Source of the DNA: an uncultured Pirellula sp.
GTDB taxonomy: Bacteria; Planctomycetota; Planctomycetia; Pirellulales; Pirellulaceae
DNA length: 64,000 nucleotides
Direction of reading: 5' to 3'
NCBI GenBank assembly: GCA_903858115.1
Contig: CAIOHR010000370.1
Location: forward strand, 1-64,000
Shown here: positions 1 to 64,000 of the stretch, one piece after another
Layout: each line of letters begins with the position of its first letter
How positions within the stretch are numbered: the stretch's first letter is position 1
Made by a program: the position numbers and the translations under genes
The notes under the pieces: generated by a model
The model's input: only the letters and a program-made list of their open reading frames with translations
Told to the model about the DNA's origin: nothing
Databases searched by the model: none

Positions 1-542
1 TCTTGGTGAACACTTTTCCTAAGAACACAGGTCTGATCGGTTTGATGTTGGCTGCCATACTCGCGGCCGCGATGTCGACTCTATCGAGTTCGTTGAGCGC
101 GTCGGCTTCATCGCTGGTGAGCGATCTCTGGTTGCCTCTTTGCTCCAAAGTACCTACCCAAAAAACACAGGTTTGGGTGACGCGCGGAGCGATCGTACTA
201 TTCGGTGTGTTGCAAGTGGTGATCGGAATTTGGGCAAGGACTTTTGACAAGAGCGTTGTGGACAACGCATTGACCATCGCTGGGTTTTCCTCTGGCGTTC
301 TCTTGGGACTTTTTGCCTTGGCCGTGGTTGCCAAACATGTCAAAGGACCGGCGGCCATCGTTGCAGCCTTCGTTGGGATTGTGGTCTTACTCGCTGTTCA
401 GTACGGGCTGCCTCTGATTGGATACAAGGTTGCGTTCCCATGGCTACCGCTTATCGGCTCGATTGCAACGTTTGGTGCTGGAATCATTGTATCGATGGTA
501 CTGTCCGATTCGAATCAAGAACTCGTGTCGGATTCCAAGTGA
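1..542 (+). CDS. Sodium:solute symporter (SSS family), C-terminal part
   Basis: The frame is open to the left edge, so this is the last 180 or so residues of a longer membrane transporter. The first visible segment contains AAAMSTLSSSLSASAS, a small-residue and serine-rich helix typical of the late core helices of sodium:solute symporters. Three or four further hydrophobic helices follow, then a short polar tail ending in DSNQELVSDSK. Family members couple sodium import to uptake of sugars, amino acids, sialic acid or similar solutes across the inner membrane. The substrate cannot be read from this part. The TGA at 540-542 is 42 bases before the next gene on the same strand. Confidence 0.85.
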   Translation, partial: LVNTFPKNTGLIGLMLAAILAAAMSTLSSSLSASASSLVSDLWLPLCSKVPTQKTQVWVTRGAIVLFGVLQVVIGIWARTFDKSVVDNALTIAGFSSGVLLGLFALAVVAKHVKGPAAIVAAFVGIVVLLAVQYGLPLIGYKVAFPWLPLIGSIATFGAGIIVSMVLSDSNQELVSDSK

Positions 543-584
543 TTGGTTTATTGGGTTTATCCGTGAGAAGCGAAGGGTTTGGAA

Positions 585-920
585 GTGGGATTGTTTGATG
601 GAACATCGCTGGAGCGACCTGTGTTGTGCGATCGTTGCGGAAGCGATCTCAAAGTCTGCAAATGCGGACCGCCCGATGTGCCTGCAGAGTCCCAACGCTT
701 GCGGGTGGCTCTAGAAAAGCGAAAGAATGGCAAGCTTGCAACGGTGGTATCTGGCTTCACTTGTCAACCAACACAGATTGCCTCGTTGTTGGTGGAACTG
801 AAGAATCGTTGCGGGGCTGGTGGCACTTGCGATGCCACATCGCTTGAGATTCAAGGAGACCATGTGCAAAAGCTAAGACTTCGACTCAGCGAATTGAAAT
901 ACAAATTGAGTAGTGCTTAG
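585..920 (+). CDS. SUI1/eIF1-like translation initiation factor (YciH type)
   Basis: A 111-residue protein. Residues 1-35 hold a small cysteine cluster (CDRCG then CKCG), which could bind zinc, and residues 40-110 form the SUI1/eIF1 fold with the basic stretch ALEKRKNGKLATVVSGF and the segment GAGGTCDATSLEIQGDH. Bacterial SUI1 proteins resemble eIF1 and probably act in start-codon selection, but the role in planctomycetes is unproven. I prefer the GTG at 585, because GAAGGG at 572-577 sits seven bases before it and the protein then begins MGLFDGT; the TTG at 579 lies almost on that ribosome site. The stop codon falls inside a heptamer repeat. Confidence 0.85.
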   Translation: MGLFDGTSLERPVLCDRCGSDLKVCKCGPPDVPAESQRLRVALEKRKNGKLATVVSGFTCQPTQIASLLVELKNRCGAGGTCDATSLEIQGDHVQKLRLRLSELKYKLSSA

Positions 921-1008
921 TGCTTAGTGCTTAGTGATTGGTGATTGGTGATTGGTGATTGGTGATTGGTGATTGGTGATTGGCGACTAATTCCTAATTC
1001 TTAATTCC
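911..1008. repeat. Phased 7-bp tandem repeat between two convergent stop codons
   Basis: Fourteen consecutive heptamers in one phase: TAGTGCT three times (911-931), TAGTGAT (932-938), TGGTGAT six times (939-980), TGGCGAC (981-987), then TAATTCC, TAATTCT, TAATTCC (988-1008). The second unit supplies the TAG stop of the SUI1 gene at 918-920. The array ends at the TAG stop of the minus-strand hydrolase gene (complement of 1008-1010). It fills the whole gap between the two convergent genes. Confidence 0.95.
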
Positions 1009-2690
1009 TAAGGTGCACCGTCGGCGACTGGCGTCGAATTGTCAAACCGCTGATACAGTCGGTTGAGATCTGCGTCGCTCCAGTCTTTCGGTTCCGTCAA
1101 CCCGATCCACGCTTTGATATAGTCTCTGGGAGAGTAATTGTGTCCGAAGCCGGGCGGAGCGGTACCTGCAATCATGTCGACAGCCAGTTGCAGCATGGTC
1201 ACCACCGGAAACCAACGCAATTCCGAGGAGACATCTTGCCCGCGAGGATCATTCATCCACTCCGGCTTGCTCCATGCTGAGTACGGATCAAAAAATGTGA
1301 TCGGGTCGCTCGCGTGTTGTAAGAAGACGGTTCGATACGCCCCCCACGGGTGTTCAGAGTTTGCCAAATCTCCATTTTGATTCATGAATCGGATGACACT
1401 GCCGTTTCGAACGATTGGTCGCCAAGCGGGAGAACCTTTGTCGCGTTGGCGTGTCGCTTGCATCCACGTTCGATGCAGAAATGGTGGACCGCTCCACATC
1501 GCTCCACCGAATGGCTCGTCGACGATATCAAACAACTGAAAAGACAAATCTGAGTTTAACGAACCTAGGCTCAGGCCATGCAAGTAGAGTCGTGGTCGCG
1601 TTGCTTTAGGCAGCGTTCTCCAGTAAGTATAGATCTTGTCGAACAATTCGTCGGCCATATTTGCCCCTTGTTCCGCGTCAGTCAACAAAGCCAGTGGGCT
1701 ACTCAAGTAAGAGTACTGAACAGCGACCGTAGCGACGTCCCCTCGAAGGAGATACTCGACTGGATTTTGCGATGCGGGATCGACCCATCCAGTACCCGTC
1801 GGTGTCACGAGCAGTACAACGGAGCGTTTGAATGCTCCGACGCGAATCATCTCTTGCAATGCCAACGATGCACGCTCTTCTGCTGAGTCAGCGGAATTCA
1901 AGCCGACGTAGACACGTATGGGAGCCGGGCACGGTTTTTGAAAGAACTCCCCCAGGTCCGATGCGTTCGGGCCTCCGGAAATAAACTTTCGTCCTTGGTT
2001 TCCCAACGTCTGCCAGGAAATGAGCGACTCGGCGGCTCCAGTTTGAAGCGGGTTCGTCGGGAGGGCAATCTTATCGTCGATCATCGCATCGAGTTGTTGG
2101 AAGGATCGATCGACTGCACGCATCGCAAAACGAACGATGATTCCCTCCGACAGGGCCCAAAGCAACCATAAACAAACAACGAACCCGAGCAACTGAGCCG
2201 CTCGCGGTTGAAGCACTCTTTCTAGCTGTTTAGACGCCAATCGGAACGCACGCAGGAAGAGTCGCGACAATATCAGAAGCACGATAAAGATGGCCAAGGC
2301 TATTGTGAAAAGATGCAACGGTTGAACGCTGTTCAATTCTTCGAGGCCCATCAATCGACGAACGGAGTTCTGCCACGTTGCAGCATACCAGACAGCGATG
2401 GCCATCAGTAATGCACTGATCAGGATTGCACCGCGAAGCACCCAACTCGAGTAGCGTGCGGAAGCCATAGGAAACTGAAGGTATCTCCAGATCCACACGC
2501 CGAGAACACCCAATCCATAACCCACGGACAGCACCACGCCTGATAAAACCCCTTGGATCCATGTCGGGCGAGGGAGCAAGGATGGCGTTAGCGAAGCGGC
2601 AAAGAACAAAACGCCGACCGCGAGCCCAAAAACGTGAAGGCTATCAATGCTCGCTCGCAACCATTTGGTAAGGTAATGAATAGATTCCAT
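1008..2690 (-). CDS. Membrane-anchored alpha/beta-hydrolase (Abhydrolase_9 type)
   Basis: A 560-residue protein. The N-terminal 200 residues have several membrane helices and the family signature SLTPSLLPR (residues 33-41). The C-terminal 340 residues form an alpha/beta-hydrolase domain. The likely nucleophile is Ser374 in HGLSLGS, so the usual G-x-S-x-G elbow is present. The arrangement matches Abhydrolase_9_N plus Abhydrolase_9 (Pfam PF15420 and PF10081), a family without a known substrate. The position of the catalytic domain relative to the membrane is not certain. The gene begins at ATG 2690, divergent from the metal ATPase with about 218 bp between them that must hold both promoters. 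Confidence 0.85.
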   Translation of the reverse strand: MESIHYLTKWLRASIDSLHVFGLAVGVLFFAASLTPSLLPRPTWIQGVLSGVVLSVGYGLGVLGVWIWRYLQFPMASARYSSWVLRGAILISALLMAIAVWYAATWQNSVRRLMGLEELNSVQPLHLFTIALAIFIVLLILSRLFLRAFRLASKQLERVLQPRAAQLLGFVVCLWLLWALSEGIIVRFAMRAVDRSFQQLDAMIDDKIALPTNPLQTGAAESLISWQTLGNQGRKFISGGPNASDLGEFFQKPCPAPIRVYVGLNSADSAEERASLALQEMIRVGAFKRSVVLLVTPTGTGWVDPASQNPVEYLLRGDVATVAVQYSYLSSPLALLTDAEQGANMADELFDKIYTYWRTLPKATRPRLYLHGLSLGSLNSDLSFQLFDIVDEPFGGAMWSGPPFLHRTWMQATRQRDKGSPAWRPIVRNGSVIRFMNQNGDLANSEHPWGAYRTVFLQHASDPITFFDPYSAWSKPEWMNDPRGQDVSSELRWFPVVTMLQLAVDMIAGTAPPGFGHNYSPRDYIKAWIGLTEPKDWSDADLNRLYQRFDNSTPVADGAP

Positions 2691-2908
2691 TGCAGCACTC
2701 TCTCAAGGTTACTGTTCTCATTCCTAATTTCATCGGTATCAGCTCTTCGCGGCGACTGATTTCATTGGTCGCAAATCCGACGAGTTCGGATGACCGAACC
2801 ACCTTTACAGCGGTCAGGTCATTGCGACATAAGATAGTTTATAGACGCATTAGGCTTCACCTGTTAGCCTCTTCAGATACAATCTCGGTCTGTTCAACGT
2901 AGGCATTA

Positions 2909-4912
2909 TTGCACCGCAGATGTCGGCAGATAACACTCTTCACGAAAGTCCGACTCTTGGCGACCGAAACAAAGGAAGTCGATGTAAAGAACTCGACCAA
3001 CGACGACTCACCTCGTCCCCCGATTCCAGAGGCCATTCAAACCGGATTGTGCTTGATCCTCGGAATTGCAGGTTTCGTGGTCCAGAGACTGCCGATCGAC
3101 AGCGCATTTGGTTGGTCGCTTATACCATTAATTGGCGCCTACGCATTTGGTGGGTTTCAAACGTCTGTGGCCGCGATCTCATCGTTGGCTCGGCGAGAGC
3201 TCAATGTTGACAGCCTTATGATCATCGCGGCCATTGGGGCTGCAATTTTGGGAGAGTGGGTCGAAGGGGTAGTTTTGCTGTTTTTGTTTTCATTGAGTGG
3301 AACTCTAGAAAAGTTTGCGTCTTACCGAACAAGCAAATCGATTGAATCGCTGGTTCAACTTCGGCCTTCGACTGCGACTCGCGTTCTCGAGGATTCGAAC
3401 GAAGATCAAGTAGTTGCTATCGAGCAGTTAAATCTTGGGGATAAAGTTCGCGTTAAGCCCGGCGAGCGATTCCCGGTGGACGGCACGGTACTTGAAGGGG
3501 AATCGTGGGCCGACGAGTCGACATTGACGGGTGAAAGCGTACCGGTGTCCAAACAAAAAGGAAGTCCTGTGTTTTCAGGTACGCTCAATAGCCGTGGCAC
3601 GGTGGTTGTCGAAATGACGAAACTCATCGCCGATTCGACTATCGAACGCATTGTCCATATGGTTCACAACGCACAGTCGCAAAAGACGCCGACGCAAAAA
3701 TTGGTCGAGTCCTGGCAGCAGCCCTATGTGATTTCCGTTCTCATCGGAGCGACGGTCGTTTTTTTTGGAGTACGGTGGTTTCATACAACCGATTGGAGCG
3801 ATGCTTTTTATCATGCCATGGTTATCCTCGTCGCCGCCTCACCGTGCGCAGTCGTTCTCAGTTCTCCTGCCGTAATGCTGTCCGCGATCGCGTTGGCTGG
3901 TCGGCACGGAATCCTCGTCAAGGGTGGCGTGCATTTAGAGCAGCTAGGCCGCCTCGACGTGTTGGCAATGGACAAGACGGGTACCATCACTTCGGGGCAT
4001 CCTTCTGTCGCGGAAATTTGGACTGAGCCAGGCTGTGACGTCGATCGTTTGTTGGGGTTGGCTGCTTTAGTAGAAAAGCAAAGCGAGCATCCGCTTGCCA
4101 TTCCGATCATTGAAGAGCTCTCGAAGAGAAAGCAATCGATACCTTCGTTTCGGGTAACGGATTTTCATAGTCACACCGGCTTGGGGGTTCACGCCAACAT
4201 CGATGGTTTATGGGTCGGAATCGGACGAGAGAAGCTCTTTGAAAGTCATGACATTGCATTTCCTCAGTCGATCCAAACCAATGTCGATCGCATGCGGCGT
4301 GAAGGCAAGACAGCGTTACCGGTAATCACCTCCGACCCCTCGTTGTATGGAGTGATTGCGGTTGCAGATCCGCTTCGACGCGACGCAGCGTCATCGATCA
4401 AGACCCTACGTGAGCTTGGGGTTCCTGAAATTGTGTTGTTGACGGGCGATCACTTAGAAGTAGCTAATGCCATCGCCAAAGGTTTGGAGTTGGACGAAGT
4501 TCTCGCGGGTCTGATGCCTGAAGACAAAGTGAAGCACATTCATCGACTGGGAGCCCATGGGAAGTGCGTGGCAATGATCGGCGATGGAGTGAACGACGCT
4601 CCTGCATTGGCTAGCGCCTCAGTCGGAATAGCCATGGGGGGAGGAGGCACGGATGTGGCTCTAGAGGTTGCCGATGTCGTGTTGATGAGAGATAATTTGA
4701 GTGCATTGCCTCAAGCTGTCTGGATAGGCAGAATTGCGCATCAACGATCCACCCAGAACTTGACCATTGCCTTTGGCATGATATCCATTCTCGTGTTGCT
4801 CTCGTTTTTCGAACTGCCGATGTGGCTGGGCGTCTTGGGGCATGAGGGAAGCACGCTGGTCGTCGTTTTTAACGGTGTTAGGCTACTTTGGGCGAAAGTC
4901 CCACAGTTTTAA
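2909..4912 (+). CDS. Heavy-metal P-type ATPase with SPC motif (P1B-4-like)
   Basis: About 667 residues from the TTG at 2909; a second TTG at 2957 would remove 16 residues, and neither has a clear ribosome site. Core motifs are all present: TGES at 207-210, SPC at 311-313 in place of the copper-type CPC, DKTGT at 355-359, an SEHPLA segment, and GDGVNDAPAL near residue 556. The last helix carries HEGSTLVVVFNGVRLL, which resembles the P1B-4 signature HEGGT. There is no N-terminal HMA metal-binding domain. The SPC and HEG motifs point to the cobalt/zinc/iron exporter group (CoaT/CtpD-like), not a copper pump. The stop is 16 bases from a PII gene, so the two are probably co-transcribed. Confidence 0.9.
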   Translation: MHRRCRQITLFTKVRLLATETKEVDVKNSTNDDSPRPPIPEAIQTGLCLILGIAGFVVQRLPIDSAFGWSLIPLIGAYAFGGFQTSVAAISSLARRELNVDSLMIIAAIGAAILGEWVEGVVLLFLFSLSGTLEKFASYRTSKSIESLVQLRPSTATRVLEDSNEDQVVAIEQLNLGDKVRVKPGERFPVDGTVLEGESWADESTLTGESVPVSKQKGSPVFSGTLNSRGTVVVEMTKLIADSTIERIVHMVHNAQSQKTPTQKLVESWQQPYVISVLIGATVVFFGVRWFHTTDWSDAFYHAMVILVAASPCAVVLSSPAVMLSAIALAGRHGILVKGGVHLEQLGRLDVLAMDKTGTITSGHPSVAEIWTEPGCDVDRLLGLAALVEKQSEHPLAIPIIEELSKRKQSIPSFRVTDFHSHTGLGVHANIDGLWVGIGREKLFESHDIAFPQSIQTNVDRMRREGKTALPVITSDPSLYGVIAVADPLRRDAASSIKTLRELGVPEIVLLTGDHLEVANAIAKGLELDEVLAGLMPEDKVKHIHRLGAHGKCVAMIGDGVNDAPALASASVGIAMGGGGTDVALEVADVVLMRDNLSALPQAVWIGRIAHQRSTQNLTIAFGMISILVLLSFFELPMWLGVLGHEGSTLVVVFNGVRLLWAKVPQF

Positions 4913-4928
4913 TCATAGAGTTCCATCG

Positions 4929-5276
4929 ATGAAAATGCTTTTGGTTACTATACAGCCTAACAAACTTCAGGCTGTTCGCGAAGCACTGCAGGCCGTGGGA
5001 GTGCATCGACTTACAGTACTCGATGCCCAGGGCTATGGTCGCCAGAAAGGGCATTCTGCAGTTTACAGCGGAGTTGAGTACCAAATTCATTTGCTTCGCA
5101 AAGTTAGTTTGGAGATAATGGTCAACGATGACTTTGTGGATCGCGCCATCGAAACGATTTGCAAAGCAGCGAGAACGGGAACGACCGGGAGTATTGGAGA
5201 CGGGAAGATTTTTGTCGTTCCCGCTTTGGAATCAATCACTATTGATGATAACGTTCGCGGCCCTAGTGCCGTTTAA
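4929..5276 (+). CDS. Divergent PII signalling protein next to a metal pump
   Basis: A 115-residue PII homologue starting at ATG 4929. Aligned by eye to E. coli GlnB it keeps GYGRQKGH (residues 35-42), Tyr46 and the T-loop Tyr51, and IGDGKIFV near the end. Two features differ. The B-loop TGKIGDGK is lengthened to TGTTGSIGDGK, and the phosphate-contacting arginines near GlnB 101 and 103 are absent, since the segment reads ESITIDDN. PII proteins are trimeric sensors of 2-oxoglutarate, ATP and ADP and usually sit beside amtB or glnA. Here the partner is a P1B ATPase, which fits the PII-NG group reported beside metal-efflux genes. A role in metal transport is therefore inferred, not shown. Confidence 0.85.
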   Translation: MKMLLVTIQPNKLQAVREALQAVGVHRLTVLDAQGYGRQKGHSAVYSGVEYQIHLLRKVSLEIMVNDDFVDRAIETICKAARTGTTGSIGDGKIFVVPALESITIDDNVRGPSAV

Positions 5277-5303
5277 CAACCTTTGTACTGGAGCTTGAAT
5301 TTG

Positions 5304-6263
5304 ATGCATTCGCAACCTAGATATTGGATTTCCTGTTTGTTGATACTACTTCTCGCACATGCTTCTGCGACCGCCAAAGAATGGACAGACAAATCGGGGC
5401 TGCTCAAGATCCAGGGAACCATTCTTGCGGCTGACGACAAAGAGGTTGTGATCAAGCTGGATAAGAAAACGAAGGACCATGAACTGTTGGCCGTTGAGAT
5501 CGAGCAACTCTCCGATGCGGACCAAGCGTATCTGCGATCCCAAGAAATGGCGGACTCCATGAAGTCCGAAGGTGACAAACATGCCTGGGAACTGAAGAAT
5601 GGAATGAAGGTCTTCGGAAAAGTTGTTCGATTCGTTCGCAAGGATGTCACGCTTCAGCGACGACGTGGCAAACTCTACGTCAACGATAGGCCTATGGACA
5701 ACCTCCCAGAGGTGTACCAGCGAATGATACCCCATGTTGTAGAACACTTTGAGAAGACAAAGTTCGCGGATAGTAAAGCGTTCGATGCATGGGTTGAAAA
5801 GCAACGTGCGAATGTCAGAACGTTTCCCTGTGAAGGTGTGATGATCGAATTCCCCAACGGTGACGAGTATGCAGTCCCATTGTTTTTCTTAACTGACAGT
5901 GCGAATGCAACACTCAAGCCTTCGTACGACCAATGGGTTGCAGAGCTCGGGTACCAGCGCCAGACGGAGCAGGCTCAGGAACAGCAGCGACAGCAGGAAC
6001 TTTATCTCCAGTCGCAAGCGGCCTCGTTTCAGCAAACCCAACAGGAGATGCTCAAGATTGCAAAACTGCAATTGGTAATGAACTCCGTTTCGGCAGGAGC
6101 GGTGGACCTTTGGGAGGTCATGCTTTATCCACCTTTTGGTGTGAATGCCTACCCCATTTCCGTCGTGGTTCCGGCCAGGAATAGTGCCGATGCCTCCGTG
6201 ATTGCCATGCAGCGTAATCCAAATTACCGATTAGGACCCATGCGGAAAGTGGCAGGCTACTGA
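5304..6263 (+). CDS. Secreted SHD1-domain protein
   Basis: Begins at ATG 5304 as MHSQPRYWIS followed by a hydrophobic stretch ending in AHASATA, a plausible Sec signal peptide; a TTG at 5283 would add only seven residues. The mature start, KEWTDKSGLLKIQGT to the segment EQLSDADQAYL, matches the SLA1 homology domain 1 (SHD1) found in many planctomycete surface proteins. A weaker second copy may lie around residues 90-130 (WELKNGMKVFGKVVRFV). Residues 210-255 are rich in glutamine and glutamate and likely form a coiled coil. The enzymatic role, if any, is unknown. It starts 27 bases after the PII gene, so it may share that transcript, but its function looks unrelated. Confidence 0.75.
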   Translation: MHSQPRYWISCLLILLLAHASATAKEWTDKSGLLKIQGTILAADDKEVVIKLDKKTKDHELLAVEIEQLSDADQAYLRSQEMADSMKSEGDKHAWELKNGMKVFGKVVRFVRKDVTLQRRRGKLYVNDRPMDNLPEVYQRMIPHVVEHFEKTKFADSKAFDAWVEKQRANVRTFPCEGVMIEFPNGDEYAVPLFFLTDSANATLKPSYDQWVAELGYQRQTEQAQEQQRQQELYLQSQAASFQQTQQEMLKIAKLQLVMNSVSAGAVDLWEVMLYPPFGVNAYPISVVVPARNSADASVIAMQRNPNYRLGPMRKVAGY

Positions 6264-6448
6264 AGCCGCAGCTTGTCGCTTTCCTCGTTTAACCTGAAAC
6301 CAAAGGCGAGGAAGGGCCGAAAAGCTTCGCCTACGGCTGCGTGCTAAACGATGTTAGCGCAAGCTATGACTAAATTAGCGAGCTGTTACGCTTTGATGGA
6401 ACAAGAGCAACAAGCCTACGCGAATTCTTTCGGGGCGTTGTGTGTGAT

Positions 6449-7321
6449 CTACAAAGAGTCTATTCGTCTCGCTTGGATGGCGTCGTTCGGCGAAAAGTTG
6501 CTATCGACTCCGCTGTGCGAGAGACGAAGTAGCAATAGAACGGGTTCGTGAACGTTTTCTTGAGTCAAGCTGTGAAGGAACTCGGCCCCGAGCGCTTTTC
6601 GTTCCTGAGTCGGACCGATCACCAAGTAATCGCCTCGATGCATTTTCAATTGCAACTTCAAAGAAGTAAAATTCAGCTTCTCGCGTTCTGCACTTTGCCG
6701 GAGCGCTGCGTCGCGAACGATGAGTTTGTTCGTAAAATCGCCATGTTCGATTTCCGGGAGAAGCTTTACATCTGCCGTATGATCTGCTCCCGGGATCGCA
6801 TTCATCGAGAAGTAAAAGCGAGGTGCATATAGGCTTTTGCCCTTGAGTCCATCAACATGATAGAAAAGAGGAATCGTTTGAGACGACAGATTGCGTATCG
6901 ATATTTCCTTGATGCTAGACGCTTTGCATCGCCATAGGACAGCCTCTGACTGTACATCCGCCACCAAACCCGCCGCGTCCTCTTCACGTCGACGCTCGGT
7001 ATCACGCACCCACGATTCCAGAATACTGGGCAAACTGCCAGAGATCTTTCCGACGCGCATCCCATTCTTGTGAAGCTCCAGCCTAAGCTCAGGCGCAACT
7101 ATCTGTTGATCAATTTGGCTCCAGAGTTGCTCAAGCTTGTTCGTGTCTTCCGATTGGACACACAACAGAAAAGAATCTATTGCAACGGATTCGCTCCCGA
7201 GCGGAGGAGTCCGAATCCTGGCTTCAATAGCTGGCGGCTGCTCTCCGGATGGCATCCATGTTGCGCAGCCACATGACAGAGCGAATACTGTAACGAACAA
7301 CCATCTAGCCGAAAACTTCAT
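6449..7321 (-). CDS. Predicted lipoprotein, planctomycete hypothetical
   Basis: A 290-residue protein. I place the start at ATG 7321 because MKFSARWLFVTVFALSCGC gives a lipoprotein signal with the modified cysteine around residue 17 or 19. This start also overlaps the stop of the upstream gene as ATGA (7318-7321), the mark of translational coupling. A longer reading to 7573 only adds residues antisense to sequence inside the neighbouring gene. The body has no family I recognise; it contains mixed alpha/beta sequence with GSLPSILESWVRDTERR and a predicted beta-rich middle. Coupling to the TIGR03009-type gene suggests the two proteins act together at the cell envelope. Confidence 0.7.
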   Translation of the reverse strand: MKFSARWLFVTVFALSCGCATWMPSGEQPPAIEARIRTPPLGSESVAIDSFLLCVQSEDTNKLEQLWSQIDQQIVAPELRLELHKNGMRVGKISGSLPSILESWVRDTERRREEDAAGLVADVQSEAVLWRCKASSIKEISIRNLSSQTIPLFYHVDGLKGKSLYAPRFYFSMNAIPGADHTADVKLLPEIEHGDFTNKLIVRDAALRQSAEREKLNFTSLKLQLKMHRGDYLVIGPTQERKALGAEFLHSLTQENVHEPVLLLLRLSHSGVDSNFSPNDAIQARRIDSL

Positions 7322-8703
7322 CGAGGACGAAGCCCATTGTTGGGTGGAAGCGCAGCCGAGTTTGGCTGACCGTTTCCAGGTGGGTTCGTACCGTATTGCG
7401 GAGCTTTCGGGTTCTGGATATTGGGAAAGGAAGAAAGTGTCCCTGGCGGCTGTGATCCTTGAGGTTGGTTGAATGGCGCATTCGCAGGAATACCCTGGGG
7501 CGGAAAGACATTTCCGCCGGCCTTCAACTGATCGGTTGCAGCAGGGGTATACTCTTTCGTTTCTTCTGTCCATCCTGATGGGAGTTTGACCGGGATGAAC
7601 TCTTGGTTCCAGATCTTTTCGGATAGCTTTTTGAAGATCCCGGCGTTCTTTTCCCTTGTGACGAATTCGTAATACTCTCGTTTATCTACAAGAGGCTTAT
7701 CCTTCTCGTCTACATGGTCGGTATCATACTTAATCAGCGCTAGCGGCAGGAACTCCTGTCGGTCCAAGAACACATGCACGTGATCATAGTTGACTGCATC
7801 CTGCTGAAACTTCGGGTAAGCTTCGATAAGGAATAAATCTTTGTTCGGCTGCCCGTTTGGAAGAGGAGGTGGGTTGAGCGCGCGAAGCCAGTATCGTTCT
7901 TTGAGCTTCTTAGCTTCGACGCCAAAGAGGAATGGCATGGGTGATTCTAGAATCCCGATTCCTTGCATCTCTTTTGGGATCACATAATGCGTGACTTTTT
8001 TCTCCTTGCGCTCGTAACTGTGAACAGTTTCGCCATCGCAGATCCAATAGTCACCGACGAGATTGTCCGAGGCCTTCATCTCCGGTTGATTGTTTGCGTC
8101 CAATTTTCCGGTCAATGCGATCACTTGATCGATTCGATACATCCCCTTGTCGGGCTTCATGTAACGAACGACCCCCGAGGCCGCCTTTGCCTTGATATCT
8201 CGAATGTTCTTTCCTGTTTGCTGCGCAAGTTGTTCGACAAAGTTAGCGTTCGAATTGTATTCGTACATTCTAAATTCGCACGAAAGACGCTCGATGTCCT
8301 TCGTGTTTTGTTCCCAGACCGCTAACAACTGATCCAAGTATTTTTCTTCCTCAGGTGATTTGGGAGAATCGCTGTACGGGTCTCGCGTAACCACCGTGTT
8401 TGTTGGCTCTTGCCCGATTGGAGACACGGGCCGTTGCAATCCTGGATTGAGGCTGGGATTGATACCGGCTGGCGTATTGGTTCGAGGTGCGTTCGGGTTA
8501 AACGCTCCCTGTGGCGCCCCGGGGCTAAAGCCAGGTTGGGCCGCATTGGGCTGACTTGTACTGAGCTGGCTTCCCTGTTGATTTCCGCGAGGGGGATTCG
8601 CACCAGAAGTGTTGTACCCCTGTTGGGCGAATAGTGAATTTGTCGTACTACAAGCGAGCCCTACAACAACGAGGCGCTCGCCCCATCTTTTCCAAATCTT
8701 CAT
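7318..8703 (-). CDS. Secreted TIGR03009-type planctomycete protein
   Basis: A 461-residue protein from ATG 8703. It starts MKIWKRWGERLVVVG and reaches SLFAQQ, a likely signal peptide. An ATG at 8718 is also possible. Residues 30-95 are low-complexity, rich in proline, asparagine and glutamine. The central part begins LLAVWEQNTKDIERLSCEF and continues with repeated beta strands; this opening is the hallmark of the planctomycete-only family TIGR03009, probably a lipoprotein-carrier-like barrel fold. The C-terminus is again proline- and asparagine-rich. Function is unknown. It lies upstream of, and overlaps by four bases, the predicted lipoprotein at 6449-7321. Confidence 0.8.
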   Translation of the reverse strand: MKIWKRWGERLVVVGLACSTTNSLFAQQGYNTSGANPPRGNQQGSQLSTSQPNAAQPGFSPGAPQGAFNPNAPRTNTPAGINPSLNPGLQRPVSPIGQEPTNTVVTRDPYSDSPKSPEEEKYLDQLLAVWEQNTKDIERLSCEFRMYEYNSNANFVEQLAQQTGKNIRDIKAKAASGVVRYMKPDKGMYRIDQVIALTGKLDANNQPEMKASDNLVGDYWICDGETVHSYERKEKKVTHYVIPKEMQGIGILESPMPFLFGVEAKKLKERYWLRALNPPPLPNGQPNKDLFLIEAYPKFQQDAVNYDHVHVFLDRQEFLPLALIKYDTDHVDEKDKPLVDKREYYEFVTREKNAGIFKKLSEKIWNQEFIPVKLPSGWTEETKEYTPAATDQLKAGGNVFPPQGIPANAPFNQPQGSQPPGTLSSFPNIQNPKAPQYGTNPPGNGQPNSAALPPNNGLRPR

Positions 8704-8924
8704 TTGCGTCGATTCCATGACATGAACGATTAGTCTGATGCGTCCTGACCAGCTATCCCTACGGACAATACCAACAAGCAACCTTTCTACCTAGATCGGT
8801 TTTGCCGTTTGTAACGATTTCAACTTGTCTACTTTTCTCGTTTTCGCCACCGCAATGCCAGCAATTCAAAATGGCGAGCTAGGGTTTTAGGACCTCCATT
8901 TCCCTTGCGAATCATCGAGCATTT

Positions 8925-10142
8925 ATGGTATTTCTAACGCCGTCGTTTCACCCGATCCCACCGCAAACGACTGCTCATAGCAATTCAGAACGTCTCGATT
9001 CGGACGCAAAGATCTTTCAGTTCCCTCGCCCCCAATCGGTTAGGGTACTGCATCTCATTAATGGCGAACACTTTTCCGGCGCGGAACGGGTTCAACAACT
9101 GCTTGGTTATCGGTTACCCGATCAAAACGTTGCCCCGCATTTTGTTTGCTTGAAGCAAGGCAAATTCCCTGAAATGTGCGGACTAGACCCGGGAAAAGTG
9201 TCCGTTCTGGCGATGAAATCTCGAGTAGATTTTTCGTTGGTAAGAAAGATTGTCCAACAAACAAAAGAAATAAACGTCGACTTGCTCCATGCCCACACAC
9301 CGAGGTCTGCGTTGATTGCTAGCTTTGTGGCAAAGGCGACAGGATTACCGTGGGTGTTTCACGTCCACTCGCCGACTGCCCGAGACTCTACTAGGGCGTT
9401 TATCAATCGCTTGAACGGTTGGATGGAGCGTCGGTCACTCAGGAGCAGCGATCACATCATCACGGTTTCGAAATCGTTGCGTCGCGAGATGTTAAAACAT
9501 GGCTACGATCGGCAAAAAATAAACTGCATTCCAAACGGTGTGGCAGAACAGATTCCGATCGATGCGTTTCACAGAATCAACCAAGAGAATTGGACTCTTG
9601 GAATGGTAGCGTTGATTCGGCCGCGAAAAGGAATCGAAGTACTTCTCGAGGCGATGGCTCGTGTGAAACAAAGTGCACCCAACGTCAAGCTCGATGTTAT
9701 AGGCGCATTTGAGACTAAAGAGTATGAAGCTGACGTGTTACAACTCGTGCGCAAGTTGCAATTAGAAGCGATTGTCCAATTCCACGGATTCACTCGCGAT
9801 GTTCCAACAGCCATGCGAAAATTGGACGCGATGGTCCTTCCTAGCCTGTTCGGCGAAGGTATGCCGATGGTCGTTTTGGAAGCGCTCGCTTTAGGTGTTC
9901 CTGTCATTGCTACGGAAGTTGAGGGGACACCAGAAGTTGTTCGAGATGGAGTCGAAGGGCTCTTGGCGAAGCCTCGCGATCCTATTTCCCTAGCCAAAGC
10001 GATCGAGAAATTCGTGTCTAGCCGAAGCCGCTGGACCGAGATGAGTCAATACGCAGTAGAAAGACATCGAAGCAAATTCTCCGACGTCGAAATGGCCCGA
10101 CGAACTGCAGCAGTCTATCGCAAGATATTAGCGAGTCAGTAG
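8925..10142 (+). CDS. Glycosyltransferase family 4
   Basis: A 405-residue GT-B fold enzyme. The N-terminal acceptor half shows VRVLHLINGEHFSGAERV from about residue 38, the usual first strand and glycine loop, and LLHAHTPRSALIAS. The C-terminal donor half contains LGMVALIRPRKGIEVLLEAM and FGEGMPMVVLEALALGVPV, the nucleotide-sugar binding E-x7-E region. Such enzymes add a sugar from a nucleotide donor to a lipid or polysaccharide on the cytoplasmic face of the membrane. The sugar is not predictable. About 35 residues precede the first strand, so the true start could lie downstream of ATG 8925. It opens a scattered group of glycan genes running to 16.4 kb. Confidence 0.88.
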   Translation: MVFLTPSFHPIPPQTTAHSNSERLDSDAKIFQFPRPQSVRVLHLINGEHFSGAERVQQLLGYRLPDQNVAPHFVCLKQGKFPEMCGLDPGKVSVLAMKSRVDFSLVRKIVQQTKEINVDLLHAHTPRSALIASFVAKATGLPWVFHVHSPTARDSTRAFINRLNGWMERRSLRSSDHIITVSKSLRREMLKHGYDRQKINCIPNGVAEQIPIDAFHRINQENWTLGMVALIRPRKGIEVLLEAMARVKQSAPNVKLDVIGAFETKEYEADVLQLVRKLQLEAIVQFHGFTRDVPTAMRKLDAMVLPSLFGEGMPMVVLEALALGVPVIATEVEGTPEVVRDGVEGLLAKPRDPISLAKAIEKFVSSRSRWTEMSQYAVERHRSKFSDVEMARRTAAVYRKILASQ

Positions 10143-10202
10143 ATAGCGGCATCGAACGTGAGTCGCACAAAGGGTTCGTTACCCCAGATCCGAACGTTGC
10201 TT

Positions 10203-10238
10203 CCACCGAGTAAACTCGGTGGAGAGCTCGAACCGAGT
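10203..10238 (+). terminator. Hairpin terminator with two competing stems
   Basis: CCACCGAG and CTCGGTGG (10203-10222, loop TAAA) make a perfect 8-bp stem. ACTCGGT and ACCGAGT (10214-10220 and 10232-10238) make a second 7-bp stem that shares its left arm with the first and is followed by GCTTTTG. Only one can form at a time. It lies 60 bases after the glycosyltransferase stop, so simple termination is the likeliest role. Confidence 0.5.
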
Positions 10239-10417
10239 GCTTTTGTAGCTATCAATTGTTGCCTCCGTCGGGACGAGCCCGAACGGAAGGCGTAGGTTGG
10301 AATAGCCTACCGCCACGCCAGGGCTCAGAACTGCAATCGCAAGTGCTTGCGATCCAATAAACATTGCCGGCTGAGTCAATCCCTACCATGTTTGCGATAA
10401 GTACCCTGCTTCCAGAG

Positions 10418-11419
10418 CTACTTGATCTTGCTGGCGTTGCCCGCTTGTCCGAACGAGATCATGCGATCCATGCACACTTGCTTCATCGCCGTTCGTGCAG
10501 GTTTGAGGTAATCGCGTGGATCGAATTTGTCTGGATGTTCGGTCAACACTTTACGAATAGCCCCAGTGATGGCCATTCGGCAGTCGGTATCGACGTTGAT
10601 CTTTCGAACACCACTCTTGATACCTCGTTGAATTTCTTCCACGGGCACGCCCCATGTTTGCTTCATCGAGCCACCATACTTGTTAATGATGTCTTGAAGC
10701 TCCTGTGGTACGCTACTCGATCCGTGCATCACCAAGTGAGTATTCGGGATTCGCTTATGAATTTCTTCGATACGAGTCATCGCTAGAACTTCACCGTCCG
10801 GCTTGCGTGTGAATTTGTAGGCGCCGTGACTAGTTCCGATCGCTACAGCCAAGGCGTCGCAGTTGGTCTCCGCAACAAATCGAGCCGCTTCGTCTGGGTC
10901 GGTAAGCAATTGGTCATGGCTCAAAACGCCTTCAGCACCGTGCCCATCTTCGGCTTCTCCCCCACCCGTTTCAAGGGATCCCAAGCAACCGAGTTCTCCC
11001 TCAACGGATACATTTCGAGCGTGTGCCATTTTGACGACTTCTTTCGTCACAGCCACGTTGTACTCGTAGGAGGCAGGAGTCTTGCCGTCCTCTTTTAACG
11101 AACCATCCATCATGACGGAAGTGAATCCGTTTTCGATTGCGGACAGGCAAGTAGCTGGAGAGTTGCCGTGGTCTTGATGCATAACGATCGGAATTTCTGG
11201 ATACAGTTCGACGGCTGCCAACATCAAGTGTCGGAGGAAAGCATCTTGCGAATAAGATCGAGCACCACGCGACGCCTGAATGATAACTGGCGAATTGGTT
11301 TCTTTTGCCGCTTCCATGATCGACTGAATCTGTTCCATGTTGTTTACATTGAACGCAGCCACTCCGTAGCCATTCTCTGCAGCGTGATCTAGAACTTTTC
11401 TAAGGGGTACGAGGGCCAT
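10418..11419 (-). CDS. fba: Fructose-bisphosphate aldolase, class II
   Basis: A 333-residue protein starting [20 protein letters not shown], the standard opening of class II aldolases of the CbbA/FbaA type. The zinc-binding motif is HQDHG with His81 and His84, and HGSSSVPQ supplies a further histidine of the metal and phosphate site. [12 protein letters not shown] is the usual loop after the active-site strand. The enzyme splits fructose 1,6-bisphosphate into two triose phosphates in glycolysis and runs the reverse reaction in gluconeogenesis. GGAG nine bases upstream of ATG 11419 supports the start. It is transcribed alone. Confidence 0.95.
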
Positions 11420-11516
11420 CTAAACGTCTCCGAGAGGAAAAAAGAATTATGAAATGCCGTTGAGTTTGATACCATTGGAACCCAATGGGAGCTGTTTTCT
11501 ACGTGCCAATGGCGTA

Positions 11517-11557
11517 GGATTATGGGATCGATCTCCGGGTCCGACAATCCATAATCC
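11517..11557 (+). promoter_or_regulatory. Inverted repeat in the fba divergent promoter region
   Basis: GGATTATGG at 11517-11525 and CCATAATCC at 11549-11557 are perfect inverted copies, with an outer A-T pair giving 10 bp, a 23-base spacer, and TTTTG just after. A smaller hairpin, CCATTGG-AAC-CCAATGG, lies at 11472-11488. Both are in the 159 bp between the aldolase start and the next gene. They could be an operator, a leader hairpin or a terminator; the sequence alone does not decide. Confidence 0.4.
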
Positions 11558-11578
11558 TTTTGATTTGCTTATCCATCT

Positions 11579-12106
11579 ATGGATCACGATTTTTCCAAAC
11601 CCATTCGCAGCGTTTCCAAGTTGCAACCCTTGGACAACTACTTGAGCGGTAGCTGGGATGCCCTCGGAGCAGGTGCGCCTGTGTTAGTTGCGCTATCGCA
11701 ACTTAGCAGCGATGCTATGGTGACTCTATCTGCCGCAAACGCCAATTCAATCACTGCGGAATCGCTGCTGCCGGAAGCGAAAGCTATCCTGTTCGCGGCT
11801 CGCGACCGAGGTGTTGTCGAATTAAAGGCGTTAAACACAGCCTTTGAAGCTCCCTCTCGACTATTAGCTGTATACATTGAAGTGGATGAAACGCAGACGA
11901 TCGCATTTCGAGACCCGCAAGTTCCCGAGGTGACGATTCGCTTTCTGGAAGGGTTTCGCCAATTATGCTCCTTCGGTTTGGTCATGCATCACATTCATCG
12001 TGATTTTTCCCTCACGAGTCGAGGTTTCGACATTGCCCGAACGTTGAAAAGAGAGGAGGTACAGCCTTGGCTCGACAAAGGTACCGAGTTTGGACTACAC
12101 GACTGA
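11579..12106 (+). CDS. Hypothetical protein, 175 residues
   Basis: No family recognised. The protein is soluble, with no signal peptide or membrane helix, and begins MDHDFSKPIRSVSKLQPLDN. Residues 40-110 look alpha/beta with alanine-rich helices, for example LLPEAKAILFAARDRGVVELK. The C-terminal part, EVTIRFLEGFRQLCSFGLVM to REEVQPWLDKG, is helical. There is no strong ribosome site before ATG 11579. Its end overlaps the start of the DUF1571 gene by 40 bases, which implies coupled translation and perhaps a shared process. Codon use does not stand out from its neighbours. Confidence 0.65.
   Translation: MDHDFSKPIRSVSKLQPLDNYLSGSWDALGAGAPVLVALSQLSSDAMVTLSAANANSITAESLLPEAKAILFAARDRGVVELKALNTAFEAPSRLLAVYIEVDETQTIAFRDPQVPEVTIRFLEGFRQLCSFGLVMHHIHRDFSLTSRGFDIARTLKREEVQPWLDKGTEFGLHD
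12055..12060 (+). promoter_or_regulatory. Ribosome binding site fixing a TTG start
   Basis: GGAGGT at 12055-12060 is a full-length Shine-Dalgarno match, six bases before the TTG at 12067. It lies inside the end of the upstream reading frame and decides the start of the DUF1571 gene. Confidence 0.85.
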
Positions 12107-12999
12107 TCGCTCTGTTTTTCTTGGCAGTGATAGTCTCTGTGGGTATGCGATGGTGGTGGCTTTCTTTAACGAAAAGTGAGGTTGCGCTTCCTCAAAAAGC
12201 ACTCGCGGAACCACCGTCACTTTCCGAGAAACCCTTCGACAAGATTGTGCCTGTTGTTGCGCATCCCTTGGACGAAGTACTTGCACTGGCGAGAGAAGCA
12301 TTGCGCAAGCATCGAGAGAACCACCAAGATTACACGGCCACGCTTCTAAAGACGGAACGCATCGGCAAGGCGTTGGCTCCCAGCAACACGATCTTCATCA
12401 AACTGCGTTACAACCCTCTGCAATCGAACGAAGCCAGTCGAAGCATCAATGTTTACCTTAAATTCCTAGAGCCAAAAGCGCAGGCTGGAAGAGAAGTTCT
12501 TTACGCCCCCGAACGTAACAACGGAATGCTCAAAGCTCACGAAGGAGGCTTGCTCGGATTGCTCTCGGTCGATCTCACGCCATACAGTGTCCTCGCAATG
12601 CGAGGAAATCGTCATCCCATTACTGAGTTGGGAATTGAAAAACTCTTGACGACGCTGATCGAGAAAGGGGAACGCGATCGGAAACTTGGCGATTGCCAGG
12701 TGGTCCGAACGGATGGCGAGACAATCGATGGTCGCCCTTGCGAGCGGGTCGATGTGATTCATCCACAAAAACGCGTGTTGCTCGGTGGAGTTCCAGTGGA
12801 GCACGAGTTTTTCATGGCTCGTATTTGGTTTGACAAAGAAAAGCTCATTCCGTTGAAGTATGCGAGTTACGCGTGGCCTCTCGAAGAAGGAGGCGAACCA
12901 CTCCTCGAAGAAGAGTACACGTATATGGATCTTCAGCTCAACGTCGGCCTAGATGATAGTGACTTTGATACTGAGCATCCGGAGTATCGATTTCCGTAG
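12067..12999 (+). CDS. DUF1571 protein with N-terminal anchor
   Basis: A 310-residue protein starting at TTG, supported by a strong ribosome site. The N-terminus, MARQRYRVWTTR followed by a hydrophobic run ending in WWWLSL, is a signal anchor or uncleaved signal. From about residue 75 the sequence follows DUF1571: HQDYTATLLKTERIG, then IFIKLRYNPL, VLYAPERNNG, a GLLGL segment and a C-terminal beta-rich part with IWFDKEKLIPLKYASYAWP. The family is common in planctomycetes and resembles outer-membrane lipoprotein carrier barrels, but its cargo is unknown. It overlaps the previous gene by 40 bases. Confidence 0.82.
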   Translation: MARQRYRVWTTRLIALFFLAVIVSVGMRWWWLSLTKSEVALPQKALAEPPSLSEKPFDKIVPVVAHPLDEVLALAREALRKHRENHQDYTATLLKTERIGKALAPSNTIFIKLRYNPLQSNEASRSINVYLKFLEPKAQAGREVLYAPERNNGMLKAHEGGLLGLLSVDLTPYSVLAMRGNRHPITELGIEKLLTTLIEKGERDRKLGDCQVVRTDGETIDGRPCERVDVIHPQKRVLLGGVPVEHEFFMARIWFDKEKLIPLKYASYAWPLEEGGEPLLEEEYTYMDLQLNVGLDDSDFDTEHPEYRFP

Positions 13000-13017
13000 A
13001 CATTAGGACTTAGCAAT

Positions 13018-13869
13018 ATGGATGTTAACTTGGCCATACAGCCCAAAGGCGTGTGGCAGATTGGGCTTGCCAAGGGAAATCGGCTTCAAGATCTTCAATC
13101 CCATCTGTCGGATTCCCCGTTATTCGAGATCGGGGAATTATCAAGATTCAATGGTTGCGCTGCAGCTGATCCTTTCGGTATCTATCGCGATGGCACTTGG
13201 TATGTATTCTTTGAAATGTTCTTGTGCGATGATCCCCATGCGGTTATCGGAGTTGCGTCGAGTCGGGATCTTGTTAGATGGAGTGTCTTGGGCGTAGCAC
13301 TTCGACAACCTCACCATCTCTCCTTTCCGTACGTATTCGAGCACGAAGGTGACATTTTCATGATGCCTGAGTCGAAGAAGGTTCGTCGAGTCGACTTGTA
13401 TCGCGCTTACGATTTCCCTTTCGATTGGCGACTTGAGAAAACGGTGCTACGCGGTCGTTACATGGATGCATCTATTGTCGCCAATCGTGGTAGATATTGG
13501 CTATTCTCAGGTTGGCATTCTTACTGGTTGAGGCTTTTCTATTCTCATAGCCCACTTGGCCCATGGAAGCGACATTGGCAGCCATTCGCTCGAATGTACA
13601 ATAAAAAGAACGTCCGGCCAGGAGGGAGAATTGTCTCTATCGATGGTCAGTTGGTTCGATTAGCACAAGACAACCAGCGATACTATGGACATCAACTACG
13701 CGCAATGCAGATCAAAACCCTCAACAGGCTAAGTTTCTCAGAAACTCCTTATCAACCGTTGCCAGTTCTGTGCCCCGATAATGTACACTGGCGAAATGTC
13801 GGTATGCATCATTTGGATTTGCATGCTATGGATGAGGGGTACATAGGTTTTGTAGACGGATTTTGCTGA
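13018..13869 (+). CDS. GINT1-like glycan enzyme, beta-propeller fold predicted
   Basis: A 283-residue protein. From residue 40 it shows SRFNGCAAADPFGIYRDGTWY, VIGVASSRDLVRW, HLSFPYVFEHEGDIFMMPE, RYMDASIVANRGRYWLFSGW and NVRPGGRIV, a set of repeated blades as in glycoside hydrolase family 43 and 32 propellers. The closest family I recall is the glucosamine inositolphosphorylceramide transferase (GINT1-like) N-terminal domain, often seen in bacterial polysaccharide loci, sometimes beside formyl transferases. The reaction in bacteria is not settled. AGGA nine bases ahead supports ATG 13018. A methyltransferase gene follows after 28 bases, so the two are probably one transcript. Confidence 0.7.
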   Translation: MDVNLAIQPKGVWQIGLAKGNRLQDLQSHLSDSPLFEIGELSRFNGCAAADPFGIYRDGTWYVFFEMFLCDDPHAVIGVASSRDLVRWSVLGVALRQPHHLSFPYVFEHEGDIFMMPESKKVRRVDLYRAYDFPFDWRLEKTVLRGRYMDASIVANRGRYWLFSGWHSYWLRLFYSHSPLGPWKRHWQPFARMYNKKNVRPGGRIVSIDGQLVRLAQDNQRYYGHQLRAMQIKTLNRLSFSETPYQPLPVLCPDNVHWRNVGMHHLDLHAMDEGYIGFVDGFC

Positions 13870-13897
13870 CTCAACTTAGGAAGGAGCCACGTCGACG

Positions 13898-14488
13898 ATG
13901 TTAGGTGTGTTTGTTCGCAAGCAGCTTCGTATTTCTCTTCACCGTAATCTGATCAGGCTAGGAATCGATACACGAAAGCTTCGTCCCGATCGCAAGACTT
14001 TAGAAAAGAGTGTTTTTCCGGAGCTAGCTCGCTCCGAGGAGTACCAGCGAATACTATTTGTTGGTTGCGATTGGTATACACTCCATTATCCATCTCTATT
14101 TCGGGATAAAGAGTTTATTACCATGGAGATAAGTCCCGATCTCGCACAATACGGAGCCCCGAATCATATCATCGATAGCTGCGAAAATATTTCAGAGCGC
14201 TTCGAGGCAAATTCGCTTGACTGTGTCATCCTCAATGGCGTCTTTGGATTCGGGCTAAATGAGTCCGCAGGCATTCAAAAAACATTTCATGCGATTCACA
14301 CCACGTTGCGCACCGAAGGCCTTTTCGTGTTTGGTTGGAATGATTTGCCAAACACTGTCCCATTGGCCATCGGTCAGATCGAGGCTTTGGAAAGGTTCCG
14401 TCCGTACTACTTTCCAACGCTCCATAAATCGATTTATGAGTCCGAGTCTATCAATCGACATCGATTTCATTTTTACGAAAAGGCATGA
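13898..14488 (+). CDS. Small SAM-dependent methyltransferase-like protein
   Basis: A 196-residue protein. The segment ILFVGCDWYTLHYP (about residues 49-62) replaces the usual E/DxGxGxG of class I methyltransferases with a single glycine. FITMEISPDLAQYG gives an acidic residue at the end of strand 2, and CVILNGVFGFGLN is the strand-4 region. The fold is therefore likely, but SAM binding may be weak. An AAGGAG ribosome site lies about 12 bases before ATG 13898. It follows the GINT1-like gene and runs towards a convergent glycosyltransferase, so a role in modifying a surface glycan is inferred from context. Confidence 0.7.
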   Translation: MLGVFVRKQLRISLHRNLIRLGIDTRKLRPDRKTLEKSVFPELARSEEYQRILFVGCDWYTLHYPSLFRDKEFITMEISPDLAQYGAPNHIIDSCENISERFEANSLDCVILNGVFGFGLNESAGIQKTFHAIHTTLRTEGLFVFGWNDLPNTVPLAIGQIEALERFRPYYFPTLHKSIYESESINRHRFHFYEKA

Positions 14489-14533
14489 GCGAGCAGCGTT
14501 TTATTTGGTCCGTCGCCACTGTTGAAGCTATAG

Positions 14534-15628
14534 TCAAGCGGCTGCTCGCTTGGGCGATTTTTTTTGCTCTTCAACGCCATGATAGATGGCCTCCAATCGA
14601 TCAGTAAACACCTTCGAGGAGCATAGCTCTTCGGCGCGCGTACGAGCTGATTCGCCCATGGCTCTACGAAGCGGTTCATCCTCATAGAGACGCTGGATGG
14701 CTTTGGCTAAAGCTGCTGGGCTCTCTTTTGGAACGATAAGCCCATCCTGACCGTGCCGGATCAACTCTTTCATGCCACCCGCATCGCTTACAACTGACGG
14801 GAGCCCTTGTTCCATGGCTTCGATCAATGAACGGCACAATCCCTCAGATCGCGATGGCATTACAAACAGGTCGAATGCATGGAGGTAGTTTGCTGCACTG
14901 TTGATTTTCCCCAACATTCGCAGTTCCTTCGCAATTTTCGGATGTTGCGCCAATTCATTTGTAACCGGATCATTGCCGCTACCGATGATGACCCATCGCA
15001 TTCTGGAATTGTCGAGACGGATTGCACTCTCGAGAAGTATATCCACTCCTTTTACTGGTCGGATGAGCGCAACCGTTCCGACGACGAAATCGTCATTCGA
15101 CAGCTGCCACCGTGCACGAATAGCTTTCCTCGATTCACAGGGGACGGCAGGGGTCACGCAATTGTAGACAACATTGCATTTCTTCGAATCACAGCCACTA
15201 CGAAGCATCGATTGCTGGACAGCTTCCGATTCGCAGGCATGCCAGGCAACTCGAGGATGTTTGAATGACATCCAATCCGAAGGATCCCATCGTTTAAGAG
15301 GCCGTGTGATTCCACGAAAGGAAACGATGGACGGGCGTTTCTGAGAGCGAGGCATACGCGCCGTCGCAAACAGCGACCATGCGAGCGTGAAAGTTGTGAA
15401 GGCATGAATCACTTCAGGACGAAACTTCCGAATAATGTCCCGGAGTTGTTGAATAGCGCGAAGGTTTAACTTTTTCTCTCCGACTATGTGCTCAAGAGAA
15501 AGTTCACCTGCCTGTGGTTCTGATGGAGGGTGTACCGCTGAAACGCAGTTGATAGCACAGACCGAATGCCCGCGACCTAGCAATTGTTCAACGACTTGCC
15601 CTTGCGGATAGAGAAGCATTATTCGCAA
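14534..15628 (-). CDS. Glycosyltransferase family 4
   Basis: A 364-residue GT-B enzyme. It begins MRIMLLYPQGQVVEQLLGRG from a TTG at 15628, supported by GGGGAG about ten bases upstream inside the end of the preceding gene; an ATG at 15619 is the alternative. VVGTVALIRPVKGVDILLES opens the donor half, and SRSEGLCRSLIEAMEQGLP is the E-x7-E nucleotide-sugar region. The tail ends with the basic EEQKKSPKRAAA. Only six bases separate it from the NodS-like methyltransferase upstream, so the pair is an operon. The likely task is assembly of a surface polysaccharide or glycolipid. Confidence 0.88.
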   Translation of the reverse strand: MRIMLLYPQGQVVEQLLGRGHSVCAINCVSAVHPPSEPQAGELSLEHIVGEKKLNLRAIQQLRDIIRKFRPEVIHAFTTFTLAWSLFATARMPRSQKRPSIVSFRGITRPLKRWDPSDWMSFKHPRVAWHACESEAVQQSMLRSGCDSKKCNVVYNCVTPAVPCESRKAIRARWQLSNDDFVVGTVALIRPVKGVDILLESAIRLDNSRMRWVIIGSGNDPVTNELAQHPKIAKELRMLGKINSAANYLHAFDLFVMPSRSEGLCRSLIEAMEQGLPSVVSDAGGMKELIRHGQDGLIVPKESPAALAKAIQRLYEDEPLRRAMGESARTRAEELCSSKVFTDRLEAIYHGVEEQKKSPKRAAA

Positions 15629-15634
15629 AGTGCG

Positions 15635-16369
15635 TTACTCCCCGCCGACCTGAGCAACAACACCAAAATGAATTGAGCCGTTGACACCTTGCAATCGACC
15701 AATCGCCCGCAATCCTCCAAGTGTGGTCGAGCTCGACAAAATACGTGTGGAAAGGTTTTTGGGAAACACTCGCTTTACAAGACTTCGGAACTTAAACCAG
15801 TACCGGTCATGAAAGTAGATTCGTTCCTTTACCGACATTCCGAGTAAAGCGAATCGATTCTCAAATTCACGCCGAGACGGTTCCTTGATCCTGCCCGACA
15901 CGACCATAATCCCGTTCTTACGCAACGAAATTTTAGCCTTCGTTAAGACTTGTAACCACCAGTCGTCATTTTCGTCCATGGCGATATCAGCCATGACAAT
16001 GAGGTCAAAAAAATTGTCTGGGTACCCAGGATTCAAGGCATCTCTTACATCGACATTTACTTTGTGCTGCAGATCGGAGCATCGCAATCGTGTTTGCTGT
16101 ACAGCTGATGGCGCATAGTCATAAGCCCAGTGCGTTTCCGCGAATTCAGCAAGGAGCCGGGACTGATAACCGAGCCCGCATGCTACCTCTAGACTATTCT
16201 CGGGGGCCGGACACCACCTCTTGGCAACATCCGCAATCGTTGCGAAACGCACTTGGTCGAAACTTGATGCGTAATCCCACGGGTCGCTAGACGATTGATA
16301 GGCCAGTTCGTACTCCGCCTGTCTCGCATGGTCCATCGAGACGGAGGGAATGGTAATCACTTGATTCAT
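15635..16369 (-). CDS. NodS-like SAM-dependent methyltransferase
   Basis: A 244-residue class I methyltransferase. SLEVACGLGYQSRLLAEF (from about residue 58) is motif I, the strand-2 region is THWAYDYAPSAVQQTR, NFFDLIVMADIAMD is motif II and LRKNGIMVVSG motif III. The N-terminal YQSSSDPWDYASSFDQVRFA resembles NodS and related enzymes that methylate sugar amines on glycolipids. ATG 16369 is a reasonable start. It is followed after six bases by a glycosyltransferase, supporting a joint role in glycan modification. The substrate is not known. Confidence 0.82.
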   Translation of the reverse strand: MNQVITIPSVSMDHARQAEYELAYQSSSDPWDYASSFDQVRFATIADVAKRWCPAPENSLEVACGLGYQSRLLAEFAETHWAYDYAPSAVQQTRLRCSDLQHKVNVDVRDALNPGYPDNFFDLIVMADIAMDENDDWWLQVLTKAKISLRKNGIMVVSGRIKEPSRREFENRFALLGMSVKERIYFHDRYWFKFRSLVKRVFPKNLSTRILSSSTTLGGLRAIGRLQGVNGSIHFGVVAQVGGE

Positions 16370-16471
16370 GGGAGGATATCCTTTTGCGTTGGTAACCCAA
16401 CGCTAGCTAACCTGGACAGAAACACCATAGTTATCACTAAGAAATTCGATGTACAGCGTCAATGTCAATCG

Positions 16472-17191
16472 TTAAAAGTTCAACCTGCACTCAAAGATAC
16501 GAATCGGTTTTTCATGGTCCATGAGATCGACAAAATGATCAGCCAATCGCCAACCTGCGGATTGAATCCATGATTGGAATCGATCGCCTGTATGACGCTG
16601 TGGTTCGCTCAAATAAACGACTCCATCTTTTTTCAGATGACGCCGCAAACATGGTTCAAGGATTGGGAATAGCTTCGGATCGTAAACGATGTCCGATCCC
16701 ACGATGATCGAATACTCACCAAGCCCCGAGTTGGTGTCTCGCCAATCTAGACGACAAACCGAATTCACTCCGGATCCATGGCTGGCATTGTATCGACAGA
16801 CTAACAACGCCGTCGTAGATGCGTCCGTAATCGTCACATTGGCACCCCGCATCGCCGCAGAGATTCCAGCCCGGCCGCTTCCTCCTCCAAGCTCCAGAAT
16901 CGAAAATCCTTCGAGGCTCTTGGACTGGCGTTGTTCTGCGATTCGTCCCAAAAAATGATCCATTCCAATCGCAGCTCGCCATGCGGCCGCCCAAAACGGA
17001 TCTTGCTCAAATGACCCTTGATCCCCTTTACTCAAAGCCTGCCATAGCAACGCATCGGGGTCGGTGACGCGTATCCAAGGAACTTCGCATCCAGCAATCG
17101 TGGTGGACGATTCTTCAATGGGCACCAGCCTCCTAATTCTAGCGAGCAAGGATCGCTGCTGGCGATGAACAGTGGATTCGGGAACATGCAT
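16472..17191 (-). CDS. Class I methyltransferase, METTL21/Nnt1-like
   Basis: A 239-residue protein with SILELGGGSGRAGISAAMRG as SAM-binding motif I, ANVTITDASTTAL as motif post-I, and YSIIVGSDIVYDPKLFPIL, where the usual (D/N)xxY-type strand-4 motif reads SDIVY. This set is typical of the Methyltransf_16 group, which in eukaryotes methylates lysines of proteins such as chaperones and elongation factors. In bacteria the targets are mostly unknown. It starts 21 bases after the stop of lipA on the same strand, so it is likely co-transcribed with lipA, and a protein target is plausible. Confidence 0.78.
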   Translation of the reverse strand: MHVPESTVHRQQRSLLARIRRLVPIEESSTTIAGCEVPWIRVTDPDALLWQALSKGDQGSFEQDPFWAAAWRAAIGMDHFLGRIAEQRQSKSLEGFSILELGGGSGRAGISAAMRGANVTITDASTTALLVCRYNASHGSGVNSVCRLDWRDTNSGLGEYSIIVGSDIVYDPKLFPILEPCLRRHLKKDGVVYLSEPQRHTGDRFQSWIQSAGWRLADHFVDLMDHEKPIRIFECRLNF

Positions 17192-17212
17192 CTCTTGCGT
17201 CAGATCAACCGA

Positions 17213-18148
17213 TTAAGCATCAGCCATGTCTTTGGCATGATACGAACTTCGAACGAACGGTCCCGAAGCCACTTTTTTGAAGCCCATACCCTTCGCCAAG
17301 AGTCGCAACTCTTCAAACTCCTCGGGTGGTACGTAACGTTCCACAGGTAGATACTTCGGACCAGGCTGCAAGTATTGCCCTAACGTCAAGAAGTCACAAT
17401 CATGGCTTCGCAAATCGGCTAAGCAATCCATGAGCTCATCTCTTGTCTCACCAAGACCGAGCATCAACCCACTCTTCGTCTTGATCGATGGGTTCTTTCG
17501 TTTGATATACGCAAGCAATTCGAGGGTCCAGTTGTACTCGCTTTTGGGACCACGCACTTTTCGATAGAGCCGAGGGACCGTCTCCATGTTATGGTTGAAA
17601 ACTTCAGGAGCCGATTCGATCACCCGATCCAATCCATGTTTGTGGCGAACGAAGTCTGGTGTCAAAACCTCGATGGTTGCGCCCGTTTTCTCGCGCACGG
17701 CGATCACGCACTGATAAAAATGATCTCCTCCTCCGTCGGGCAAATCATCTCGCGTGACCGATGTGATCACCACATGTTTCAACCCGAGGCGAAATGCTGC
17801 CTCAGCAACGCGGGTAGGTTCGTCCAGTTCAAGATCCTCTGGTTTGCCTCGCTGGACGGCACAAAAGCCGCAGGGACGTGTGCAAACGTTTCCCAAAATC
17901 ATGAAGGTCGCTGTCTTTTGAGCGTAGCACTCCATCCGATTCGGGCATTTTGCATTCTCGCAAACGGTCTCCAGTCGAAGCTCGTCGAGAATCCCCGAGG
18001 TGAACCGGTTCTCATTACCCTTCGGAACTTCCCGCTTGAGCCAGGGCGGCAATCGACGGCTTGGTTCAAACGTTGGGGCAGTCATACAACCGATCGATGC
18101 CGAGTTCGGATCCGATGACTCAGGGTTTTGAATTACAGGGAGTTCCAT
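17213..18148 (-). CDS. lipA: Lipoyl synthase
   Basis: A 311-residue radical SAM enzyme. Both iron-sulfur sites are visible: the auxiliary cluster motif CENAKCPNRMEC (C-x4-C-x5-C) and the radical SAM motif CTRPCGFC (C-x3-C-x2-C). Later segments HNMETVPRLYRKVRG, GLMLGLGET and LTLGQYLQPG are invariant in LipA, and SSYHAKD closes the protein. It inserts two sulfurs into octanoyl groups on lipoyl domains of pyruvate and 2-oxoglutarate dehydrogenases and the glycine cleavage H protein. The annotated start at 18148 gives about 20 extra residues over the ATG at residue 22. No lipB is nearby. Confidence 0.96.
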   Translation of the reverse strand: MELPVIQNPESSDPNSASIGCMTAPTFEPSRRLPPWLKREVPKGNENRFTSGILDELRLETVCENAKCPNRMECYAQKTATFMILGNVCTRPCGFCAVQRGKPEDLELDEPTRVAEAAFRLGLKHVVITSVTRDDLPDGGGDHFYQCVIAVREKTGATIEVLTPDFVRHKHGLDRVIESAPEVFNHNMETVPRLYRKVRGPKSEYNWTLELLAYIKRKNPSIKTKSGLMLGLGETRDELMDCLADLRSHDCDFLTLGQYLQPGPKYLPVERYVPPEEFEELRLLAKGMGFKKVASGPFVRSSYHAKDMADA

Positions 18149-18300
18149 GCAACCGTAGGTGGGAAATGTTTCGAGTTCACTTCATGCGCAATTCGAAATC
18201 AACAAGGATTGTGATTCGAAAATGCACTGCTTGCGAGTGATAAACCGCTTTGGCCACTCCCGCATTATGACTTTAACAGCATGACGTTATTTTGCTAGTG

Positions 18301-19458
18301 TCAGCGTACAAAGAATGGCACCGGGGGCAAAAAGGCATGCTGCAGATAAAATACCGTGGCTCCTTCCCAAGAAGTAAACTTAGCGAGATACAAAACCCCA
18401 ATGTAGGTCAAAATCACAGCGATTTGAGGCATCCACGCGACATACCGCCAGAGCCAAAACGCCCGATTCGTCAAGCTTTGGCTCCGCCTCCAGGCCCAGC
18501 CAACAACCAGCTTCGCAGGAAACATAAAGAAAACGAAGAACAAGGTCAGCATCCACTCGAGTTCCTCTGGAATTCGCTCAATTCTCAACAGGTAGAGGGG
18601 TGTCGCGAACAGGAATAGCACAAAGATCCCCCAAGCGGCCGACCAAGGGGCACGCTGCATTCCGTGCCTTACCGCCTTCACATCGAATAAAGACCTAACC
18701 GAACGTTGGTTTCCGAAGTGCGTCTGCAAAAAAGGCAAAAGGGACAATACCCAAACCATCAACAGCACTCCAACCGCCCCGAGAAGGCCTTTCCCTGGAT
18801 TGGGTTGCCCACTCACGGCGATGATCATCATCGTTCCCGGGATCAATAACCATACGATAGCTCCCAATGCAGCAAAGAATCCCAACCAAAGCAACGTTGG
18901 CAATCGAAGCGAAACGACGAAGTTCCAAAGCCGATCTTCCGCATCCTGCCAAGTCGATAGCCGCCAAAAGCGCTTCAAGAAAAAGATAGGTGCAGGCCAC
19001 GCGAAGTGCCGTAGCTTGCCGCCTCGGAAAATGGCCCAGGATATCCAAGCGATCCACCCTAACGCAATGACACGAGCCGCAAACCGAAGCTGCCTTGCGC
19101 GATCACCACCTGGTTCGATCAACTCCGTTGTATAAGCGACGTCCGCAATGTACCACACAGGAAGCCATGACAATGCGATACACCCAAGCGCGATGACGAT
19201 TCGTCGCGCTACCACAGTTCCTGGAATGCACTCACGCCATGGCAAGTTACGCGAAACACGCGACGAACACTCGATCATGTAGCCAAGCGTTGCAAACTGC
19301 AAAACAGGTATCGTCGCGATCAAACTCAGCAAGACAACTAGACAACCATAAGACCAAACGGCGCGGATTGGGAAAGATGCACGCTTGATCCAGTTCAATA
19401 GAACACCTCGAAGCATCCAGTAGCGAGTTCGAATTGCAAGATAACCGGCCCAAAACAA
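18301..19458 (-). CDS. Multi-pass membrane protein, hypothetical
   Basis: About 385 residues with six to eight hydrophobic helices. Clear ones are CLVVLLSLIATIPVLQF, IVIALGCIALSWLPVWYIA, LGFFAALGAIVWLLIPG, GAVGVLLMVWVLSLLPFL and the C-terminal MPQIAVILTYIGVLYLA. Between them are basic loops such as RTRYWMLR and KRFWRLSTWQDAEDR. I do not recognise the family; similar proteins occur in planctomycetes, some labelled DUF4013. The TTG start at 19458 has no ribosome site and the ATG at 19416 is an alternative. It lies alone, 152 bases after the lipA start region and 175 bases before the CsrA-fusion gene end. Confidence 0.7.
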   Translation of the reverse strand: MFWAGYLAIRTRYWMLRGVLLNWIKRASFPIRAVWSYGCLVVLLSLIATIPVLQFATLGYMIECSSRVSRNLPWRECIPGTVVARRIVIALGCIALSWLPVWYIADVAYTTELIEPGGDRARQLRFAARVIALGWIAWISWAIFRGGKLRHFAWPAPIFFLKRFWRLSTWQDAEDRLWNFVVSLRLPTLLWLGFFAALGAIVWLLIPGTMMIIAVSGQPNPGKGLLGAVGVLLMVWVLSLLPFLQTHFGNQRSVRSLFDVKAVRHGMQRAPWSAAWGIFVLFLFATPLYLLRIERIPEELEWMLTLFFVFFMFPAKLVVGWAWRRSQSLTNRAFWLWRYVAWMPQIAVILTYIGVLYLAKFTSWEGATVFYLQHAFLPPVPFFVR

Positions 19459-19515
19459 AGTATTCGATCACAAGCCGAAGGCAACTGGGCGCTAATGGCT
19501 CGTTGATTTGATCTC

Positions 19516-19529
19516 AACCCGAAGCGTGA
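19516..19529 (+). repeat. Half copy of the AACCCGAAGCGTGA element
   Basis: AACCCGAAGCGTGA is identical to the left arm of the inverted repeat at 25120-25180. No matching right arm is found, but the following bases resemble the sequence beyond the other copy, so this is probably a decayed copy. Confidence 0.6.
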
Positions 19530-19633
19530 CGGACTGTCGCATGAATCCCTTTGCCTTGCGGCAGAATAGCTCATTCGGAACAGCCGCCAAAATCTTGGAA
19601 AAACTTTTCGCTTAATCCACAGGCCGATTTCGA

Positions 19634-20425
19634 TTAACGGTTTTCGACGCCACTCAAGCCTAATGCGAATTGAACATGACTTAGAACTGCTGAAAAATCC
19701 CAAGGCTGCAGGATCCAGCCGTCGAACAAACTGCCATCGAACGATAGTCCAAAAAGCGACGGAGTAAACTTGGAAACGCAAATAACACACAGAGATTTAT
19801 TGGAATCCATAGACCGCAAAGATCGAAGAACCAATCCAGTATTCGTGCACTGATCAGCGTCGAGTATCACACAATCGACTTCGGAAAAGTCAATCGTACG
19901 AAACGCCAGTTCAGCACTATCGATACTTTGCAGTTTCCCGAGGCGATTCTCGACGATCCGCAGATCGTCCTCAATCGCAGCTTGGACGTGTCCCACAAAC
20001 AAAATTTGTACGTCATGCGGAGTGGCATCATAGTGGTAAAAGTATGCTGACTCCGCAACTCCTGATTCCAAGGAACACGGCCGATCGATTGCATTCAGTT
20101 GTAGCAATATCGATTCAAAAAGCCGGTCTGCCTCTTCGGTCTGTTCGTTGTTACGAAGCAACTGAACTTTCGATAGATCTACCCGAAGCTTTTCCAGTTT
20201 TGCAGCGTCGCGATTGGAGGAATGGCGATATTCGATATGCGAACTTGAAGAGGAATCGTTGTCCGTATCGCTTTGGGTCGCAACTTCGCCCCGCACGATT
20301 GCGATATTCTCCGGTGCCTCAATGCCGACCTTGGCAACGCGACCGTTGATGCTCAGCATCCGCACCACGATCCCGCAAGATGGAAAAACTATCGACTGTT
20401 CTGCTCGACGACCCAAGATCAACAT
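19634..20425 (-). CDS. CsrA domain fused to a degenerate receiver domain
   Basis: A 263-residue protein. Residues 1-50 are a CsrA domain: MLILGRRAEQSIVF, the core KVGIEAPENIAI, and Arg45 in VRGEV at the place of CsrA Arg44, which contacts the GGA of target RNA. A polar linker with a serine run and a predicted helix (51-130) follows. Residues 138-257 look like a CheY-type receiver: VQILFVG, then VDCVILDAD with Asp189 at the phospho-acceptor place, CVICVS, and WILQPWDFSAV. The acidic pair is replaced by Gly-His (145-146) and the conserved lysine by Gln240, so phosphorylation is doubtful. CsrA proteins repress translation of mRNAs. AAGGGT about nine bases ahead supports ATG 20425. Confidence 0.8.
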   Translation of the reverse strand: MLILGRRAEQSIVFPSCGIVVRMLSINGRVAKVGIEAPENIAIVRGEVATQSDTDNDSSSSSHIEYRHSSNRDAAKLEKLRVDLSKVQLLRNNEQTEEADRLFESILLQLNAIDRPCSLESGVAESAYFYHYDATPHDVQILFVGHVQAAIEDDLRIVENRLGKLQSIDSAELAFRTIDFSEVDCVILDADQCTNTGLVLRSLRSMDSNKSLCVICVSKFTPSLFGLSFDGSLFDGWILQPWDFSAVLSHVQFALGLSGVENR

Positions 20426-20586
20426 AGCGTGTACCCTTGAATGAAATAGTTGTGTGTTTTATTGATTCACTGATAGCCACAACATATCACATTCGCATCT
20501 GATTGTGTCTCACCGGAACAACGCAAAAAACGATTTTGCGAATGCTAGCTAAGACCGAGCTATGTACGTTTGGAATGTCTTCTACA

Positions 20587-21888
20587 TTAACGTGCGAGAG
20601 CGCCGCTAATCGGCTTGATTCGCTTCTTGCCTGAGAAGTCAGTTTCAACTAGATACCGAAGATCGGCAAACTCAAATGGTGCCGACGCGGTGGGCAATGC
20701 ATCAGAATGATCAGCATCCCATGATACGTGGACGAAGTCTTCCAGGCCTCGACCTGGTTTTGTTCCATCTTTGGCTCCATCGCCCACCACAATGTTCCCG
20801 GCAATCGTCACTCCTTTCTTACCGTTCGGGAAATTCATTGCATTCTTGTCCCGCGAGTACAGAACATTGTTTGCCAAGATCATTCCTTGCCGTGAGTCCC
20901 ATGAACTGCCACTAAAGGCGTGGCTCGCGTTGATAATCGTATTGTGAAGCACTTGTAGGTTTAATGATTTGCCTTGATGGTCTGTGCTCGCAAAGCCGGC
21001 TCCTTTGGCGTTCATGAGAACATTGTTTCGAACGATGGCTTCGCCCTGGACTTGCATCGCATGGTCGTCGCTTCGGCGGCAAAGATTCCGTTCGATGATG
21101 TTGACCGGCTTGCCTGCGGTGCCATACACCGTGATACAAGGGTAATGCGTGTCGTGAACGTTGTTCTCGGCAATGAGGTTTCCCCAAGAGCCTTGTTTGA
21201 CTTCGATCCCGTCCCCTTGATCACCAAAGCAATCGTGAATGTGATTCAACGCGATTATACTCTCGCTCATGATGTGCTCACCATTGTTCGCACCGAGATA
21301 CATCCCTTCCCCGTGTCCACCTCCATGATGGTTGTGGTTGCGAGTGAGAAAGAGGCGTCGCGTGTTGGCGCTGTTTGCGCTCAAGTTTACATTGGCAGTA
21401 TGATGAATGTGGCATCGATCGATCCAGACATCGCTGCATTGCCCCAGTCGCAGCCCATGACTCCCTCCCGTAATCTCCACACCTCGCAAGCAAAGATACT
21501 TCACTGGGCCGCCTTGCCCGATATTCACCACATTCTGCCTGGCATCTGGACGTGTGATGACGACTTGTGCTCCTTCCTCGGCAACAATCCAGATGGGAGC
21601 ACCGGCGGTACCACTAATTTGAATATCCCACATTCGAGGGATGCTGTAGGTACCCGCGGAAATCTGCAGTTGATCGCCTGGCTGCAATGCGGCTACCGCT
21701 TTCACGAGTGAGTCGCCGTTGGTACATGTGTGTTTGATGACACGAATTGGGACAATGCCAGCCCATTCGGGCGCATAGCGACTGTCGTCCGCCACCAAGG
21801 CAGCTGCCGGCGTTGTTAGCAACGATAGAAAAAAGAGCACGCAAGAGTGTAACCGAGAAAGATCGACGCTTCGAATAACGTTTTGCAT
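20587..21888 (-). CDS. Secreted right-handed parallel beta-helix protein
   Basis: About 433 residues from ATG 21888, which begins MQNVIRSVDLSRLHSCVLFF and gives a signal peptide ending near TTPAAALVA. An ATG at 22005 overlaps the sulfatase stop (ATGA) and would add 39 residues before the signal, which I judge less likely. The body has regular short beta repeats: VKYLCLRGVEITGGSHGLRL, DVWIDRCHIHHTANVNL, RLFLTRNHNHHGG, IIALNHIHDCFGDQGDG and NLIAENNVHDT. This is the pectate-lyase/chondroitinase-B fold (polysaccharide lyase family 6-like). It may cleave or bind an acidic polysaccharide outside the cell. The neighbouring sulfatase fits sulfated polysaccharide breakdown. Confidence 0.82.
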   Translation of the reverse strand: MQNVIRSVDLSRLHSCVLFFLSLLTTPAAALVADDSRYAPEWAGIVPIRVIKHTCTNGDSLVKAVAALQPGDQLQISAGTYSIPRMWDIQISGTAGAPIWIVAEEGAQVVITRPDARQNVVNIGQGGPVKYLCLRGVEITGGSHGLRLGQCSDVWIDRCHIHHTANVNLSANSANTRRLFLTRNHNHHGGGHGEGMYLGANNGEHIMSESIIALNHIHDCFGDQGDGIEVKQGSWGNLIAENNVHDTHYPCITVYGTAGKPVNIIERNLCRRSDDHAMQVQGEAIVRNNVLMNAKGAGFASTDHQGKSLNLQVLHNTIINASHAFSGSSWDSRQGMILANNVLYSRDKNAMNFPNGKKGVTIAGNIVVGDGAKDGTKPGRGLEDFVHVSWDADHSDALPTASAPFEFADLRYLVETDFSGKKRIKPISGALAR

Positions 21889-22001
21889 AGGATTCTTTTC
21901 AACAATGATGTGGATCGCTCCGCCCATCCATCGAACTATGTAATGGACCGATCCGCCGATCCCCACCATCGTAATACAAAATAGACGTTCGCCAGCGACC
22001 G

Positions 22002-23492
22002 TCATTTTTTCTTTTTCTTTCCGTCCCCCATTGGACGGTCTAAAGCTATCGTACTGGCGTCGTACGCAGGATTCGGTTTCTCAGGAATCAACGCATTGGT
22101 TGATTTGCACCAAGCGAGGAGATCATTGAGAAGTTCGTCGCTTTTGGCAGGCAGGATGTTGGCCAAGTTGTTTCGCTCGCCAAGGTCTTCTGCGAGATGG
22201 TATAGTTCCACGGCGTTGTTGGATGAGAGTTTATCTCGCCCACCATCGAGTTGCCATTCTTCATGAAACAAGTGCAATTTCCAATCACCCTTGTGAATCA
22301 CGCTTACTGGGCGGGACCGAAATCCAGTCCGAGCATCCAGTTCGCGACCTCGAATCACGGGTTTGTCGAGATATCCGGGAAAGTGCCAGTAGATCGCGTC
22401 CCGCTGTAGTTCATCTTCACCCTTCAACAACGGAATCAAGCTTTCGCCATCGAGCACTTTGCTCTTTGGCTGCGATACACCGGCGGCAGCCAAAAAGGTT
22501 GGAAACAAATCGACGTTGATGACTGGCACATCGCATTTCGTTCCAGGTTTGGTCACGCCGGGCCAACGAACGAGGAATGGCTCACGTACCCCACCTTCGT
22601 AGTAGCAGCCCTTGTTACCGCGCAATGGTTCCTGAGAGCTTTGTTGCGTACCACCATTGTCGCTTGTGAAGACAAGCAATGTGTTGTTCTCCAGGTTGAG
22701 TTCTCGAAGCTTCTCCAGCAATAGGCCAACACTTGCATCGAGATCATACGTACATGCCGCATACAACGGATTGCTATGCTGCGAGCCCGGTTGCTTGGCA
22801 CGAAACTTCTCGAGTGATTCCTTCTGTCCCTGCAAGGGAGTGTGAATCGCGTGATGTGCAAGGTAGCAAAAGAAGGGCTTTTCGCGATTTGCCGCCATGA
22901 ATTCGCAGGCTTTGCGAGTCAGCGTAAAGACACCCTTTGGATCGGACGGTGGTCCACTTTTATTTCCCTCCGTCCCTTCTTTTTCCTCGTTCTCGCCGAA
23001 CGAATCGAACGAAACATCGAATCCTTGCTGTGTCGGTAGTGCTCCATCCTTACCCGCTAGATGCCATTTCCCAAAATGCCCTGTGATATATCCCACCTGC
23101 TTCAGAGCCTCTGCCATGGTGACGGTCTCTCTCGATAATCCGTTTTTGTTCGGGATGGGAATGAGTCTCTGCGCAGCCTTATTCCCTCGATCGGTGTCAC
23201 CCACTGCATAAACATGATGACGCGGTGTGTAGGTGCCGGAAAGCAGGCAGGCTCGGCTCGGTGCGCAATTACCAGCAGCAGCATATCCTGCGGTGAAAAT
23301 CATTCCCTCTTTTGCAAGCTTGTCGAGGTTCGGCGTTTCGTGGAAATCGCTACCTTGATAGCCGACGTCTTTCCAACCGAGATCGTCTGCGAAGATGAGA
23401 ACGATATTGGGCTTCGTCCTTACGTCAGCGGCATGAACCGTTGTCCATGAAGCGAGTAGCATGGCGATAGCAATAGAAAAGTAATGGTTCAT
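22002..23492 (-). CDS. Secreted sulfatase (formylglycine type)
   Basis: 496 residues from ATG 23492. MNHYFSIAIAMLLASWTTVHA is a signal peptide, then KPNIVLIFADDLGWKDVGY gives the first metal aspartates. The modified cysteine is Cys76 in NCAPSRACLLSG, the CxPSR motif that formylglycine-generating enzyme converts. GHFGKWHL and HHAIHTPL supply further active-site residues, and FTSDNGG is the second metal site. The C-terminal run of lysines is odd but short. Sulfatases remove sulfate esters, here probably from algal polysaccharide, in the periplasm or outside. The reading frame upstream to 23699 is not its coding sequence: that stretch encodes a second sulfatase tail in another frame. Confidence 0.93.
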   Translation of the reverse strand: MNHYFSIAIAMLLASWTTVHAADVRTKPNIVLIFADDLGWKDVGYQGSDFHETPNLDKLAKEGMIFTAGYAAAGNCAPSRACLLSGTYTPRHHVYAVGDTDRGNKAAQRLIPIPNKNGLSRETVTMAEALKQVGYITGHFGKWHLAGKDGALPTQQGFDVSFDSFGENEEKEGTEGNKSGPPSDPKGVFTLTRKACEFMAANREKPFFCYLAHHAIHTPLQGQKESLEKFRAKQPGSQHSNPLYAACTYDLDASVGLLLEKLRELNLENNTLLVFTSDNGGTQQSSQEPLRGNKGCYYEGGVREPFLVRWPGVTKPGTKCDVPVINVDLFPTFLAAAGVSQPKSKVLDGESLIPLLKGEDELQRDAIYWHFPGYLDKPVIRGRELDARTGFRSRPVSVIHKGDWKLHLFHEEWQLDGGRDKLSSNNAVELYHLAEDLGERNNLANILPAKSDELLNDLLAWCKSTNALIPEKPNPAYDASTIALDRPMGDGKKKKK

Positions 23493-23523
23493 GTTTAAGC
23501 TTTGGTAAAAGGTGTAGTGGAAC

Positions 23524-23760
23524 TCATGCTTGGTTTCGAACAACGTAGCTATCGCGATTGGCGAATGGGCGGAAGCTGCGTTGCAAGCAGAGTGCGAGTT
23601 TCTTAAGTGTTGCTGTGTGTTGCGGGTCGGTAGCGAGATTCGTGTATTCCCGGGGATCTGCATCGTGATCGTAAAGCTCGATACCATTCCGTCCTTCATC
23701 CCACTCCGTGCAACGCCAGCGAGCCGTTCGTACGCTTCTGCCCCCCGCGCATCGGAAGTC
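23524..23760 (-). pseudogene. Remnant of a second sulfatase, C-terminal end only
   Basis: In the frame ending at TGA 23524-23526 the minus strand encodes about 78 residues typical of a sulfatase C-terminus. They include [17 protein letters not shown], then [19 protein letters not shown] and the end DSYVVRNQA. The ELYDxxxDPxExxNLA pattern is conserved near the end of many sulfatases, mostly the iduronate-2-sulfatase-like group. No ATG, GTG or TTG start lies in this frame, and the sequence breaks off at the serB stop (23768). It is therefore a truncated, untranslated fossil that fills the gap between serB and the intact sulfatase. Confidence 0.82.
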
Positions 23761-23767
23761 TGTGTTG

Positions 23768-25006
23768 CTACGAATGCAAATCTCTGTCGCGGACTCCGAG
23801 TAGATAAAGGACGGCGTCGAGTCCCATGTTGGAGACTCGATGTTCCGCCGTTTGTCTGACTACCGGTTTAGCGTGAAACGCGATCCCTAATCCGGCTCGT
23901 GCCAACATCGGAAGATCGTTCGCGCCGTCGCCGATCGCAATCAACTGCTTGCGATCTACACCTTCGTCGGCCGCCAATTGTTCTAGGAGCTCTGCTTTGC
24001 GTTTCGCGTTGACAATCGAACCAAGCACTTGTCCTGTCAATTTTCCATCGATAATCTCCAGTTCATTGGCATAGACATGATCGATCCCTAAACGTTCTTG
24101 CAAGTAGTGTCCAAAATACGTAAACCCTCCGGAGATGATCGCTGTGCGATATCCGAATCGACGCAGTGTAGATAGGAGAAGCTCTGCTCCTTCGGTCAGC
24201 TCCAACCGTGCTGCAATAGTCGGCAAAACCGATGCCGAAAGACCTGCCAACGAACTAACGCGTCTGCGAAGAGATTCGTCAAAATCCAACTCACCGCGCA
24301 TTGTCGCTTCGGTGATCGCGCTCACTTCATCACCAACACCTGCTTCCTTGGCTAATTCGTCAATCACCTCGGCTTGCAAGAGTGTCGAGTCCATATCGAG
24401 TGCCACGACACGACGTATGCGACGATAGGCATCATCGCGTTGCCAAGCGAGGTCGAGGTTGAGTTGGCTGGACAGCTCTAACAAACTCGCTTTCAACTGG
24501 ATCGCATCGCGAGGCTCTCCTCGCAGCGAAAACTCGACACAGGCCCGTGTCAACTTGTTGGTTTCCACTCGAGGAGGTCGTCCCGACAGGCGGGTGATTA
24601 CGTCAATGTTTAGCCCTTGGGAAGCGAGCATCTGGCTGACGGCAGCGAACTGTTCCGCGGTAACCGCTCGCGACAGCAGCGTTAGGATGAAGCGTGACTT
24701 CCCTTGATGACTGACCCAATCGTCATACTCGGTGTTCGAAATGCGTTTGTGTTTGCACTTCAAGCCGAGTTCATGGCCTCGCTCCTGCGCTTGTTCGATC
24801 ACGAGATCGGTATCGACGGAATGCGGGATGCGGATCAGCAATCCCAGTAGCAGCGATTGATGAATGACCGCTTGATTTACGTCGATAATCGAACAATGAA
24901 AGGAAGCAAGAAGTTCCGAAAGCGAAGCGGTTTGTCCAGGTCTATCTTCTCCGGTGAAGTGGAGAAGCATCAATGTGTCGACCGCGTTTTGAAGAGTTGT
25001 GTTCAT
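23768..25006 (-). CDS. serB: Phosphoserine phosphatase
   Basis: A 412-residue SerB of the long form. Residues 12-85 and 105-185 look like two ACT-like regulatory domains. The catalytic HAD domain starts with [11 protein letters not shown]; Asp204 is the nucleophile and Asp206 the acid/base. Further motifs are [11 protein letters not shown] and [14 protein letters not shown]. It removes phosphate from O-phosphoserine, the last step of serine synthesis. The start ATG 25006 gives [20 protein letters not shown], a complete first ACT-like domain. No other serine genes are near. Its end abuts the sulfatase remnant, so the rearrangement that truncated that gene met the serB terminus. Confidence 0.95.
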
Positions 25007-25119
25007 ACGGAGTATCGTAGCGAACGAACTACTCTTTTCCGAGGCCTTTAGGGAATCCGCCGGGCAGAGAATCGGTCGCGTACCTGGCTGTTGTTTTATC
25101 CACGCTTTTGTTTTATCCC

Positions 25120-25180
25120 AACCCGAAGCGTGATCGAAGGATTCAGTCAGATTCTCTGTCCCTCGCTCACGCGACGGGTT
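25120..25180. repeat. Imperfect inverted repeat, REP-like
   Basis: Left arm 25120-25141 starts AACCCGAAGCGTGA and right arm 25159-25180 ends CACGCGACGGGTT; the 22-base arms match at 18 positions with a 17-base spacer. It lies between serB and the response regulator end. A 14-base exact match to the left arm is at 19516-19529. I recall similar elements in other planctomycete genomes. Confidence 0.65.
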
Positions 25181-25213
25181 ATGATGGATCCCTTGCCAGC
25201 CTCTACGCTCTGA

Positions 25214-26596
25214 TTACTCAGCGATTTCTTTTTTCGAAGCCAGATTATCGAGAATGCGATAGAGGCTTCGGCGGGCGATTCCTAGTTCTTTGGCCGCTCG
25301 GGTTTTGTTGCCGCGATTCCGTTTAAGAACTTCCGTAACGTGCCGTTGCGAAAGAGATTCTAGCGGGATGGCATCGCCGACTTTCGGCTGATCGGACAAC
25401 GCTTGGCTCAGCTCCTGCGATCCTGTGGAACGTTGGATTTCGCTCGGTAGGTTTTCGACATTGATGCAATGATCATCCGATAGAATTTTTGCTCGCTCCA
25501 GGGCATTGATGAGTTGGCGAATATTGCCGGGCCATGGATGGGAACGAAAAAGTTCCATCACTCCAGCTCCTAGTTTCCAATCCTCACCGAGCCAATGATG
25601 GATGAGGAGCGGAATATCGTCGATACGTTCTCGCAACGGTGGAATCGTGATCGACAATACGTTCACGCGATAATAGAGGTCTTCTCGAAACCTGCCATCG
25701 GCAACTTCTTTCCCCAAGTTTCGATTGGTTGCGGCGATCAATCGCACCTTCACCTTGCGTTCTTTGGTGGCGCCGATTCTGCGCATCGTACCATCTTCAA
25801 GCACTCGCAAGAGTTTTGCTTGCAATCCACCTGCGAGTTCACCGAACTCATCAATGAACAACGTACCGCCGTCTGCAATTTCAAAGAGCCCAGGTTTGGC
25901 ATCGACGGCACCGGTAAACGCTCCCTTTTCGTAGCCGAATAGCTCGCTTTCAAGCAGTGACTCTGGCAGCGCCGCACAGTTGATAACGACAAGAGGGCGA
26001 TCGGATAACGTGCTCTGAGCATGAATGGCGCGTGCGACCAACTCCTTGCCCGTACCGCTTTCCCCAAGAATCAAAACTGGCTTATCGCTCGGTGCAATGC
26101 GTGCGATGAGCCGCTTTACTTCCTGTATCCCTGGCGAGTTTCCAATCAAAGGCTTAGGGCGGTTGTGATTGGCTACTTGACGCTTCAGGTGGATGTTCTC
26201 GCGTTCTAGCGAAACTGTTTTTGCAAGTCGACGCACCAACATATCCAATTCGTCCAAACCGAATGGCTTCGAAAGATAATCGATCGCGCCCCGTTTCATG
26301 GCTTCCACTGCGGAGCCAATACTTCCACCTCCTGTAAGCATCACAATCTTCAGGTCAGGATCGTCGCGGTGCAGTCGCGTCAATAAATCCAAACCGTTCA
26401 CGCCGGGCATGTTCTGGTCGATGATCGCCACGTGAAAGTGCTGGTTGGTTTGAACGGCAATCGCTTGTTCGGCATTCGCCGCCGCAACCACTCGGTACCC
26501 TTGGCGCTGAAAAAAGCGACAAGCTGGCTCCAGAAAATCTGGCTCGTCGTCGACCAACAACAAGTCGAGTGGTTCGGTGAGTGTTGCGAGTACCAT
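25214..26596 (-). CDS. NtrC-family sigma-54 response regulator
   Basis: 460 residues from ATG 26596 (ATG 26626 would add ten; no clear ribosome site at either). Residues 10-125 are a receiver domain: LVDDEPD, phospho-acceptor Asp60 in IIDQNMP, and Lys110 in LSKPF. The AAA+ domain has Walker A GESGTGKE (178-185) and GAFTGA (225-230), the loop that contacts sigma-54. The C-terminal 40 residues, with NKTRAAKELGIARRSLYRIL, form a Fis-type helix-turn-helix. It should activate sigma-54 promoters after phosphorylation. It is divergent from the cbb3 oxidase genes, and both genes carry sigma-54 promoters. The likely partner is the FixL-like kinase at 37431-38570. Confidence 0.93.
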   Translation of the reverse strand: MVLATLTEPLDLLLVDDEPDFLEPACRFFQRQGYRVVAAANAEQAIAVQTNQHFHVAIIDQNMPGVNGLDLLTRLHRDDPDLKIVMLTGGGSIGSAVEAMKRGAIDYLSKPFGLDELDMLVRRLAKTVSLERENIHLKRQVANHNRPKPLIGNSPGIQEVKRLIARIAPSDKPVLILGESGTGKELVARAIHAQSTLSDRPLVVINCAALPESLLESELFGYEKGAFTGAVDAKPGLFEIADGGTLFIDEFGELAGGLQAKLLRVLEDGTMRRIGATKERKVKVRLIAATNRNLGKEVADGRFREDLYYRVNVLSITIPPLRERIDDIPLLIHHWLGEDWKLGAGVMELFRSHPWPGNIRQLINALERAKILSDDHCINVENLPSEIQRSTGSQELSQALSDQPKVGDAIPLESLSQRHVTEVLKRNRGNKTRAAKELGIARRSLYRILDNLASKKEIAE

Positions 26597-26677
26597 ACGG
26601 TTGCCTAGGGAATTAGAAGTTCTCATCCAGTGTAAGCTGCACAAAAGCAGATATCGGCCAAAGCGGATTACTGCATA

Positions 26678-26692
26678 GCAAATCAGGTGCCA
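26678..26692 (-). promoter_or_regulatory. Sigma-54 promoter of the response regulator
   Basis: On the minus strand TGGCAC-CTGAT-TTGC runs from 26692 to 26678 and is followed by T, a full match to the -24/-12 consensus TGGCAC-N5-TTGCW. Transcription should start near 26666, giving a leader of 40-70 bases before the response regulator start. This implies the activator controls its own gene. Confidence 0.75.
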
Positions 26693-26791
26693 TTCCTTTA
26701 TAGAATTGTGGATTCCTAGTGCTTTCCCTCGGGTGAACCGGTAAAATTCGAGAAGTAGCAAATAGGATTCTCTTCGAAATGGTCCTCTGAT

Positions 26792-26811
26792 ATGACTCAC
26801 ATGTGTGACAT
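26792..26811. promoter_or_regulatory. Palindrome, candidate activator site for the regulator gene
   Basis: ATGACTCACATGTGTGACAT matches its own reverse complement at 16 of 20 positions, with CACATGTG at the centre. The centre is about 135 bp upstream of the predicted sigma-54 start at 26666. That is the usual distance for an enhancer of an NtrC-type activator. It also resembles a CRP-type half-site pair without the standard spacing. Confidence 0.45.
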
Positions 26812-26897
26812 AAAGGCACAAATTGTTCGCGTGTCATGCCTAACCACGCTGGAGGTTGCGTTTTCATTTGGGAAACTGGGTGCGGTAATTTGCCCTT

Positions 26898-26922
26898 TGG
26901 TAGTGAGCCGACTCGACTACCA
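26898..26922. promoter_or_regulatory. Inverted repeat, candidate activator site for ccoNO
   Basis: TGGTAGT (26898-26904) and ACTACCA (26916-26922) are perfect inverted copies 11 bases apart. The centre is about 141 bp upstream of the predicted ccoNO start at 27051, nearly the same distance as the other palindrome has to the other promoter. The two sites do not share a clear core sequence. Confidence 0.45.
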
Positions 26923-27024
26923 CGCATTCCTTGCAATCGTTACTGTAAATTCAGGAAGACTGACCAGCCTTTAGAGCTGGGTATCGGAGTCAAACCATGC
27001 GTGCGGCAGTTTGTCGTTTGAGTA

Positions 27025-27040
27025 TGGCACGTTGGTTGCA
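27025..27040 (+). promoter_or_regulatory. Sigma-54 promoter of the cbb3 oxidase operon
   Basis: TGGCACGTTGGTTGCA is a perfect match to TGGCACG-N4-TTGCW, with GG at 27026-27027 and GC at 27038-27039. Transcription should start near 27051, 44 bases before the ccoNO ATG. Together with the divergent NtrC-type regulator this strongly suggests sigma-54 control of the oxidase. Confidence 0.85.
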
Positions 27041-27094
27041 TCCCGTGCAGACTCAATTCCCTTTCCAACTCTTTCTCAATCGATACGAATCGAA

Positions 27095-29524
27095 ATGTCA
27101 TTAGCCGAACAACCGCCCTCCTTTCTTTCTGAGACGACGGACCGAAAAGCAGGAGAGACAAGCACTTCATCGCAAGGGGGAGTGGAGACTCAGACGTTTG
27201 AATCCTTTAGTTACGATGACGGAATTGTGCGGATGTTTTTAGCCGCAACGATTTTATGGGCTATCGTCGCGACTGCAGCTGGATTGCTCGTGGGGCTCCT
27301 GTTGGTGTTGCCAAATCTTTGGCAAGGATTGGATCCTCGCATCGGTTCGATGCTTTCCTTTGGTCGTCTTCGTCCCTTGCATACCAATGCGGCTATTTTT
27401 GCTTTCGCGGGTAACGCAATATTCGCCGCTGTTTACTACAGTACGCAGCGATTGTGCAAATGCCGGATGTGGAGTGACCTGCTGAGTCGACTGCACTTCT
27501 GGGGATGGCAAGCGATCATCGTCGCGGCGGCCGTGACTCTACCGATGGGGATCACGCAAAGCAAGGAGTATGCTGAACTCGAATGGCCAATCGATCTTGC
27601 GATTGCAGTCGTTTGGTTAGTTTTTTTCGGCGGCAATTTTTTGATGACGCTGTGGAACCGTCGCGAACGACACATGTATGTTGCGCTTTGGTTTTACATT
27701 GCAACCATCGTGACCGTCACTGTGTTGCATGTTTTCAATAACCTTGTCGTTCCGATCGGGCTAGGCAAAAGCTACTCCGTCTACGCGGGCGTTCAAGATG
27801 CGTTGATGCAGTGGTGGTATGGTCACAATGCAGTCGCGTTTTTCTTGACAACACCTTTCTTGGGATTGATGTACTATTTCTTGCCCAAAGCAGCCGAACG
27901 TCCTGTGTTTAGTTACAAGCTCAGTATTATTCACTTCTGGTCGTTGGTCTTCATTTACATATGGGCCGGTCCTCACCATTTGCACTACACCGCGTTGCCT
28001 GAGTGGGCGAGTACATTCGGGATGCTGTTTAGTTTGATGCTATGGATGCCATCTTGGGGTGGGATGATCAACGGTTTGCTCACACTGCGTGGAGCATGGA
28101 ACAAGGTTACGACAGATCCGATTCTCAAGTTCTTCGTCGTTGGGATTACGTTTTATGGAATGTCTACGTTCGAAGGTCCGATGCTGTCCGTCAAGAGTAT
28201 CAATGCCTTGTCGCACTACACAGATTGGACGATTGCTCACGTGCACTCAGGAGCGCTAGGTTGGAACGGCTTCATGGCCTTTGGGATGATTTACTGGATG
28301 TTGCCCAGACTGTTCCAAACCAAACTGTGGAGCAAGAAGCTAGCCGAATGGCACTTTTGGTTGGGAACGATTGGCATTTTGCTTTATATCATCCCTATCT
28401 ATATGGCGGGTATCACGCAAGGCTTGATGTGGAGAGCGATGGATGAACTCGGCCGATTGCAATACCCTGATTTTGTGGATACCGTGCAAACGATTGTATA
28501 TTACTGGTGGGCACGATTGCTTGGTGGTGGTTTGTATGTCGCTGGTGTTTTGATGTTAGCAGTCAATGCCTTCATGACTTGGACCGGTCGACCTTCGAAG
28601 TATGAAGTACCCGTCTACTCGGCACCTCGATTGGGCAAGACGTATCAAGATGCACCTTTGCCAAAGAGCAAGCTGGAAGGTGTCCCTGTGACAGATCTTG
28701 CTGTCACCGTGGATAAGGTAGGGAAGATGGATTGGCACCGACGTTGGGAGCGACTACCGATTCGCTTTACGATTTTGACCACGATCGCAGTTGTTATCGC
28801 CAGTCTTTTCGAAGCGATCCCTATGTTCTTGATTCGAAGCAACGTACCGACGATTGCTTCCATCAAGCCTTACACTCCGCTAGAGCTGGCTGGCCGCGAT
28901 GTCTACATCAGTGAAGGGTGCTACAACTGTCACTCGCAAATGATACGACCGATGGTGGCGGAGACCCAACGCTATGGCGAGTACAGCAAAGCAGGTGAGT
29001 TTGTTTACGACCACCCGTTCCAATGGGGCTCGCGACGGATCGGTCCAGACTTGGCTCGCGAGGGAGGCATTAAAAGTAATTCCTGGCATTGGACCCACTT
29101 TGAAGATCCGTACAAGGCTTCTCCAGGCTCCATCATGCCGTCGTACAAGCACTTGTTAAAAGAACGACTGAACTTCGGACTGATACCAGACCGCGTTTGG
29201 GCCGCGAACTATTTGGGTGCTCCGTACGAACGCGAACTGACGGATTCTGTGGAGATGGCCAAGGCCCAAGCGGAACAGATCGCGGCAGATATCATTGCAC
29301 AAGGTGGAACGGTTAGCTACGAGGGCGGGTTGATCAAGGATTCGACCGCGATCGCGCTCATCGCTTACCTGCAACGGATGGGCAAAGATTTGTTTGCACC
29401 AGCACCTGCTGCGGAACCTGCAACTGCACCGGCGGACGGATCGGTTCCCCCTGCGGACGAGCCATCGAAAGAAACATCAACTAACACTGTCGCAGTTGCG
29501 ACGAGCGCTGGAGACAAGGAGTAA
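27095..29524 (+). CDS. ccoNO: cbb3 cytochrome oxidase, fused subunits I and II
   Basis: 809 residues from ATG 27095. The first part is CcoN, the haem-copper subunit: about twelve membrane helices with MQWWYGHNAVAFFLTTPFLG and the two-histidine segment YIWAGPHHLHYTALPEW for the copper site, and IAHVHSGALGWNGFM. After a linker around residues 495-560 comes CcoO, a membrane-anchored cytochrome c with CYNCH at Cys609 and the haem methionine segment SIMPSYKHLL. The tail is rich in alanine, proline and glutamate. The oxidase reduces oxygen to water with high affinity and pumps protons. Fused CcoNO is known from Bacteroidetes and planctomycetes. A sigma-54 promoter lies 55-70 bases upstream. Confidence 0.95.
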   Translation: MSLAEQPPSFLSETTDRKAGETSTSSQGGVETQTFESFSYDDGIVRMFLAATILWAIVATAAGLLVGLLLVLPNLWQGLDPRIGSMLSFGRLRPLHTNAAIFAFAGNAIFAAVYYSTQRLCKCRMWSDLLSRLHFWGWQAIIVAAAVTLPMGITQSKEYAELEWPIDLAIAVVWLVFFGGNFLMTLWNRRERHMYVALWFYIATIVTVTVLHVFNNLVVPIGLGKSYSVYAGVQDALMQWWYGHNAVAFFLTTPFLGLMYYFLPKAAERPVFSYKLSIIHFWSLVFIYIWAGPHHLHYTALPEWASTFGMLFSLMLWMPSWGGMINGLLTLRGAWNKVTTDPILKFFVVGITFYGMSTFEGPMLSVKSINALSHYTDWTIAHVHSGALGWNGFMAFGMIYWMLPRLFQTKLWSKKLAEWHFWLGTIGILLYIIPIYMAGITQGLMWRAMDELGRLQYPDFVDTVQTIVYYWWARLLGGGLYVAGVLMLAVNAFMTWTGRPSKYEVPVYSAPRLGKTYQDAPLPKSKLEGVPVTDLAVTVDKVGKMDWHRRWERLPIRFTILTTIAVVIASLFEAIPMFLIRSNVPTIASIKPYTPLELAGRDVYISEGCYNCHSQMIRPMVAETQRYGEYSKAGEFVYDHPFQWGSRRIGPDLAREGGIKSNSWHWTHFEDPYKASPGSIMPSYKHLLKERLNFGLIPDRVWAANYLGAPYERELTDSVEMAKAQAEQIAADIIAQGGTVSYEGGLIKDSTAIALIAYLQRMGKDLFAPAPAAEPATAPADGSVPPADEPSKETSTNTVAVATSAGDKE

Positions 29525-29526
29525 TC

Positions 29527-29715
29527 ATGTTGAAAGAAGTAATGGGCAAGCTCGACTATGCGATGTTCGATGAAATCGCAGTCGTGATTTTTGCCATGAG
29601 TTTTATTGCCATCGTCTGGGGTGCGCTTCGATTGCGACCTGATTCCGTAGAACGATTTAGTAACATCCCTATTCAAGACAACGTCGTCGATCCGAGGAAA
29701 GGACCTAACGCTTAA
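29527..29715 (+). CDS. ccoQ: cbb3 oxidase small subunit CcoQ-like
   Basis: A 62-residue protein with one membrane helix, IAVVIFAMSFIAIVWGALRL, then a short polar tail with RPDSVERFSNIPIQDN. Size, helix and tail match CcoQ/FixQ, which stabilises the assembled oxidase. It starts two bases after the ccoNO stop. Its own stop overlaps the ccoP start by one base (TAATG at 29713-29717), so translation is coupled. Confidence 0.85.
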   Translation: MLKEVMGKLDYAMFDEIAVVIFAMSFIAIVWGALRLRPDSVERFSNIPIQDNVVDPRKGPNA

Positions 29716-30305
29716 TGCCAACTTCGACCAAAAAAGAATCGTCCCTCGGACATAGTTACGATGGAATCCAAGAATACGACAACCCGCTTCCCAGTTGGTG
29801 GAAGTGGTTGTTCGTGATGACTGTCGTCATGAGTCCGTTCTATCTCATGTACTTTCACTCTGGGATGCCGGGCCGTTCCGTTGCGGATCAATATCAAGTA
29901 GCGGTGAACGAGAATACTCGAAAACAATATGCAAAGATTGGTGACCTCGAAGGAGATGAGGCCACGATGGTCAAGTTCCTGGCTGAACCTGAATGGGTTG
30001 GCGTGGGGCAAGCGATTTACAAAGCGAACTGCGTATCATGCCATGGTGCCGAAGGTGGTGGAAACGTCGGCCCTAATTTGTGCGATGAGAATTATAAACA
30101 CATCAAACAATTGACCGATATCGTCAAAGTGATCAATGAAGGTGTCGCGGGAGGGGCTATGCCCGCTTGGGCTAAGCGACTTCCCCACAAAAACGATGCC
30201 ATCTTGGTTTCTGTGTACGTTGCAAGCTTGCGGGGATCCAAACCTGCAACGGCAAAAGCACCCGACGGTAGCCCTATTGCCGCTTGGCCTCAAGGCAATC
30301 CCTAA
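29715..30305 (+). CDS. ccoP: cbb3 oxidase subunit III, single-haem form
   Basis: A 196-residue protein. The N-terminal YDGIQEYDNPLPSWWKWLFV is the CcoP signature, followed by one membrane helix. A cytochrome c domain follows with CVSCH at 106-110 and an axial methionine in GGAMPAWAKRL. Classical CcoP has two haem domains and about 300 residues; this one has only one, so electron entry must be shorter. The end, KAPDGSPIAAWPQGNP, is polar. It starts within the ccoQ stop and is followed after 77 bases by ccoG. Confidence 0.92.
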   Translation: MPTSTKKESSLGHSYDGIQEYDNPLPSWWKWLFVMTVVMSPFYLMYFHSGMPGRSVADQYQVAVNENTRKQYAKIGDLEGDEATMVKFLAEPEWVGVGQAIYKANCVSCHGAEGGGNVGPNLCDENYKHIKQLTDIVKVINEGVAGGAMPAWAKRLPHKNDAILVSVYVASLRGSKPATAKAPDGSPIAAWPQGNP

Positions 30306-30382
30306 AAGTACTGCTCTTCGAAACGCGGTGGATAGCCAAAGTTCCTTCGTTACGGGGTTACAAACTTCACTAAGACAGAGCC

Positions 30383-32023
30383 ATGACTAACATTCCAAAC
30401 AGCCTGCATTCACCCTTCCCCATTCTAAGCGACGATGTCCGAAAAACACGTATCGCCGCTTGCTCGGTCGGATGCGGTGATTGCATGGGCACCGGGGATT
30501 GCACCTCCAAGCACGATCAGCGACATGCGTTGCATGCGATCGCTGGAAAAAGTGCCGATCTCACCGGGACAGTGAGCGAAGAAACCGTTGGTGCTTTGAC
30601 TGGGAATGATGGTTCGATTCTGATGCCGGAGGAGCAAGTACTCCCGACGTTGAATCGAGATGGAAAACGCAAGTGGATTAACCCCGCGATCGAACAAGGA
30701 CCAAAATGGAACTATCGTCGTTGGGTTGCGTATGCACTAATTGCGTTTTTTGTGGTGTTGCCTCATCTCCGAATCGATGGGAAACCCTACGTTCTGATCG
30801 ATATTGCAACACGCCAGTTCACGTTCTTGGGACATACGTTTTATCCAACCGATACGCCGTTGTTGGCCTGCTTGACATTGGCAACGTTCTTTTCCGTGAT
30901 GCTGGTCACCAGTTTGGCTGGACGCGTTTGGTGCGGTTGGGGTTGTCCGCAAACGGTATACATGGAATTTCTATTTCGACCGATCGATCGGTTGTTTCAG
31001 GGTACCGTTGGCAAAGGTGGGAAAGCCAAGCGAGAGCTCTCAGGCGCTATGCAATTTGCAAGAGTGCTGGTTTATCTTGTTTGTTGTATGTTCCTTGCTC
31101 ACGTTTTTCTAAGCTACTTTGTCGGTACGGATCGACTTGCGCAATGGATCGTTACACCTCCCACGGAACACCCCTCTGCATTTTTGATTATGGCAGGGAC
31201 GACCTTGGCGATGATGTTCCACTTCTTGTACTTTCGCGAGCAACTTTGCTTGATTGCCTGCCCCTACGGTCGATTCCAATCGGTAATGTTGGATCGCAAG
31301 TCGTTGATCGTGGCGTACGATCCTGGTCGAGGTGAACCACGCAAAAAAGGAAAACGGCAACCGTTGGCCCGTGAGCCGCTGACGCTTGAAGTGTTGACCA
31401 AGCCCGCTGTTGGCGACTGTGTGGATTGTGGACGCTGCACCGCCGTGTGTCCGACGGGAATCGATATCCGCAATGGACTCCAGTTGGAGTGTATCCACTG
31501 CGCTCAATGTGTAGATGCCTGCAATGCGGTGATGGGTAAGGTCGGTCTACCAACGGGACTCATACGCTACACCAGCCAGGATGGACTTGAAGGGAAAAAG
31601 GCTTCGTTGTTTCGAGCGAGGACCGTGATTTACTCCATAGCAGTTACGATTCTCGTGGGGCTTTTCTTCTTCACTCTTTCGTTCAAATTCGCATTCGATG
31701 CGAGAATATTCCGACAGCAGGGATCCCCCTTTATGGTTCGTCAAGACCGAATGGTGCAAAACAATTTCCGATTGCGACTCGTCAATCGAAGTCAAAGAGA
31801 ACAGCAGTACAACCTATCGCTCGCCGATAACGAGATGCAAGTGAATTGGAGTGGCGGGGAGCCGATCGTTTTGAAGCCAGGGGACACTCGGTTGGTGCCG
31901 ATCGATATTCTTTTTCCGATGCAAAAGACTTCAGTGCAAGGGTCGGTTAAGGCCAATCTAGTTGTAGCCGACAGTGCCGGCGCGAAGCGAGAAATTCCTA
32001 TCCACCTTTTGGGGCCGAGGTAG
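30383..32023 (+). CDS. ccoG: cbb3 oxidase accessory protein CcoG
   Basis: A 546-residue membrane iron-sulfur protein. The NapH/CcoG core begins at about residue 100 with NYRRWVAYALIAFFVVLPHL, includes GRVWCGWGCPQTVYMEFLF, and has two 4Fe-4S sites in CVDCGRCTAVCPTGID and CIHCAQCVDACNAV. The C-terminal 120 residues form a periplasmic immunoglobulin-like domain. CcoG helps supply copper to the oxidase by reducing Cu(II). The extra N-terminus carries a four-cysteine set, C27, C31, C34 and C40, with His44, which I do not know from standard CcoG. Its length is about 70 residues above the usual. Confidence 0.92.
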   Translation: MTNIPNSLHSPFPILSDDVRKTRIAACSVGCGDCMGTGDCTSKHDQRHALHAIAGKSADLTGTVSEETVGALTGNDGSILMPEEQVLPTLNRDGKRKWINPAIEQGPKWNYRRWVAYALIAFFVVLPHLRIDGKPYVLIDIATRQFTFLGHTFYPTDTPLLACLTLATFFSVMLVTSLAGRVWCGWGCPQTVYMEFLFRPIDRLFQGTVGKGGKAKRELSGAMQFARVLVYLVCCMFLAHVFLSYFVGTDRLAQWIVTPPTEHPSAFLIMAGTTLAMMFHFLYFREQLCLIACPYGRFQSVMLDRKSLIVAYDPGRGEPRKKGKRQPLAREPLTLEVLTKPAVGDCVDCGRCTAVCPTGIDIRNGLQLECIHCAQCVDACNAVMGKVGLPTGLIRYTSQDGLEGKKASLFRARTVIYSIAVTILVGLFFFTLSFKFAFDARIFRQQGSPFMVRQDRMVQNNFRLRLVNRSQREQQYNLSLADNEMQVNWSGGEPIVLKPGDTRLVPIDILFPMQKTSVQGSVKANLVVADSAGAKREIPIHLLGPR

Positions 32024-32026
32024 ATC

Positions 32027-32509
32027 ATGCAAGAGAAAAGCTCTCGCCGATTTTGGGTGCTATTCGTGCTCGGTTTTTTTGCTATTGACCTGACGATTGC
32101 AGTGATTGCGATCTCAATGGCGGCAGGTGATCCTTCGTTTCGTTCGATTCCTGGTTTCGGAGAACGGTCCGTTCATTGGGATGAACGTCAACAAAAACAA
32201 AGGCTTCTCGAAGAACTTGGTTGGAGCATCGAACTTGACAGCGCACTATCAACGAAAGAAGAGCTGAGGCTTCATATTTTCGATCGCAACGGCAAGCATG
32301 TGGAGGGCGTTCAATTGCAAATAGGCCTCTTTCATTACACTCGAGTTGCTGAGCAGCAAAAGATCCTCTGTGTAGAGAAAGATGGTTATTACATTGCCGA
32401 TGCCAAATTGCACAAACCCGGATTGTGGAACATGGATATCGACGGGGAAACTGCCGACGGCAGGAAGATTTGGTCTCAGCAAACCATTCGTTGGGAAATG
32501 ACTCCATGA
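32027..32509 (+). CDS. ccoH: FixH/CcoH family protein
   Basis: A 160-residue protein with one N-terminal membrane helix, FWVLFVLGFFAIDLTIAVIA, and an outside beta-rich domain. The segment DPSFRSIPGFGERSVHWDE matches the FixH motif DPxxxxxxxYYxxxL region in form, with GLWNMDIDGETADG near the end. FixH/CcoH supports assembly of the cbb3 oxidase and may contact the copper ATPase CcoI. The ATG at 32027 is three bases after the ccoG stop, and the stop overlaps the next ATG as ATGA (32506-32509). Confidence 0.88.
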   Translation: MQEKSSRRFWVLFVLGFFAIDLTIAVIAISMAAGDPSFRSIPGFGERSVHWDERQQKQRLLEELGWSIELDSALSTKEELRLHIFDRNGKHVEGVQLQIGLFHYTRVAEQQKILCVEKDGYYIADAKLHKPGLWNMDIDGETADGRKIWSQQTIRWEMTP

Positions 32510-33450
32510 ACGTAATTGAGGGAGCAATGGAACTGCTTTTAGCAACCTCCGTTGCATCCATGTTAGGTTCCTTGCATTGTGTGGCGATGTGTGGACCGTT
32601 TGCGATATTGGCCTCGAACTCGGCTACGAATCCCAGTGGAAGAATCCTCTCGAACCGGTTGATAGCATATCATGCCGGGCGATTGATCACTTATGTTTTG
32701 ATGGGTCTGATTGCAGGAACGTTTTCAAGCCTATTGTTGGCATCCGGCGTATTAACGAGCGTTGGGTTAGTGGTTGGTGGTTTGCTCATCGCAATGGCGC
32801 TAGCGCGATTTTGGGTTTTGCTTTTCCCAGAGACAGTTGAAGCCTTTCGTTCCAAACGTGAAACGCCGTGGCACAGTGGATGGGTAATGAAGTGGAGCAA
32901 GGGGCTCGCTCGCATTCGACGTTGGATTCCTAAAGATCCCGCGTGGCTCGGACCGTTGGGTTGGGGATTGACTACGACATTGCTTCCGTGTGGGTGGCTT
33001 TATCTTTTCATATTAACTGCGACTGCGGCGCAGAATCTAGGGATGGCTGTTGCCACGATGGTCGCATTTTGGCTGGGGACATTACCGTTGCTTTCGTTGT
33101 CAACATTGGGTTGGGCTCGGATGGGCAAACGATGGCAAACGTTGTCAGGTCCTGTAGCCGCATGTTGTATTTTGGGAATGGGACTTTATTTGATCGTCGC
33201 ACGTAGTCCCGTCGATGTATCACGATTGCAATCAACTTCCGAGTCGATGCCGCTTGTGCAAGTCGCCAATCATGAGTCGAATAATCCAGTCGAAGCGAAG
33301 ATGGATCCGACGCATACGGCAAAGAAGCGGGGGGGGGCCGCCTATGCTGGAGAAACAGGCAGGCAACGTTTGGAGCGAATGAGAAAGATGCTCAATGCGG
33401 GACTGCCATGCTGTGAGCCTTTTGTGGAGGAAACGCAACATGACGAGTAA
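32506..33450 (+). CDS. SafE/TauE-like membrane protein of the cco operon
   Basis: 314 residues from ATG 32506, coupled to ccoH by ATGA. The opening VASMLGSLHCVAMCGPFAIL and six to seven membrane helices mark the SafE/CcoS-linked sulfite exporter family, which often sits beside ccoI and is probably a metal or sulfur transporter for oxidase assembly. LGWGLTTTLLPCGWLYLFI is a second conserved block with a cysteine. After the last helix is a 70-residue polar tail ending with LPCCEPFVEETQHDE, where the double cysteine could bind a metal. The gene overlaps ccoI by 11 bases. Confidence 0.82.
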   Translation: MNVIEGAMELLLATSVASMLGSLHCVAMCGPFAILASNSATNPSGRILSNRLIAYHAGRLITYVLMGLIAGTFSSLLLASGVLTSVGLVVGGLLIAMALARFWVLLFPETVEAFRSKRETPWHSGWVMKWSKGLARIRRWIPKDPAWLGPLGWGLTTTLLPCGWLYLFILTATAAQNLGMAVATMVAFWLGTLPLLSLSTLGWARMGKRWQTLSGPVAACCILGMGLYLIVARSPVDVSRLQSTSESMPLVQVANHESNNPVEAKMDPTHTAKKRGGAAYAGETGRQRLERMRKMLNAGLPCCEPFVEETQHDE

Positions 33451-35983
33451 TGTCACACGTGAAGCCAAGTCATCGACAGCGTTGGTACCATGCAGTCATT
33501 GTGGACTGCCAACACCGGAAACACCGAAGTCCGATCGAGCGTTTTGTTGCAATGGTTGCATGGGCGCGTATGCCATGATTCACGAGCTAGGACTCGAGGA
33601 CTATTACAAACTTCGAACCACCGGTCATGGCTCGCAGTACGTTCGCGATTCGGAAAGTCGAATCGAATCGTTGGTCGATCTCGAAGCGGCTGGCGTCCAA
33701 GTGAATCATCTACCGGGCGGGATGGATTGCGTACGTTTGTCGGTCGATGGGATGCATTGTGCAGCCTGCTCTTGGCTCATCGAAAGATTTCAACCGACGA
33801 TACGAGGATTGCACAGCGCTCGGGTTCGGTTGAGCGATCACTCGGTCGAGTTGATTTATGATCCGGAGCAAACGAATGTTGCTCGCGTGGCAAGCCGATT
33901 GTCGAAGATCGGCTACGAGCTCAGTCCCTGGCAAGACGATCCGGATTACAACGCGGACGTGACCATTCGACAACGTGAACACTGGGCAGGGATCGCATTA
34001 GCTGCGTTTTTGGCTGCGAACGCCATGTGGATTGGAGTTGCGTTGTACGCGGGAGAATCGACCGGTATCTCCGCAGGCAACGAGTACTTTTTGCGTTGGA
34101 TCGGAGCCATACTCGGCCTGTTGTCGGCATTGTTGCCTGGTCGTATCTTTTTGCAGACCGCTTGGCAAGCCATTCTATCGAAGTCGCCACACGTTGATAT
34201 TCCTGTCGCGGTGTCGCTGTGCATCGGGACCGCCGGATCTTTAGTCGGTGCGTGGTACGGAAGCGGTCATATCTATTTCGATTCCCTCGCGTCGTTGGTA
34301 CTATTGCTTCGCATCGGTCGGTATCTTCAATTTCGAGCACAGTCGGTTTCGCGAAATTCGATCTCTAAGTTATTGCGTTGGAATTCGCAAGTGGCGCACC
34401 TTCTCGACGAGAGTGGCAATCGACATGCTATTCCCGCCAGTCGATTGGTCCCTAACGATCTTGTTCTCGTCGAACCGGGAGGCATCATTCCTGCCGATGG
34501 GATTGTGGAAGATGGCGAGAGTTCGGTGGATTCCTCGTTGTTGACCGGTGAGACCCTTCCCGTTTTGATTCAATCGGGATCGCGCGTCGTCGGTGGGACG
34601 ACTAACTTGAACTGTGCGATTCGAGTTCGGGTAGAGGCTGCTGGCGAATCGAGTCGCGTTGGCAAATTGATGGCGATGGTCCGTGAAGCTACTACGTATC
34701 GAACGCCGTGGATACAGGCCGCAGATCGCGTTGGAAGATGGTTTGTCGTCGTGGTTCTTTTGCTGGCCGTTGGCACTTGGGTCGGTTGGAGTGTTGCAGC
34801 CGACACTACCGTGGCTACTCAGCACACGATGGCATTGTTAACCATTGCATGTCCGTGTGCTTTGGCGCTCGCGGCCCCCTTGGTAATCACCATCGCATTG
34901 GGGCGAGCTGCGAAACGGCAGATTTGGATACGTGAAGGCGATTGCCTGGAGAAGCTAGCCAAGCCAGGGATGCTGTGGCTCGACAAGACGGGTACGCTAA
35001 CATTAGGCAGAATGCATGTTCATGAGTGGGTGGGTGATGAAAAATGGTTGCCAGCCATCGCCGCCATTGAGTGCTGCGTTCATCACCCCATCGCGAGTGC
35101 CATAGTGCGATTTAGCGAAGCGAACGATTGGAGCGGCAACACGAGCGAGGGACAAGCCGTTGCTCACTCGAATGATTGGGATCCTGCCTTAGATGTCGCT
35201 GCTGTCGTACAAGAGCGAGGCTTTGGTGTTAGAGCTATCGTCAATGGGAAGCATATGGCGATCGGCAATGCGGATTGGATGAAGATGCAGTTGGTGAGCA
35301 TTCGAGACCAAGAATGCAATCGAGCCAAGCAGATCGCTGATCGTGGTCAAACGACGATTTGGGTTGCCGCAGATCGAGAAGTCGTTGGAATGTTTGCCGT
35401 CGGAGATGCGTTGCGTCCAGATGCCGCTGGGTCTCTCCAAGAGATTCAGTCGATGGGTTGGAAGATGGGTATTTTGTCCGGTGATCATCCCCAAGTGGTC
35501 GAGAAGATTGCAAATAGTTTGCGAGAGCAAGGGATCCACATCGACCAAGTGTTGGGGGGCCAAAGTCCCGAAGACAAATTGCGAGTCATTCGACAAAGTC
35601 TATCCTCCGATGGCCGACAAACGGTGATGGTTGGAGACGGCGTCAACGACGCAGGTGCATTGGCTGCCGCAGATGTCGGGATTGCAGTCCGAGGAAACAG
35701 TGAACAATCGTTGGCAATCGCACCGGTGTACATTGCGAACCCTCGATTGAGTTCGTTGGTCGACTTGATGCGAGCATCGAGAGAGGTTGTGGTGGGGATA
35801 CGAAGGTGTTTCATTGCATCGCTGCTCTACAATGCGATCACTATTTCTTTAGCGATTGCCGGCTTGATTCATCCGTTGATTGCAGCGTTGTTCATGCCTT
35901 TGAGCGGATTGACAGTCTTGACGATGGCGTTGAACAGTAGAACCTTTGTCTCGAAGAGAAAGAAAGGTACGACAATACCATGA
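33440..35983 (+). CDS. ccoI: Copper P-type ATPase CcoI (FixI)
   Basis: 847 residues from ATG 33440, with GTGGAGG ahead. The N-terminus has two cysteine motifs, CSHCG (18-22) and FCCNGC (35-40), the usual CcoI metal-binding part, then an HMA domain with MHCAAC at 106-110. CPC is at 471-473, DKTGT starts at Asp515, and GDGVNDAGAL gives the hinge motif. CcoI exports copper at low rate into the periplasm to fill the oxidase copper site. It differs clearly from the SPC-type pump at 2909-4912. The stop overlaps the ccoS start (ATGA, 35980-35983). Confidence 0.94.
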   Translation: MTSNVTREAKSSTALVPCSHCGLPTPETPKSDRAFCCNGCMGAYAMIHELGLEDYYKLRTTGHGSQYVRDSESRIESLVDLEAAGVQVNHLPGGMDCVRLSVDGMHCAACSWLIERFQPTIRGLHSARVRLSDHSVELIYDPEQTNVARVASRLSKIGYELSPWQDDPDYNADVTIRQREHWAGIALAAFLAANAMWIGVALYAGESTGISAGNEYFLRWIGAILGLLSALLPGRIFLQTAWQAILSKSPHVDIPVAVSLCIGTAGSLVGAWYGSGHIYFDSLASLVLLLRIGRYLQFRAQSVSRNSISKLLRWNSQVAHLLDESGNRHAIPASRLVPNDLVLVEPGGIIPADGIVEDGESSVDSSLLTGETLPVLIQSGSRVVGGTTNLNCAIRVRVEAAGESSRVGKLMAMVREATTYRTPWIQAADRVGRWFVVVVLLLAVGTWVGWSVAADTTVATQHTMALLTIACPCALALAAPLVITIALGRAAKRQIWIREGDCLEKLAKPGMLWLDKTGTLTLGRMHVHEWVGDEKWLPAIAAIECCVHHPIASAIVRFSEANDWSGNTSEGQAVAHSNDWDPALDVAAVVQERGFGVRAIVNGKHMAIGNADWMKMQLVSIRDQECNRAKQIADRGQTTIWVAADREVVGMFAVGDALRPDAAGSLQEIQSMGWKMGILSGDHPQVVEKIANSLREQGIHIDQVLGGQSPEDKLRVIRQSLSSDGRQTVMVGDGVNDAGALAAADVGIAVRGNSEQSLAIAPVYIANPRLSSLVDLMRASREVVVGIRRCFIASLLYNAITISLAIAGLIHPLIAALFMPLSGLTVLTMALNSRTFVSKRKKGTTIP

Positions 35984-36126
35984 GTGTCCTCTATATTGCC
36001 TTGCCAGCGGCATTGCTTCTCGGAGCGGCTGGACTATGGGGATGTTTGTATTGTATTCGAAGTGGTCAATACGATGACTTGGATTCAGCTCCGATGCGGA
36101 TCCTTCATGATGAGGTGGAGAAATGA
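35980..36126 (+). CDS. ccoS: cbb3 oxidase maturation protein CcoS
   Basis: A 48-residue membrane protein with one helix: MSVLYIALPAALLLGAAGLW followed by CLYCIRSGQYDDLDSAP and RILHDEVEK. This is the standard CcoS pattern, with one N-terminal helix and SGQxDDLD just inside. CcoS is needed to load haem and copper into the oxidase. It is coupled to ccoI and to the next cytochrome gene by ATGA overlaps on both sides. Small size makes it easy to miss. Confidence 0.93.
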   Translation: MSVLYIALPAALLLGAAGLWGCLYCIRSGQYDDLDSAPMRILHDEVEK

Positions 36127-37427
36127 AACGAAAAAGTATCCTCTCTGCTTTGTGTTTAGGCCTGTGGTTTGCGACAACAGCCAATGCGGGTGACGATTTT
36201 GAGAATCCACCCATTGCCTACTACGATACGATCTCGAACGACCCGGTATCGATGCTTTGGAAGCAGATGCAATCAGGTCAAGCGAAGTGCGAGCCGGACG
36301 AAAAAGGAGAGTACTTGGGGCCACTCTTAAAGGCTCTGAATGTCCCAGTCTCGTCCCAGATCTTGGTCTTCTCAAAGACTAGTTTGCAGATTAGCCATAT
36401 CAGCCCGCGAACACCTCGGGCGATCTATTTCAACGATTCGGTGTATGTCGGTTTCGTTCAGGGAAGCAACATTATGGAGTTGACGGCGATCGATCCGCAA
36501 CTCGGTTGTGTCTTTTATACCTTCGAAGTCCCGAAAGGCGGGACTGACGAAGATGAACCAGATCGACCGACGGTGATCCGCGATCGTGGGCAATGTCTAT
36601 CGTGCCATGCGACAACCCGGACGGAGCGAGTACCTGGCGTACTTGTTCGATCAATCTATTCCGACAAGGCTGGCCGACCGCGTTCGGGTGCATCCAGTTT
36701 CGTGACCGATCACCGAAGTCCCTTCTTGCAACGTTGGGGCGGTTGGTATGTGACGGGTGAGCACGGAGCTATGCGACATCTAGGGAATACATTCGCATTG
36801 GACCGATTGGATCCTCAACAAGTCGATGCGGAAGAAGGAGCCAATTGGCCGAAGATGCCTGGCTTCATCGATACAAAACCATATCTTCGGGATACGAGTG
36901 ACATTGTCGCACTGATGGTGATGGAACATCAAACGCGAGTGCAGAATCTGATCACGCGAGCCAACTACGAAACACGCCAAGCGGTACATTTGGATCAAGC
37001 GATGAACAAAGCACTCGAGCGAGATTCAAGTCACGTTAGCGATTCCACGAAAAGGCGAATCGCTTCTGTGGGTGATGAACTGATTCGAGGACTATTGTTT
37101 GCTGACGAGTTTGAATTGACCAGTCCGGTGAAAGGGTCCGGTCCTTATCGTGATCAGTTTTCTAATCGAGGTCCCTGTGATTCCAAAGGGCGTTCGCTTT
37201 ATCAACTGGATTTGAAACAGCGGCTATTTCGTCATGGCTGTAGTTACCTGATTTTGTCATCACAGTTCGACGGGTTACCTGAACCTGTGATGCAATATTT
37301 AAGAAGTCATATGAGCGCAATTTTGTCCGGTTCTCAAGAACTACCGAGTGGTGTAAACCTGGATGATGCGAGGCGCGAGCAATTACGACAAATGCTTGTG
37401 GAACTCAAACCGGGATGGTTAATGTAA
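36123..37427 (+). CDS. Secreted c-type cytochrome of the cco operon
   Basis: A 434-residue protein with a signal peptide, MKRKSILSALCLGLWF to TANAGDD. A single haem motif CLSCH is at 158-162, preceded by PTVIRDRGQ. The rest is a large conserved domain: TPRAIYFNDSVYVGFVQGS, IDPQLGCVFYTFEV, RSIYSDKAGRPRSGASSFVT and DHRSPFLQRWGGWYVTG. I do not know a named function; homologous proteins with the same haem site appear in planctomycetes. It overlaps ccoS by four bases and stops three bases before the kinase, so it belongs to the oxidase transcript. It may deliver electrons to the oxidase or act as a sensor partner. Confidence 0.75.
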   Translation: MKRKSILSALCLGLWFATTANAGDDFENPPIAYYDTISNDPVSMLWKQMQSGQAKCEPDEKGEYLGPLLKALNVPVSSQILVFSKTSLQISHISPRTPRAIYFNDSVYVGFVQGSNIMELTAIDPQLGCVFYTFEVPKGGTDEDEPDRPTVIRDRGQCLSCHATTRTERVPGVLVRSIYSDKAGRPRSGASSFVTDHRSPFLQRWGGWYVTGEHGAMRHLGNTFALDRLDPQQVDAEEGANWPKMPGFIDTKPYLRDTSDIVALMVMEHQTRVQNLITRANYETRQAVHLDQAMNKALERDSSHVSDSTKRRIASVGDELIRGLLFADEFELTSPVKGSGPYRDQFSNRGPCDSKGRSLYQLDLKQRLFRHGCSYLILSSQFDGLPEPVMQYLRSHMSAILSGSQELPSGVNLDDARREQLRQMLVELKPGWLM

Positions 37428-37430
37428 GAG

Positions 37431-38570
37431 ATGTTGCCAACGAACCCTGGAGCTTCAGATAGTCCCGAGGACCGTGACACGGTCAATTCAGCACTGTTGG
37501 ATGCGATTTTGAATACCGCGATCGATGCGATCGTAACGATCGACGATCGAGGAATGATATTGCATGCGAATCGAGCCGTCGAGAAACTGTTTGGCCATCG
37601 GCCATCGGAATTGATCGGATGCAATGTATCCAAATTGATGCCCGAACCGGACCATTCGAGGCACGATGAGTATTTGCGACAGTATAGTAAAACTGGAAAA
37701 CGGAACATCATTGGCATTGGGAGACAGGTCTTAGGACTCCGAGTCGACGGCTCCTTGATTCCGATCGATTTGGCCATCAGCGAGGTTCGCGTTGGTGAGC
37801 GAACACTGTTCACCGGGATCATGCGAGACATGACAGAGCGGCAGCAGACTGAAGCCGACTTGCGAGCTGCTCAATTGAAATTGATTCAGAATGAAAGATT
37901 GGCAGCGATCGGTCAAATGATGACCGGGTTGGCCCACGAAAGTCGAAATGCGTTACAACGTTCGAGAGCATGTTTGGACATGCTCGACCTGGATCTCGAA
38001 TCTGCTCCTGATCAACGAGATTTGGTTCGGCGAACGCGATCTGCATTGGTGGAGCTGCAAACGCTGTATGAAGAAGTGCGAGGTTATGCAGCTCCGATTC
38101 AGTTAGGCAAATCGCAACACAATATCGCGGAACTATGCCAACAAACGTGGGAGAATATTCAGGAGCAATGGAAACCACTGCAAATCAAATTGCATTTAGA
38201 ATGCGAGCGTTGCCCTCCGTTGTCGTTCGATGCAACGCGTATTGGCCAGGTAATCCGCAACATTTATGAGAACTCGATTGCCGTGCTCGCGACAGGAGGC
38301 GTCATCTTTACGACTTGCCGAATCGTTCAGTACGGACGCAATAACTATATACAAGTTTCGTTTTCCGATGACGGACCTGGATTGAATGACGAACAGAAAG
38401 CCCATATCTTCGAGCCATTCTTTACTACCAAAACAAAGGGGACTGGTTTGGGGATGGCTATTTGCCAGCGGATAGTGGAGGCACATGCGGGACGGATCTT
38501 TGTTGGTGAGCAAGAACATCGTCATCCGAAAGCCAAAGGGGCCGTGATCGTGATGGAGTTACCCATCTGA
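37431..38570 (+). CDS. FixL-like PAS histidine kinase
   Basis: A 379-residue protein with no membrane helix. Residues 20-140 are a PAS domain very close to FixL: LMPEPDHSRHDEYLRQY puts His78 at the proximal haem ligand (His200 of B. japonicum FixL), and IIGIGRQVLG puts Arg98 at the oxygen-sensing Arg220. FixL His214 and Arg206 are Asn92 and Gln84 here. The phospho-acceptor is His169 in GLAHESRNALQ. The ATPase domain shows IYENSIAVL, SDDGPGLN and GTGLGMAI. It is likely an oxygen sensor that feeds the NtrC-type regulator at 25214-26596. Haem binding is inferred; some FixL-like PAS domains lack haem. Confidence 0.85.
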   Translation: MLPTNPGASDSPEDRDTVNSALLDAILNTAIDAIVTIDDRGMILHANRAVEKLFGHRPSELIGCNVSKLMPEPDHSRHDEYLRQYSKTGKRNIIGIGRQVLGLRVDGSLIPIDLAISEVRVGERTLFTGIMRDMTERQQTEADLRAAQLKLIQNERLAAIGQMMTGLAHESRNALQRSRACLDMLDLDLESAPDQRDLVRRTRSALVELQTLYEEVRGYAAPIQLGKSQHNIAELCQQTWENIQEQWKPLQIKLHLECERCPPLSFDATRIGQVIRNIYENSIAVLATGGVIFTTCRIVQYGRNNYIQVSFSDDGPGLNDEQKAHIFEPFFTTKTKGTGLGMAICQRIVEAHAGRIFVGEQEHRHPKAKGAVIVMELPI

Positions 38571-38582
38571 TTCCATAGTCAT

Positions 38583-38600
38583 TGATCGCTCCGCCGATCA
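38583..38600. repeat. Small palindrome with GATCGCTCCGCC core
   Basis: TGATCG-CTCCGC-CGATCA is a perfect 6-bp inverted repeat. A related copy, TGGATCGCTCCGCCCATCCA, lies at 21911-21930 between the sulfatase and the beta-helix gene. Both are between genes. Confidence 0.5.
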
Positions 38601-38769
38601 TTGCACAGCTGAGAATTTTTGCAGTATCGATCGAGCCAAGGCAACATAACTTGGTGGAGCCAAGGGTGACAGGTAGGTGGATCCCACTACAAGAAACTAA
38701 TGTAAACCAATCGAGTTTATTCAGCAGTCAATTCTGGCCAGGCCCCCGTCCGCTATCTGACCATCGCTC

Positions 38770-38855
38770 CACGCTGACGAGCAGCTTGGTGGCGTCTCCC
38801 GACATGGGTCCGTTGTCTGGTTGTGGCTATGTCCCTACGCTGACGAGCAGCGTAG
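38770..38855. repeat. Two copies of a hairpin element
   Basis: ACGCTGACGAGCAGC occurs at 38771-38785 and 38837-38851. The second copy sits in a perfect hairpin, CTACGCTG-ACGAG-CAGCGTAG (38835-38855); the first, at 38770-38790 region, has one mismatch. The stretch 38571-38977, with about 400 bases between the kinase and the protease gene, contains these, the smaller palindrome at 38583 and the terminator-like hairpin at 38922, but no gene that I can support. Confidence 0.6.
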
Positions 38856-38921
38856 TAGCCTGCGTTTGCAATCGCGGAACGAGGTATGGCATTGATTCTG
38901 CGAGGTGCCAACTCAAGAATG

Positions 38922-38958
38922 AAGTGGATTGGAAGGGAGAATCCCGGCCAATCCACTT
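38922..38958 (-). terminator. Nested hairpin after the M16 protease gene
   Basis: AAGTGGATTGG (38922-38932) and CCAATCCACTT (38948-38958) form a perfect 11-bp stem, and the loop contains a second GGGA/TCCC stem. It begins 20 bases after the stop of the minus-strand protease. The T-tract is weak, so it may protect the mRNA end or act as a rho-independent terminator of low efficiency. Confidence 0.5.
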
Positions 38959-38977
38959 GGATAACTCACTTTAACGC

Positions 38978-41782
38978 TTACTTGAAATCACCCGCTCGCA
39001 ACACGATCAGCTTGCTCGGATCGATGTACTTCTTGAAGGCTGCGCGGACTGCATCGGCGGTAAGATTGTTGATTTGCTCTTCCCGTGTTTTGGAATAAGC
39101 AAAGGTTCGACCCAAGTAAAGATTCGATACCATTTGGCCTGCGATCGCACTGTCACCGGTTCGTGAGACTTTGATCGCTTCCAAGAAAGCTTTCTTTGCA
39201 TCGGTCATTTCTGCATCGGTGGGTCCCGCATCGATGAAGCGTCGCAACTCTTCCATGGCTGCGTTTTCCACTGCGTTGATGTTCATCGGATTGGTAATTG
39301 CATTGATCGTAAAGCGAGCATCGGTTCCTCGGGAAGGAGTGGATAGCGATGAGCTTACGCCGTACGAGAGCCCTTCTTTTTGCCGAATCCGATCCCCTAA
39401 TCTCGAGGAAAGCGTACCACCGCCGAGAATAAAGTTTCCAATCTCGAGCGCAATGCTATCGACACTTTCTTCGTTGAGAGGAAAAGACAAACCAGCCAGG
39501 AACACGGCATTCGCCTTGTCCGGTGTCGAGATACTATCTTTGTTGCCTACCATTCCTTGTCGAGCATCCCGTTCAATCGCTCGAAATGGGACTTCGGACT
39601 TCCAGTCTATTAGTTCTCGCTTGATTGCTTCGACGACAGGTTCAATGTCAAAATCACCGACAACAGCAATCTCTGCGTTTCTACCGGAGACTTGCCTTCG
39701 ATATATTTCGATAACCTCTTCCAACTGGACACGACTCAACTCCGAAAGCGACTCCTGCATCGACGGTACATAACGAACATCCCCACGAGGATAGTCCGAG
39801 AGAGCTTGGCCAAGTCGGTCGCCAGAAAGAGCATCCGGCTCTGTCATCATCGATTGCATACGACTGATCGTTCGTGTTTTCATTTGCTCGAAATCATCCT
39901 TAGGAAACGCGGGTTCATGCAGGATCTGTCCCAGCAGTTCGATCCCTTGAACAACAGATTCGCGTTTTGCCTCCATCGAGAAAGCCAATTGCCCGGCCCG
40001 ACTTCCACCACCACCGCCACGACCACCGCGGCGTCCTCCGCCACCAGCCCCAGCGGAAATCTGAACTCCAATTTTGTCCATTTGTTCTTGTAATGCTTGG
40101 CGATCGAGTTTGTTGGTGCCCGCCATCAGCATTCCCCCGATCAAACCAGCAGCCGTTGTCTTATTCGCGAGCGATTCCTCGTTTCCGTAACGAAGAGACA
40201 TGGTCATCGAGACCGTCTGACCACGGTTTTTTTTGGGCAACAACGATATCTTGAGCCCATCGATCTCAATCGTCTTTGTACGCGCGTCGATATTCTCTGG
40301 CGTAGGCTCGAACGCTTCACCGGACTCTATCGCTTTACCACCCTTGTAGTCCTTGACCACGTTGGCGATCGATTCAACCGCAGGAATGCTTAAACGCTTT
40401 GGCACATCAGTGGGATAGAAGACGCCAACGGTTCGGTTGTATTCCGGAAAATAGATCTGGGCAACTCGATTCACATCGGCAGCCGTTACTTGCGAAATCC
40501 GATCCCGTTGAAGAAAAAGGAGTCGCCAGTCGCCGATGGCGGCAGCGCTACTGAGTGCGCTCGACATAGCTGTCGCGCTCGAAAGAAGTTGATCCGTTCG
40601 GCGTTTGGCTCGCACTTTCGCTCGATCCACCGCTTCATCCGAAAAGGGCTCCGAACCCACGGTATCCATAATCTCAAGCATCTTTTGTCGCAACACTTCC
40701 AAGTTACCGTCGGTAGGCTGAGCGAAAAGCGTGAACAATCCGGGATCGTAGGAATTGTCTGCGCTCGCCGAAGCGCTTGTTGCAATTTTTGTCTCAACAA
40801 GCAGAGCATCCAGTCTGCCGACTTTGTCCTCGGAAAGAACACTTCCCAAGATCGTTAAAGGAGCCCAGTCGGGATGCGATCCCGATGGCATATGGTAGGC
40901 AGCGATCACGGAGCCAATTGCCCCGACTCGCTTTAGAGATACGAATCGCTCACCATCTTGGGGAGGTTCCTCGGTATAAGGTGCATCCAGTTTACGCGTG
41001 GGTTTAGGAATGGAACCCAAATACTTCGTGATGAGTTGCAGTGCCTTTGCTTCTTGAAAATTCCCCGTAACGATCAATACGGCATTGTCAGGTTGGTAGT
41101 ATTTCTTGTAGAAGTCTTGGAGGTTATTGATGGGAACACGTTCGATGTCAGAGCGGTTTCCAATGGTTGACTTGCCATAATTGTGCCACTCGTAAGCAAC
41201 CGCTTGTACACGCTGCGAGAGCACACCTTGGGGACTATTTTCCCCCCGTTCAAACTCATTTCGGACGACAGTAAACTCGGACATCAAGTCTTCCCGCTTG
41301 ATGAAACTACTCATGAGTCGATCGCATTCCAAGTGGATTGCAAACTCCAAATTCTCATCGCTGGAAGGTAGCGTTTCAAAGTAGTTGGTTCGATCGGAGT
41401 TCGTGGTCCCATTGAAGTTCGCGCCATGGTCTCGCAGTGCTTTCGGAACATCGGGAAATGTCGGTGTTCCTTTGAAAACCAGGTGCTCGAGCAAGTGCGC
41501 CATACCGGCTTCCCCATAGCCCTCGTGCCTTGAGCCGACCAGCACCGTCATGTTGACCGAGATAGATTGCCGAGAAGGCTCGGGAAACAAAACAGCACGG
41601 GCGCCGTTCGGAAACCGATACTCCGTGACACCTTCGACCGTTGCCACTTTCACGGGAGTTGAGTCATCCCATGCCAACAGATCTGGAGAAGGGATAAGCA
41701 CTGGCGACAAGACCAACGCTGGTGGCAGGGAGAGCAAGACACCGAGCGAAAGAGAACCGCGATACCGGCGAAGCATAGACAA
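38978..41782 (-). CDS. M16 zinc metallopeptidase, two-half form
   Basis: 934 residues with a signal peptide ending near residue 35 (MSMLRRYRGSLSLGVLLSLP start). The active M16 half has the inverted zinc motif HLLEH at 96-100 in GMAHLLEHLVFKGT, with the second glutamate in EFERGE. The second half, from about residue 500, lacks the zinc motif, as in the paired pitrilysin-like proteases of bacteria. Around residues 573-597 is a stretch of glycine and arginine, GAGGGGRRGGRGGGGG, not typical of the family. The enzyme is expected in the periplasm and degrades small unfolded peptides. It stands alone, 282 bases from the PfkB gene. Confidence 0.92.
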   Translation of the reverse strand: MSMLRRYRGSLSLGVLLSLPPALVLSPVLIPSPDLLAWDDSTPVKVATVEGVTEYRFPNGARAVLFPEPSRQSISVNMTVLVGSRHEGYGEAGMAHLLEHLVFKGTPTFPDVPKALRDHGANFNGTTNSDRTNYFETLPSSDENLEFAIHLECDRLMSSFIKREDLMSEFTVVRNEFERGENSPQGVLSQRVQAVAYEWHNYGKSTIGNRSDIERVPINNLQDFYKKYYQPDNAVLIVTGNFQEAKALQLITKYLGSIPKPTRKLDAPYTEEPPQDGERFVSLKRVGAIGSVIAAYHMPSGSHPDWAPLTILGSVLSEDKVGRLDALLVETKIATSASASADNSYDPGLFTLFAQPTDGNLEVLRQKMLEIMDTVGSEPFSDEAVDRAKVRAKRRTDQLLSSATAMSSALSSAAAIGDWRLLFLQRDRISQVTAADVNRVAQIYFPEYNRTVGVFYPTDVPKRLSIPAVESIANVVKDYKGGKAIESGEAFEPTPENIDARTKTIEIDGLKISLLPKKNRGQTVSMTMSLRYGNEESLANKTTAAGLIGGMLMAGTNKLDRQALQEQMDKIGVQISAGAGGGGRRGGRGGGGGSRAGQLAFSMEAKRESVVQGIELLGQILHEPAFPKDDFEQMKTRTISRMQSMMTEPDALSGDRLGQALSDYPRGDVRYVPSMQESLSELSRVQLEEVIEIYRRQVSGRNAEIAVVGDFDIEPVVEAIKRELIDWKSEVPFRAIERDARQGMVGNKDSISTPDKANAVFLAGLSFPLNEESVDSIALEIGNFILGGGTLSSRLGDRIRQKEGLSYGVSSSLSTPSRGTDARFTINAITNPMNINAVENAAMEELRRFIDAGPTDAEMTDAKKAFLEAIKVSRTGDSAIAGQMVSNLYLGRTFAYSKTREEQINNLTADAVRAAFKKYIDPSKLIVLRAGDFK

Positions 41783-42013
41783 GACCTCACAAAAAGAATG
41801 GCTAAACGAATTGAATAAATCAGAGCGTCACCGCTTGTTGCTATGCGCCGCTCGAGAGGTGAGCGGCTATTGTAGCATTTCGGATTGCGTTATTGAGGAT
41901 GCACCTACAAAACTATTCGCAACCCGTTATTGACAAGCTCACGGGTATGCAATGCGATCGGCTGGGTGGATTCAGTCATTATGCGGCAAGGGTGCGATCT
42001 CGTACGAAAGAGA

Positions 42014-42045
42014 GGAAGTACCCCAGGAAGTACCCCAGGAAGTAC
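42014..42045. repeat. 12-bp tandem repeat
   Basis: GGAAGTACCCCA occurs twice (42014-42025 and 42026-42037), and a partial third copy, GGAAGTAC, follows to 42045. It ends 20 bases before the PfkB stop, in the 282 bp between the PfkB gene and the M16 start. A hairpin GCCGCTC-GAGAGGT-GAGCGGC at 41847-41867 is the only other structure I see there. Confidence 0.85.
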
Positions 42046-42064
42046 TACGTGCTCGGTGAAAGAA

Positions 42065-43084
42065 TCAACCGCCAACATCGTCGGCTCGATAATCTTCTAG
42101 AGCTTCCTGCCAAAGTGTAGGAGCATCTGCGATCAATCTTGCTCCTAGTTGAACGATGACGTTCATGCACAAGTAGTTCGCACCACGTGCTGCGACCGAT
42201 GGAGCATACCCATGGGTAATGCCATAAAGAAACGCTCCGGCGAACATATCTCCTGCACCGGTGAGATCTTTTGGCTGGCATGGGAACGAAGGCACGTGGC
42301 ATTCGGTTCCCTCGAAGAAGATATAGGCTCCGTTAGGTCCGTCCGTTACTACGCAGTTCGGTACCAAACTCTTTAGTGCGGCGAAAGCTGCGGCGCTGTC
42401 AGACGTTTGAGTAACGGCCATGGCTTCTGGGGCATTGCAAAAGAAAAGATCGCAACTCTTGAGCGATTCTCGCAGCGCATCCCCGAAAACGTGTGGAATG
42501 AAGGCATCGGAACAGGTAATTGCAACTTTGGTGGCGGATCGTTTGGCACATTGAATTGCCTCGCGAATCGCATGCTGGCCTGTCTCGGGATTCGCGAAGA
42601 CATATCCCTCGATAAAGAGCCATTCCGATTCTTGGATTCTACGTGCGTCTACGTGTTTCGCAGCAAGATGGCTTGAGACAGCCAAACAGGTACGCATCGT
42701 GCGTTCCGCATCTGGAGTGATGATTGCTAAACAGGTTCCGGTCGTTTCTCCGACGATGACGGGGTTACCGATATTGATACGCAGATCACCGAACTCTTCC
42801 GCGTAATGAAGACCATAGCGATCATCCCCCACGCAACCGATGAACGCACCCCGGCCGCCGAGTTGGGACAAACCGATGATAGAATTGGCGACGGAACCTC
42901 CACTGACGAGTCGAAGTTCATGTTTGCTCTGGCCCATGGCAGCTAGGAGGTTGCTTTGTTCCGCAGCCTCCACCAATCGCATGGTTCCGCGTTCAAATTG
43001 CAGCCCTGCAAACTCGTCGTCGGAGACTTCGATAAAGATGTCGACGATGGCATTACCGAGCCCGCACACATTGTATGGCCGCAT
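42065..43084 (-). CDS. PfkB-family sugar/nucleoside kinase, adenosine kinase-like
   Basis: A 339-residue ribokinase-fold protein. MRPYNVCGLGNAIVDIFIEV is the adenosine kinase-type opening, LVSGGSVANSIIGLSQLGG the substrate loop, and DLTGAGDMFAGAFLYGITHG the PfkB signature with the catalytic base Asp in GAGD. The likely reaction is ATP-dependent phosphorylation of adenosine or a related nucleoside or sugar; the family label adenosine kinase is common for such sequences, but the substrate is not proved. It lies upstream of no obvious partner; the cytidylyltransferase-like gene is 83 bases before its start on the same strand. Confidence 0.85.
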   Translation of the reverse strand: MRPYNVCGLGNAIVDIFIEVSDDEFAGLQFERGTMRLVEAAEQSNLLAAMGQSKHELRLVSGGSVANSIIGLSQLGGRGAFIGCVGDDRYGLHYAEEFGDLRINIGNPVIVGETTGTCLAIITPDAERTMRTCLAVSSHLAAKHVDARRIQESEWLFIEGYVFANPETGQHAIREAIQCAKRSATKVAITCSDAFIPHVFGDALRESLKSCDLFFCNAPEAMAVTQTSDSAAAFAALKSLVPNCVVTDGPNGAYIFFEGTECHVPSFPCQPKDLTGAGDMFAGAFLYGITHGYAPSVAARGANYLCMNVIVQLGARLIADAPTLWQEALEDYRADDVGG

Positions 43085-43167
43085 GTACCCAAACCTTTAC
43101 TAGGAGTTATTCGAAAGCTCCAAGTTTTAGCGGTTGGGTAGAAACTGTCGAGTCGTTCGTACGAGTA

Positions 43168-44022
43168 CTAAGCGAATCGGTCCGCTAGCTGCGCAAGTTT
43201 TTGCCAAGAAAGATCATCCCCCGCGACCTCCAGATACGAGGCAGCACGGTCTCGGTCGGCCACGGTTTCTAGCTGAAATCGAAAATCCCTTGAGCACAAT
43301 TGTTCTGGCAAGGGAATAAGTTTCGTAACAAAGATGCCAGGATTTCGGCGAACGAGCTCGGGAACGTCGCAGGGTTCTTCCCAAAGTTTGTTCTCTTCCA
43401 GTTTTTCGAGCCCTTTTCTCGAGCACATCTCCCCGACCAAGCCGAGCGATTGAAGAGAAAAACTAGGACGCGACGGCGACAAGAATCCGACGAAGTCTAC
43501 ATCGGGATTGGCCCATCCACGAGATACGAGCCGATCAAGAAGGGTGGGGTCCGTAAAGGGGCAAAGCGGGCTTGCGAAAACAACCCACTCTGCGGAAAAC
43601 CGTGCAGCAACCTCCATGGCCCGTTGCGTGGGTGATTCGTAGGTACTGGGTGCCCAGCGAGCATTGCAAAGGCCTGTCTTGCTAATGCGGTCCCTGTACG
43701 CGGGCGGACCCGTAACCACAATACAATCGATGAGCGTGGATTCGCTCAAACGGCGGACACACCACTCCAAAAGGGTCAAACCATCCAACTTGCGAAGTGC
43801 TCCATCAAGCCTACTGTCCGCAAGACTAAGCCTGTCCGTGAGACTAAGCCTGTCCGTGAGACTAAGCCCGCTGCCGGACAGATTGGTCGGAGTGTTTTTC
43901 TCGGTTGGAATGGCAAGATCGATCAACGCGATCGTCTGGCGATCCTTAGGACCAACTCCCGCATTCAGAGCATGAGTGGAACGAATGCCAGACTTCGCGG
44001 ACTCAGAAAAATTCATTGCCAT
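43168..44022 (-). CDS. Cytidylyltransferase-like protein with expanded repeat
   Basis: A 284-residue protein. Parts match CMP-sugar or SpsF-type nucleotidyltransferases: TIALIDLAIP as first strand, LDGLTLLEWCVRRL, LIDCIVVTGP, SAEWVVFASPLCPFTDPTLLDRLV and DFVGFLSPSRP, and ETVADRDRA near the end. The loop that normally holds GGxGSRxxxK and binds the nucleotide is missing. In its place is a run SLTDRLSLTDRLSLAD encoded by an 18-bp tandem repeat. Catalysis is therefore uncertain. It may be a decaying enzyme or one with a new loop. PfkB kinase lies directly downstream, so the two may be one transcript. Confidence 0.65.
   Translation of the reverse strand: MAMNFSESAKSGIRSTHALNAGVGPKDRQTIALIDLAIPTEKNTPTNLSGSGLSLTDRLSLTDRLSLADSRLDGALRKLDGLTLLEWCVRRLSESTLIDCIVVTGPPAYRDRISKTGLCNARWAPSTYESPTQRAMEVAARFSAEWVVFASPLCPFTDPTLLDRLVSRGWANPDVDFVGFLSPSRPSFSLQSLGLVGEMCSRKGLEKLEENKLWEEPCDVPELVRRNPGIFVTKLIPLPEQLCSRDFRFQLETVADRDRAASYLEVAGDDLSWQKLAQLADRFA
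43823..43870. repeat. 18-bp tandem repeat inside the cytidylyltransferase gene
   Basis: AGACTAAGCCTGTCCGTG occurs at 43823-43840 and 43841-43858, and a partial third copy runs to 43870. Each copy encodes six residues (LSLTDR type), so length changes keep the frame. It lies where the nucleotide-binding loop is expected. Confidence 0.9.
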
Positions 44023-44571
44023 ATTTTTGCTCCAAGCTTAAGTGGCCCCGGTATTCCGAAGCAAATGAGGTAGCTGTCCAAATCACCCTAACAAGGCGTC
44101 TTCACCGTAAGAAAGCGTAGCCCATCAAACACCATTCCCAAAGGATGCCGTCTTCGAAAAGAAAGACATTCAAGGCGAACAAAAGTGAACGATGCTCCAA
44201 ACTCCATAGACTCTCAATCAGACTATAGCGACAACAAGGCTCGCAAGTCGTTCGTGGTGTAACTCAAGGCTAGTGGTAACTGAAGGCTAGTGATACTGCG
44301 CGTCCTGACTCGATCACGATGGATGTTGTCGGCATAACCCCCAACAAGTTTCAATTTATCGATCCCTTTTCCACATTGCAACAAGACTGCGTTGAAATTG
44401 AGATTCTTTTGTTTCGCTGCTAGCAAACGATGCAAGCATCTTTTGGGGGGATGCTTTACATTCCTTCAAAGCTGTGCATACTTGCGACCCCGCTGGCGAG
44501 CAAGAAATTGCGTCACTAGTCTCCTTTGTTTTCTTTTGATTCAAACTCTACTCTCGATCCAACGCCTTCGC
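44023..44571. other. 549-bp region without a supported gene
   Basis: This lies between the cytidylyltransferase start and the TIM-barrel gene. It must hold promoters for both. It contains a 17-bp tandem pair, AACTCAAGGCTAGTGGT and AACTGAAGGCTAGTGAT (44261-44294), and a hairpin AAGCATC-N9-GATGCTT at 44434-44456. An open frame from 44392 into the next gene encodes nothing family-like before residue 61, and I do not accept it. Confidence 0.6.
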
Positions 44572-45396
44572 ATGCCAAGTCCCTGGACATCACGATTGTC
44601 AGTTGCGGAAGTATCCACGTTTCGCTGGAGTTTTGAACAAGATGTTTTGCGGTATCGTTCTCACGGGTATGAGGCGATGGGAATTTGGCGACTCAAGCTT
44701 GCAGACTATGGCGAGGAGAGGGGGGCTGACTTTCTCGAAGAACATGGCATGAAAGTCTCCTCGCTTCATTGGGCAGGTGGCTTTACCGGCCATGATGGAA
44801 GAACGTTTCGCGAAGCGATGCACGATGGCTTAGATGCTATTGAACTTGCATCTGCCTTGAAAGCGAATTCGTTGGTTGTTCTTGCTGGCAGCAGATCAGG
44901 TCATACGAGAAATCATGCAAAAAGACTACTCACCGGTGCATTGAAGGAATTGGCAGAAGCAGCCAGTGCCGTCGGTGTGCAATTGGCAGTCGAACCGATG
45001 CACATTGGCTGCGCTCAGGACTTCACGTTTCTCACATCGATCCCCGATACGTTGGATGTCATCGCGAAAATCGGACAGCCCAATTTGGGAATCGTTTTCG
45101 ACAGCTACCATCTGGGGCAAGATGAAAACGTTATTGACTGGCTTCCCTCGATCGTCCCACTGATACGACTGGTACAACTCGGCGACGCCCGGGGTGCGCC
45201 ATTGGGCGAACAGAACCGTTGCATGCTCGGTGAAGGACATCTTCCACTCTCTTCTATTGTTCAAGTGATTGAATCTTATGAGTACAGCGGTTTTTATGAA
45301 GTAGAGTTGGTGGGTGAAGACATGGAAAGCTACGATTACGATCGACTGCTGGCCGACTCCAGGAGGAAGATGGTTGAGTTCTCGGCTCATTCTTGA
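44572..45396 (+). CDS. Sugar phosphate isomerase/epimerase, TIM barrel
   Basis: 274 residues from ATG 44572. Begins MPSPWTSRLSVAEVSTFRWS and continues with the xylose-isomerase-like barrel: GYEAMGIWRLKLADYGEERG, AGGFTGHDGRTF, VVLAGSRSGHT, VQLAVEPMHIG with a likely metal glutamate, LGIVFDSYHLGQDENVID with Asp-His, and LVQLGDARGAPLG. Metal-binding Glu, Asp, His and Glu (in FYEVELVG) are all visible. The family covers hexulose epimerases and inosose dehydratase-type enzymes; the substrate cannot be fixed. It is not coupled to glmS, whose start is 330 bases later. Confidence 0.82.
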   Translation: MPSPWTSRLSVAEVSTFRWSFEQDVLRYRSHGYEAMGIWRLKLADYGEERGADFLEEHGMKVSSLHWAGGFTGHDGRTFREAMHDGLDAIELASALKANSLVVLAGSRSGHTRNHAKRLLTGALKELAEAASAVGVQLAVEPMHIGCAQDFTFLTSIPDTLDVIAKIGQPNLGIVFDSYHLGQDENVIDWLPSIVPLIRLVQLGDARGAPLGEQNRCMLGEGHLPLSSIVQVIESYEYSGFYEVELVGEDMESYDYDRLLADSRRKMVEFSAHS

Positions 45397-45435
45397 GAAT
45401 GCTAGCGATCACCCGTCACTTGTCTTTTGATTTAG

Positions 45436-45597
45436 GTCAGCAATCTACCTGGAGTCCGTCTAGGAATTTCTTTAAGCAGCGACGGGTTCGGTTATGGTAC
45501 TGGTTATGGATTCGGGCCTGGCTTCCATGCCGGGCGGCCATTTCAAGCGGATGCTAGTCCGGTCGTAGGGATTGTTCCGTGGGAAGGATGGCAATAG
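45436..45597 (+). pseudogene. Orphan Gly/Tyr/Phe-rich C-terminal fragment
   Basis: An open frame of 53 codons, with TAG just before it, encodes GFGYGTGYGFGPGFHAGRPF, then ADASPVVGIVPWEGWQ and a stop. The pattern looks like the end of a secreted glycine-rich protein, but no ATG, GTG or TTG is in frame. It lies in the 330 bases between the TIM-barrel gene and glmS. It may be the tail of a lost gene or chance; I cannot tell. Confidence 0.35.
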
Positions 45598-45725
45598 CGT
45601 CGTGAGTTCCAATTTTCGACCTTCAATTTAGAATTGGATTTCTCGGTCATCACTCGTGACGTAGGGTTGGCAACGCTTTCTATTCTCGCTATTCCCAATC
45701 TTCAACCGTTCGTTGAGCAAAACCT

Positions 45726-47615
45726 ATGTGCGGTATCGTTGCCTATGTTGGAAAAAAAGAAGCAACCCCGTTTCTAATTTCCGGACTTCGCCGTTTAGAG
45801 TACCGGGGCTATGACAGTGCTGGCATAGCCACACTTCCCCCTTCCATAGGTAGCTTCCAGGTAAGTCGAGCCGTTGGTCGAATCGATCGACTGTCGGAAC
45901 AACTCGACATTGCACCCGTCGTTGGATCCATTGGGATTGGCCATACGCGATGGGCAACGCACGGCCCCGCAACGACGGAAAATGCGCACCCTCACCTTGG
46001 TGGACGGGGAGTGGCGGCGGTCGTACACAATGGTGTGATTGAAAACTACCAGGTTCTGAAAGAAGTTCTCATAGAGAAAGGCTATGTCTTTCAATCTGCC
46101 ACCGATACCGAAGTGATTGCTCACTTGGTTGCCGATCGATTGAGAAGTTTATTGGATGCTCCGTCGACCGAAGGTGGCGTCCCATTGGTGGAAGGCCCGA
46201 ACGCTGTGTTTGTTGAAGCGGTTCGCGAAACGGTCGCACAGCTTCGAGGCACTTACGGGCTTGTCGTCATGTTCCGTGATCGCCCGGATCTATTGGTCGC
46301 TGCGAGATGCGGAAGCCCGTTGGTTCTCGGGGTCGGACGGGGTGAACAGTTTATCGCGAGCGATACTTCGCCGTTGGTTGGCCATACCGAGCGAATCATT
46401 TTTCTTGCAGACCACCAGATTGCAGTGGTGACCCAGGACTCGATTCAAGTATTGCATAAAGACCAAGGACGAATCCGTCCTGAAGTGCGAATCTTGGAGA
46501 ATCGCTCTCAGGATGTTTCGAACGATGGTTTTGCCCATTACATGCTGAAGGAGATCTACGAACAACCTAAGTCGCTTCGCAATGCGATGCGTGGACGATT
46601 GGATCGAGAAAATGCGACCGCAAAATTTGGTGGTCTGAACTTAACACCTGCTCAGTTGCGTGGTGTGAATCGATTGATTCTGACCGCATGCGGAACGAGT
46701 TGGCATTCCTCCTTGGTGGGAGAGTATTTGATAGAAGAGCTCGCAAGATTACCCGTTGAGGTAGAGTACGCGAGTGAGTTAAGATATCGAAATCCACCGG
46801 TGGATCACGACACATTGATCTTCGGCATTACACAGAGTGGTGAAACAGCGGACACGTTGGCGGCGCTTCGCGAAATGAAGCGGAAAGGCCATCATACTCT
46901 CGCGATTTGCAATGTCATCGGAAGCAGTATCGCTCAAGAAGCCGATGGTGGAATCTACTTGCACGCTGGTCCTGAGATCGGGGTTGCATCGACGAAAGCT
47001 TTTACATCGCAGCTATGCGTTCTTTCGATGTTGGCTCTTTACTTTGGCCGGTTACGTCATCTTAGTTTCGAGGCTGGGCAACGTATCATCGATCAGTTGG
47101 AGAATTTGCCAAACATGGTTGAGCAGGCATTAAAGTGCGATGCTCAAGTTCAGCAGGTCGCGGCCAAATACAAGGACGCCACGAACTTTTTGTACTTGGG
47201 ACGCAACTACAACTTCCCAACGGCATTGGAAGGTGCGCTGAAGCTTAAGGAAATCAGCTATATTCATGCGGAGGGATATCCGTCGGCAGAAATGAAACAT
47301 GGCCCCATCGCTTTAGTCGATGAGCATACGCCGTCGGTCTTCATCATGTCGCGGTCGACTGTCTATGACAAGGTGATGAGTAACTTGCAAGAAGTCAAAG
47401 CACGTCGCGGTCCAGTGATTGCAATTGTGGATGAATTGGACGACAAACTAACCCGTTTGGTAGATGACGTTATCGAGATTCCTTACGTCGAAGATTTCCT
47501 GCAACCCATCGTCGCCTCCATTCCGCTGCAACTCCTAGCCTATCACATTGCAGTCCTTCGAGGTTGCGATGTCGACAAGCCACGAAATCTTGCAAAAAGC
47601 GTAACCGTCGAATAA
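45726..47615 (+). CDS. glmS: Glutamine--fructose-6-phosphate aminotransferase
   Basis: A 629-residue enzyme starting MCGIVAYVGKKEATPFLISG; Cys2 is the glutaminase nucleophile after Met removal. The N-terminal domain has HTRWATHGPATTENAHPH and IVHNGVIENY-type segments. Two SIS sugar-isomerase domains follow, with LTACGTSWHSSLVGEYLIEE and FGITQSGETADTLAALREM, and the C-terminal KPRNLAKSVTVE closes the active site. It makes glucosamine 6-phosphate, the first step to UDP-GlcNAc for envelope sugars. It is slightly longer than the usual 608 residues by an insert around residue 145 (DAPSTEGGVPLVEGPN). A 71-residue protein gene follows after 31 bases. Confidence 0.97.
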   Translation: MCGIVAYVGKKEATPFLISGLRRLEYRGYDSAGIATLPPSIGSFQVSRAVGRIDRLSEQLDIAPVVGSIGIGHTRWATHGPATTENAHPHLGGRGVAAVVHNGVIENYQVLKEVLIEKGYVFQSATDTEVIAHLVADRLRSLLDAPSTEGGVPLVEGPNAVFVEAVRETVAQLRGTYGLVVMFRDRPDLLVAARCGSPLVLGVGRGEQFIASDTSPLVGHTERIIFLADHQIAVVTQDSIQVLHKDQGRIRPEVRILENRSQDVSNDGFAHYMLKEIYEQPKSLRNAMRGRLDRENATAKFGGLNLTPAQLRGVNRLILTACGTSWHSSLVGEYLIEELARLPVEVEYASELRYRNPPVDHDTLIFGITQSGETADTLAALREMKRKGHHTLAICNVIGSSIAQEADGGIYLHAGPEIGVASTKAFTSQLCVLSMLALYFGRLRHLSFEAGQRIIDQLENLPNMVEQALKCDAQVQQVAAKYKDATNFLYLGRNYNFPTALEGALKLKEISYIHAEGYPSAEMKHGPIALVDEHTPSVFIMSRSTVYDKVMSNLQEVKARRGPVIAIVDELDDKLTRLVDDVIEIPYVEDFLQPIVASIPLQLLAYHIAVLRGCDVDKPRNLAKSVTVE

Positions 47616-47646
47616 CCGGGCTTCCGTTCTTGAAAAGAGTCAGCAC

Positions 47647-47862
47647 ATGAAAAAAGATGAATTAGGCCTGTCCTTTAGTGCCCGGAAAGCACTCACCGTG
47701 CACTTGGGCGAGGCTGCCGGCAATGAGATTGCAACGCTACTCCAACGCATGGCGGCTCAGATCGATGAGCTCAAGAAAAGCAAAGTGAGTGTGACGCAAG
47801 TCATCCCGGGACAAGCCAAGCAGGATCCGCTGCTGCAATCGCTCGACAACGAATCGTTTTGA
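47647..47862 (+). CDS. Small hypothetical protein, 71 residues
   Basis: MKKDELGLSFSARKALTVHL begins the protein, with helical segments EAAGNEIATLLQRMAAQIDE and a basic KKSKVSVTQ. No family recognised, no signal peptide. The middle may form a coiled coil. It follows glmS after 31 bases and may be in the same transcript; the ATG is well placed after AAAAGAG. The next gene starts about 80-120 bases later. Confidence 0.6.
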   Translation: MKKDELGLSFSARKALTVHLGEAAGNEIATLLQRMAAQIDELKKSKVSVTQVIPGQAKQDPLLQSLDNESF

Positions 47863-47981
47863 TGAGCTACCTATGGAGCGAGTGCGTGTGGTATATTTAG
47901 GGATCGTGTAAAATGATTGCTTAATGTTCGATAGAAGGATCTATTAATATCACGACACCACCAGCTTCTAAGTGGTTTGGG

Positions 47982-48860
47982 TTGTTGCTCGTCATCACGG
48001 CATCGGTTTTGTGGAGCTTAAGCGGATTCTTTACGCAGCTTGAACAGCTAACCGTTTGGCCAATGGAAACGCGAGGATTGGCAATCGCATTTTGGAGAGC
48101 ATTGTTCGCCCTGACGCTTCTAGTGCCGCTTGTCCGACGCGTCAGCTGGAAGATTGGCATGGTTCCCATGACTCTTTGTTTTGCGACCATGAATTTATCT
48201 TTTCTGTCAGCAGTGACTGTCGGTTCACCCGCCAACACGATTTGGCTTCAGTACCTAGCTCCAAGCTGGGTGATGTTGGGGGCCATTTGGATCTTTGGCG
48301 ACAAAACGGTCGGTCGCGATTGGTTCATGTTGGTTTGCTGTACCGCTGGCGTACTTTTTATTCTGTTCATGGAGTATTTTTACTCTACTCCCAATCCTGA
48401 TTATCGATGGTGGGCGCCAATTCTCGCTATCATCTCAGGCGCGAGCTATGCAGGCGTCATCTTGAGCATGCGTACTTTACCGAAGGAAGACCCTGCATGG
48501 TTGATCGCATTAAATCACATCGTAACTGCGATCGCAGTGTTGCCCTTCGTGGTACTCAGTGGTGCTGCGATCCCGACTGGGAGCCTCTGGCTGATTCTCG
48601 CGGCGCTCGGGATCTTCCAAATGGGGTTGCCCTACTTTCTATTCGCGCACGGCCTCAAGACGACTCCGAGCTATATTGCGGCGTTGATTACGCTGCTGGA
48701 ACCTGTACTGCTTCCCATCTGGGTGCATATTACTCGCAATGGTGACCCCTCCTATCAACCGCCGGGTTGGTGGACTTGGGTTGGCGCCTTGATGATTTTG
48801 ATCGGTCTTGTCAGCCGCTACGCCTTTGTCAAGAAAGGAAGTACCGAGGAGTCCACATGA
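47982..48860 (+). CDS. EamA/DMT-family transporter
   Basis: A ten-helix transporter of the drug/metabolite superfamily: VITASVLWSLSGFFTQ is the first repeat start, and GASYAGVILSMRTLP and LLEPVLLPIWV lie in the second EamA repeat. Substrates range from amino acids to nucleotide sugars. The only standard start, TTG 47982, lies inside the first helix and has no ribosome site. AGAAGGA at 47933-47939 stands just before in-frame ATT 47943 and ATC 47949. Those would give the more natural N-terminus NITTPPASKWFG. A non-AUG start or a sequence error is possible. The stop overlaps the glycosyltransferase start (ATGA, 48857-48860). Confidence 0.82.
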   Translation: MLLVITASVLWSLSGFFTQLEQLTVWPMETRGLAIAFWRALFALTLLVPLVRRVSWKIGMVPMTLCFATMNLSFLSAVTVGSPANTIWLQYLAPSWVMLGAIWIFGDKTVGRDWFMLVCCTAGVLFILFMEYFYSTPNPDYRWWAPILAIISGASYAGVILSMRTLPKEDPAWLIALNHIVTAIAVLPFVVLSGAAIPTGSLWLILAALGIFQMGLPYFLFAHGLKTTPSYIAALITLLEPVLLPIWVHITRNGDPSYQPPGWWTWVGALMILIGLVSRYAFVKKGSTEEST

Positions 48861-50017
48861 AGGTAATGCATGTCATTACAAGAATGATCGTCGGCGGGGC
48901 ACAAGAAAACACATTGTATAATTGCCTCGACTTGGCTAGCGATTTCGGCGACGAAGTCAAACTGGTGACCGGTCCGTCTCTTGGTGCGGAAGGTGAGCTA
49001 CTAAGCAAGGTGGACACGAGTGCCATCGCGGTCGAAGTCCTTCCCTCGCTGCGAAGAGCGATCCATCCCATTTACGATGCGAGGGCGTATTCTGCTTTGA
49101 AAGCGAGCATGCGATCTTGGAGACCCGAGGTTGTGCATACCCATAGTGCCAAGGGTGGACTGTTGGGTAGAGCCGCAGCATGGGCGGTAGGAGTTCCATG
49201 CGTTATTCACACCGTCCACGGAGCGCCGTTTCACGCATTTCAGAATCGGATGAGTCGATACTTTTTTATCGCATGCGAACGTTGGGCTGCGAAACGTTGC
49301 CATCACATGATCTCTGTGGCTGATGCGATGACCGATTTGCTAGTAGAAGCACGGGTTGCGAAGCCCGATCGCTTTACGACCATTTATAGCGGAATGGATG
49401 TTGAACCATTCTTGCATGCTCATGTGCACCGCACCAGGATGCGAACTAAGCTTGGATTCCACGATCAGGATATTGTCTTTGGAAAGATTGCACGACTGTT
49501 TCATTTGAAGGGACATGAGTACGTCATCGAAGCAGCGAAGAGCGTGGTACAACAAGTGCCGAATGCGAAGTTTTTGTTTGTTGGCGACGGACTTCTGAGA
49601 CAGGAATTAGAAGATCGCATCGCCAAAGCGGAATTGTCAAAGCACTTCTTGTTTGCTGGGCTTGTTTCCCCGTCGGAAATTCCAGCGTACATCAGCGCCA
49701 TGGATGTCTTAGTTCATACGTCGCTTCGCGAAGGACTGGCCCGAGCGCTTCCACAAAGCTTGATCGCAGGTAAACCTGCCATCAGCTTCGACATCGATGG
49801 AGCGAGAGAAGTTGTAATATCGGGACAAACCGGTTGCTTGGTTCCTGCACTCGATACGCACCAGCTTGCCGAATCGATGGTGGAATTGGCGCAATCGCCT
49901 GCGAATCGAGACGCCTTAGGCCTCGAGGGACGTCGCCGATTCACCCATCGATTTCGACACCAATCGATGACTCGCGATATCCGAAGTCTTTACTGCCGCT
50001 GGATGTCGACAACCTAG
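48857..50017 (+). CDS. Glycosyltransferase family 4
   Basis: 386 residues from ATG 48857, coupled to the EamA gene. MKVMHVITRMIVGGAQENTL is the typical GT4 opening with the GGAQ loop. VVHTHSAKGGLLGRAAAWAV and VIHTVHGAPFH lie in the acceptor half; FGKIARLFHLKGHEYVIEA starts the donor half, and SLREGLARALPQSLIAGKPA is the nucleotide-sugar region. The tail, RFRHQSMTRDIRSLYCRW, is basic. Such enzymes build surface polysaccharides or glycolipids. The linked transporter could move a precursor, but this is a guess. The stop codon lies in a 15-bp tandem repeat. Confidence 0.9.
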   Translation: MKVMHVITRMIVGGAQENTLYNCLDLASDFGDEVKLVTGPSLGAEGELLSKVDTSAIAVEVLPSLRRAIHPIYDARAYSALKASMRSWRPEVVHTHSAKGGLLGRAAAWAVGVPCVIHTVHGAPFHAFQNRMSRYFFIACERWAAKRCHHMISVADAMTDLLVEARVAKPDRFTTIYSGMDVEPFLHAHVHRTRMRTKLGFHDQDIVFGKIARLFHLKGHEYVIEAAKSVVQQVPNAKFLFVGDGLLRQELEDRIAKAELSKHFLFAGLVSPSEIPAYISAMDVLVHTSLREGLARALPQSLIAGKPAISFDIDGAREVVISGQTGCLVPALDTHQLAESMVELAQSPANRDALGLEGRRRFTHRFRHQSMTRDIRSLYCRWMSTT

Positions 50018-50040
50018 AGATCACTAACCTAGAGATCTCC
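50011..50040. repeat. 15-bp tandem pair over a stop codon
   Basis: AACCTAGAGATCACT (50011-50025) is followed by AACCTAGAGATCTCC (50026-50040). The first copy contains the TAG stop of the glycosyltransferase at 50015-50017. CTCCCGGGAG at 50037-50046 is a perfect palindrome directly after. Confidence 0.85.
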
Positions 50041-50060
50041 CGGGAGTTGCCGACTAGATT

Positions 50061-52520
50061 CTATTGTTTTGGAAGCGGTTCGTCCGTTTCTTCTTGTCGG
50101 ATTGGATGAATCTTCAAATCTGCACGAACCTCGGAAAGATCCGCAGCTCTGAGGTGCAACAAAACTAGATTGCGTTGCTTCTTTTGTTTTGCAATTGGGA
50201 CAATAGTGAGAGTGCTCAACGGATTGTCGGTCCAACCGATCGCGATGTATTCACCTTTTGCGAGCGGATAACCTTTGCTTACCTTTTCGAGAATCGCGCC
50301 CAAATACAACTCGTCCCCTATCTCCTTGCTCGTCCAATTAATGCCATCCGATCGAATCACATCAGGTCGCGATAGAATGACATTTTGATTCCATTCGTCG
50401 AACCACCGATCCTCTTTTTCTTGGACTTTCAGATCGCATTTCATGGCCGTTCCTTTTTCGAGAGAACCTAACCATCCTTTGACCAAACGGCCTTTTGGGT
50501 CGATACCGAGCACCCCAAAATCCTTGAGATCAATCGTTGAGTCGCTGGTTACAACGACCTGAAGGAGTGATGCGTCCAATTTGGTGTTGATGTTTCCACC
50601 AAGCTGCACAGTTTCCTCCGATTGAAGAAGCCCGGTCGTATTGGAAAGCACGGGCGTACTTTGCAAACCTGAGCCTGCATCATCTGCAAATGTGTAGTCA
50701 TACTTCGTAGCAGCGATACGTTTGGAAGCACCAGTCTCCGCAGCTGGCGAAGGCATGGGAGTCACCACGCCATTTTCATTTTCAAATGTCGCACGATAGT
50801 TGGTAGAAAGCGAGGTATACAACGCCGAATAAGTCGAAAGCACTCCTCGGGGGTGTCCAGCATGACACTCTAAAAATCCGTACTCGGTTTGGCTGCGTGA
50901 GAAGCCAACGTCCAATTGGACGCCGCGTGCAACGACAAATGCTCCGATGATGGCAATGATGGGCGCTGCCACCCAAGCGAGTTCAACCTTACCCAGTAAT
51001 CGAAAGACAAGCCAATTGATTGGGACAAGTATGATCAAGTAACCGACCAGTAGCTTGACGATTGTCTCAATCTTCGGGACAGTAATCCCTGACGATTGCT
51101 GAAGACTTTGTCTCGCTTGTAGCAAAACTTCGGACTGAGGGTTCCATGCACCGAGACTCGTTTTCTTCGTATCAACGCGGGAGGTGCTCATCATCGAGGA
51201 ATCCAGATCTCGTGCCCAGAGCCTTAATCGAGTCGAGTGGATTGGGTTCAGCTCGGAACCACTGTACTTGCCGGCAAATTTCGTATCCGCTGCAGGGGGC
51301 GCATCATTTTCTATGGTAAAAACAACATCGCGAGGGGGTTTGCGAAGAATCGCATTGTGGATGAACGAACTGTAGGATGGCCAGCGAATAAACGTGTTAT
51401 CCGTCATCGGAAAAGTAGTCATTACGACTCGGCCCTGTCCAACCAGCTTCTCGGCGACTAAGCCGTTGAGAGAGTTGACCCACGAGGCACCTTCGGCCAA
51501 CTCGCCTTCGAGTTTGGGAATTTTCTTCGCAGGCGTGAACGGAACAATGGATGCTGTTTTGATCTGGTTCGTATATTCCTTGATAGTCCAATTTTCATTG
51601 AGCCGATCGATCTCTTCCTCTGTAATGGAAGAGGCAATGGTATTGTTGAGTGGAGACAGTTCTTTGAGAAAGGAGCTAGAAACGCCACCGATCGCATCGC
51701 TGCCATTGATAATGATCGTTCCGCCGAAGTACAGCCAATCGAGAATGGCGTTCTGTTGTTCCGTAGAGAACCTCGACGGAGAAGCATCGTTGATAACAAG
51801 ATGCGAAATCGATGTCATGGAATAAAGATGTTCCGGAAACTGCGAAGCGATTTCATCTTCGTTTAGATCGGTCATGCGGTGTGGAGCGATTCTCTCGTCG
51901 GGCATCTTTTTTTGAGAAGGCCAAACCATGCAGTCGAGGCCTCTCCAAAAAACGTAACGCGCCGGGTCGACGCTGATCGAAACGATATTGTATTGATACC
52001 CTGGTAGAAGTCGGGCTGGATACTCGCCAGCAAAAACAGTGGTGCCGACTCCTCGCATGCTGTAATTCACTCCCAGATACGACGGGATGGTCTGCAAGGT
52101 CATATCCAATTCTTCGTTACTGACTGCGATGTCGGGTTGGTAGAACTTAAGGGCGATGTTCTTTTCTTGATCTTTACCGATCGCGATGTTGCGTTGGAAC
52201 TCCATGGGCGAGGTACCCGGAAACGTGGGAACAGGTTTCCGCTCGCGACTGAAGATACCGACCTTTGCAGTCAGCGATTCGTCTTGCTGGTTTGCTTTGA
52301 GTTTGTGGTTGGCCTGGTACCAGTGACCTGGTTTATGGAAGTTTCCAATCGTGTCCTTCGAAAAAGGCAGTGTCCGCATTTCGGTCGACGTGATTCGAAG
52401 TTTCTTCTTTTCTTCTTCGGGGTCTTTGGGTTTTGCTGTTTGCGGATTGCAGCCTCGACATCCGAAAACCATTGTCAAAAGCAGGCAGATGCAGATAAAT
52501 TTGTTAAAAGAAGCGTTCAC
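50061..52520 (-). CDS. Large predicted lipoprotein/membrane protein, hypothetical
   Basis: 819 residues from GTG 52520, which has GGAG six bases upstream; the GTG at 52556 is less likely. The protein begins with a hydrophobic run, FICICLLLTMVFGCRGCNP, where the first cysteine could be lipid-modified although the -2 residue is unusual. The middle contains LVINDASPSRFSTEQQNAIL and DWLYFGGTIIINGSDAIGGV, like a class I glutamine-amidotransferase-type fold used as a binding domain in large secreted proteins. Two membrane helices near residues 485-525 (LLVGYLIILVPINWLVFRL and VAAPIIAIIGAFVVA) precede a beta-rich end. I do not recognise a named family. It is convergent with the glycosyltransferase. 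Confidence 0.7.
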   Translation of the reverse strand: MNASFNKFICICLLLTMVFGCRGCNPQTAKPKDPEEEKKKLRITSTEMRTLPFSKDTIGNFHKPGHWYQANHKLKANQQDESLTAKVGIFSRERKPVPTFPGTSPMEFQRNIAIGKDQEKNIALKFYQPDIAVSNEELDMTLQTIPSYLGVNYSMRGVGTTVFAGEYPARLLPGYQYNIVSISVDPARYVFWRGLDCMVWPSQKKMPDERIAPHRMTDLNEDEIASQFPEHLYSMTSISHLVINDASPSRFSTEQQNAILDWLYFGGTIIINGSDAIGGVSSSFLKELSPLNNTIASSITEEEIDRLNENWTIKEYTNQIKTASIVPFTPAKKIPKLEGELAEGASWVNSLNGLVAEKLVGQGRVVMTTFPMTDNTFIRWPSYSSFIHNAILRKPPRDVVFTIENDAPPAADTKFAGKYSGSELNPIHSTRLRLWARDLDSSMMSTSRVDTKKTSLGAWNPQSEVLLQARQSLQQSSGITVPKIETIVKLLVGYLIILVPINWLVFRLLGKVELAWVAAPIIAIIGAFVVARGVQLDVGFSRSQTEYGFLECHAGHPRGVLSTYSALYTSLSTNYRATFENENGVVTPMPSPAAETGASKRIAATKYDYTFADDAGSGLQSTPVLSNTTGLLQSEETVQLGGNINTKLDASLLQVVVTSDSTIDLKDFGVLGIDPKGRLVKGWLGSLEKGTAMKCDLKVQEKEDRWFDEWNQNVILSRPDVIRSDGINWTSKEIGDELYLGAILEKVSKGYPLAKGEYIAIGWTDNPLSTLTIVPIAKQKKQRNLVLLHLRAADLSEVRADLKIHPIRQEETDEPLPKQ

Positions 52521-52729
52521 TACGAGCTCCGAGGCATGGTATGCGATCCAATTCACGAGGGTTGTGGCCCTAACGGGAAATCATAACGGAAGAATTGTAA
52601 ACGATATCTACTCGCAACTAACGAAATCGTCTCAAATTCGCTTCCCACGGTTCCTTACTTTTCATCTACACTAGGGAATGTGCCGTTCAGCGATAGAGCC
52701 CTGCTATCGCACCGATCCGATCGTCTCCT

Positions 52730-55039
52730 TTGTCCGTTTTCATCTTGAATCCTAGCAATCCCAATCCGCCAGATGCCACGTTGAACCAAACGATGGGCGA
52801 GCAAATGAGGGCGGAGGAACTGAGTCTTCGTGCGACTGTCCCACCTGCGCAGGTACCAGGCTACAAATTAGACAGACTGCTCGGGCAAGGTGCGTTTGGA
52901 CAGGTCTGGGTCGGAACGAACCTCAACACAGGTCGAACCGTTGCCGTCAAGTTTTATCTCCACCGGAGTGGTGTGAACTGGTCGCTCCTCACGCGAGAAG
53001 TGAAAAATTTGGTCAGTATGGCCGGCAATCGACTGATCGTACAAGTGCTCGAGGTTGGCTGGGATGCCGAGCCTCCCTACTATGTGATGGAGTATTTAGA
53101 AAGCGGCTCCCTCGACGATCTGATCCGCAAGCGTGGGGCCATGCCGGTTTCGCAAGCGGTCGCGATCTTTGCAGATATTGCGAGAGGACTTAACCATTCG
53201 CATGGCAAAGGGGTGTTGCATTGCGATTTGAAACCTGCAAACGTTTTGCTCGATCCTGAACTACAACCTCGATTAGCAGATTTTGGTCAAAGTCGATTGT
53301 CCAGCGAGCAAACACCATCGCTGGGGACACTGTTCTATATGGCTCCGGAACAAGCGGACCTCAATGCGGTCCCGGACGCTCGATGGGATGTTTATGCATT
53401 GGGTGCCATTCTCTATTGCATGCTTGTCGGGGTACCTCCTTACCGAACCCCCGACACTGTATCCACGCTCGACACAGCAACCAGCCTCTCGGAACGCTTG
53501 AAAAGATACCGAGACACCATCCACAAATCACAGTTCCCGCGACAACATCTTCGCGTACGCGGAATGGACCGATGGCTGTCCGCCATTATCGATCGCTGCT
53601 TGGCCAAAAAACCGGATGACCGTTTTGAGAACGTTCAGCAGGTCCTGGAAGCAATTGAACGGCGCCAAATTGCACGCTTGAATCTACCTATGATGCTTCT
53701 AGGTATTGTTGGGCCCATTCTATTGCTTACTGTGATGTCCCTCTTTTTCTGGCGCGGCGTAGCTGTCGCCGAACGAGAATCAGCCAACGAATTGAAGGAA
53801 ATGGTCCTTCAAAATAATTTGTTCGCGGCGCGTCTTGGAGCGCGAACGCTCGAAAAGGAAATTGAATCTCTGTTTCGTCTTATCGAAGAAGAGGCAAAGT
53901 CTTCTGAATTTGAGAAGTTGTTCACCGAGGCGATTGATGCGGCCGGAAATGACCTATTGACCGCCCTCATCGAAGACGGCTCGACTCCAGAAGAGAGGCA
54001 AATGCTCCTCGAAGTCCCCCAACGAATATCGCTGGAAAAGCATCTCGTGGAACGCTTCAAAAAGATCAAAGCGGCATCGGGTGGGCGAAAGAATACGACG
54101 AGATTCGCGAGCTTGTTTGTGCAAGATCGCTGGGGAACAATGATCGCTGCGGCATTTACAGACGAAACATCCAACACAGGTGTCGGATACAACCGTGCTT
54201 ATCGAAGCTACTTTAATGGACAATCCCAGGACTCCGACGAAGCGATCTCGCCTCGCAAGTTTCAAGGGACCAAGTTTTCTCATGTGAGTGTGCCATTTCT
54301 TTCAGAGACAACCAAACGTTGGAAGATCGCCGTCTCGACTCCGATCTCGATAAATTTTGAACCCACCACGACGGAGGATACAGCTCGCTCGATTACCGGT
54401 GTGATGGTCTTAACGATAGACCTAGGTGATTTCGACTTGCTACCGGATGACATGCATCAAGGACCGGACGGAGGTGCGCGACAATCGGATCAATTCGCGG
54501 TTATGGTCGACGGACATGCGGGAACAGGTTTCGAAAGGGGAACTCGCGAGGGGACACTCTTGCAGCACCCTGTATTCAAAGAATTTCCTTCCTCCGTAGA
54601 TTTTCGATACCAGCAGATCGACGAAGAAATGCTTTCGAAACTAAAGGGGGAGGGGACCTACAAATACATCGATCCTGTCTCAAGCGATGTTGCCGGTAAA
54701 GACTATGCAGGCAAGTGGATTGCAGCCATGTCGAAAGTGGAAGTATTGCGAAAATCGAACGATACGCTGGAACGCCGAGAGCCTGCAAACCTATGGGTAC
54801 TTGTGCAAACTCGAGCAAACACCGTAACGGCCCCCGTCGAGAACATGGGTCGCAAGATGATTGGGGAAGGTTTTTTCGCGCTGCTCACGATGTTGGCCAT
54901 GATCTGTTCAATTTGGGTCTTTGTTGTTTGGGTCATGCGATTGCCCGAAAGCTTCCGTTCCGCCGTCCGTTCTCGAACAGGCTCCACGACAGAATTGACA
55001 GGCTCCGCAAACGATGCAACTCTTGACGCCGACCGTTAG
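52730..55039 (+). CDS. Transmembrane Ser/Thr protein kinase with outside sensor
   Basis: Up to 769 residues from TTG 52730; ATG 52796 or 52805 are alternatives and none has a ribosome site. Residues 45-310 are a Hanks-type kinase: GQGAFG (52-57), Lys74 in VAVKFY, HCDLKPAN with Asp166, DFG at 184-186, and MAPEQ. A membrane helix follows at about 317-345 (MMLLGIVGPILLLTVMSLFF). Residues 345-715 are outside and may include a Cache-like sensor, with WGTMIAAAFTDET, VGYNRAYRSYF and WKIAVSTPISIN as its core. A second helix near 725-745 and a short serine/threonine tail end the protein. It likely senses a ligand and phosphorylates proteins on Ser/Thr. Confidence 0.9.
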   Translation: MSVFILNPSNPNPPDATLNQTMGEQMRAEELSLRATVPPAQVPGYKLDRLLGQGAFGQVWVGTNLNTGRTVAVKFYLHRSGVNWSLLTREVKNLVSMAGNRLIVQVLEVGWDAEPPYYVMEYLESGSLDDLIRKRGAMPVSQAVAIFADIARGLNHSHGKGVLHCDLKPANVLLDPELQPRLADFGQSRLSSEQTPSLGTLFYMAPEQADLNAVPDARWDVYALGAILYCMLVGVPPYRTPDTVSTLDTATSLSERLKRYRDTIHKSQFPRQHLRVRGMDRWLSAIIDRCLAKKPDDRFENVQQVLEAIERRQIARLNLPMMLLGIVGPILLLTVMSLFFWRGVAVAERESANELKEMVLQNNLFAARLGARTLEKEIESLFRLIEEEAKSSEFEKLFTEAIDAAGNDLLTALIEDGSTPEERQMLLEVPQRISLEKHLVERFKKIKAASGGRKNTTRFASLFVQDRWGTMIAAAFTDETSNTGVGYNRAYRSYFNGQSQDSDEAISPRKFQGTKFSHVSVPFLSETTKRWKIAVSTPISINFEPTTTEDTARSITGVMVLTIDLGDFDLLPDDMHQGPDGGARQSDQFAVMVDGHAGTGFERGTREGTLLQHPVFKEFPSSVDFRYQQIDEEMLSKLKGEGTYKYIDPVSSDVAGKDYAGKWIAAMSKVEVLRKSNDTLERREPANLWVLVQTRANTVTAPVENMGRKMIGEGFFALLTMLAMICSIWVFVVWVMRLPESFRSAVRSRTGSTTELTGSANDATLDADR

Positions 55040-55070
55040 CTAGCATTGGTGGGCCGTTAATTCTCTATCG

Positions 55071-55087
55071 ACCGTAAACGGTTTTTT
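55071..55087 (+). terminator. Short hairpin with T-run after the kinase gene
   Basis: ACCG-TAAA-CGGT is followed by five more T residues. The stem is only 4 bp, so this is a weak candidate for a rho-independent terminator, 32 bases after the kinase stop. Confidence 0.3.
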
Positions 55088-55173
55088 CTCTATTGTCCGG
55101 CGTGATGGCATACACGGAAGAATGGCTCAGCACATGTGCTGGCTGCAAGTAGGACGCATAGGACGCTTTTACC

Positions 55174-58100
55174 ATGGCGAAAATCCACGATTCTGACTTT
55201 AGCAAACGACCACGGCGACGGGTGGGATGGAAGCGTATCCTTGTCATTTCCTTGATTGTCGTTCTAGCCTTGGTGGGCTTTGGAGTGCCGCTTGCACTTC
55301 AGAATCGAAACTTTGTCGTCTCGATGGCAAACAAGTACGCAGGTCTCGCGCCGATGCGGATCGATCTTACCGCAATCGAGGGAGGTTGGTTTCGGCCGAT
55401 CAAGGTTCGAGGTCTTCGCCTTGTAGACGAGCAAGGAGCCGAATTGATTCAAATTGCAGAAGTGGAAACCGAACTGACGCTTCTGAATGCCATTGCCAAT
55501 TACCACAACCTCAAGATGATTACCGTTCGTGGAGCATCAGTGCAACTAGATGTTCAGCCAGGTACCACAAATCTGGAACAGGCATTCAAACCTTTTTTGG
55601 CAACGTCACCGACACCTGCCGCAGCAGAACCTTCAAACGCATCGGCGACAGTCCCATTCGTCGGACGAGTGCGAATTGCCGACGCAGTAGTACACGCTCG
55701 GGATAGCGTTGATTTGACCAGTTGGGATCTCATCCTCAAACAAGCGGACTTACCGCTCCCGACTGCCGAGCAACCGCTCCCCCCCATGACCTTGATCGGC
55801 ACACTTCAACAAACGACCGCGAGGCCTGGCGAAGTATTGATGGGTGGTCAGTTCAATATTCAAACCCAGCCATTGGCGCAGCCTCTGGGGAGCAATCCGA
55901 AGCCGGATTTAGTTCCCCTGAAGATGACGATCGTTACCAATGGGCTACCATTGCACTGGTACGATTTAGTCAAGCGACGGTTTCCGGAGCTACCGATCGA
56001 ACGCATCGTCGGCCTAGCGACCATTCAAACCGATGTGGAATTGCACAACCAACAACATGTTGTTGCGCAAATCCAAACGGCACAAATTGATGCTCTCCAA
56101 TTGAGCGCCCCCGATTTGGTCGGCCCGCGCGGAGCCTCAATTCAGCAGATGCGTCTCTCTGGTTCGATTCACAAGAGCCTCGACCGAATTCGCACCGAAG
56201 GGCTAACACTGCAATCGGATGTAGGTAACGTGAGTGTCGTCGCAGACTTGCCATTTCCTCCCCCCATGCCGACCGTGGGACAACCGTGGTTGCTAGACTC
56301 GGACTATGATATCAACGGTGCAGTCAATTTAGCCAAAGTCATCCAGGTCGCTCCGGACCTAATTCAGATGCAAGACCAAGTGCAACTGGTGAGCGGCCAA
56401 GCGACATTGCATGCGGTTCAACTCAAAACCGTGGGTGACGCAAAGACGCCTCCCGTTAGCAAGTTTCAACTCGATCTCGGCGGCTTGCAAGCCAATATGC
56501 GAGGCACCAATATGCGGTGGGATCAAGCGCTGAAGGCCGTGGTGGATATCAAACCGTCACCTTCGGGTGTTCCGGTCTTCAAAGCGGACTGCACTGCGGA
56601 GTTCTGCGATATTCATGGTGAAGGAGGATTGCTTCAAGGGCAATTGGCTGGAAGCTTTGATCTATCGAAAATGCAGCAACGATTATCCCAATGGTTTGCA
56701 CTCCCCGTGGAGAGTATGACGGGCTCTGCAGAATGCCAAATCGCTTGGAAGCAGGATGAAGGGAATCGATTGATTGCCAACGGCGCGATCAAGACAACTC
56801 CCGTACGATTGACCAACAAACACGGTCAACTCAACGAACCGGCGTGGGAAGGGGAGTTTCAACTCGTCGGCCGTGTGGATCAAGGCAGCTTGATTCAAAT
56901 AGACCGTTCGCTGATGAAACTCGCAGCTCAAGGAGAATTGTTAAGCGCCACAGTGCTTGAGCCAATTTCCTTGATTTCGGCGACGCCCGGAATGACGAAA
57001 TTGCCACCCGCTGGTATACAGCTGAAGCTAGCTGGCGACTTGGCTGGTTGGCAGCGCCGGGCCCAACTGTTCGCTGGTGTTGATCCCGGTGTTCAAGTCG
57101 GTGGCCAATGCGAGCTAGACGCGTCTGGGGTTATCGATGCGACGCATGTACAGCTTACGAAAGCATCGCTAAACGCTACAGAATTCAATGTCCAATCAGG
57201 AACGAGTCGCTATTTCGAACCTCAGTTGATAGGTAATTTTGAAGGACGAATCGACACTCAAGACCTTACCAAACTGAAGGTTGACAATCTGCTTGTACAA
57301 ACCCTTTCCTTTGCACTCCAAGGCAAAGACGAAGCTGTCCCGAATCAGGGACTTGCAAGAACAGGGAACGCTGCGTTTCGAATCAATCCGAACCAGTTGA
57401 TGACCTCGATTCAATCGGTGCCACCAACCACGTCGAGCATTGCAGTAGAAGGAGATGTCACCGGGCAAATTCGCTGGCAGGTTGACCCCAAGCAATTGTC
57501 ATGGGTCATGACCACCGATGCAAAAGATATTCGAGCGACCCAGCCTAACGCAAACCAGGCTAGCACAAAACTTGTCAGTACCTCCAGCGCAGAATCGCAA
57601 AGTACGACCGTGCTATGGGAAGAGCCTGAGGCAAGGATGTCGGTCAATGGCCGATATGATATTGCTACTGGAAATCTCGAAATCCCGCAGTCCCAGTTAC
57701 AAACACAATGGTTTGCCTATGGCGGTGCAACGACCATGAACTCTACCAAGGACAAGACAACGATCGTATCGAAAGGAAACGTTACCTACGACGCTGCATT
57801 AGTTGCGGAGCGATTGAAGCCGTGGACGGGAAGTTATCTCGCTATCCAAGGGCAACGCACACAACCTATCGAGGTTACCTGGACCTCGAATTCCAATCCG
57901 AATTCAAGTTGGGTCGATTCTCTGCAAGCGAAATCGAGTATCGGTTGGGATCAAGCCAATCTCATTGGAATTCCCATCGGTAAATCGGAGGTACCGCTCC
58001 GAATTGAGAATGGTCACTTCTTGACAAAAGCGGAGATTCCCGTATCGCAAGGGAAACTATGTTGGAACCTCGATGGAAACATTGCAGGAACTCCGCTCTC

Positions 58101-58950
58101 CATAGTTCAAACACCGGAAACGGTCATCGACAACGTCGCGATTACACCACAAATGTGTCAGGGTTGGCTCAAGTATGTGGCGCCTCTTTTGGCCGACGTG
58201 ACGAGCGTGCAGGGAAACCTTAGTTTAAAGATCGACGAAGCGATCATCGTACCACTGGATCTACCAAAGCAGACGGTCAAAGGTGAGCTGATGGTTCACG
58301 GGGCCAACGTCGGTCCCGGGCCGCTCGCGGATCAATTGTTGATGTTGGTACAGCAGATTCGTAACTTCCGAAAAGGAGTCGGAGCGGCCGATGGTGGTGG
58401 AGCCGCAACGAGCTGGTTGCAGATGCCAGAACAACGAGTCCAATTCGATGTGCAGCAAGGAAGAGTTGCGCACAAGAACATGCAGATACAAGCCGGCGAC
58501 GTGGTTATCAACACGAGTGGCTCCGTGGGAATCGATGGTGCTCTGGAGTTGATTGCTTCGGTGCCGATCCAAAAAGATTGGGTCGACAAAACTCCAGCAT
58601 TGCAGTCGTTGGCAGGCCAATTCATCCAAGTGCCGTTGCGTGGCACCGTTCAACGGCCGCAGCTTGACTATTCTTCACTGACATCACTTGCACAACAGGT
58701 TGGAACTGCGGCCCTTCGCAATGAAGCTCAGAAGCAGATCGAAAAAGGGATGAATAAGTTCTTAGGGCCACTTTCCAATCAGCTAGCACCTTTCCAACAA
58801 GGAATGCAACAGATGCAACAAGGGGTCCAACAAAATATGCCTCAATTGCCATTGCCGAATCTGCAAAACTTCCAGTTGCCAGGCTTCGGAGGTTCGGGAC
58901 CATTCGGAGGTGGAGTACCTCCCCCCGCCGTTCCTCCCCAAGGCAAGTAG
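55174..58950 (+). CDS. Very large AsmA/TamB-like envelope protein
   Basis: 1258 residues. A positively charged start (RRRVGWKRILV) leads into one membrane helix, VISLIVVLALVGFGVPLAL. The rest is a long run of beta strands with repeats of the type IKVRGLRLVDEQGAELIQI and LIQIAEVETELTLLNAIANY, as in AsmA, TamB and related lipid-transport proteins that span the periplasm. Residues 740-770 include TTSSIAVEGDVTGQIRW. The last 60 residues are rich in glutamine, proline and glycine (GMQQMQQGVQQNMPQLPLPN type). The job may be to carry phospholipids to the outer membrane. It starts 135 bases after the kinase gene on the same strand. Confidence 0.72.
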   Translation: MAKIHDSDFSKRPRRRVGWKRILVISLIVVLALVGFGVPLALQNRNFVVSMANKYAGLAPMRIDLTAIEGGWFRPIKVRGLRLVDEQGAELIQIAEVETELTLLNAIANYHNLKMITVRGASVQLDVQPGTTNLEQAFKPFLATSPTPAAAEPSNASATVPFVGRVRIADAVVHARDSVDLTSWDLILKQADLPLPTAEQPLPPMTLIGTLQQTTARPGEVLMGGQFNIQTQPLAQPLGSNPKPDLVPLKMTIVTNGLPLHWYDLVKRRFPELPIERIVGLATIQTDVELHNQQHVVAQIQTAQIDALQLSAPDLVGPRGASIQQMRLSGSIHKSLDRIRTEGLTLQSDVGNVSVVADLPFPPPMPTVGQPWLLDSDYDINGAVNLAKVIQVAPDLIQMQDQVQLVSGQATLHAVQLKTVGDAKTPPVSKFQLDLGGLQANMRGTNMRWDQALKAVVDIKPSPSGVPVFKADCTAEFCDIHGEGGLLQGQLAGSFDLSKMQQRLSQWFALPVESMTGSAECQIAWKQDEGNRLIANGAIKTTPVRLTNKHGQLNEPAWEGEFQLVGRVDQGSLIQIDRSLMKLAAQGELLSATVLEPISLISATPGMTKLPPAGIQLKLAGDLAGWQRRAQLFAGVDPGVQVGGQCELDASGVIDATHVQLTKASLNATEFNVQSGTSRYFEPQLIGNFEGRIDTQDLTKLKVDNLLVQTLSFALQGKDEAVPNQGLARTGNAAFRINPNQLMTSIQSVPPTTSSIAVEGDVTGQIRWQVDPKQLSWVMTTDAKDIRATQPNANQASTKLVSTSSAESQSTTVLWEEPEARMSVNGRYDIATGNLEIPQSQLQTQWFAYGGATTMNSTKDKTTIVSKGNVTYDAALVAERLKPWTGSYLAIQGQRTQPIEVTWTSNSNPNSSWVDSLQAKSSIGWDQANLIGIPIGKSEVPLRIENGHFLTKAEIPVSQGKLCWNLDGNIAGTPLSIVQTPETVIDNVAITPQMCQGWLKYVAPLLADVTSVQGNLSLKIDEAIIVPLDLPKQTVKGELMVHGANVGPGPLADQLLMLVQQIRNFRKGVGAADGGGAATSWLQMPEQRVQFDVQQGRVAHKNMQIQAGDVVINTSGSVGIDGALELIASVPIQKDWVDKTPALQSLAGQFIQVPLRGTVQRPQLDYSSLTSLAQQVGTAALRNEAQKQIEKGMNKFLGPLSNQLAPFQQGMQQMQQGVQQNMPQLPLPNLQNFQLPGFGGSGPFGGGVPPPAVPPQGK

Positions 58951-59085
58951 TGATCGTTTCGACATGGCCTGATGTTTCTTTGGCGAGAGCGAACAGGCCA
59001 TGGCGATTTAGATCCTTGTTCATCACGTATTGAGCTATACTGTATCGGTATCAGACAGGAATTGTTCACCGGATCGGAGATTAAC

Positions 59086-59271
59086 GTGAGTTCGTTGTTA
59101 ACCGAATCGCCCGAGACACGAATGGTGCTAAAAAACGTGAGCTGGGAAACTTTCGTCGCCTTGGCTGACGAGCGACGTGGTAGTGTACCTCGCATGAGCT
59201 ACAGCGAAGGAGTCCTGGAGATGATGAGCCCGAAACGTAAACACGAGAACCTTAGCCGGCTTATTGGATGA
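59086..59271 (+). pseudogene. Truncated Uma2 (DUF820) gene
   Basis: From GTG 59086, with GGAG about eight bases ahead, the frame encodes 61 residues: MSSLLTESPETRMVLKNVSW, then ETFVALADERRGSVPRMSYS and EGVLEMMSPKRKHENLSRLIG. This is the N-terminal third of a Uma2-type restriction-endonuclease-fold protein, where GVLEMMSPKREH is diagnostic. A TGA at 59269-59271 ends it at the point where a full-length copy (about 190 residues) continues. The catalytic residues farther on are missing, so it is probably inactive. The next gene starts six bases later. Confidence 0.75.
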
Positions 59272-59277
59272 TACCTG

Positions 59278-60531
59278 ATGGAACTACCTGGTTTTTTGCG
59301 TGTTCGACAATTGTTTCCTGTCGCACCCGAGCTTGATATCGAATATGCGGTTCGAACCGAGGTCGCTAAGCTCGCTGGAAGTGTTCGCCCTACGGATCGA
59401 ATTGCGATCGGCGTTGGGAGCCGCGGCATTTCCAATCTTTCCATGATCGTGAAGCATACTATCGACACGATTCGCGATTTAGGAGCAAAGCCATTCATCA
59501 TTCCTGCGATGGGGAGCCACGGAGGGGCGACTCCTGCTGGGCAACGGGAACTACTCGCAAGCTATGGCATCATCGAGTCGTCCATGGGTGTGCCGATCTT
59601 GGATTCGCTCGACGTTCAGCCTATCGGAACGAATGAAGATGGAATTATGGCTTACTGCAGCACGGAAGCGTTGAAGGCAGACAGAATTCTTTTGATCAAC
59701 AGGATCAAGCCGCACACCGATTTCTTTGGAACACTCGGAAGTGGTCTGCTCAAGATGTCGGTCATCGGATTAGGAAAGCAGCGAGGAGCTGCCGCCATGC
59801 ATTTGGGGGCTATGCAATTTGGCTACGAACGAACCATTCGAAGCCTTGCGAAGGTAGTCCTTCAATCTACGCCTATTCTCGGTGGGATTGCCATTCTGGA
59901 GAATCAGCGTCATCAAACAGCCAAACTTCAAGGAGTACGCAAGGACGAGATGAATGACGTCGAAAATGGGTTGCTCGTGCAGGCGAAAGAACTGATGCCG
60001 ACGTTGCCTTTTGATGAGATCGACTTGCTCATCGTGGATGCGATTGGCAAGAATGTCAGCGGAGCAGGTATGGATCCGAATGTGATCAATCGAAGCATTC
60101 ACGGATACGATAGCAGTTCGGCCCGTGGCGATCGAACTGCACCGTTTATTCGCCGGATATTCGTACGCGGTCTAACCCCTGAGTCGCATGGCAATGCCAT
60201 TGGAATCGGAATGGCAGATGCGATCACCTCAAAACTGATGGCCGAGGCGAATATGAAAATCACTCAGATCAATGCGTTAACGTCGCTCACACCGCAGAGC
60301 GCCAAAGTGCCACTCACCTTCGAGAGCGAATTGGAAGCTATCGAATGTATGCTGAAATCACTTCCGATTGCTGACACGCAAAACTCCCGTATCGTTCGGA
60401 TTGCCAACACGTTGGAGATTGCCGAAATGGATATTTCCGAGACGTTGTGGAATTCATCGGGAAATCTCGAGCTCATGCACCGAATCGGCGCATGGCAGTT
60501 CAATGGGAAGGGACGATTGGCAGCAGACTAA
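59278..60531 (+). CDS. LarA-like lactate racemase domain protein
   Basis: A 417-residue protein of the LarA/DUF2088 N-terminal type. MELPGFLRVRQLFPVAPELD begins it, IPAMGSHGGATPAGQ holds the conserved histidine, and INRIKPHTDFFG with GLLKMSVIGLGKQRGA supplies the second histidine and lysine where LarA binds its nickel-pincer cofactor. AGMDPNVINRSIHGYDS and LTPESHGNAIGIGMAD are conserved in the group. LarA-type enzymes racemise or epimerise 2-hydroxy acids, but many homologues have other substrates. No larB, larC or larE is nearby. It starts only six bases after the truncated Uma2 gene. Confidence 0.8.
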   Translation: MELPGFLRVRQLFPVAPELDIEYAVRTEVAKLAGSVRPTDRIAIGVGSRGISNLSMIVKHTIDTIRDLGAKPFIIPAMGSHGGATPAGQRELLASYGIIESSMGVPILDSLDVQPIGTNEDGIMAYCSTEALKADRILLINRIKPHTDFFGTLGSGLLKMSVIGLGKQRGAAAMHLGAMQFGYERTIRSLAKVVLQSTPILGGIAILENQRHQTAKLQGVRKDEMNDVENGLLVQAKELMPTLPFDEIDLLIVDAIGKNVSGAGMDPNVINRSIHGYDSSSARGDRTAPFIRRIFVRGLTPESHGNAIGIGMADAITSKLMAEANMKITQINALTSLTPQSAKVPLTFESELEAIECMLKSLPIADTQNSRIVRIANTLEIAEMDISETLWNSSGNLELMHRIGAWQFNGKGRLAAD

Positions 60532-60540
60532 ACGGCCAGC

Positions 60541-61080
60541 TCACTCTTGTTCAGCCGGTGGAACTTTAGCCGGTGGATTTTCTGTCTCTGGAGTTTCTGT
60601 CTGTGGAGTTTCTGTCTGTGGAGTTTCTGTCTGTGGAGTTTGTGCCTCCGCTTTTTGAGGTAGTTCTTTCGAGTCCAGCTTCAATTCAAAATTGTCGCGA
60701 TGCATATCCGACACGTAAATCACATCAGAGTTCAGTTCGCAGTAACGCTTTGTGACGTACAGATAATCATCATCGATTCTTGTTCTACCACCGTCGGCAG
60801 CGCGGGGATCTTCGACAAAGACCTTGAATTTTCCTGGCGGTACACCACGAAACCTAGCGGTTGTCATTTCAAATTTTCCGTTGGCATCGGTGAGCCCCAT
60901 GGGGCTTCGAACGGAATCGATCATGACGGGTGCGAATGTAATCTGCAGGTCTGGAACGGGACGACCGTCATGGGTAATGGTTCCCATGCATGTGTAGTAG
61001 GCTGGTTTTTCACAACCGATAAACATTGCAAACAAAATCAAGAACGCAAATTGAGTGAGTCGCTTACTGGGCATCTTCAT
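60541..61080 (-). CDS. Small lipoprotein, carboxypeptidase-regulatory-like domain
   Basis: 179 residues with a lipoprotein signal, MKMPSKRLTQFAFLILFAMF then IGC with the modified cysteine at 23. The domain has YYTCMGTITHDGRPVPDLQI, DANGKFEMTTARFRGVPPGK and YLYVTKRY, a small beta sandwich like carboxypeptidase regulatory or transthyretin-like domains. The C-terminus is a TPQTE repeat from a 15-bp tandem repeat. It is a paralogue of the gene at 61239-61649: both share CxxPAYYxCxGxxxHxGxP, GVPPGK and DPxAADG. The gene converges on the LarA-like gene with a 9-base gap. Confidence 0.8.
   Translation of the reverse strand: MKMPSKRLTQFAFLILFAMFIGCEKPAYYTCMGTITHDGRPVPDLQITFAPVMIDSVRSPMGLTDANGKFEMTTARFRGVPPGKFKVFVEDPRAADGGRTRIDDDYLYVTKRYCELNSDVIYVSDMHRDNFELKLDSKELPQKAEAQTPQTETPQTETPQTETPETENPPAKVPPAEQE
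60581..60640. repeat. 15-bp tandem repeat in a lipoprotein tail
   Basis: Four copies of TCTGTCTGTGGAGTT, the first with one change, run from 60581 to 60640. On the minus strand each encodes the five residues of a TPQTE unit. Slippage would change the tail by whole units. Confidence 0.92.
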
Positions 61081-61144
61081 CTTGCTTGAATTTCTTCTGT
61101 GGTTGCCTGCATCACGTTGCTATGCACATTGCACTTGCAGAATA

Positions 61145-61166
61145 GAGCAATTGTCCCCAATTGCTC
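61145..61166 (-). terminator. Hairpin after the second lipoprotein gene
   Basis: GAGCAATTG-TCCC-CAATTGCTC is a perfect 9-bp stem with a four-base loop. It lies about 70 bases after the stop of the minus-strand gene at 61239, in the gap between the paralogous lipoproteins. The T-tract is weak. Confidence 0.45.
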
Positions 61167-61238
61167 GGGAAACGATCGAGGACGAGCGTGCCACCCAAAA
61201 ATATAAATTGGACAGTGCACTAGGCGTTGTAATTGGCT

Positions 61239-61649
61239 TTACTTGATCTTGTCTAGCTTGAGCTGGTAGTTGCCTTGATGGCTGTTCGATTCGTAGGTCA
61301 AGGTTGACTTTGCCGGCGAATACTCTTTGACTACATAAACGTAGTCTGGTTCGGTGCTTGTTTTTCGGCCGTCAGCCGCGGTCGGGTCTTCTATAACAAC
61401 CTTGTATTTCCCAGGGGGAACTCCGTAATTAGCTCCCGTTGTCATTTGAAAATTGCCATTTTCATCCGACATCGAAATCGACGGCCTTCCAGCATTCGGA
61501 TCTTCATTCACAAACGAGATTTGCAATTTCGCCATTGGTTTTCCCTCGTGAGTTGCGACTCCGTTGCATTTGTAATAGGCAGGCTGACCACAGCCAACCA
61601 AAAGTGCGATAAAACCTAAAGCTGTCATTGTTCGAAATGCGCTATTCAT
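61239..61649 (-). CDS. Small lipoprotein, carboxypeptidase-regulatory-like domain (paralogue)
   Basis: 136 residues with a lipoprotein signal, MNSAFRTMTALGFIALLVGC, and the domain YYKCNGVATHEGKPMAKLQI, DENGNFQMTTGANYGVPPGK and YVYVVKEYSPAK. It shares CxxPAYYxCxG, GVPPGK and DPxAADG with the lipoprotein at 60541-61080 but lacks the TPQTE tail. The two genes are tandem on the same strand with 158 bases between. The function is unknown; the beta-sandwich fold suggests a binding or scaffolding role at the outer surface. Confidence 0.8.
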   Translation of the reverse strand: MNSAFRTMTALGFIALLVGCGQPAYYKCNGVATHEGKPMAKLQISFVNEDPNAGRPSISMSDENGNFQMTTGANYGVPPGKYKVVIEDPTAADGRKTSTEPDYVYVVKEYSPAKSTLTYESNSHQGNYQLKLDKIK

Positions 61650-61698
61650 GTTCTCTTCTTATTAATTCCAATTTGTGAAAACCACGGACAAAACGAAA

Positions 61699-61728
61699 AA
61701 TGCGCTCGGTGGATTCGCCGAGCGCATT
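61699..61728 (-). terminator. Rho-independent terminator of the DUF1559 gene
   Basis: AATGCGCTCGG (61699-61709) and CCGAGCGCATT (61718-61728) make a perfect 11-bp stem with an eight-base loop. Reading the minus strand, a run of five T, including those from the stem base, then CGTTTTG follows. It begins 39 bases after the stop of the DUF1559 gene and is the clearest terminator in the window. Confidence 0.85.
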
Positions 61729-61767
61729 GTGTCTCAACAACAAGTAATGACTGGTTGCCTTGAAGAA

Positions 61768-62832
61768 TTAGTTTGGCAGTTCTGCAACTTGGCCGTCATC
61801 ACGACTGTGAAGCCGACGCCAAGCGGGCAAGGAAATTCCGTCTGTAACAAATTGTACACTTCCATCGCACATACCAGCGGTAACACCACCGGTGTGCCAG
61901 CTCCAGGAGCATCGCCCTACCAATTGCCATGCACCCGTTCCGAGGAATCTTCCGAATGGATCTGGGTTGGGAGGATAGTTCCGTGTTCCCTGAAGTGCTT
62001 GCGACAGACCTTGAGATTGGTGGTTGGTCCACAGGAATTGATTCACGGAATGCCGTTGATATCCACGAACCGCACTAGCCTGCTCCAGGATCATAAATGT
62101 ATTTGAGGTACCATCGCTGATCGCTCCGATTCCGTACCAAGAGTTTTTGTTACCAAGCCCGCTCGCCAACATCGCTCGTTCGGCACAACAATTTGTTTGT
62201 CGTGTTCCAGAGAAACCGTTGGTCGCCGATGCGGCAAGATCGGCTGCTCCATTCGGATAAGGTCCCATACCTGCGTTCATCGCATAGTCTTTGTAGTGAC
62301 CAATGGGTCCGATGGTCGGTGTGCTTGGGCAACGAAAGGAAGCAGGAGCCGATGTCGACGCTCGCTGATTGATGACCATTCCCGGATTGGCTGGATCTGG
62401 AATAGTGGAGTTTCCTGGGTCGGGACCAAAGTCAAGAAACCAAACGTCACCCCGTTCTGCACAGAATGGCCGAACATTAAAATTGTACTGTTGGTATATC
62501 GCATTCGCTTCTTGAAAAGGCAACACTGCAATGGACCAGCTCAACATGCCGTTGTAAAAACCATCTGCGAGTCCAGGGCTGCCACTAGCGCGACCTGCAC
62601 CGACATTCGTCGGAAACCAGGCTGTGTTTCCAGCCGGAAATTTCTTGTAAGCGCTTTCATAGTTCAGCATGGACAACGCGTGTTGTTTCACGTTGTTGCT
62701 GCACTGCATTCGCCGTGCTGCTTCTCGAGCTGCTTGTACTGCTGGTAATAACAATCCAACTAGGATTCCAATAATTGCGATAACCACCAAAAGTTCGACC
62801 AATGTGAAACCCACACGGTACCTAAATCTCAT
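61768..62832 (-). CDS. DUF1559 protein with prepilin-like N-terminus
   Basis: 354 residues from ATG 62832, with an AGGTG ribosome site. The start [20 protein letters not shown] is a type IV pilin-like leader: cleavage before Phe9, the Glu at +5 and a long hydrophobic helix. [20 protein letters not shown] and [15 protein letters not shown] follow, the hallmark of DUF1559 proteins, which are abundant in planctomycetes. The C-terminal part has [20 protein letters not shown] and the end segment [19 protein letters not shown]. They probably build a pseudopilus or surface layer, but this is not proved. A strong terminator follows. Confidence 0.93.
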
Positions 62833-63158
62833 AACACACCTGCCTCTCAAAAAAACACAAGCTCAAAGCGAAATGCTCTGAACCAAAAATACATCCGACC
62901 TGTTTTTCCATTTTCGGAGCTCGAAGGGGTGGATGTCAACATTAACAGCCCGCAAGGAGACGGAAAATTGCAAAAAATTACGAAACTTTGTTTTGCTCAC
63001 CTTTTTTCTTTCGTTTAGATCGATTTCGCTCACCTTTTGCCCAGGATGCGGGATCGCCACTCATAATTTTGCGTGAACGTCGAATAACCTGTCATGCTAA
63101 ACTTGTCACGCGACACGCTGACTATCACCTTCCATTGGACGAGATCGCCGGAACGAAT
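62833..63158. other. 326-bp divergent promoter region
   Basis: This separates the DUF1559 start (minus) from the PQQ-propeller start (plus) and must hold both promoters. I see no gene in it. The phrase CGCTCACCTTTT occurs twice in close form (around 62995 and 63030), a weak direct repeat that may be a binding site. Confidence 0.5.
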
Positions 63159-64000
63159 ATGAGGAATCGACTAATTGGCTGGATGGCTTTGCCTCTGTTT
63201 TTGGCGCCAACTCTTATGATGCCCATTCAATTTGCAAACGCAAAAGAAAACTGGATGCATTGGCGCGGACCGACTGCTGATGGGCTTGCTGGCACAAACG
63301 CCCAACCTCCCGTTCATTGGGACAAACAAACCAATATCGCTTGGGCTGTACCATTACCGGGCGATGGTTCCGCAACCCCCATCGTGTTCGGCAATCAAGT
63401 CTTCGTGTTGTCCGCAATCAAGACCGATCGGAAAAGCCCGACAGCGGTCATCAATGACTCGCGAGCCAAAACGGTTCCCGACGAATTCTTTTATCAGTTC
63501 GCGGTCACCAGTATCGATCGCGAGTCTGGAAAAATACTGTGGCAGAAGATTGCTGCTGAACAAGTCCCTCACGAAGGGAAACATGATACGAACACGTATG
63601 CCGCGGGATCGCCCACGACCGATGGAGAAAGACTCTACTTCTCCTTCGGATCACGTGGTGTTTTTTGCTATTCCCTTCAAGGAGAATTGGTTTGGCAATT
63701 AGATCTCGGTGACATGCGAACCAGAAACGGCTGGGGCGAAGCAGTCACACCAGTACTGACCGACGAATCATTGATCGTGAATTGGGATCAAGAAGAAGGT
63801 TCCTTTATCGTTGCCATCGACAAACGCACCGGACAAACACGATGGAAAGTCGATCGACCAGGAGAAGTGACTTCATGGAACACACCATTCGTTACGACCT
63901 ATGAAGGTAAACAACAAGTCATCGTCAACGGAACGGGTTCTGTCAAAAGCTACGACGCGAACGACGGGAGAATACTCTGGGAATGCGGTGGCCAAACCAC
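63159..64000 (+). CDS. PQQ-like beta-propeller protein, N-terminal part
   Basis: From ATG 63159 the frame is open to the right edge, about 280 codons. MRNRLIGWMALPLFLAPTLM begins the protein and ANA ends the signal, so it is secreted. The mature part has MHWRGPTADGLAGTNAQPPV and NIAWAVPLPGDGSATPIVFG, then ESGKILWQKIA, TYAAGSPTTDGERLYFSFGS, GELVWQLDLG and GQTRWKVDRPGEV. These are blades of a PQQ-type eight-bladed propeller, common in planctomycete secreted proteins that often act in binding or as quinoprotein-like enzymes. No PQQ-binding disulfide is visible in this part. Completion of the gene lies beyond the window. Confidence 0.88.
   Translation, partial: MRNRLIGWMALPLFLAPTLMMPIQFANAKENWMHWRGPTADGLAGTNAQPPVHWDKQTNIAWAVPLPGDGSATPIVFGNQVFVLSAIKTDRKSPTAVINDSRAKTVPDEFFYQFAVTSIDRESGKILWQKIAAEQVPHEGKHDTNTYAAGSPTTDGERLYFSFGSRGVFCYSLQGELVWQLDLGDMRTRNGWGEAVTPVLTDESLIVNWDQEEGSFIVAIDKRTGQTRWKVDRPGEVTSWNTPFVTTYEGKQQVIVNGTGSVKSYDANDGRILWECGGQT

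Follow-up and report, generated by a model that had tools for sequence, protein, structure and literature searches.

A predicted oxygen-response unit at the cbb3 oxidase operon of a Pirellula: a FixL-like kinase, an NtrC-type regulator and facing sigma-54 promoters

The genes for a high-affinity, cbb3-type cytochrome oxidase in an uncultured Pirellula sp. lie next to a divergent gene for an NtrC-type regulator, and the initial annotation of this DNA had placed a sigma-54 promoter on each side of the gap between them. Sigma-54 promoters are unable to fire without an activator. We analyzed the locus in a stretch of 64,000 nucleotides (the window) from contig C370 of a 7.9-Mb genome. Our reading of the sequence, to which we give a probability of roughly 0.73, is that the region from 25.2 to 38.6 kb is a self-contained oxygen-response unit, in which a FixL-like kinase would signal to the NtrC-type response regulator (RR), and the RR would act through sigma-54 at both promoters. 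The features of the region are as follows.

25214-26596, minus strand: gene for the NtrC-type RR, 460 amino acids, with Response_reg, Sigma54_activat and HTH_8 domains (Pfam) and relatives in the PDB.
26678-26692, minus strand: predicted sigma-54 -24/-12 element of the RR gene, TGGCACCTGATTTGC, an exact match; GG, A and TGC are kept in 14 of 14 genomes, this one included.
26804-26820, no strand assigned: candidate enhancer (UAS), TGTGACATAAAGGCACA, palindromic, from a de novo search for palindromic motifs.
27002-27018, no strand assigned: imperfect copy of an ActR/PrrA/RegA-like box, TGCGGCAGTTTGTCGTT, directly upstream of the ccoNO sigma-54 element; 0 of 200 shuffles scored as high.
27025-27039, plus strand: predicted sigma-54 -24/-12 element of ccoNO, TGGCACGTTGGTTGC, an exact match to the consensus; GG and TTGC are kept in 14 of 14 genomes, this one included.
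27095-29524, plus strand: ccoNO, fused cbb3 subunits I and II, 809 amino acids (Pfam; NCBIfam NF011053, 1199 bits, cut-off 1080).
29715-30305, plus strand: ccoP (FixP_N and Cytochrome_CBB3).
30383-32023, plus strand: ccoG (FixG) (Fer4_18 and FixG_C).
32027-32509, plus strand: ccoH (FixH) (FixH).
32503-33450, plus strand: DsbD_2 membrane protein, named S by its position (DsbD_2).
33440-35983, plus strand: ccoI, copper P-type ATPase (E1-E2_ATPase, HMA).
36123-37427, plus strand: secreted-looking protein with one CxxCH (C158-H162); its gene directly precedes that of the FixL-like kinase in 12 genomes of the genus, the window's and 11 relatives.
37431-38570, plus strand: FixL-like histidine kinase, last gene of the operon, with a haem-PAS domain (H78, R98), a HESRN H-box (H169) and HATPase.

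Pfam domains confirmed the gene identities given in the initial annotation, an NtrC-type RR and a fused CcoN-CcoO. The RR has a receiver with D60 as candidate phospho-acceptor, an AAA+ domain with a Walker A motif (GESGTGKE at 178) and GAFTGA (at 225), and HTH_8, the combination that defines the NtrC family. From ccoNO to fixL the genes are separated, in order, by 190, 77, 3, -7, -11, 139 and 3 bases. The CxxCH protein (36123-37427) matched no Pfam family and its fold no PDB entry at E ≤ 0.001; its AlphaFold2 model had a mean pLDDT of 69 with 17 sequences. In other Planctomycetota its gene adjoins those of REC-HESRN kinases (L226, L228, L233, L234, L237, L238). It is possibly a member of the regulon or a partner of the sensor.

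We found the complete -24/-12 matches that had been claimed for both sides of the gap. At each site GG at -25/-24 and GC at -13/-12 stand at the fixed spacing of sigma-54 promoters, and the predicted transcription starts, 12 bases past the GC, would be at about 26666 and about 27051. The start codons that bound the gap are the ATG of the RR at 26596 and the ATG of ccoNO at 27095. The further statement that no other gap in the window carries TGGCAC-N5-TTGC also proved correct: on both strands of the 64 kb, these two are the sole matches with zero mismatches. Of the eight one-mismatch matches, seven are within ORFs of at least 200 amino acids, and the eighth (821-835) is in no listed ORF of that length, ORFs that leave the window end being unlisted. 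Loose matches carry little meaning, since there were 92 with up to two mismatches in 64 kb compared with 64.2 ± 7.8 in 100 shuffles. When the 498-base gap was subjected to mononucleotide shuffling, at least one exact match on either strand arose in 20 of 20,000 shuffles. Genome-wide there were 32 exact matches to TGGCACN5TTGC and 14 to the reversed pattern, used as a control, so a single exact match could easily be due to chance; the weight rests on the facing pair and on its conservation. The sigma-54 DNA-binding family had one match in the whole genome and the sigma-54 activator domain had 24, the top 15 at E 3.5e-25 or better.

The divergent gene pair was present in 14 genomes, the window's own and 13 relatives, and no relative that keeps the pair has lost the motifs. 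In all 14 the best site on each side retained GG and GC; at both promoters these positions were invariant and the spacer varied, although the choice of site favours GG and GC because the scoring gives those bases the most weight. The score on the RR side was reached by 0 to 14 of 200 shuffles, and several of the motifs there are CGGCAT, TGGTAC or TGGTAT forms. On the ccoNO side the score was reached by 0 to 1 of 200 shuffles in 12 genomes of the genus, by 3 in G059 and by 12 in G105, two genomes of a related genus whose ccoNO motif is weaker (TGGTATN5TTGC). We regard the prediction of sigma-54 promoter elements on both sides as strong.

Within the genus, the occurrence of the ccoNO element followed that of the RR. 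Among 27 genomes, ccoNO was found in all 27, an RR ortholog in 13 and a FixL-like kinase (E 1e-60) in 12. All 12 kinase-bearing genomes are among the 13 with the RR; in the thirteenth (G117) the operon leaves the contig in ccoG. We scanned the 250 bases upstream of ccoNO on the coding strand, using weights that we set ourselves on what we took to be the sigma-54 consensus. The 12 readable genomes that have the RR (the window's included; G125 was cut) all scored 0.94-1.00, and none of the 12 readable genomes that lack it exceeded 0.81 (G109 was cut; G127 offered 240 bases only). Because the ccoNO tree places motif-bearing and motif-less genomes in a small number of clades, we set the Fisher test (12/12 versus 0/12) aside as evidence; the pattern corresponds to about two gains, or to a single gain with three losses, and does not represent 24 independent cases.

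One genome, G130, retains remnants of the RR (residues 162-219) and of the kinase (residues 283-379). There both ccoG and the CxxCH gene are incomplete; the matches to ccoNO, P, H, S and I cover nearly their full length, and the motif is degraded (TGGCACGAACGTTGT, score 0.87). The order RR<>ccoNO-P-G-H-S-I-CxxCH-fixL was conserved where contigs permit, whole in some contigs and fragmented in others; in G059 and G105, from a related genus, fixL is convergent with the RR gene. Comparison of the sequences supports a gene unit whose parts appear to be conserved jointly and to decay jointly. Other observations in the genus concern copy number and spacing. In G107 (L163) the RR-ccoNO gap spans about 2.6 kb and has apparent repeated segments (perfect palindromes, repeated translations), and both sigma-54 elements still adjoin their genes. 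G131 (L161) and G121 (L162) have, beside the motif-bearing ccoNO, a second, distant one (46% identity) with no full-score sigma-54 motif. Two copies of the FixL-like kinase, 98% and 94% identical to the window's, are on separate contigs of G115 (C50 and C239; L174, L175), which could reflect a recent duplication, a strain mixture or contamination.

Between the two promoters, a de novo search found a palindrome, TGTGCCATnATGGCACA. At width 17 its log-likelihood was 59.6, compared with 27.6 ± 1.9 (largest, 32.1) in 20 dinucleotide shuffles; this search used nine of the 14 gaps, those of G115, G116, G121, G107 and G105 being excluded. With the width set to 16, 18 or 20, the search yielded, instead of the palindrome, the sigma-54 element or a blend of the two. 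The palindrome scored at least 20 bits in nine of the 12 RR-bearing genomes of the genus, including seven used to build the matrix, and 9 to 11 bits in G107, G131 and G121. The best score was 8.0 in the 12 genomes of the genus without the RR, and scores reached 14.5 (G037) in other genera without the sigma-54 motif. It was also absent or weak in G059, G105 and the other genera with the sigma-54 promoter. Of 31 places in the whole genome with up to two mismatches to the consensus, 26804-26820 is the sole candidate enhancer copy. Its center is about 134 bp from the -12 of the RR promoter and 227 bp from that of ccoNO. We have moderate confidence that the palindrome is the site of the RR.

The PAS domain of the kinase encoded at the end of the operon had FixL as its top PDB match (8js5, E 1.8e-31). 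Its H78 and R98 are the equivalents of the proximal haem histidine and the distal arginine of FixL, which we take to be His200 and Arg220; the numbering of the arginine agrees with the altered position in the 1y28 alignment. Across 30 aligned kinases (those of the 39 matches at E 1e-60 with a retrieved locus), the histidine was found in 27 and the arginine in 29; G090, G003 and G032 have no such histidine. The H-box reads HESRNALQ. The NCBIfam model of full-length FixL (NF041777) gave 224 bits, below its cut-off of 850, so "FixL-like" refers here to the PAS domain and not to the whole protein. The residues are good grounds for predicting that the kinase binds haem and senses oxygen. The gene unit in the window contains no FixJ-type partner (NarL/FixJ output), its regulator being NtrC-type, and neither a protoglobin sensor kinase (NmpU) nor a REC-kinase hybrid (NmpS).

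The proposed mechanism is as follows. At low oxygen, oxygen would leave the haem of the FixL-like kinase (37431-38570), and the kinase would be released; the sign of this response is taken by analogy with FixL. The kinase would autophosphorylate at H169 and pass the phosphate to D60 of the RR. The RR would then bind the palindrome at 26804-26820, assemble an AAA+ ring and drive sigma-54 polymerase at both divergent promoters, raising the output of its own gene and of the ccoNO-P-G-H-S-I-CxxCH-fixL operon, which a single transcript would cover as far as fixL. Should these promoters serve both partners, the loop would be positively autoregulated. There are good grounds for expecting the RR to drive both elements, and good grounds, in joint conservation and loss and in adjacency elsewhere, for expecting the FixL-like kinase to be its partner, but the kinase gene is 11 kb from the RR gene. 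A promoter for the kinase in the 139-bp gap before the CxxCH gene is possible, and the RegA-like box at 27002-27018 may add sigma-70 control. The promoter reading of the initial annotation is supported; missing from it were the FixL-type sensor, the palindrome and the ActR/PrrA/RegA-like box.

Beyond Pirellula, 20 genomes from other genera carry ccoNO; 19 of these were scored (G007 was cut). The motif upstream of ccoNO scored 0.94-1.00 in G025, G051, G043, G027, G017 and G047, 0.87 in G055 and 0.86 in G059. In G029 an exact motif, missed by a narrower scan, lies 205 bases before the estimated ccoNO start. The RRs of the motif-bearing genomes group with those of Pirellula in a single clade (support 0.95), apart from that of G043; the tree did not include G017. 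This clade is not exclusive, since RRs from genomes that lack a ccoNO match (G012, G049 and g67 genomes) belong to it as well. The sensors are of two kinds. A FixL-type PAS is found on the HESRN kinase in Pirellula, G059/G105, G029 and G142, and a protoglobin on the HESRN kinase in G047 (also PDB 5ohe, 8e-25), in G051 and, with GAF domains, in G043. A protoglobin kinase accompanies a REC-HESRN hybrid in G025, adjoining the RR, and in G017, where the 18.7-kb stretch has no such RR. A FixL-PAS kinase accompanies a REC-HESRN hybrid in G027 and G135, adjoining the RR, and in G155, whose short contig carries no full RR. In the kinase-core tree, a clade with support 1.0 unites the HE[LI]RNPL sensor kinases and separates them from the HESRN kinases, several joins among the latter being weakly supported; each class carries both kinds of haem domain. 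At E 1e-60 the kinase profile had matches in 40 of the 392 genomes in a sample of the phylum, some of them over the kinase core only. Among the best 80 of 195 named Planctomycetota loci, 51 encoded a FixL-type PAS that keeps the two haem residues; in 27 of those 51 an RR of this kind lay no more than 3.5 kb away, many contigs being too short to show a neighbor.

A FixL match alone did not predict the motif. We had set beforehand, for the Mariniblastus-like group g67, the expectation that a FixL match at E 1e-60 goes with a ccoNO motif of at least 0.94 and that genomes with no such match lack the motif, and this failed. Among eight g67 genomes with a FixL match, ccoNO was matched only in G142 (1.00, a pass) and G143 (0.86, a miss). 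Among g67 controls with no FixL match, the motif was found in G135 (0.94), G144 (1.00) and G155 (0.94) and not in G146 (0.66), so that the prediction was wrong in three of four. G135 and G155 have FixL-PAS sensor kinases and REC-hybrids close to ccoNO, absent from the 1e-60 list; no such sensor kinase or REC-hybrid was found near ccoNO in G144 or G134. Outside g67, G105 (with a FixL match) scored 0.86, and G134 (1.00) and G133 (0.94) are both outside the FixL matches. Two genomes were left unscored, G141 (cut at the contig start) and G132 (two pieces with stops). The RR clade fits the distribution of the ccoNO motif better than the FixL match does, a fit seen after the fact, with the same two exceptions of G043 and G017. 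Six g67 genomes (G136, G137, G145, G147, G148, G160) have the FixL-like kinase and no ccoNO match in the genome, and in four of them the retrieved stretch has an NtrC-type RR near the kinase. The pair would thus have other targets there.

These data allow readings other than a unit in which the FixL-like kinase signals to the RR. A regulator of the ActR/PrrA/RegA type might mainly run the oxidase with sigma-70, the sigma-54 element being secondary. A palindrome, TGCGnCAAnTTGnCGCA, tops the palindromic motifs upstream of ccoNO in 11 genomes of the family without the sigma-54 motif (width 17; log-likelihood 66.1, compared with a mean of 29.1 and a largest value of 32.9 in eight shuffles), and it resembles the RegA/PrrA box, whose consensus we take to be GCGNC-N5-GNCGC. 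A ChIP site of Rhodobacter capsulatus RegA at ccoN is given as GCGACCGTTCGTCGC in the available text of PMC5359404. The Pirellula genome encodes a possible reader of such a box, an ActR/PrrA/RegA-like RR of 183 amino acids (contig C139, L301:1489-2040, minus strand; NF033791, 174 bits, under the cut-off of 250). In seven of 13 RR-bearing gaps, the window's included, the best copy was matched by at most 2 of 200 shuffles, which makes dual control of ccoNO possible. However, in the remaining six between 5 and 112 of 200 shuffles equaled it, whereas GG and GC of the sigma-54 elements are invariant, and in G116 and G128 the best copy is the candidate enhancer itself. A simple scan of the RR-ccoNO gap found no match to a sigma-70-type promoter, and control of this kind would leave the association of the motif with the RR unexplained. 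We consider it unlikely to be the main control. A shared degenerate dyad, TGYGNCA-N3-TGNCRCA, was dropped as a candidate site; it blends the candidate enhancer with the RegA-like box, and the latter is also found in genomes without the RR.

It is similarly improbable that the promoters and the RR are as we propose and that another kinase feeds the RR, a REC-HESRN hybrid or a globin relay encoded elsewhere, with the FixL-like kinase as passenger or target. Such partners do adjoin the RR in other genera: a REC-hybrid with a globin kinase in G025, a globin-HESRN kinase in G047 and G051, and a REC-hybrid with a FixL-PAS sensor kinase in G027 and G135; the distance between the window's kinase and RR genes points the same way. 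Against this, the FixL-like kinase directly adjoins the RR in G059, G105 and many other Planctomycetota, and G130 keeps mere remnants of both. That both sigma-54 matches are functionless products of chance is very improbable. Exact matches in the genome are only about twice as frequent as those of the reversed pattern, but contact positions are kept at both promoters in 14 of 14 genomes while the spacer varies, and in the genus the motif is associated with the RR; we rejected this reading on conservation.

A sigma-54 activator for a cbb3 oxidase had been called unusual, and this holds with one precedent, the NtrC-like RR NmpR of Myxococcus xanthus (PMC11841059). According to the available text, NmpR raises operons and a sigma-54 site was needed at the promoter tested; this RR is oxygen-responsive and its regulon includes a cbb3 operon; autophosphorylation of NmpU requires haem; and this sensor kinase switches the output kinase, NmpS, off (PMC11841059). 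Nmp homologues have been noted in Planctomycetes (PMC6211767). The NmpRSTU system and the window share a haem oxygen sensor (predicted here), an NtrC-like RR, sigma-54 promoters, a cbb3 operon and sites at the system's own genes (PMC11841059, PMC6211767). The NmpS architecture (REC, then kinase) is found beside relatives of the RR in G025, G027 and G135, with an NmpU-type protoglobin kinase in G025, and G017 has both kinds of kinase, with no such RR on the retrieved stretch. The window differs from NmpRSTU in that its sensor is a FixL-type PAS on the output kinase itself and not a protoglobin, with no REC-hybrid in the unit, and in that the RR gene is divergent from ccoNO. A further difference is the candidate site, TGTGCC-N5-GGCACA as compared with GCGCA-N5-TGCGC. 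In G135 (L323) and G155 (L327) an NmpU-NmpS-like relay has the FixL-type PAS on its upstream kinase, and under the off-switch logic of NmpU-NmpS the response to oxygen there would be inverted, unless the coupling differs.

In rhizobia, the FixLJ/FixK system links a FixL-type haem-PAS kinase to cbb3 genes, FixL being the haem sensor of FixJ. The window's kinase is like FixL in its PAS domain, whose top PDB match is FixL and in which the haem histidine and the distal arginine are retained. In contrast, its core has a HESRN H-box, and the regulator linked to it is a sigma-54 activator of the NtrC type in place of FixJ. The likeness to RegB/RegA (PrrBA, ActSR, RoxSR) lies in the GCGNC-N5-GNCGC-like box, clear before ccoNO in several relatives and imperfect in the window, and in the encoded RegA-like RR, which differs from the window's divergent RR. 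RegB/RegA control is not known to have a sigma-54 step. The CorSR system of M. xanthus has an NtrC-type RR, predicted sigma-54 promoters and, in its operon, a gene like that for cbb3-type subunit III, but it responds to copper and not to oxygen, and its operon is not an oxidase operon (PMC3707914, in the text available, which also quotes the sigma-54 consensus as TGGCACGRNNNTTGCW). The terms cytochrome, oxidase and cbb3 are absent from the available text of a survey of sigma-54 regulons that includes Planctomycetota (PMC12316311). In the listed titles and abstract openings of literature on FixL with sigma-54, NtrC, cbb3 or Planctomycetes, we found no description of a FixL-NtrC pair. Studholme and Dixon (2004) reportedly dealt with the activators of Pirellula. 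The general idea, that an oxygen-responsive NtrC-like RR controls cbb3 through sigma-54, thus has its precedent in NmpRSTU; apparently new are the FixL-NtrC pairing, its spread in Planctomycetota and the interchange of two sensor types, globin and FixL, on a single output kinase.

A wider picture, which we put forward tentatively and at slightly less than even odds, is a modular circuit in Planctomycetota. One output pair, a HESRN kinase and an NtrC-type RR, with sigma-54 and with cbb3 among its targets, may have been given FixL-PAS or protoglobin sensors repeatedly, either separate, as in an NmpU-NmpS-like relay, or fused, so that the relay was short-circuited more than once. In Pirellula the pair may have taken over an oxidase promoter that in relatives is under a RegA-like box. 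If the proposed unit is correct, a FixL PAS drives a sigma-54 activator, which would bring together a well-known domain for sensing oxygen and the second major class of activators in bacteria. The same output pair under globin and under FixL sensing would offer a natural comparison; G130 would be a natural loss, and relatives of the ccoNO promoter bear another regulator's box. In the titles and shown abstracts of the literature, we found no candidate described for oxygen control of respiration in Planctomycetota. The unit proposed here would provide a concrete, testable one.
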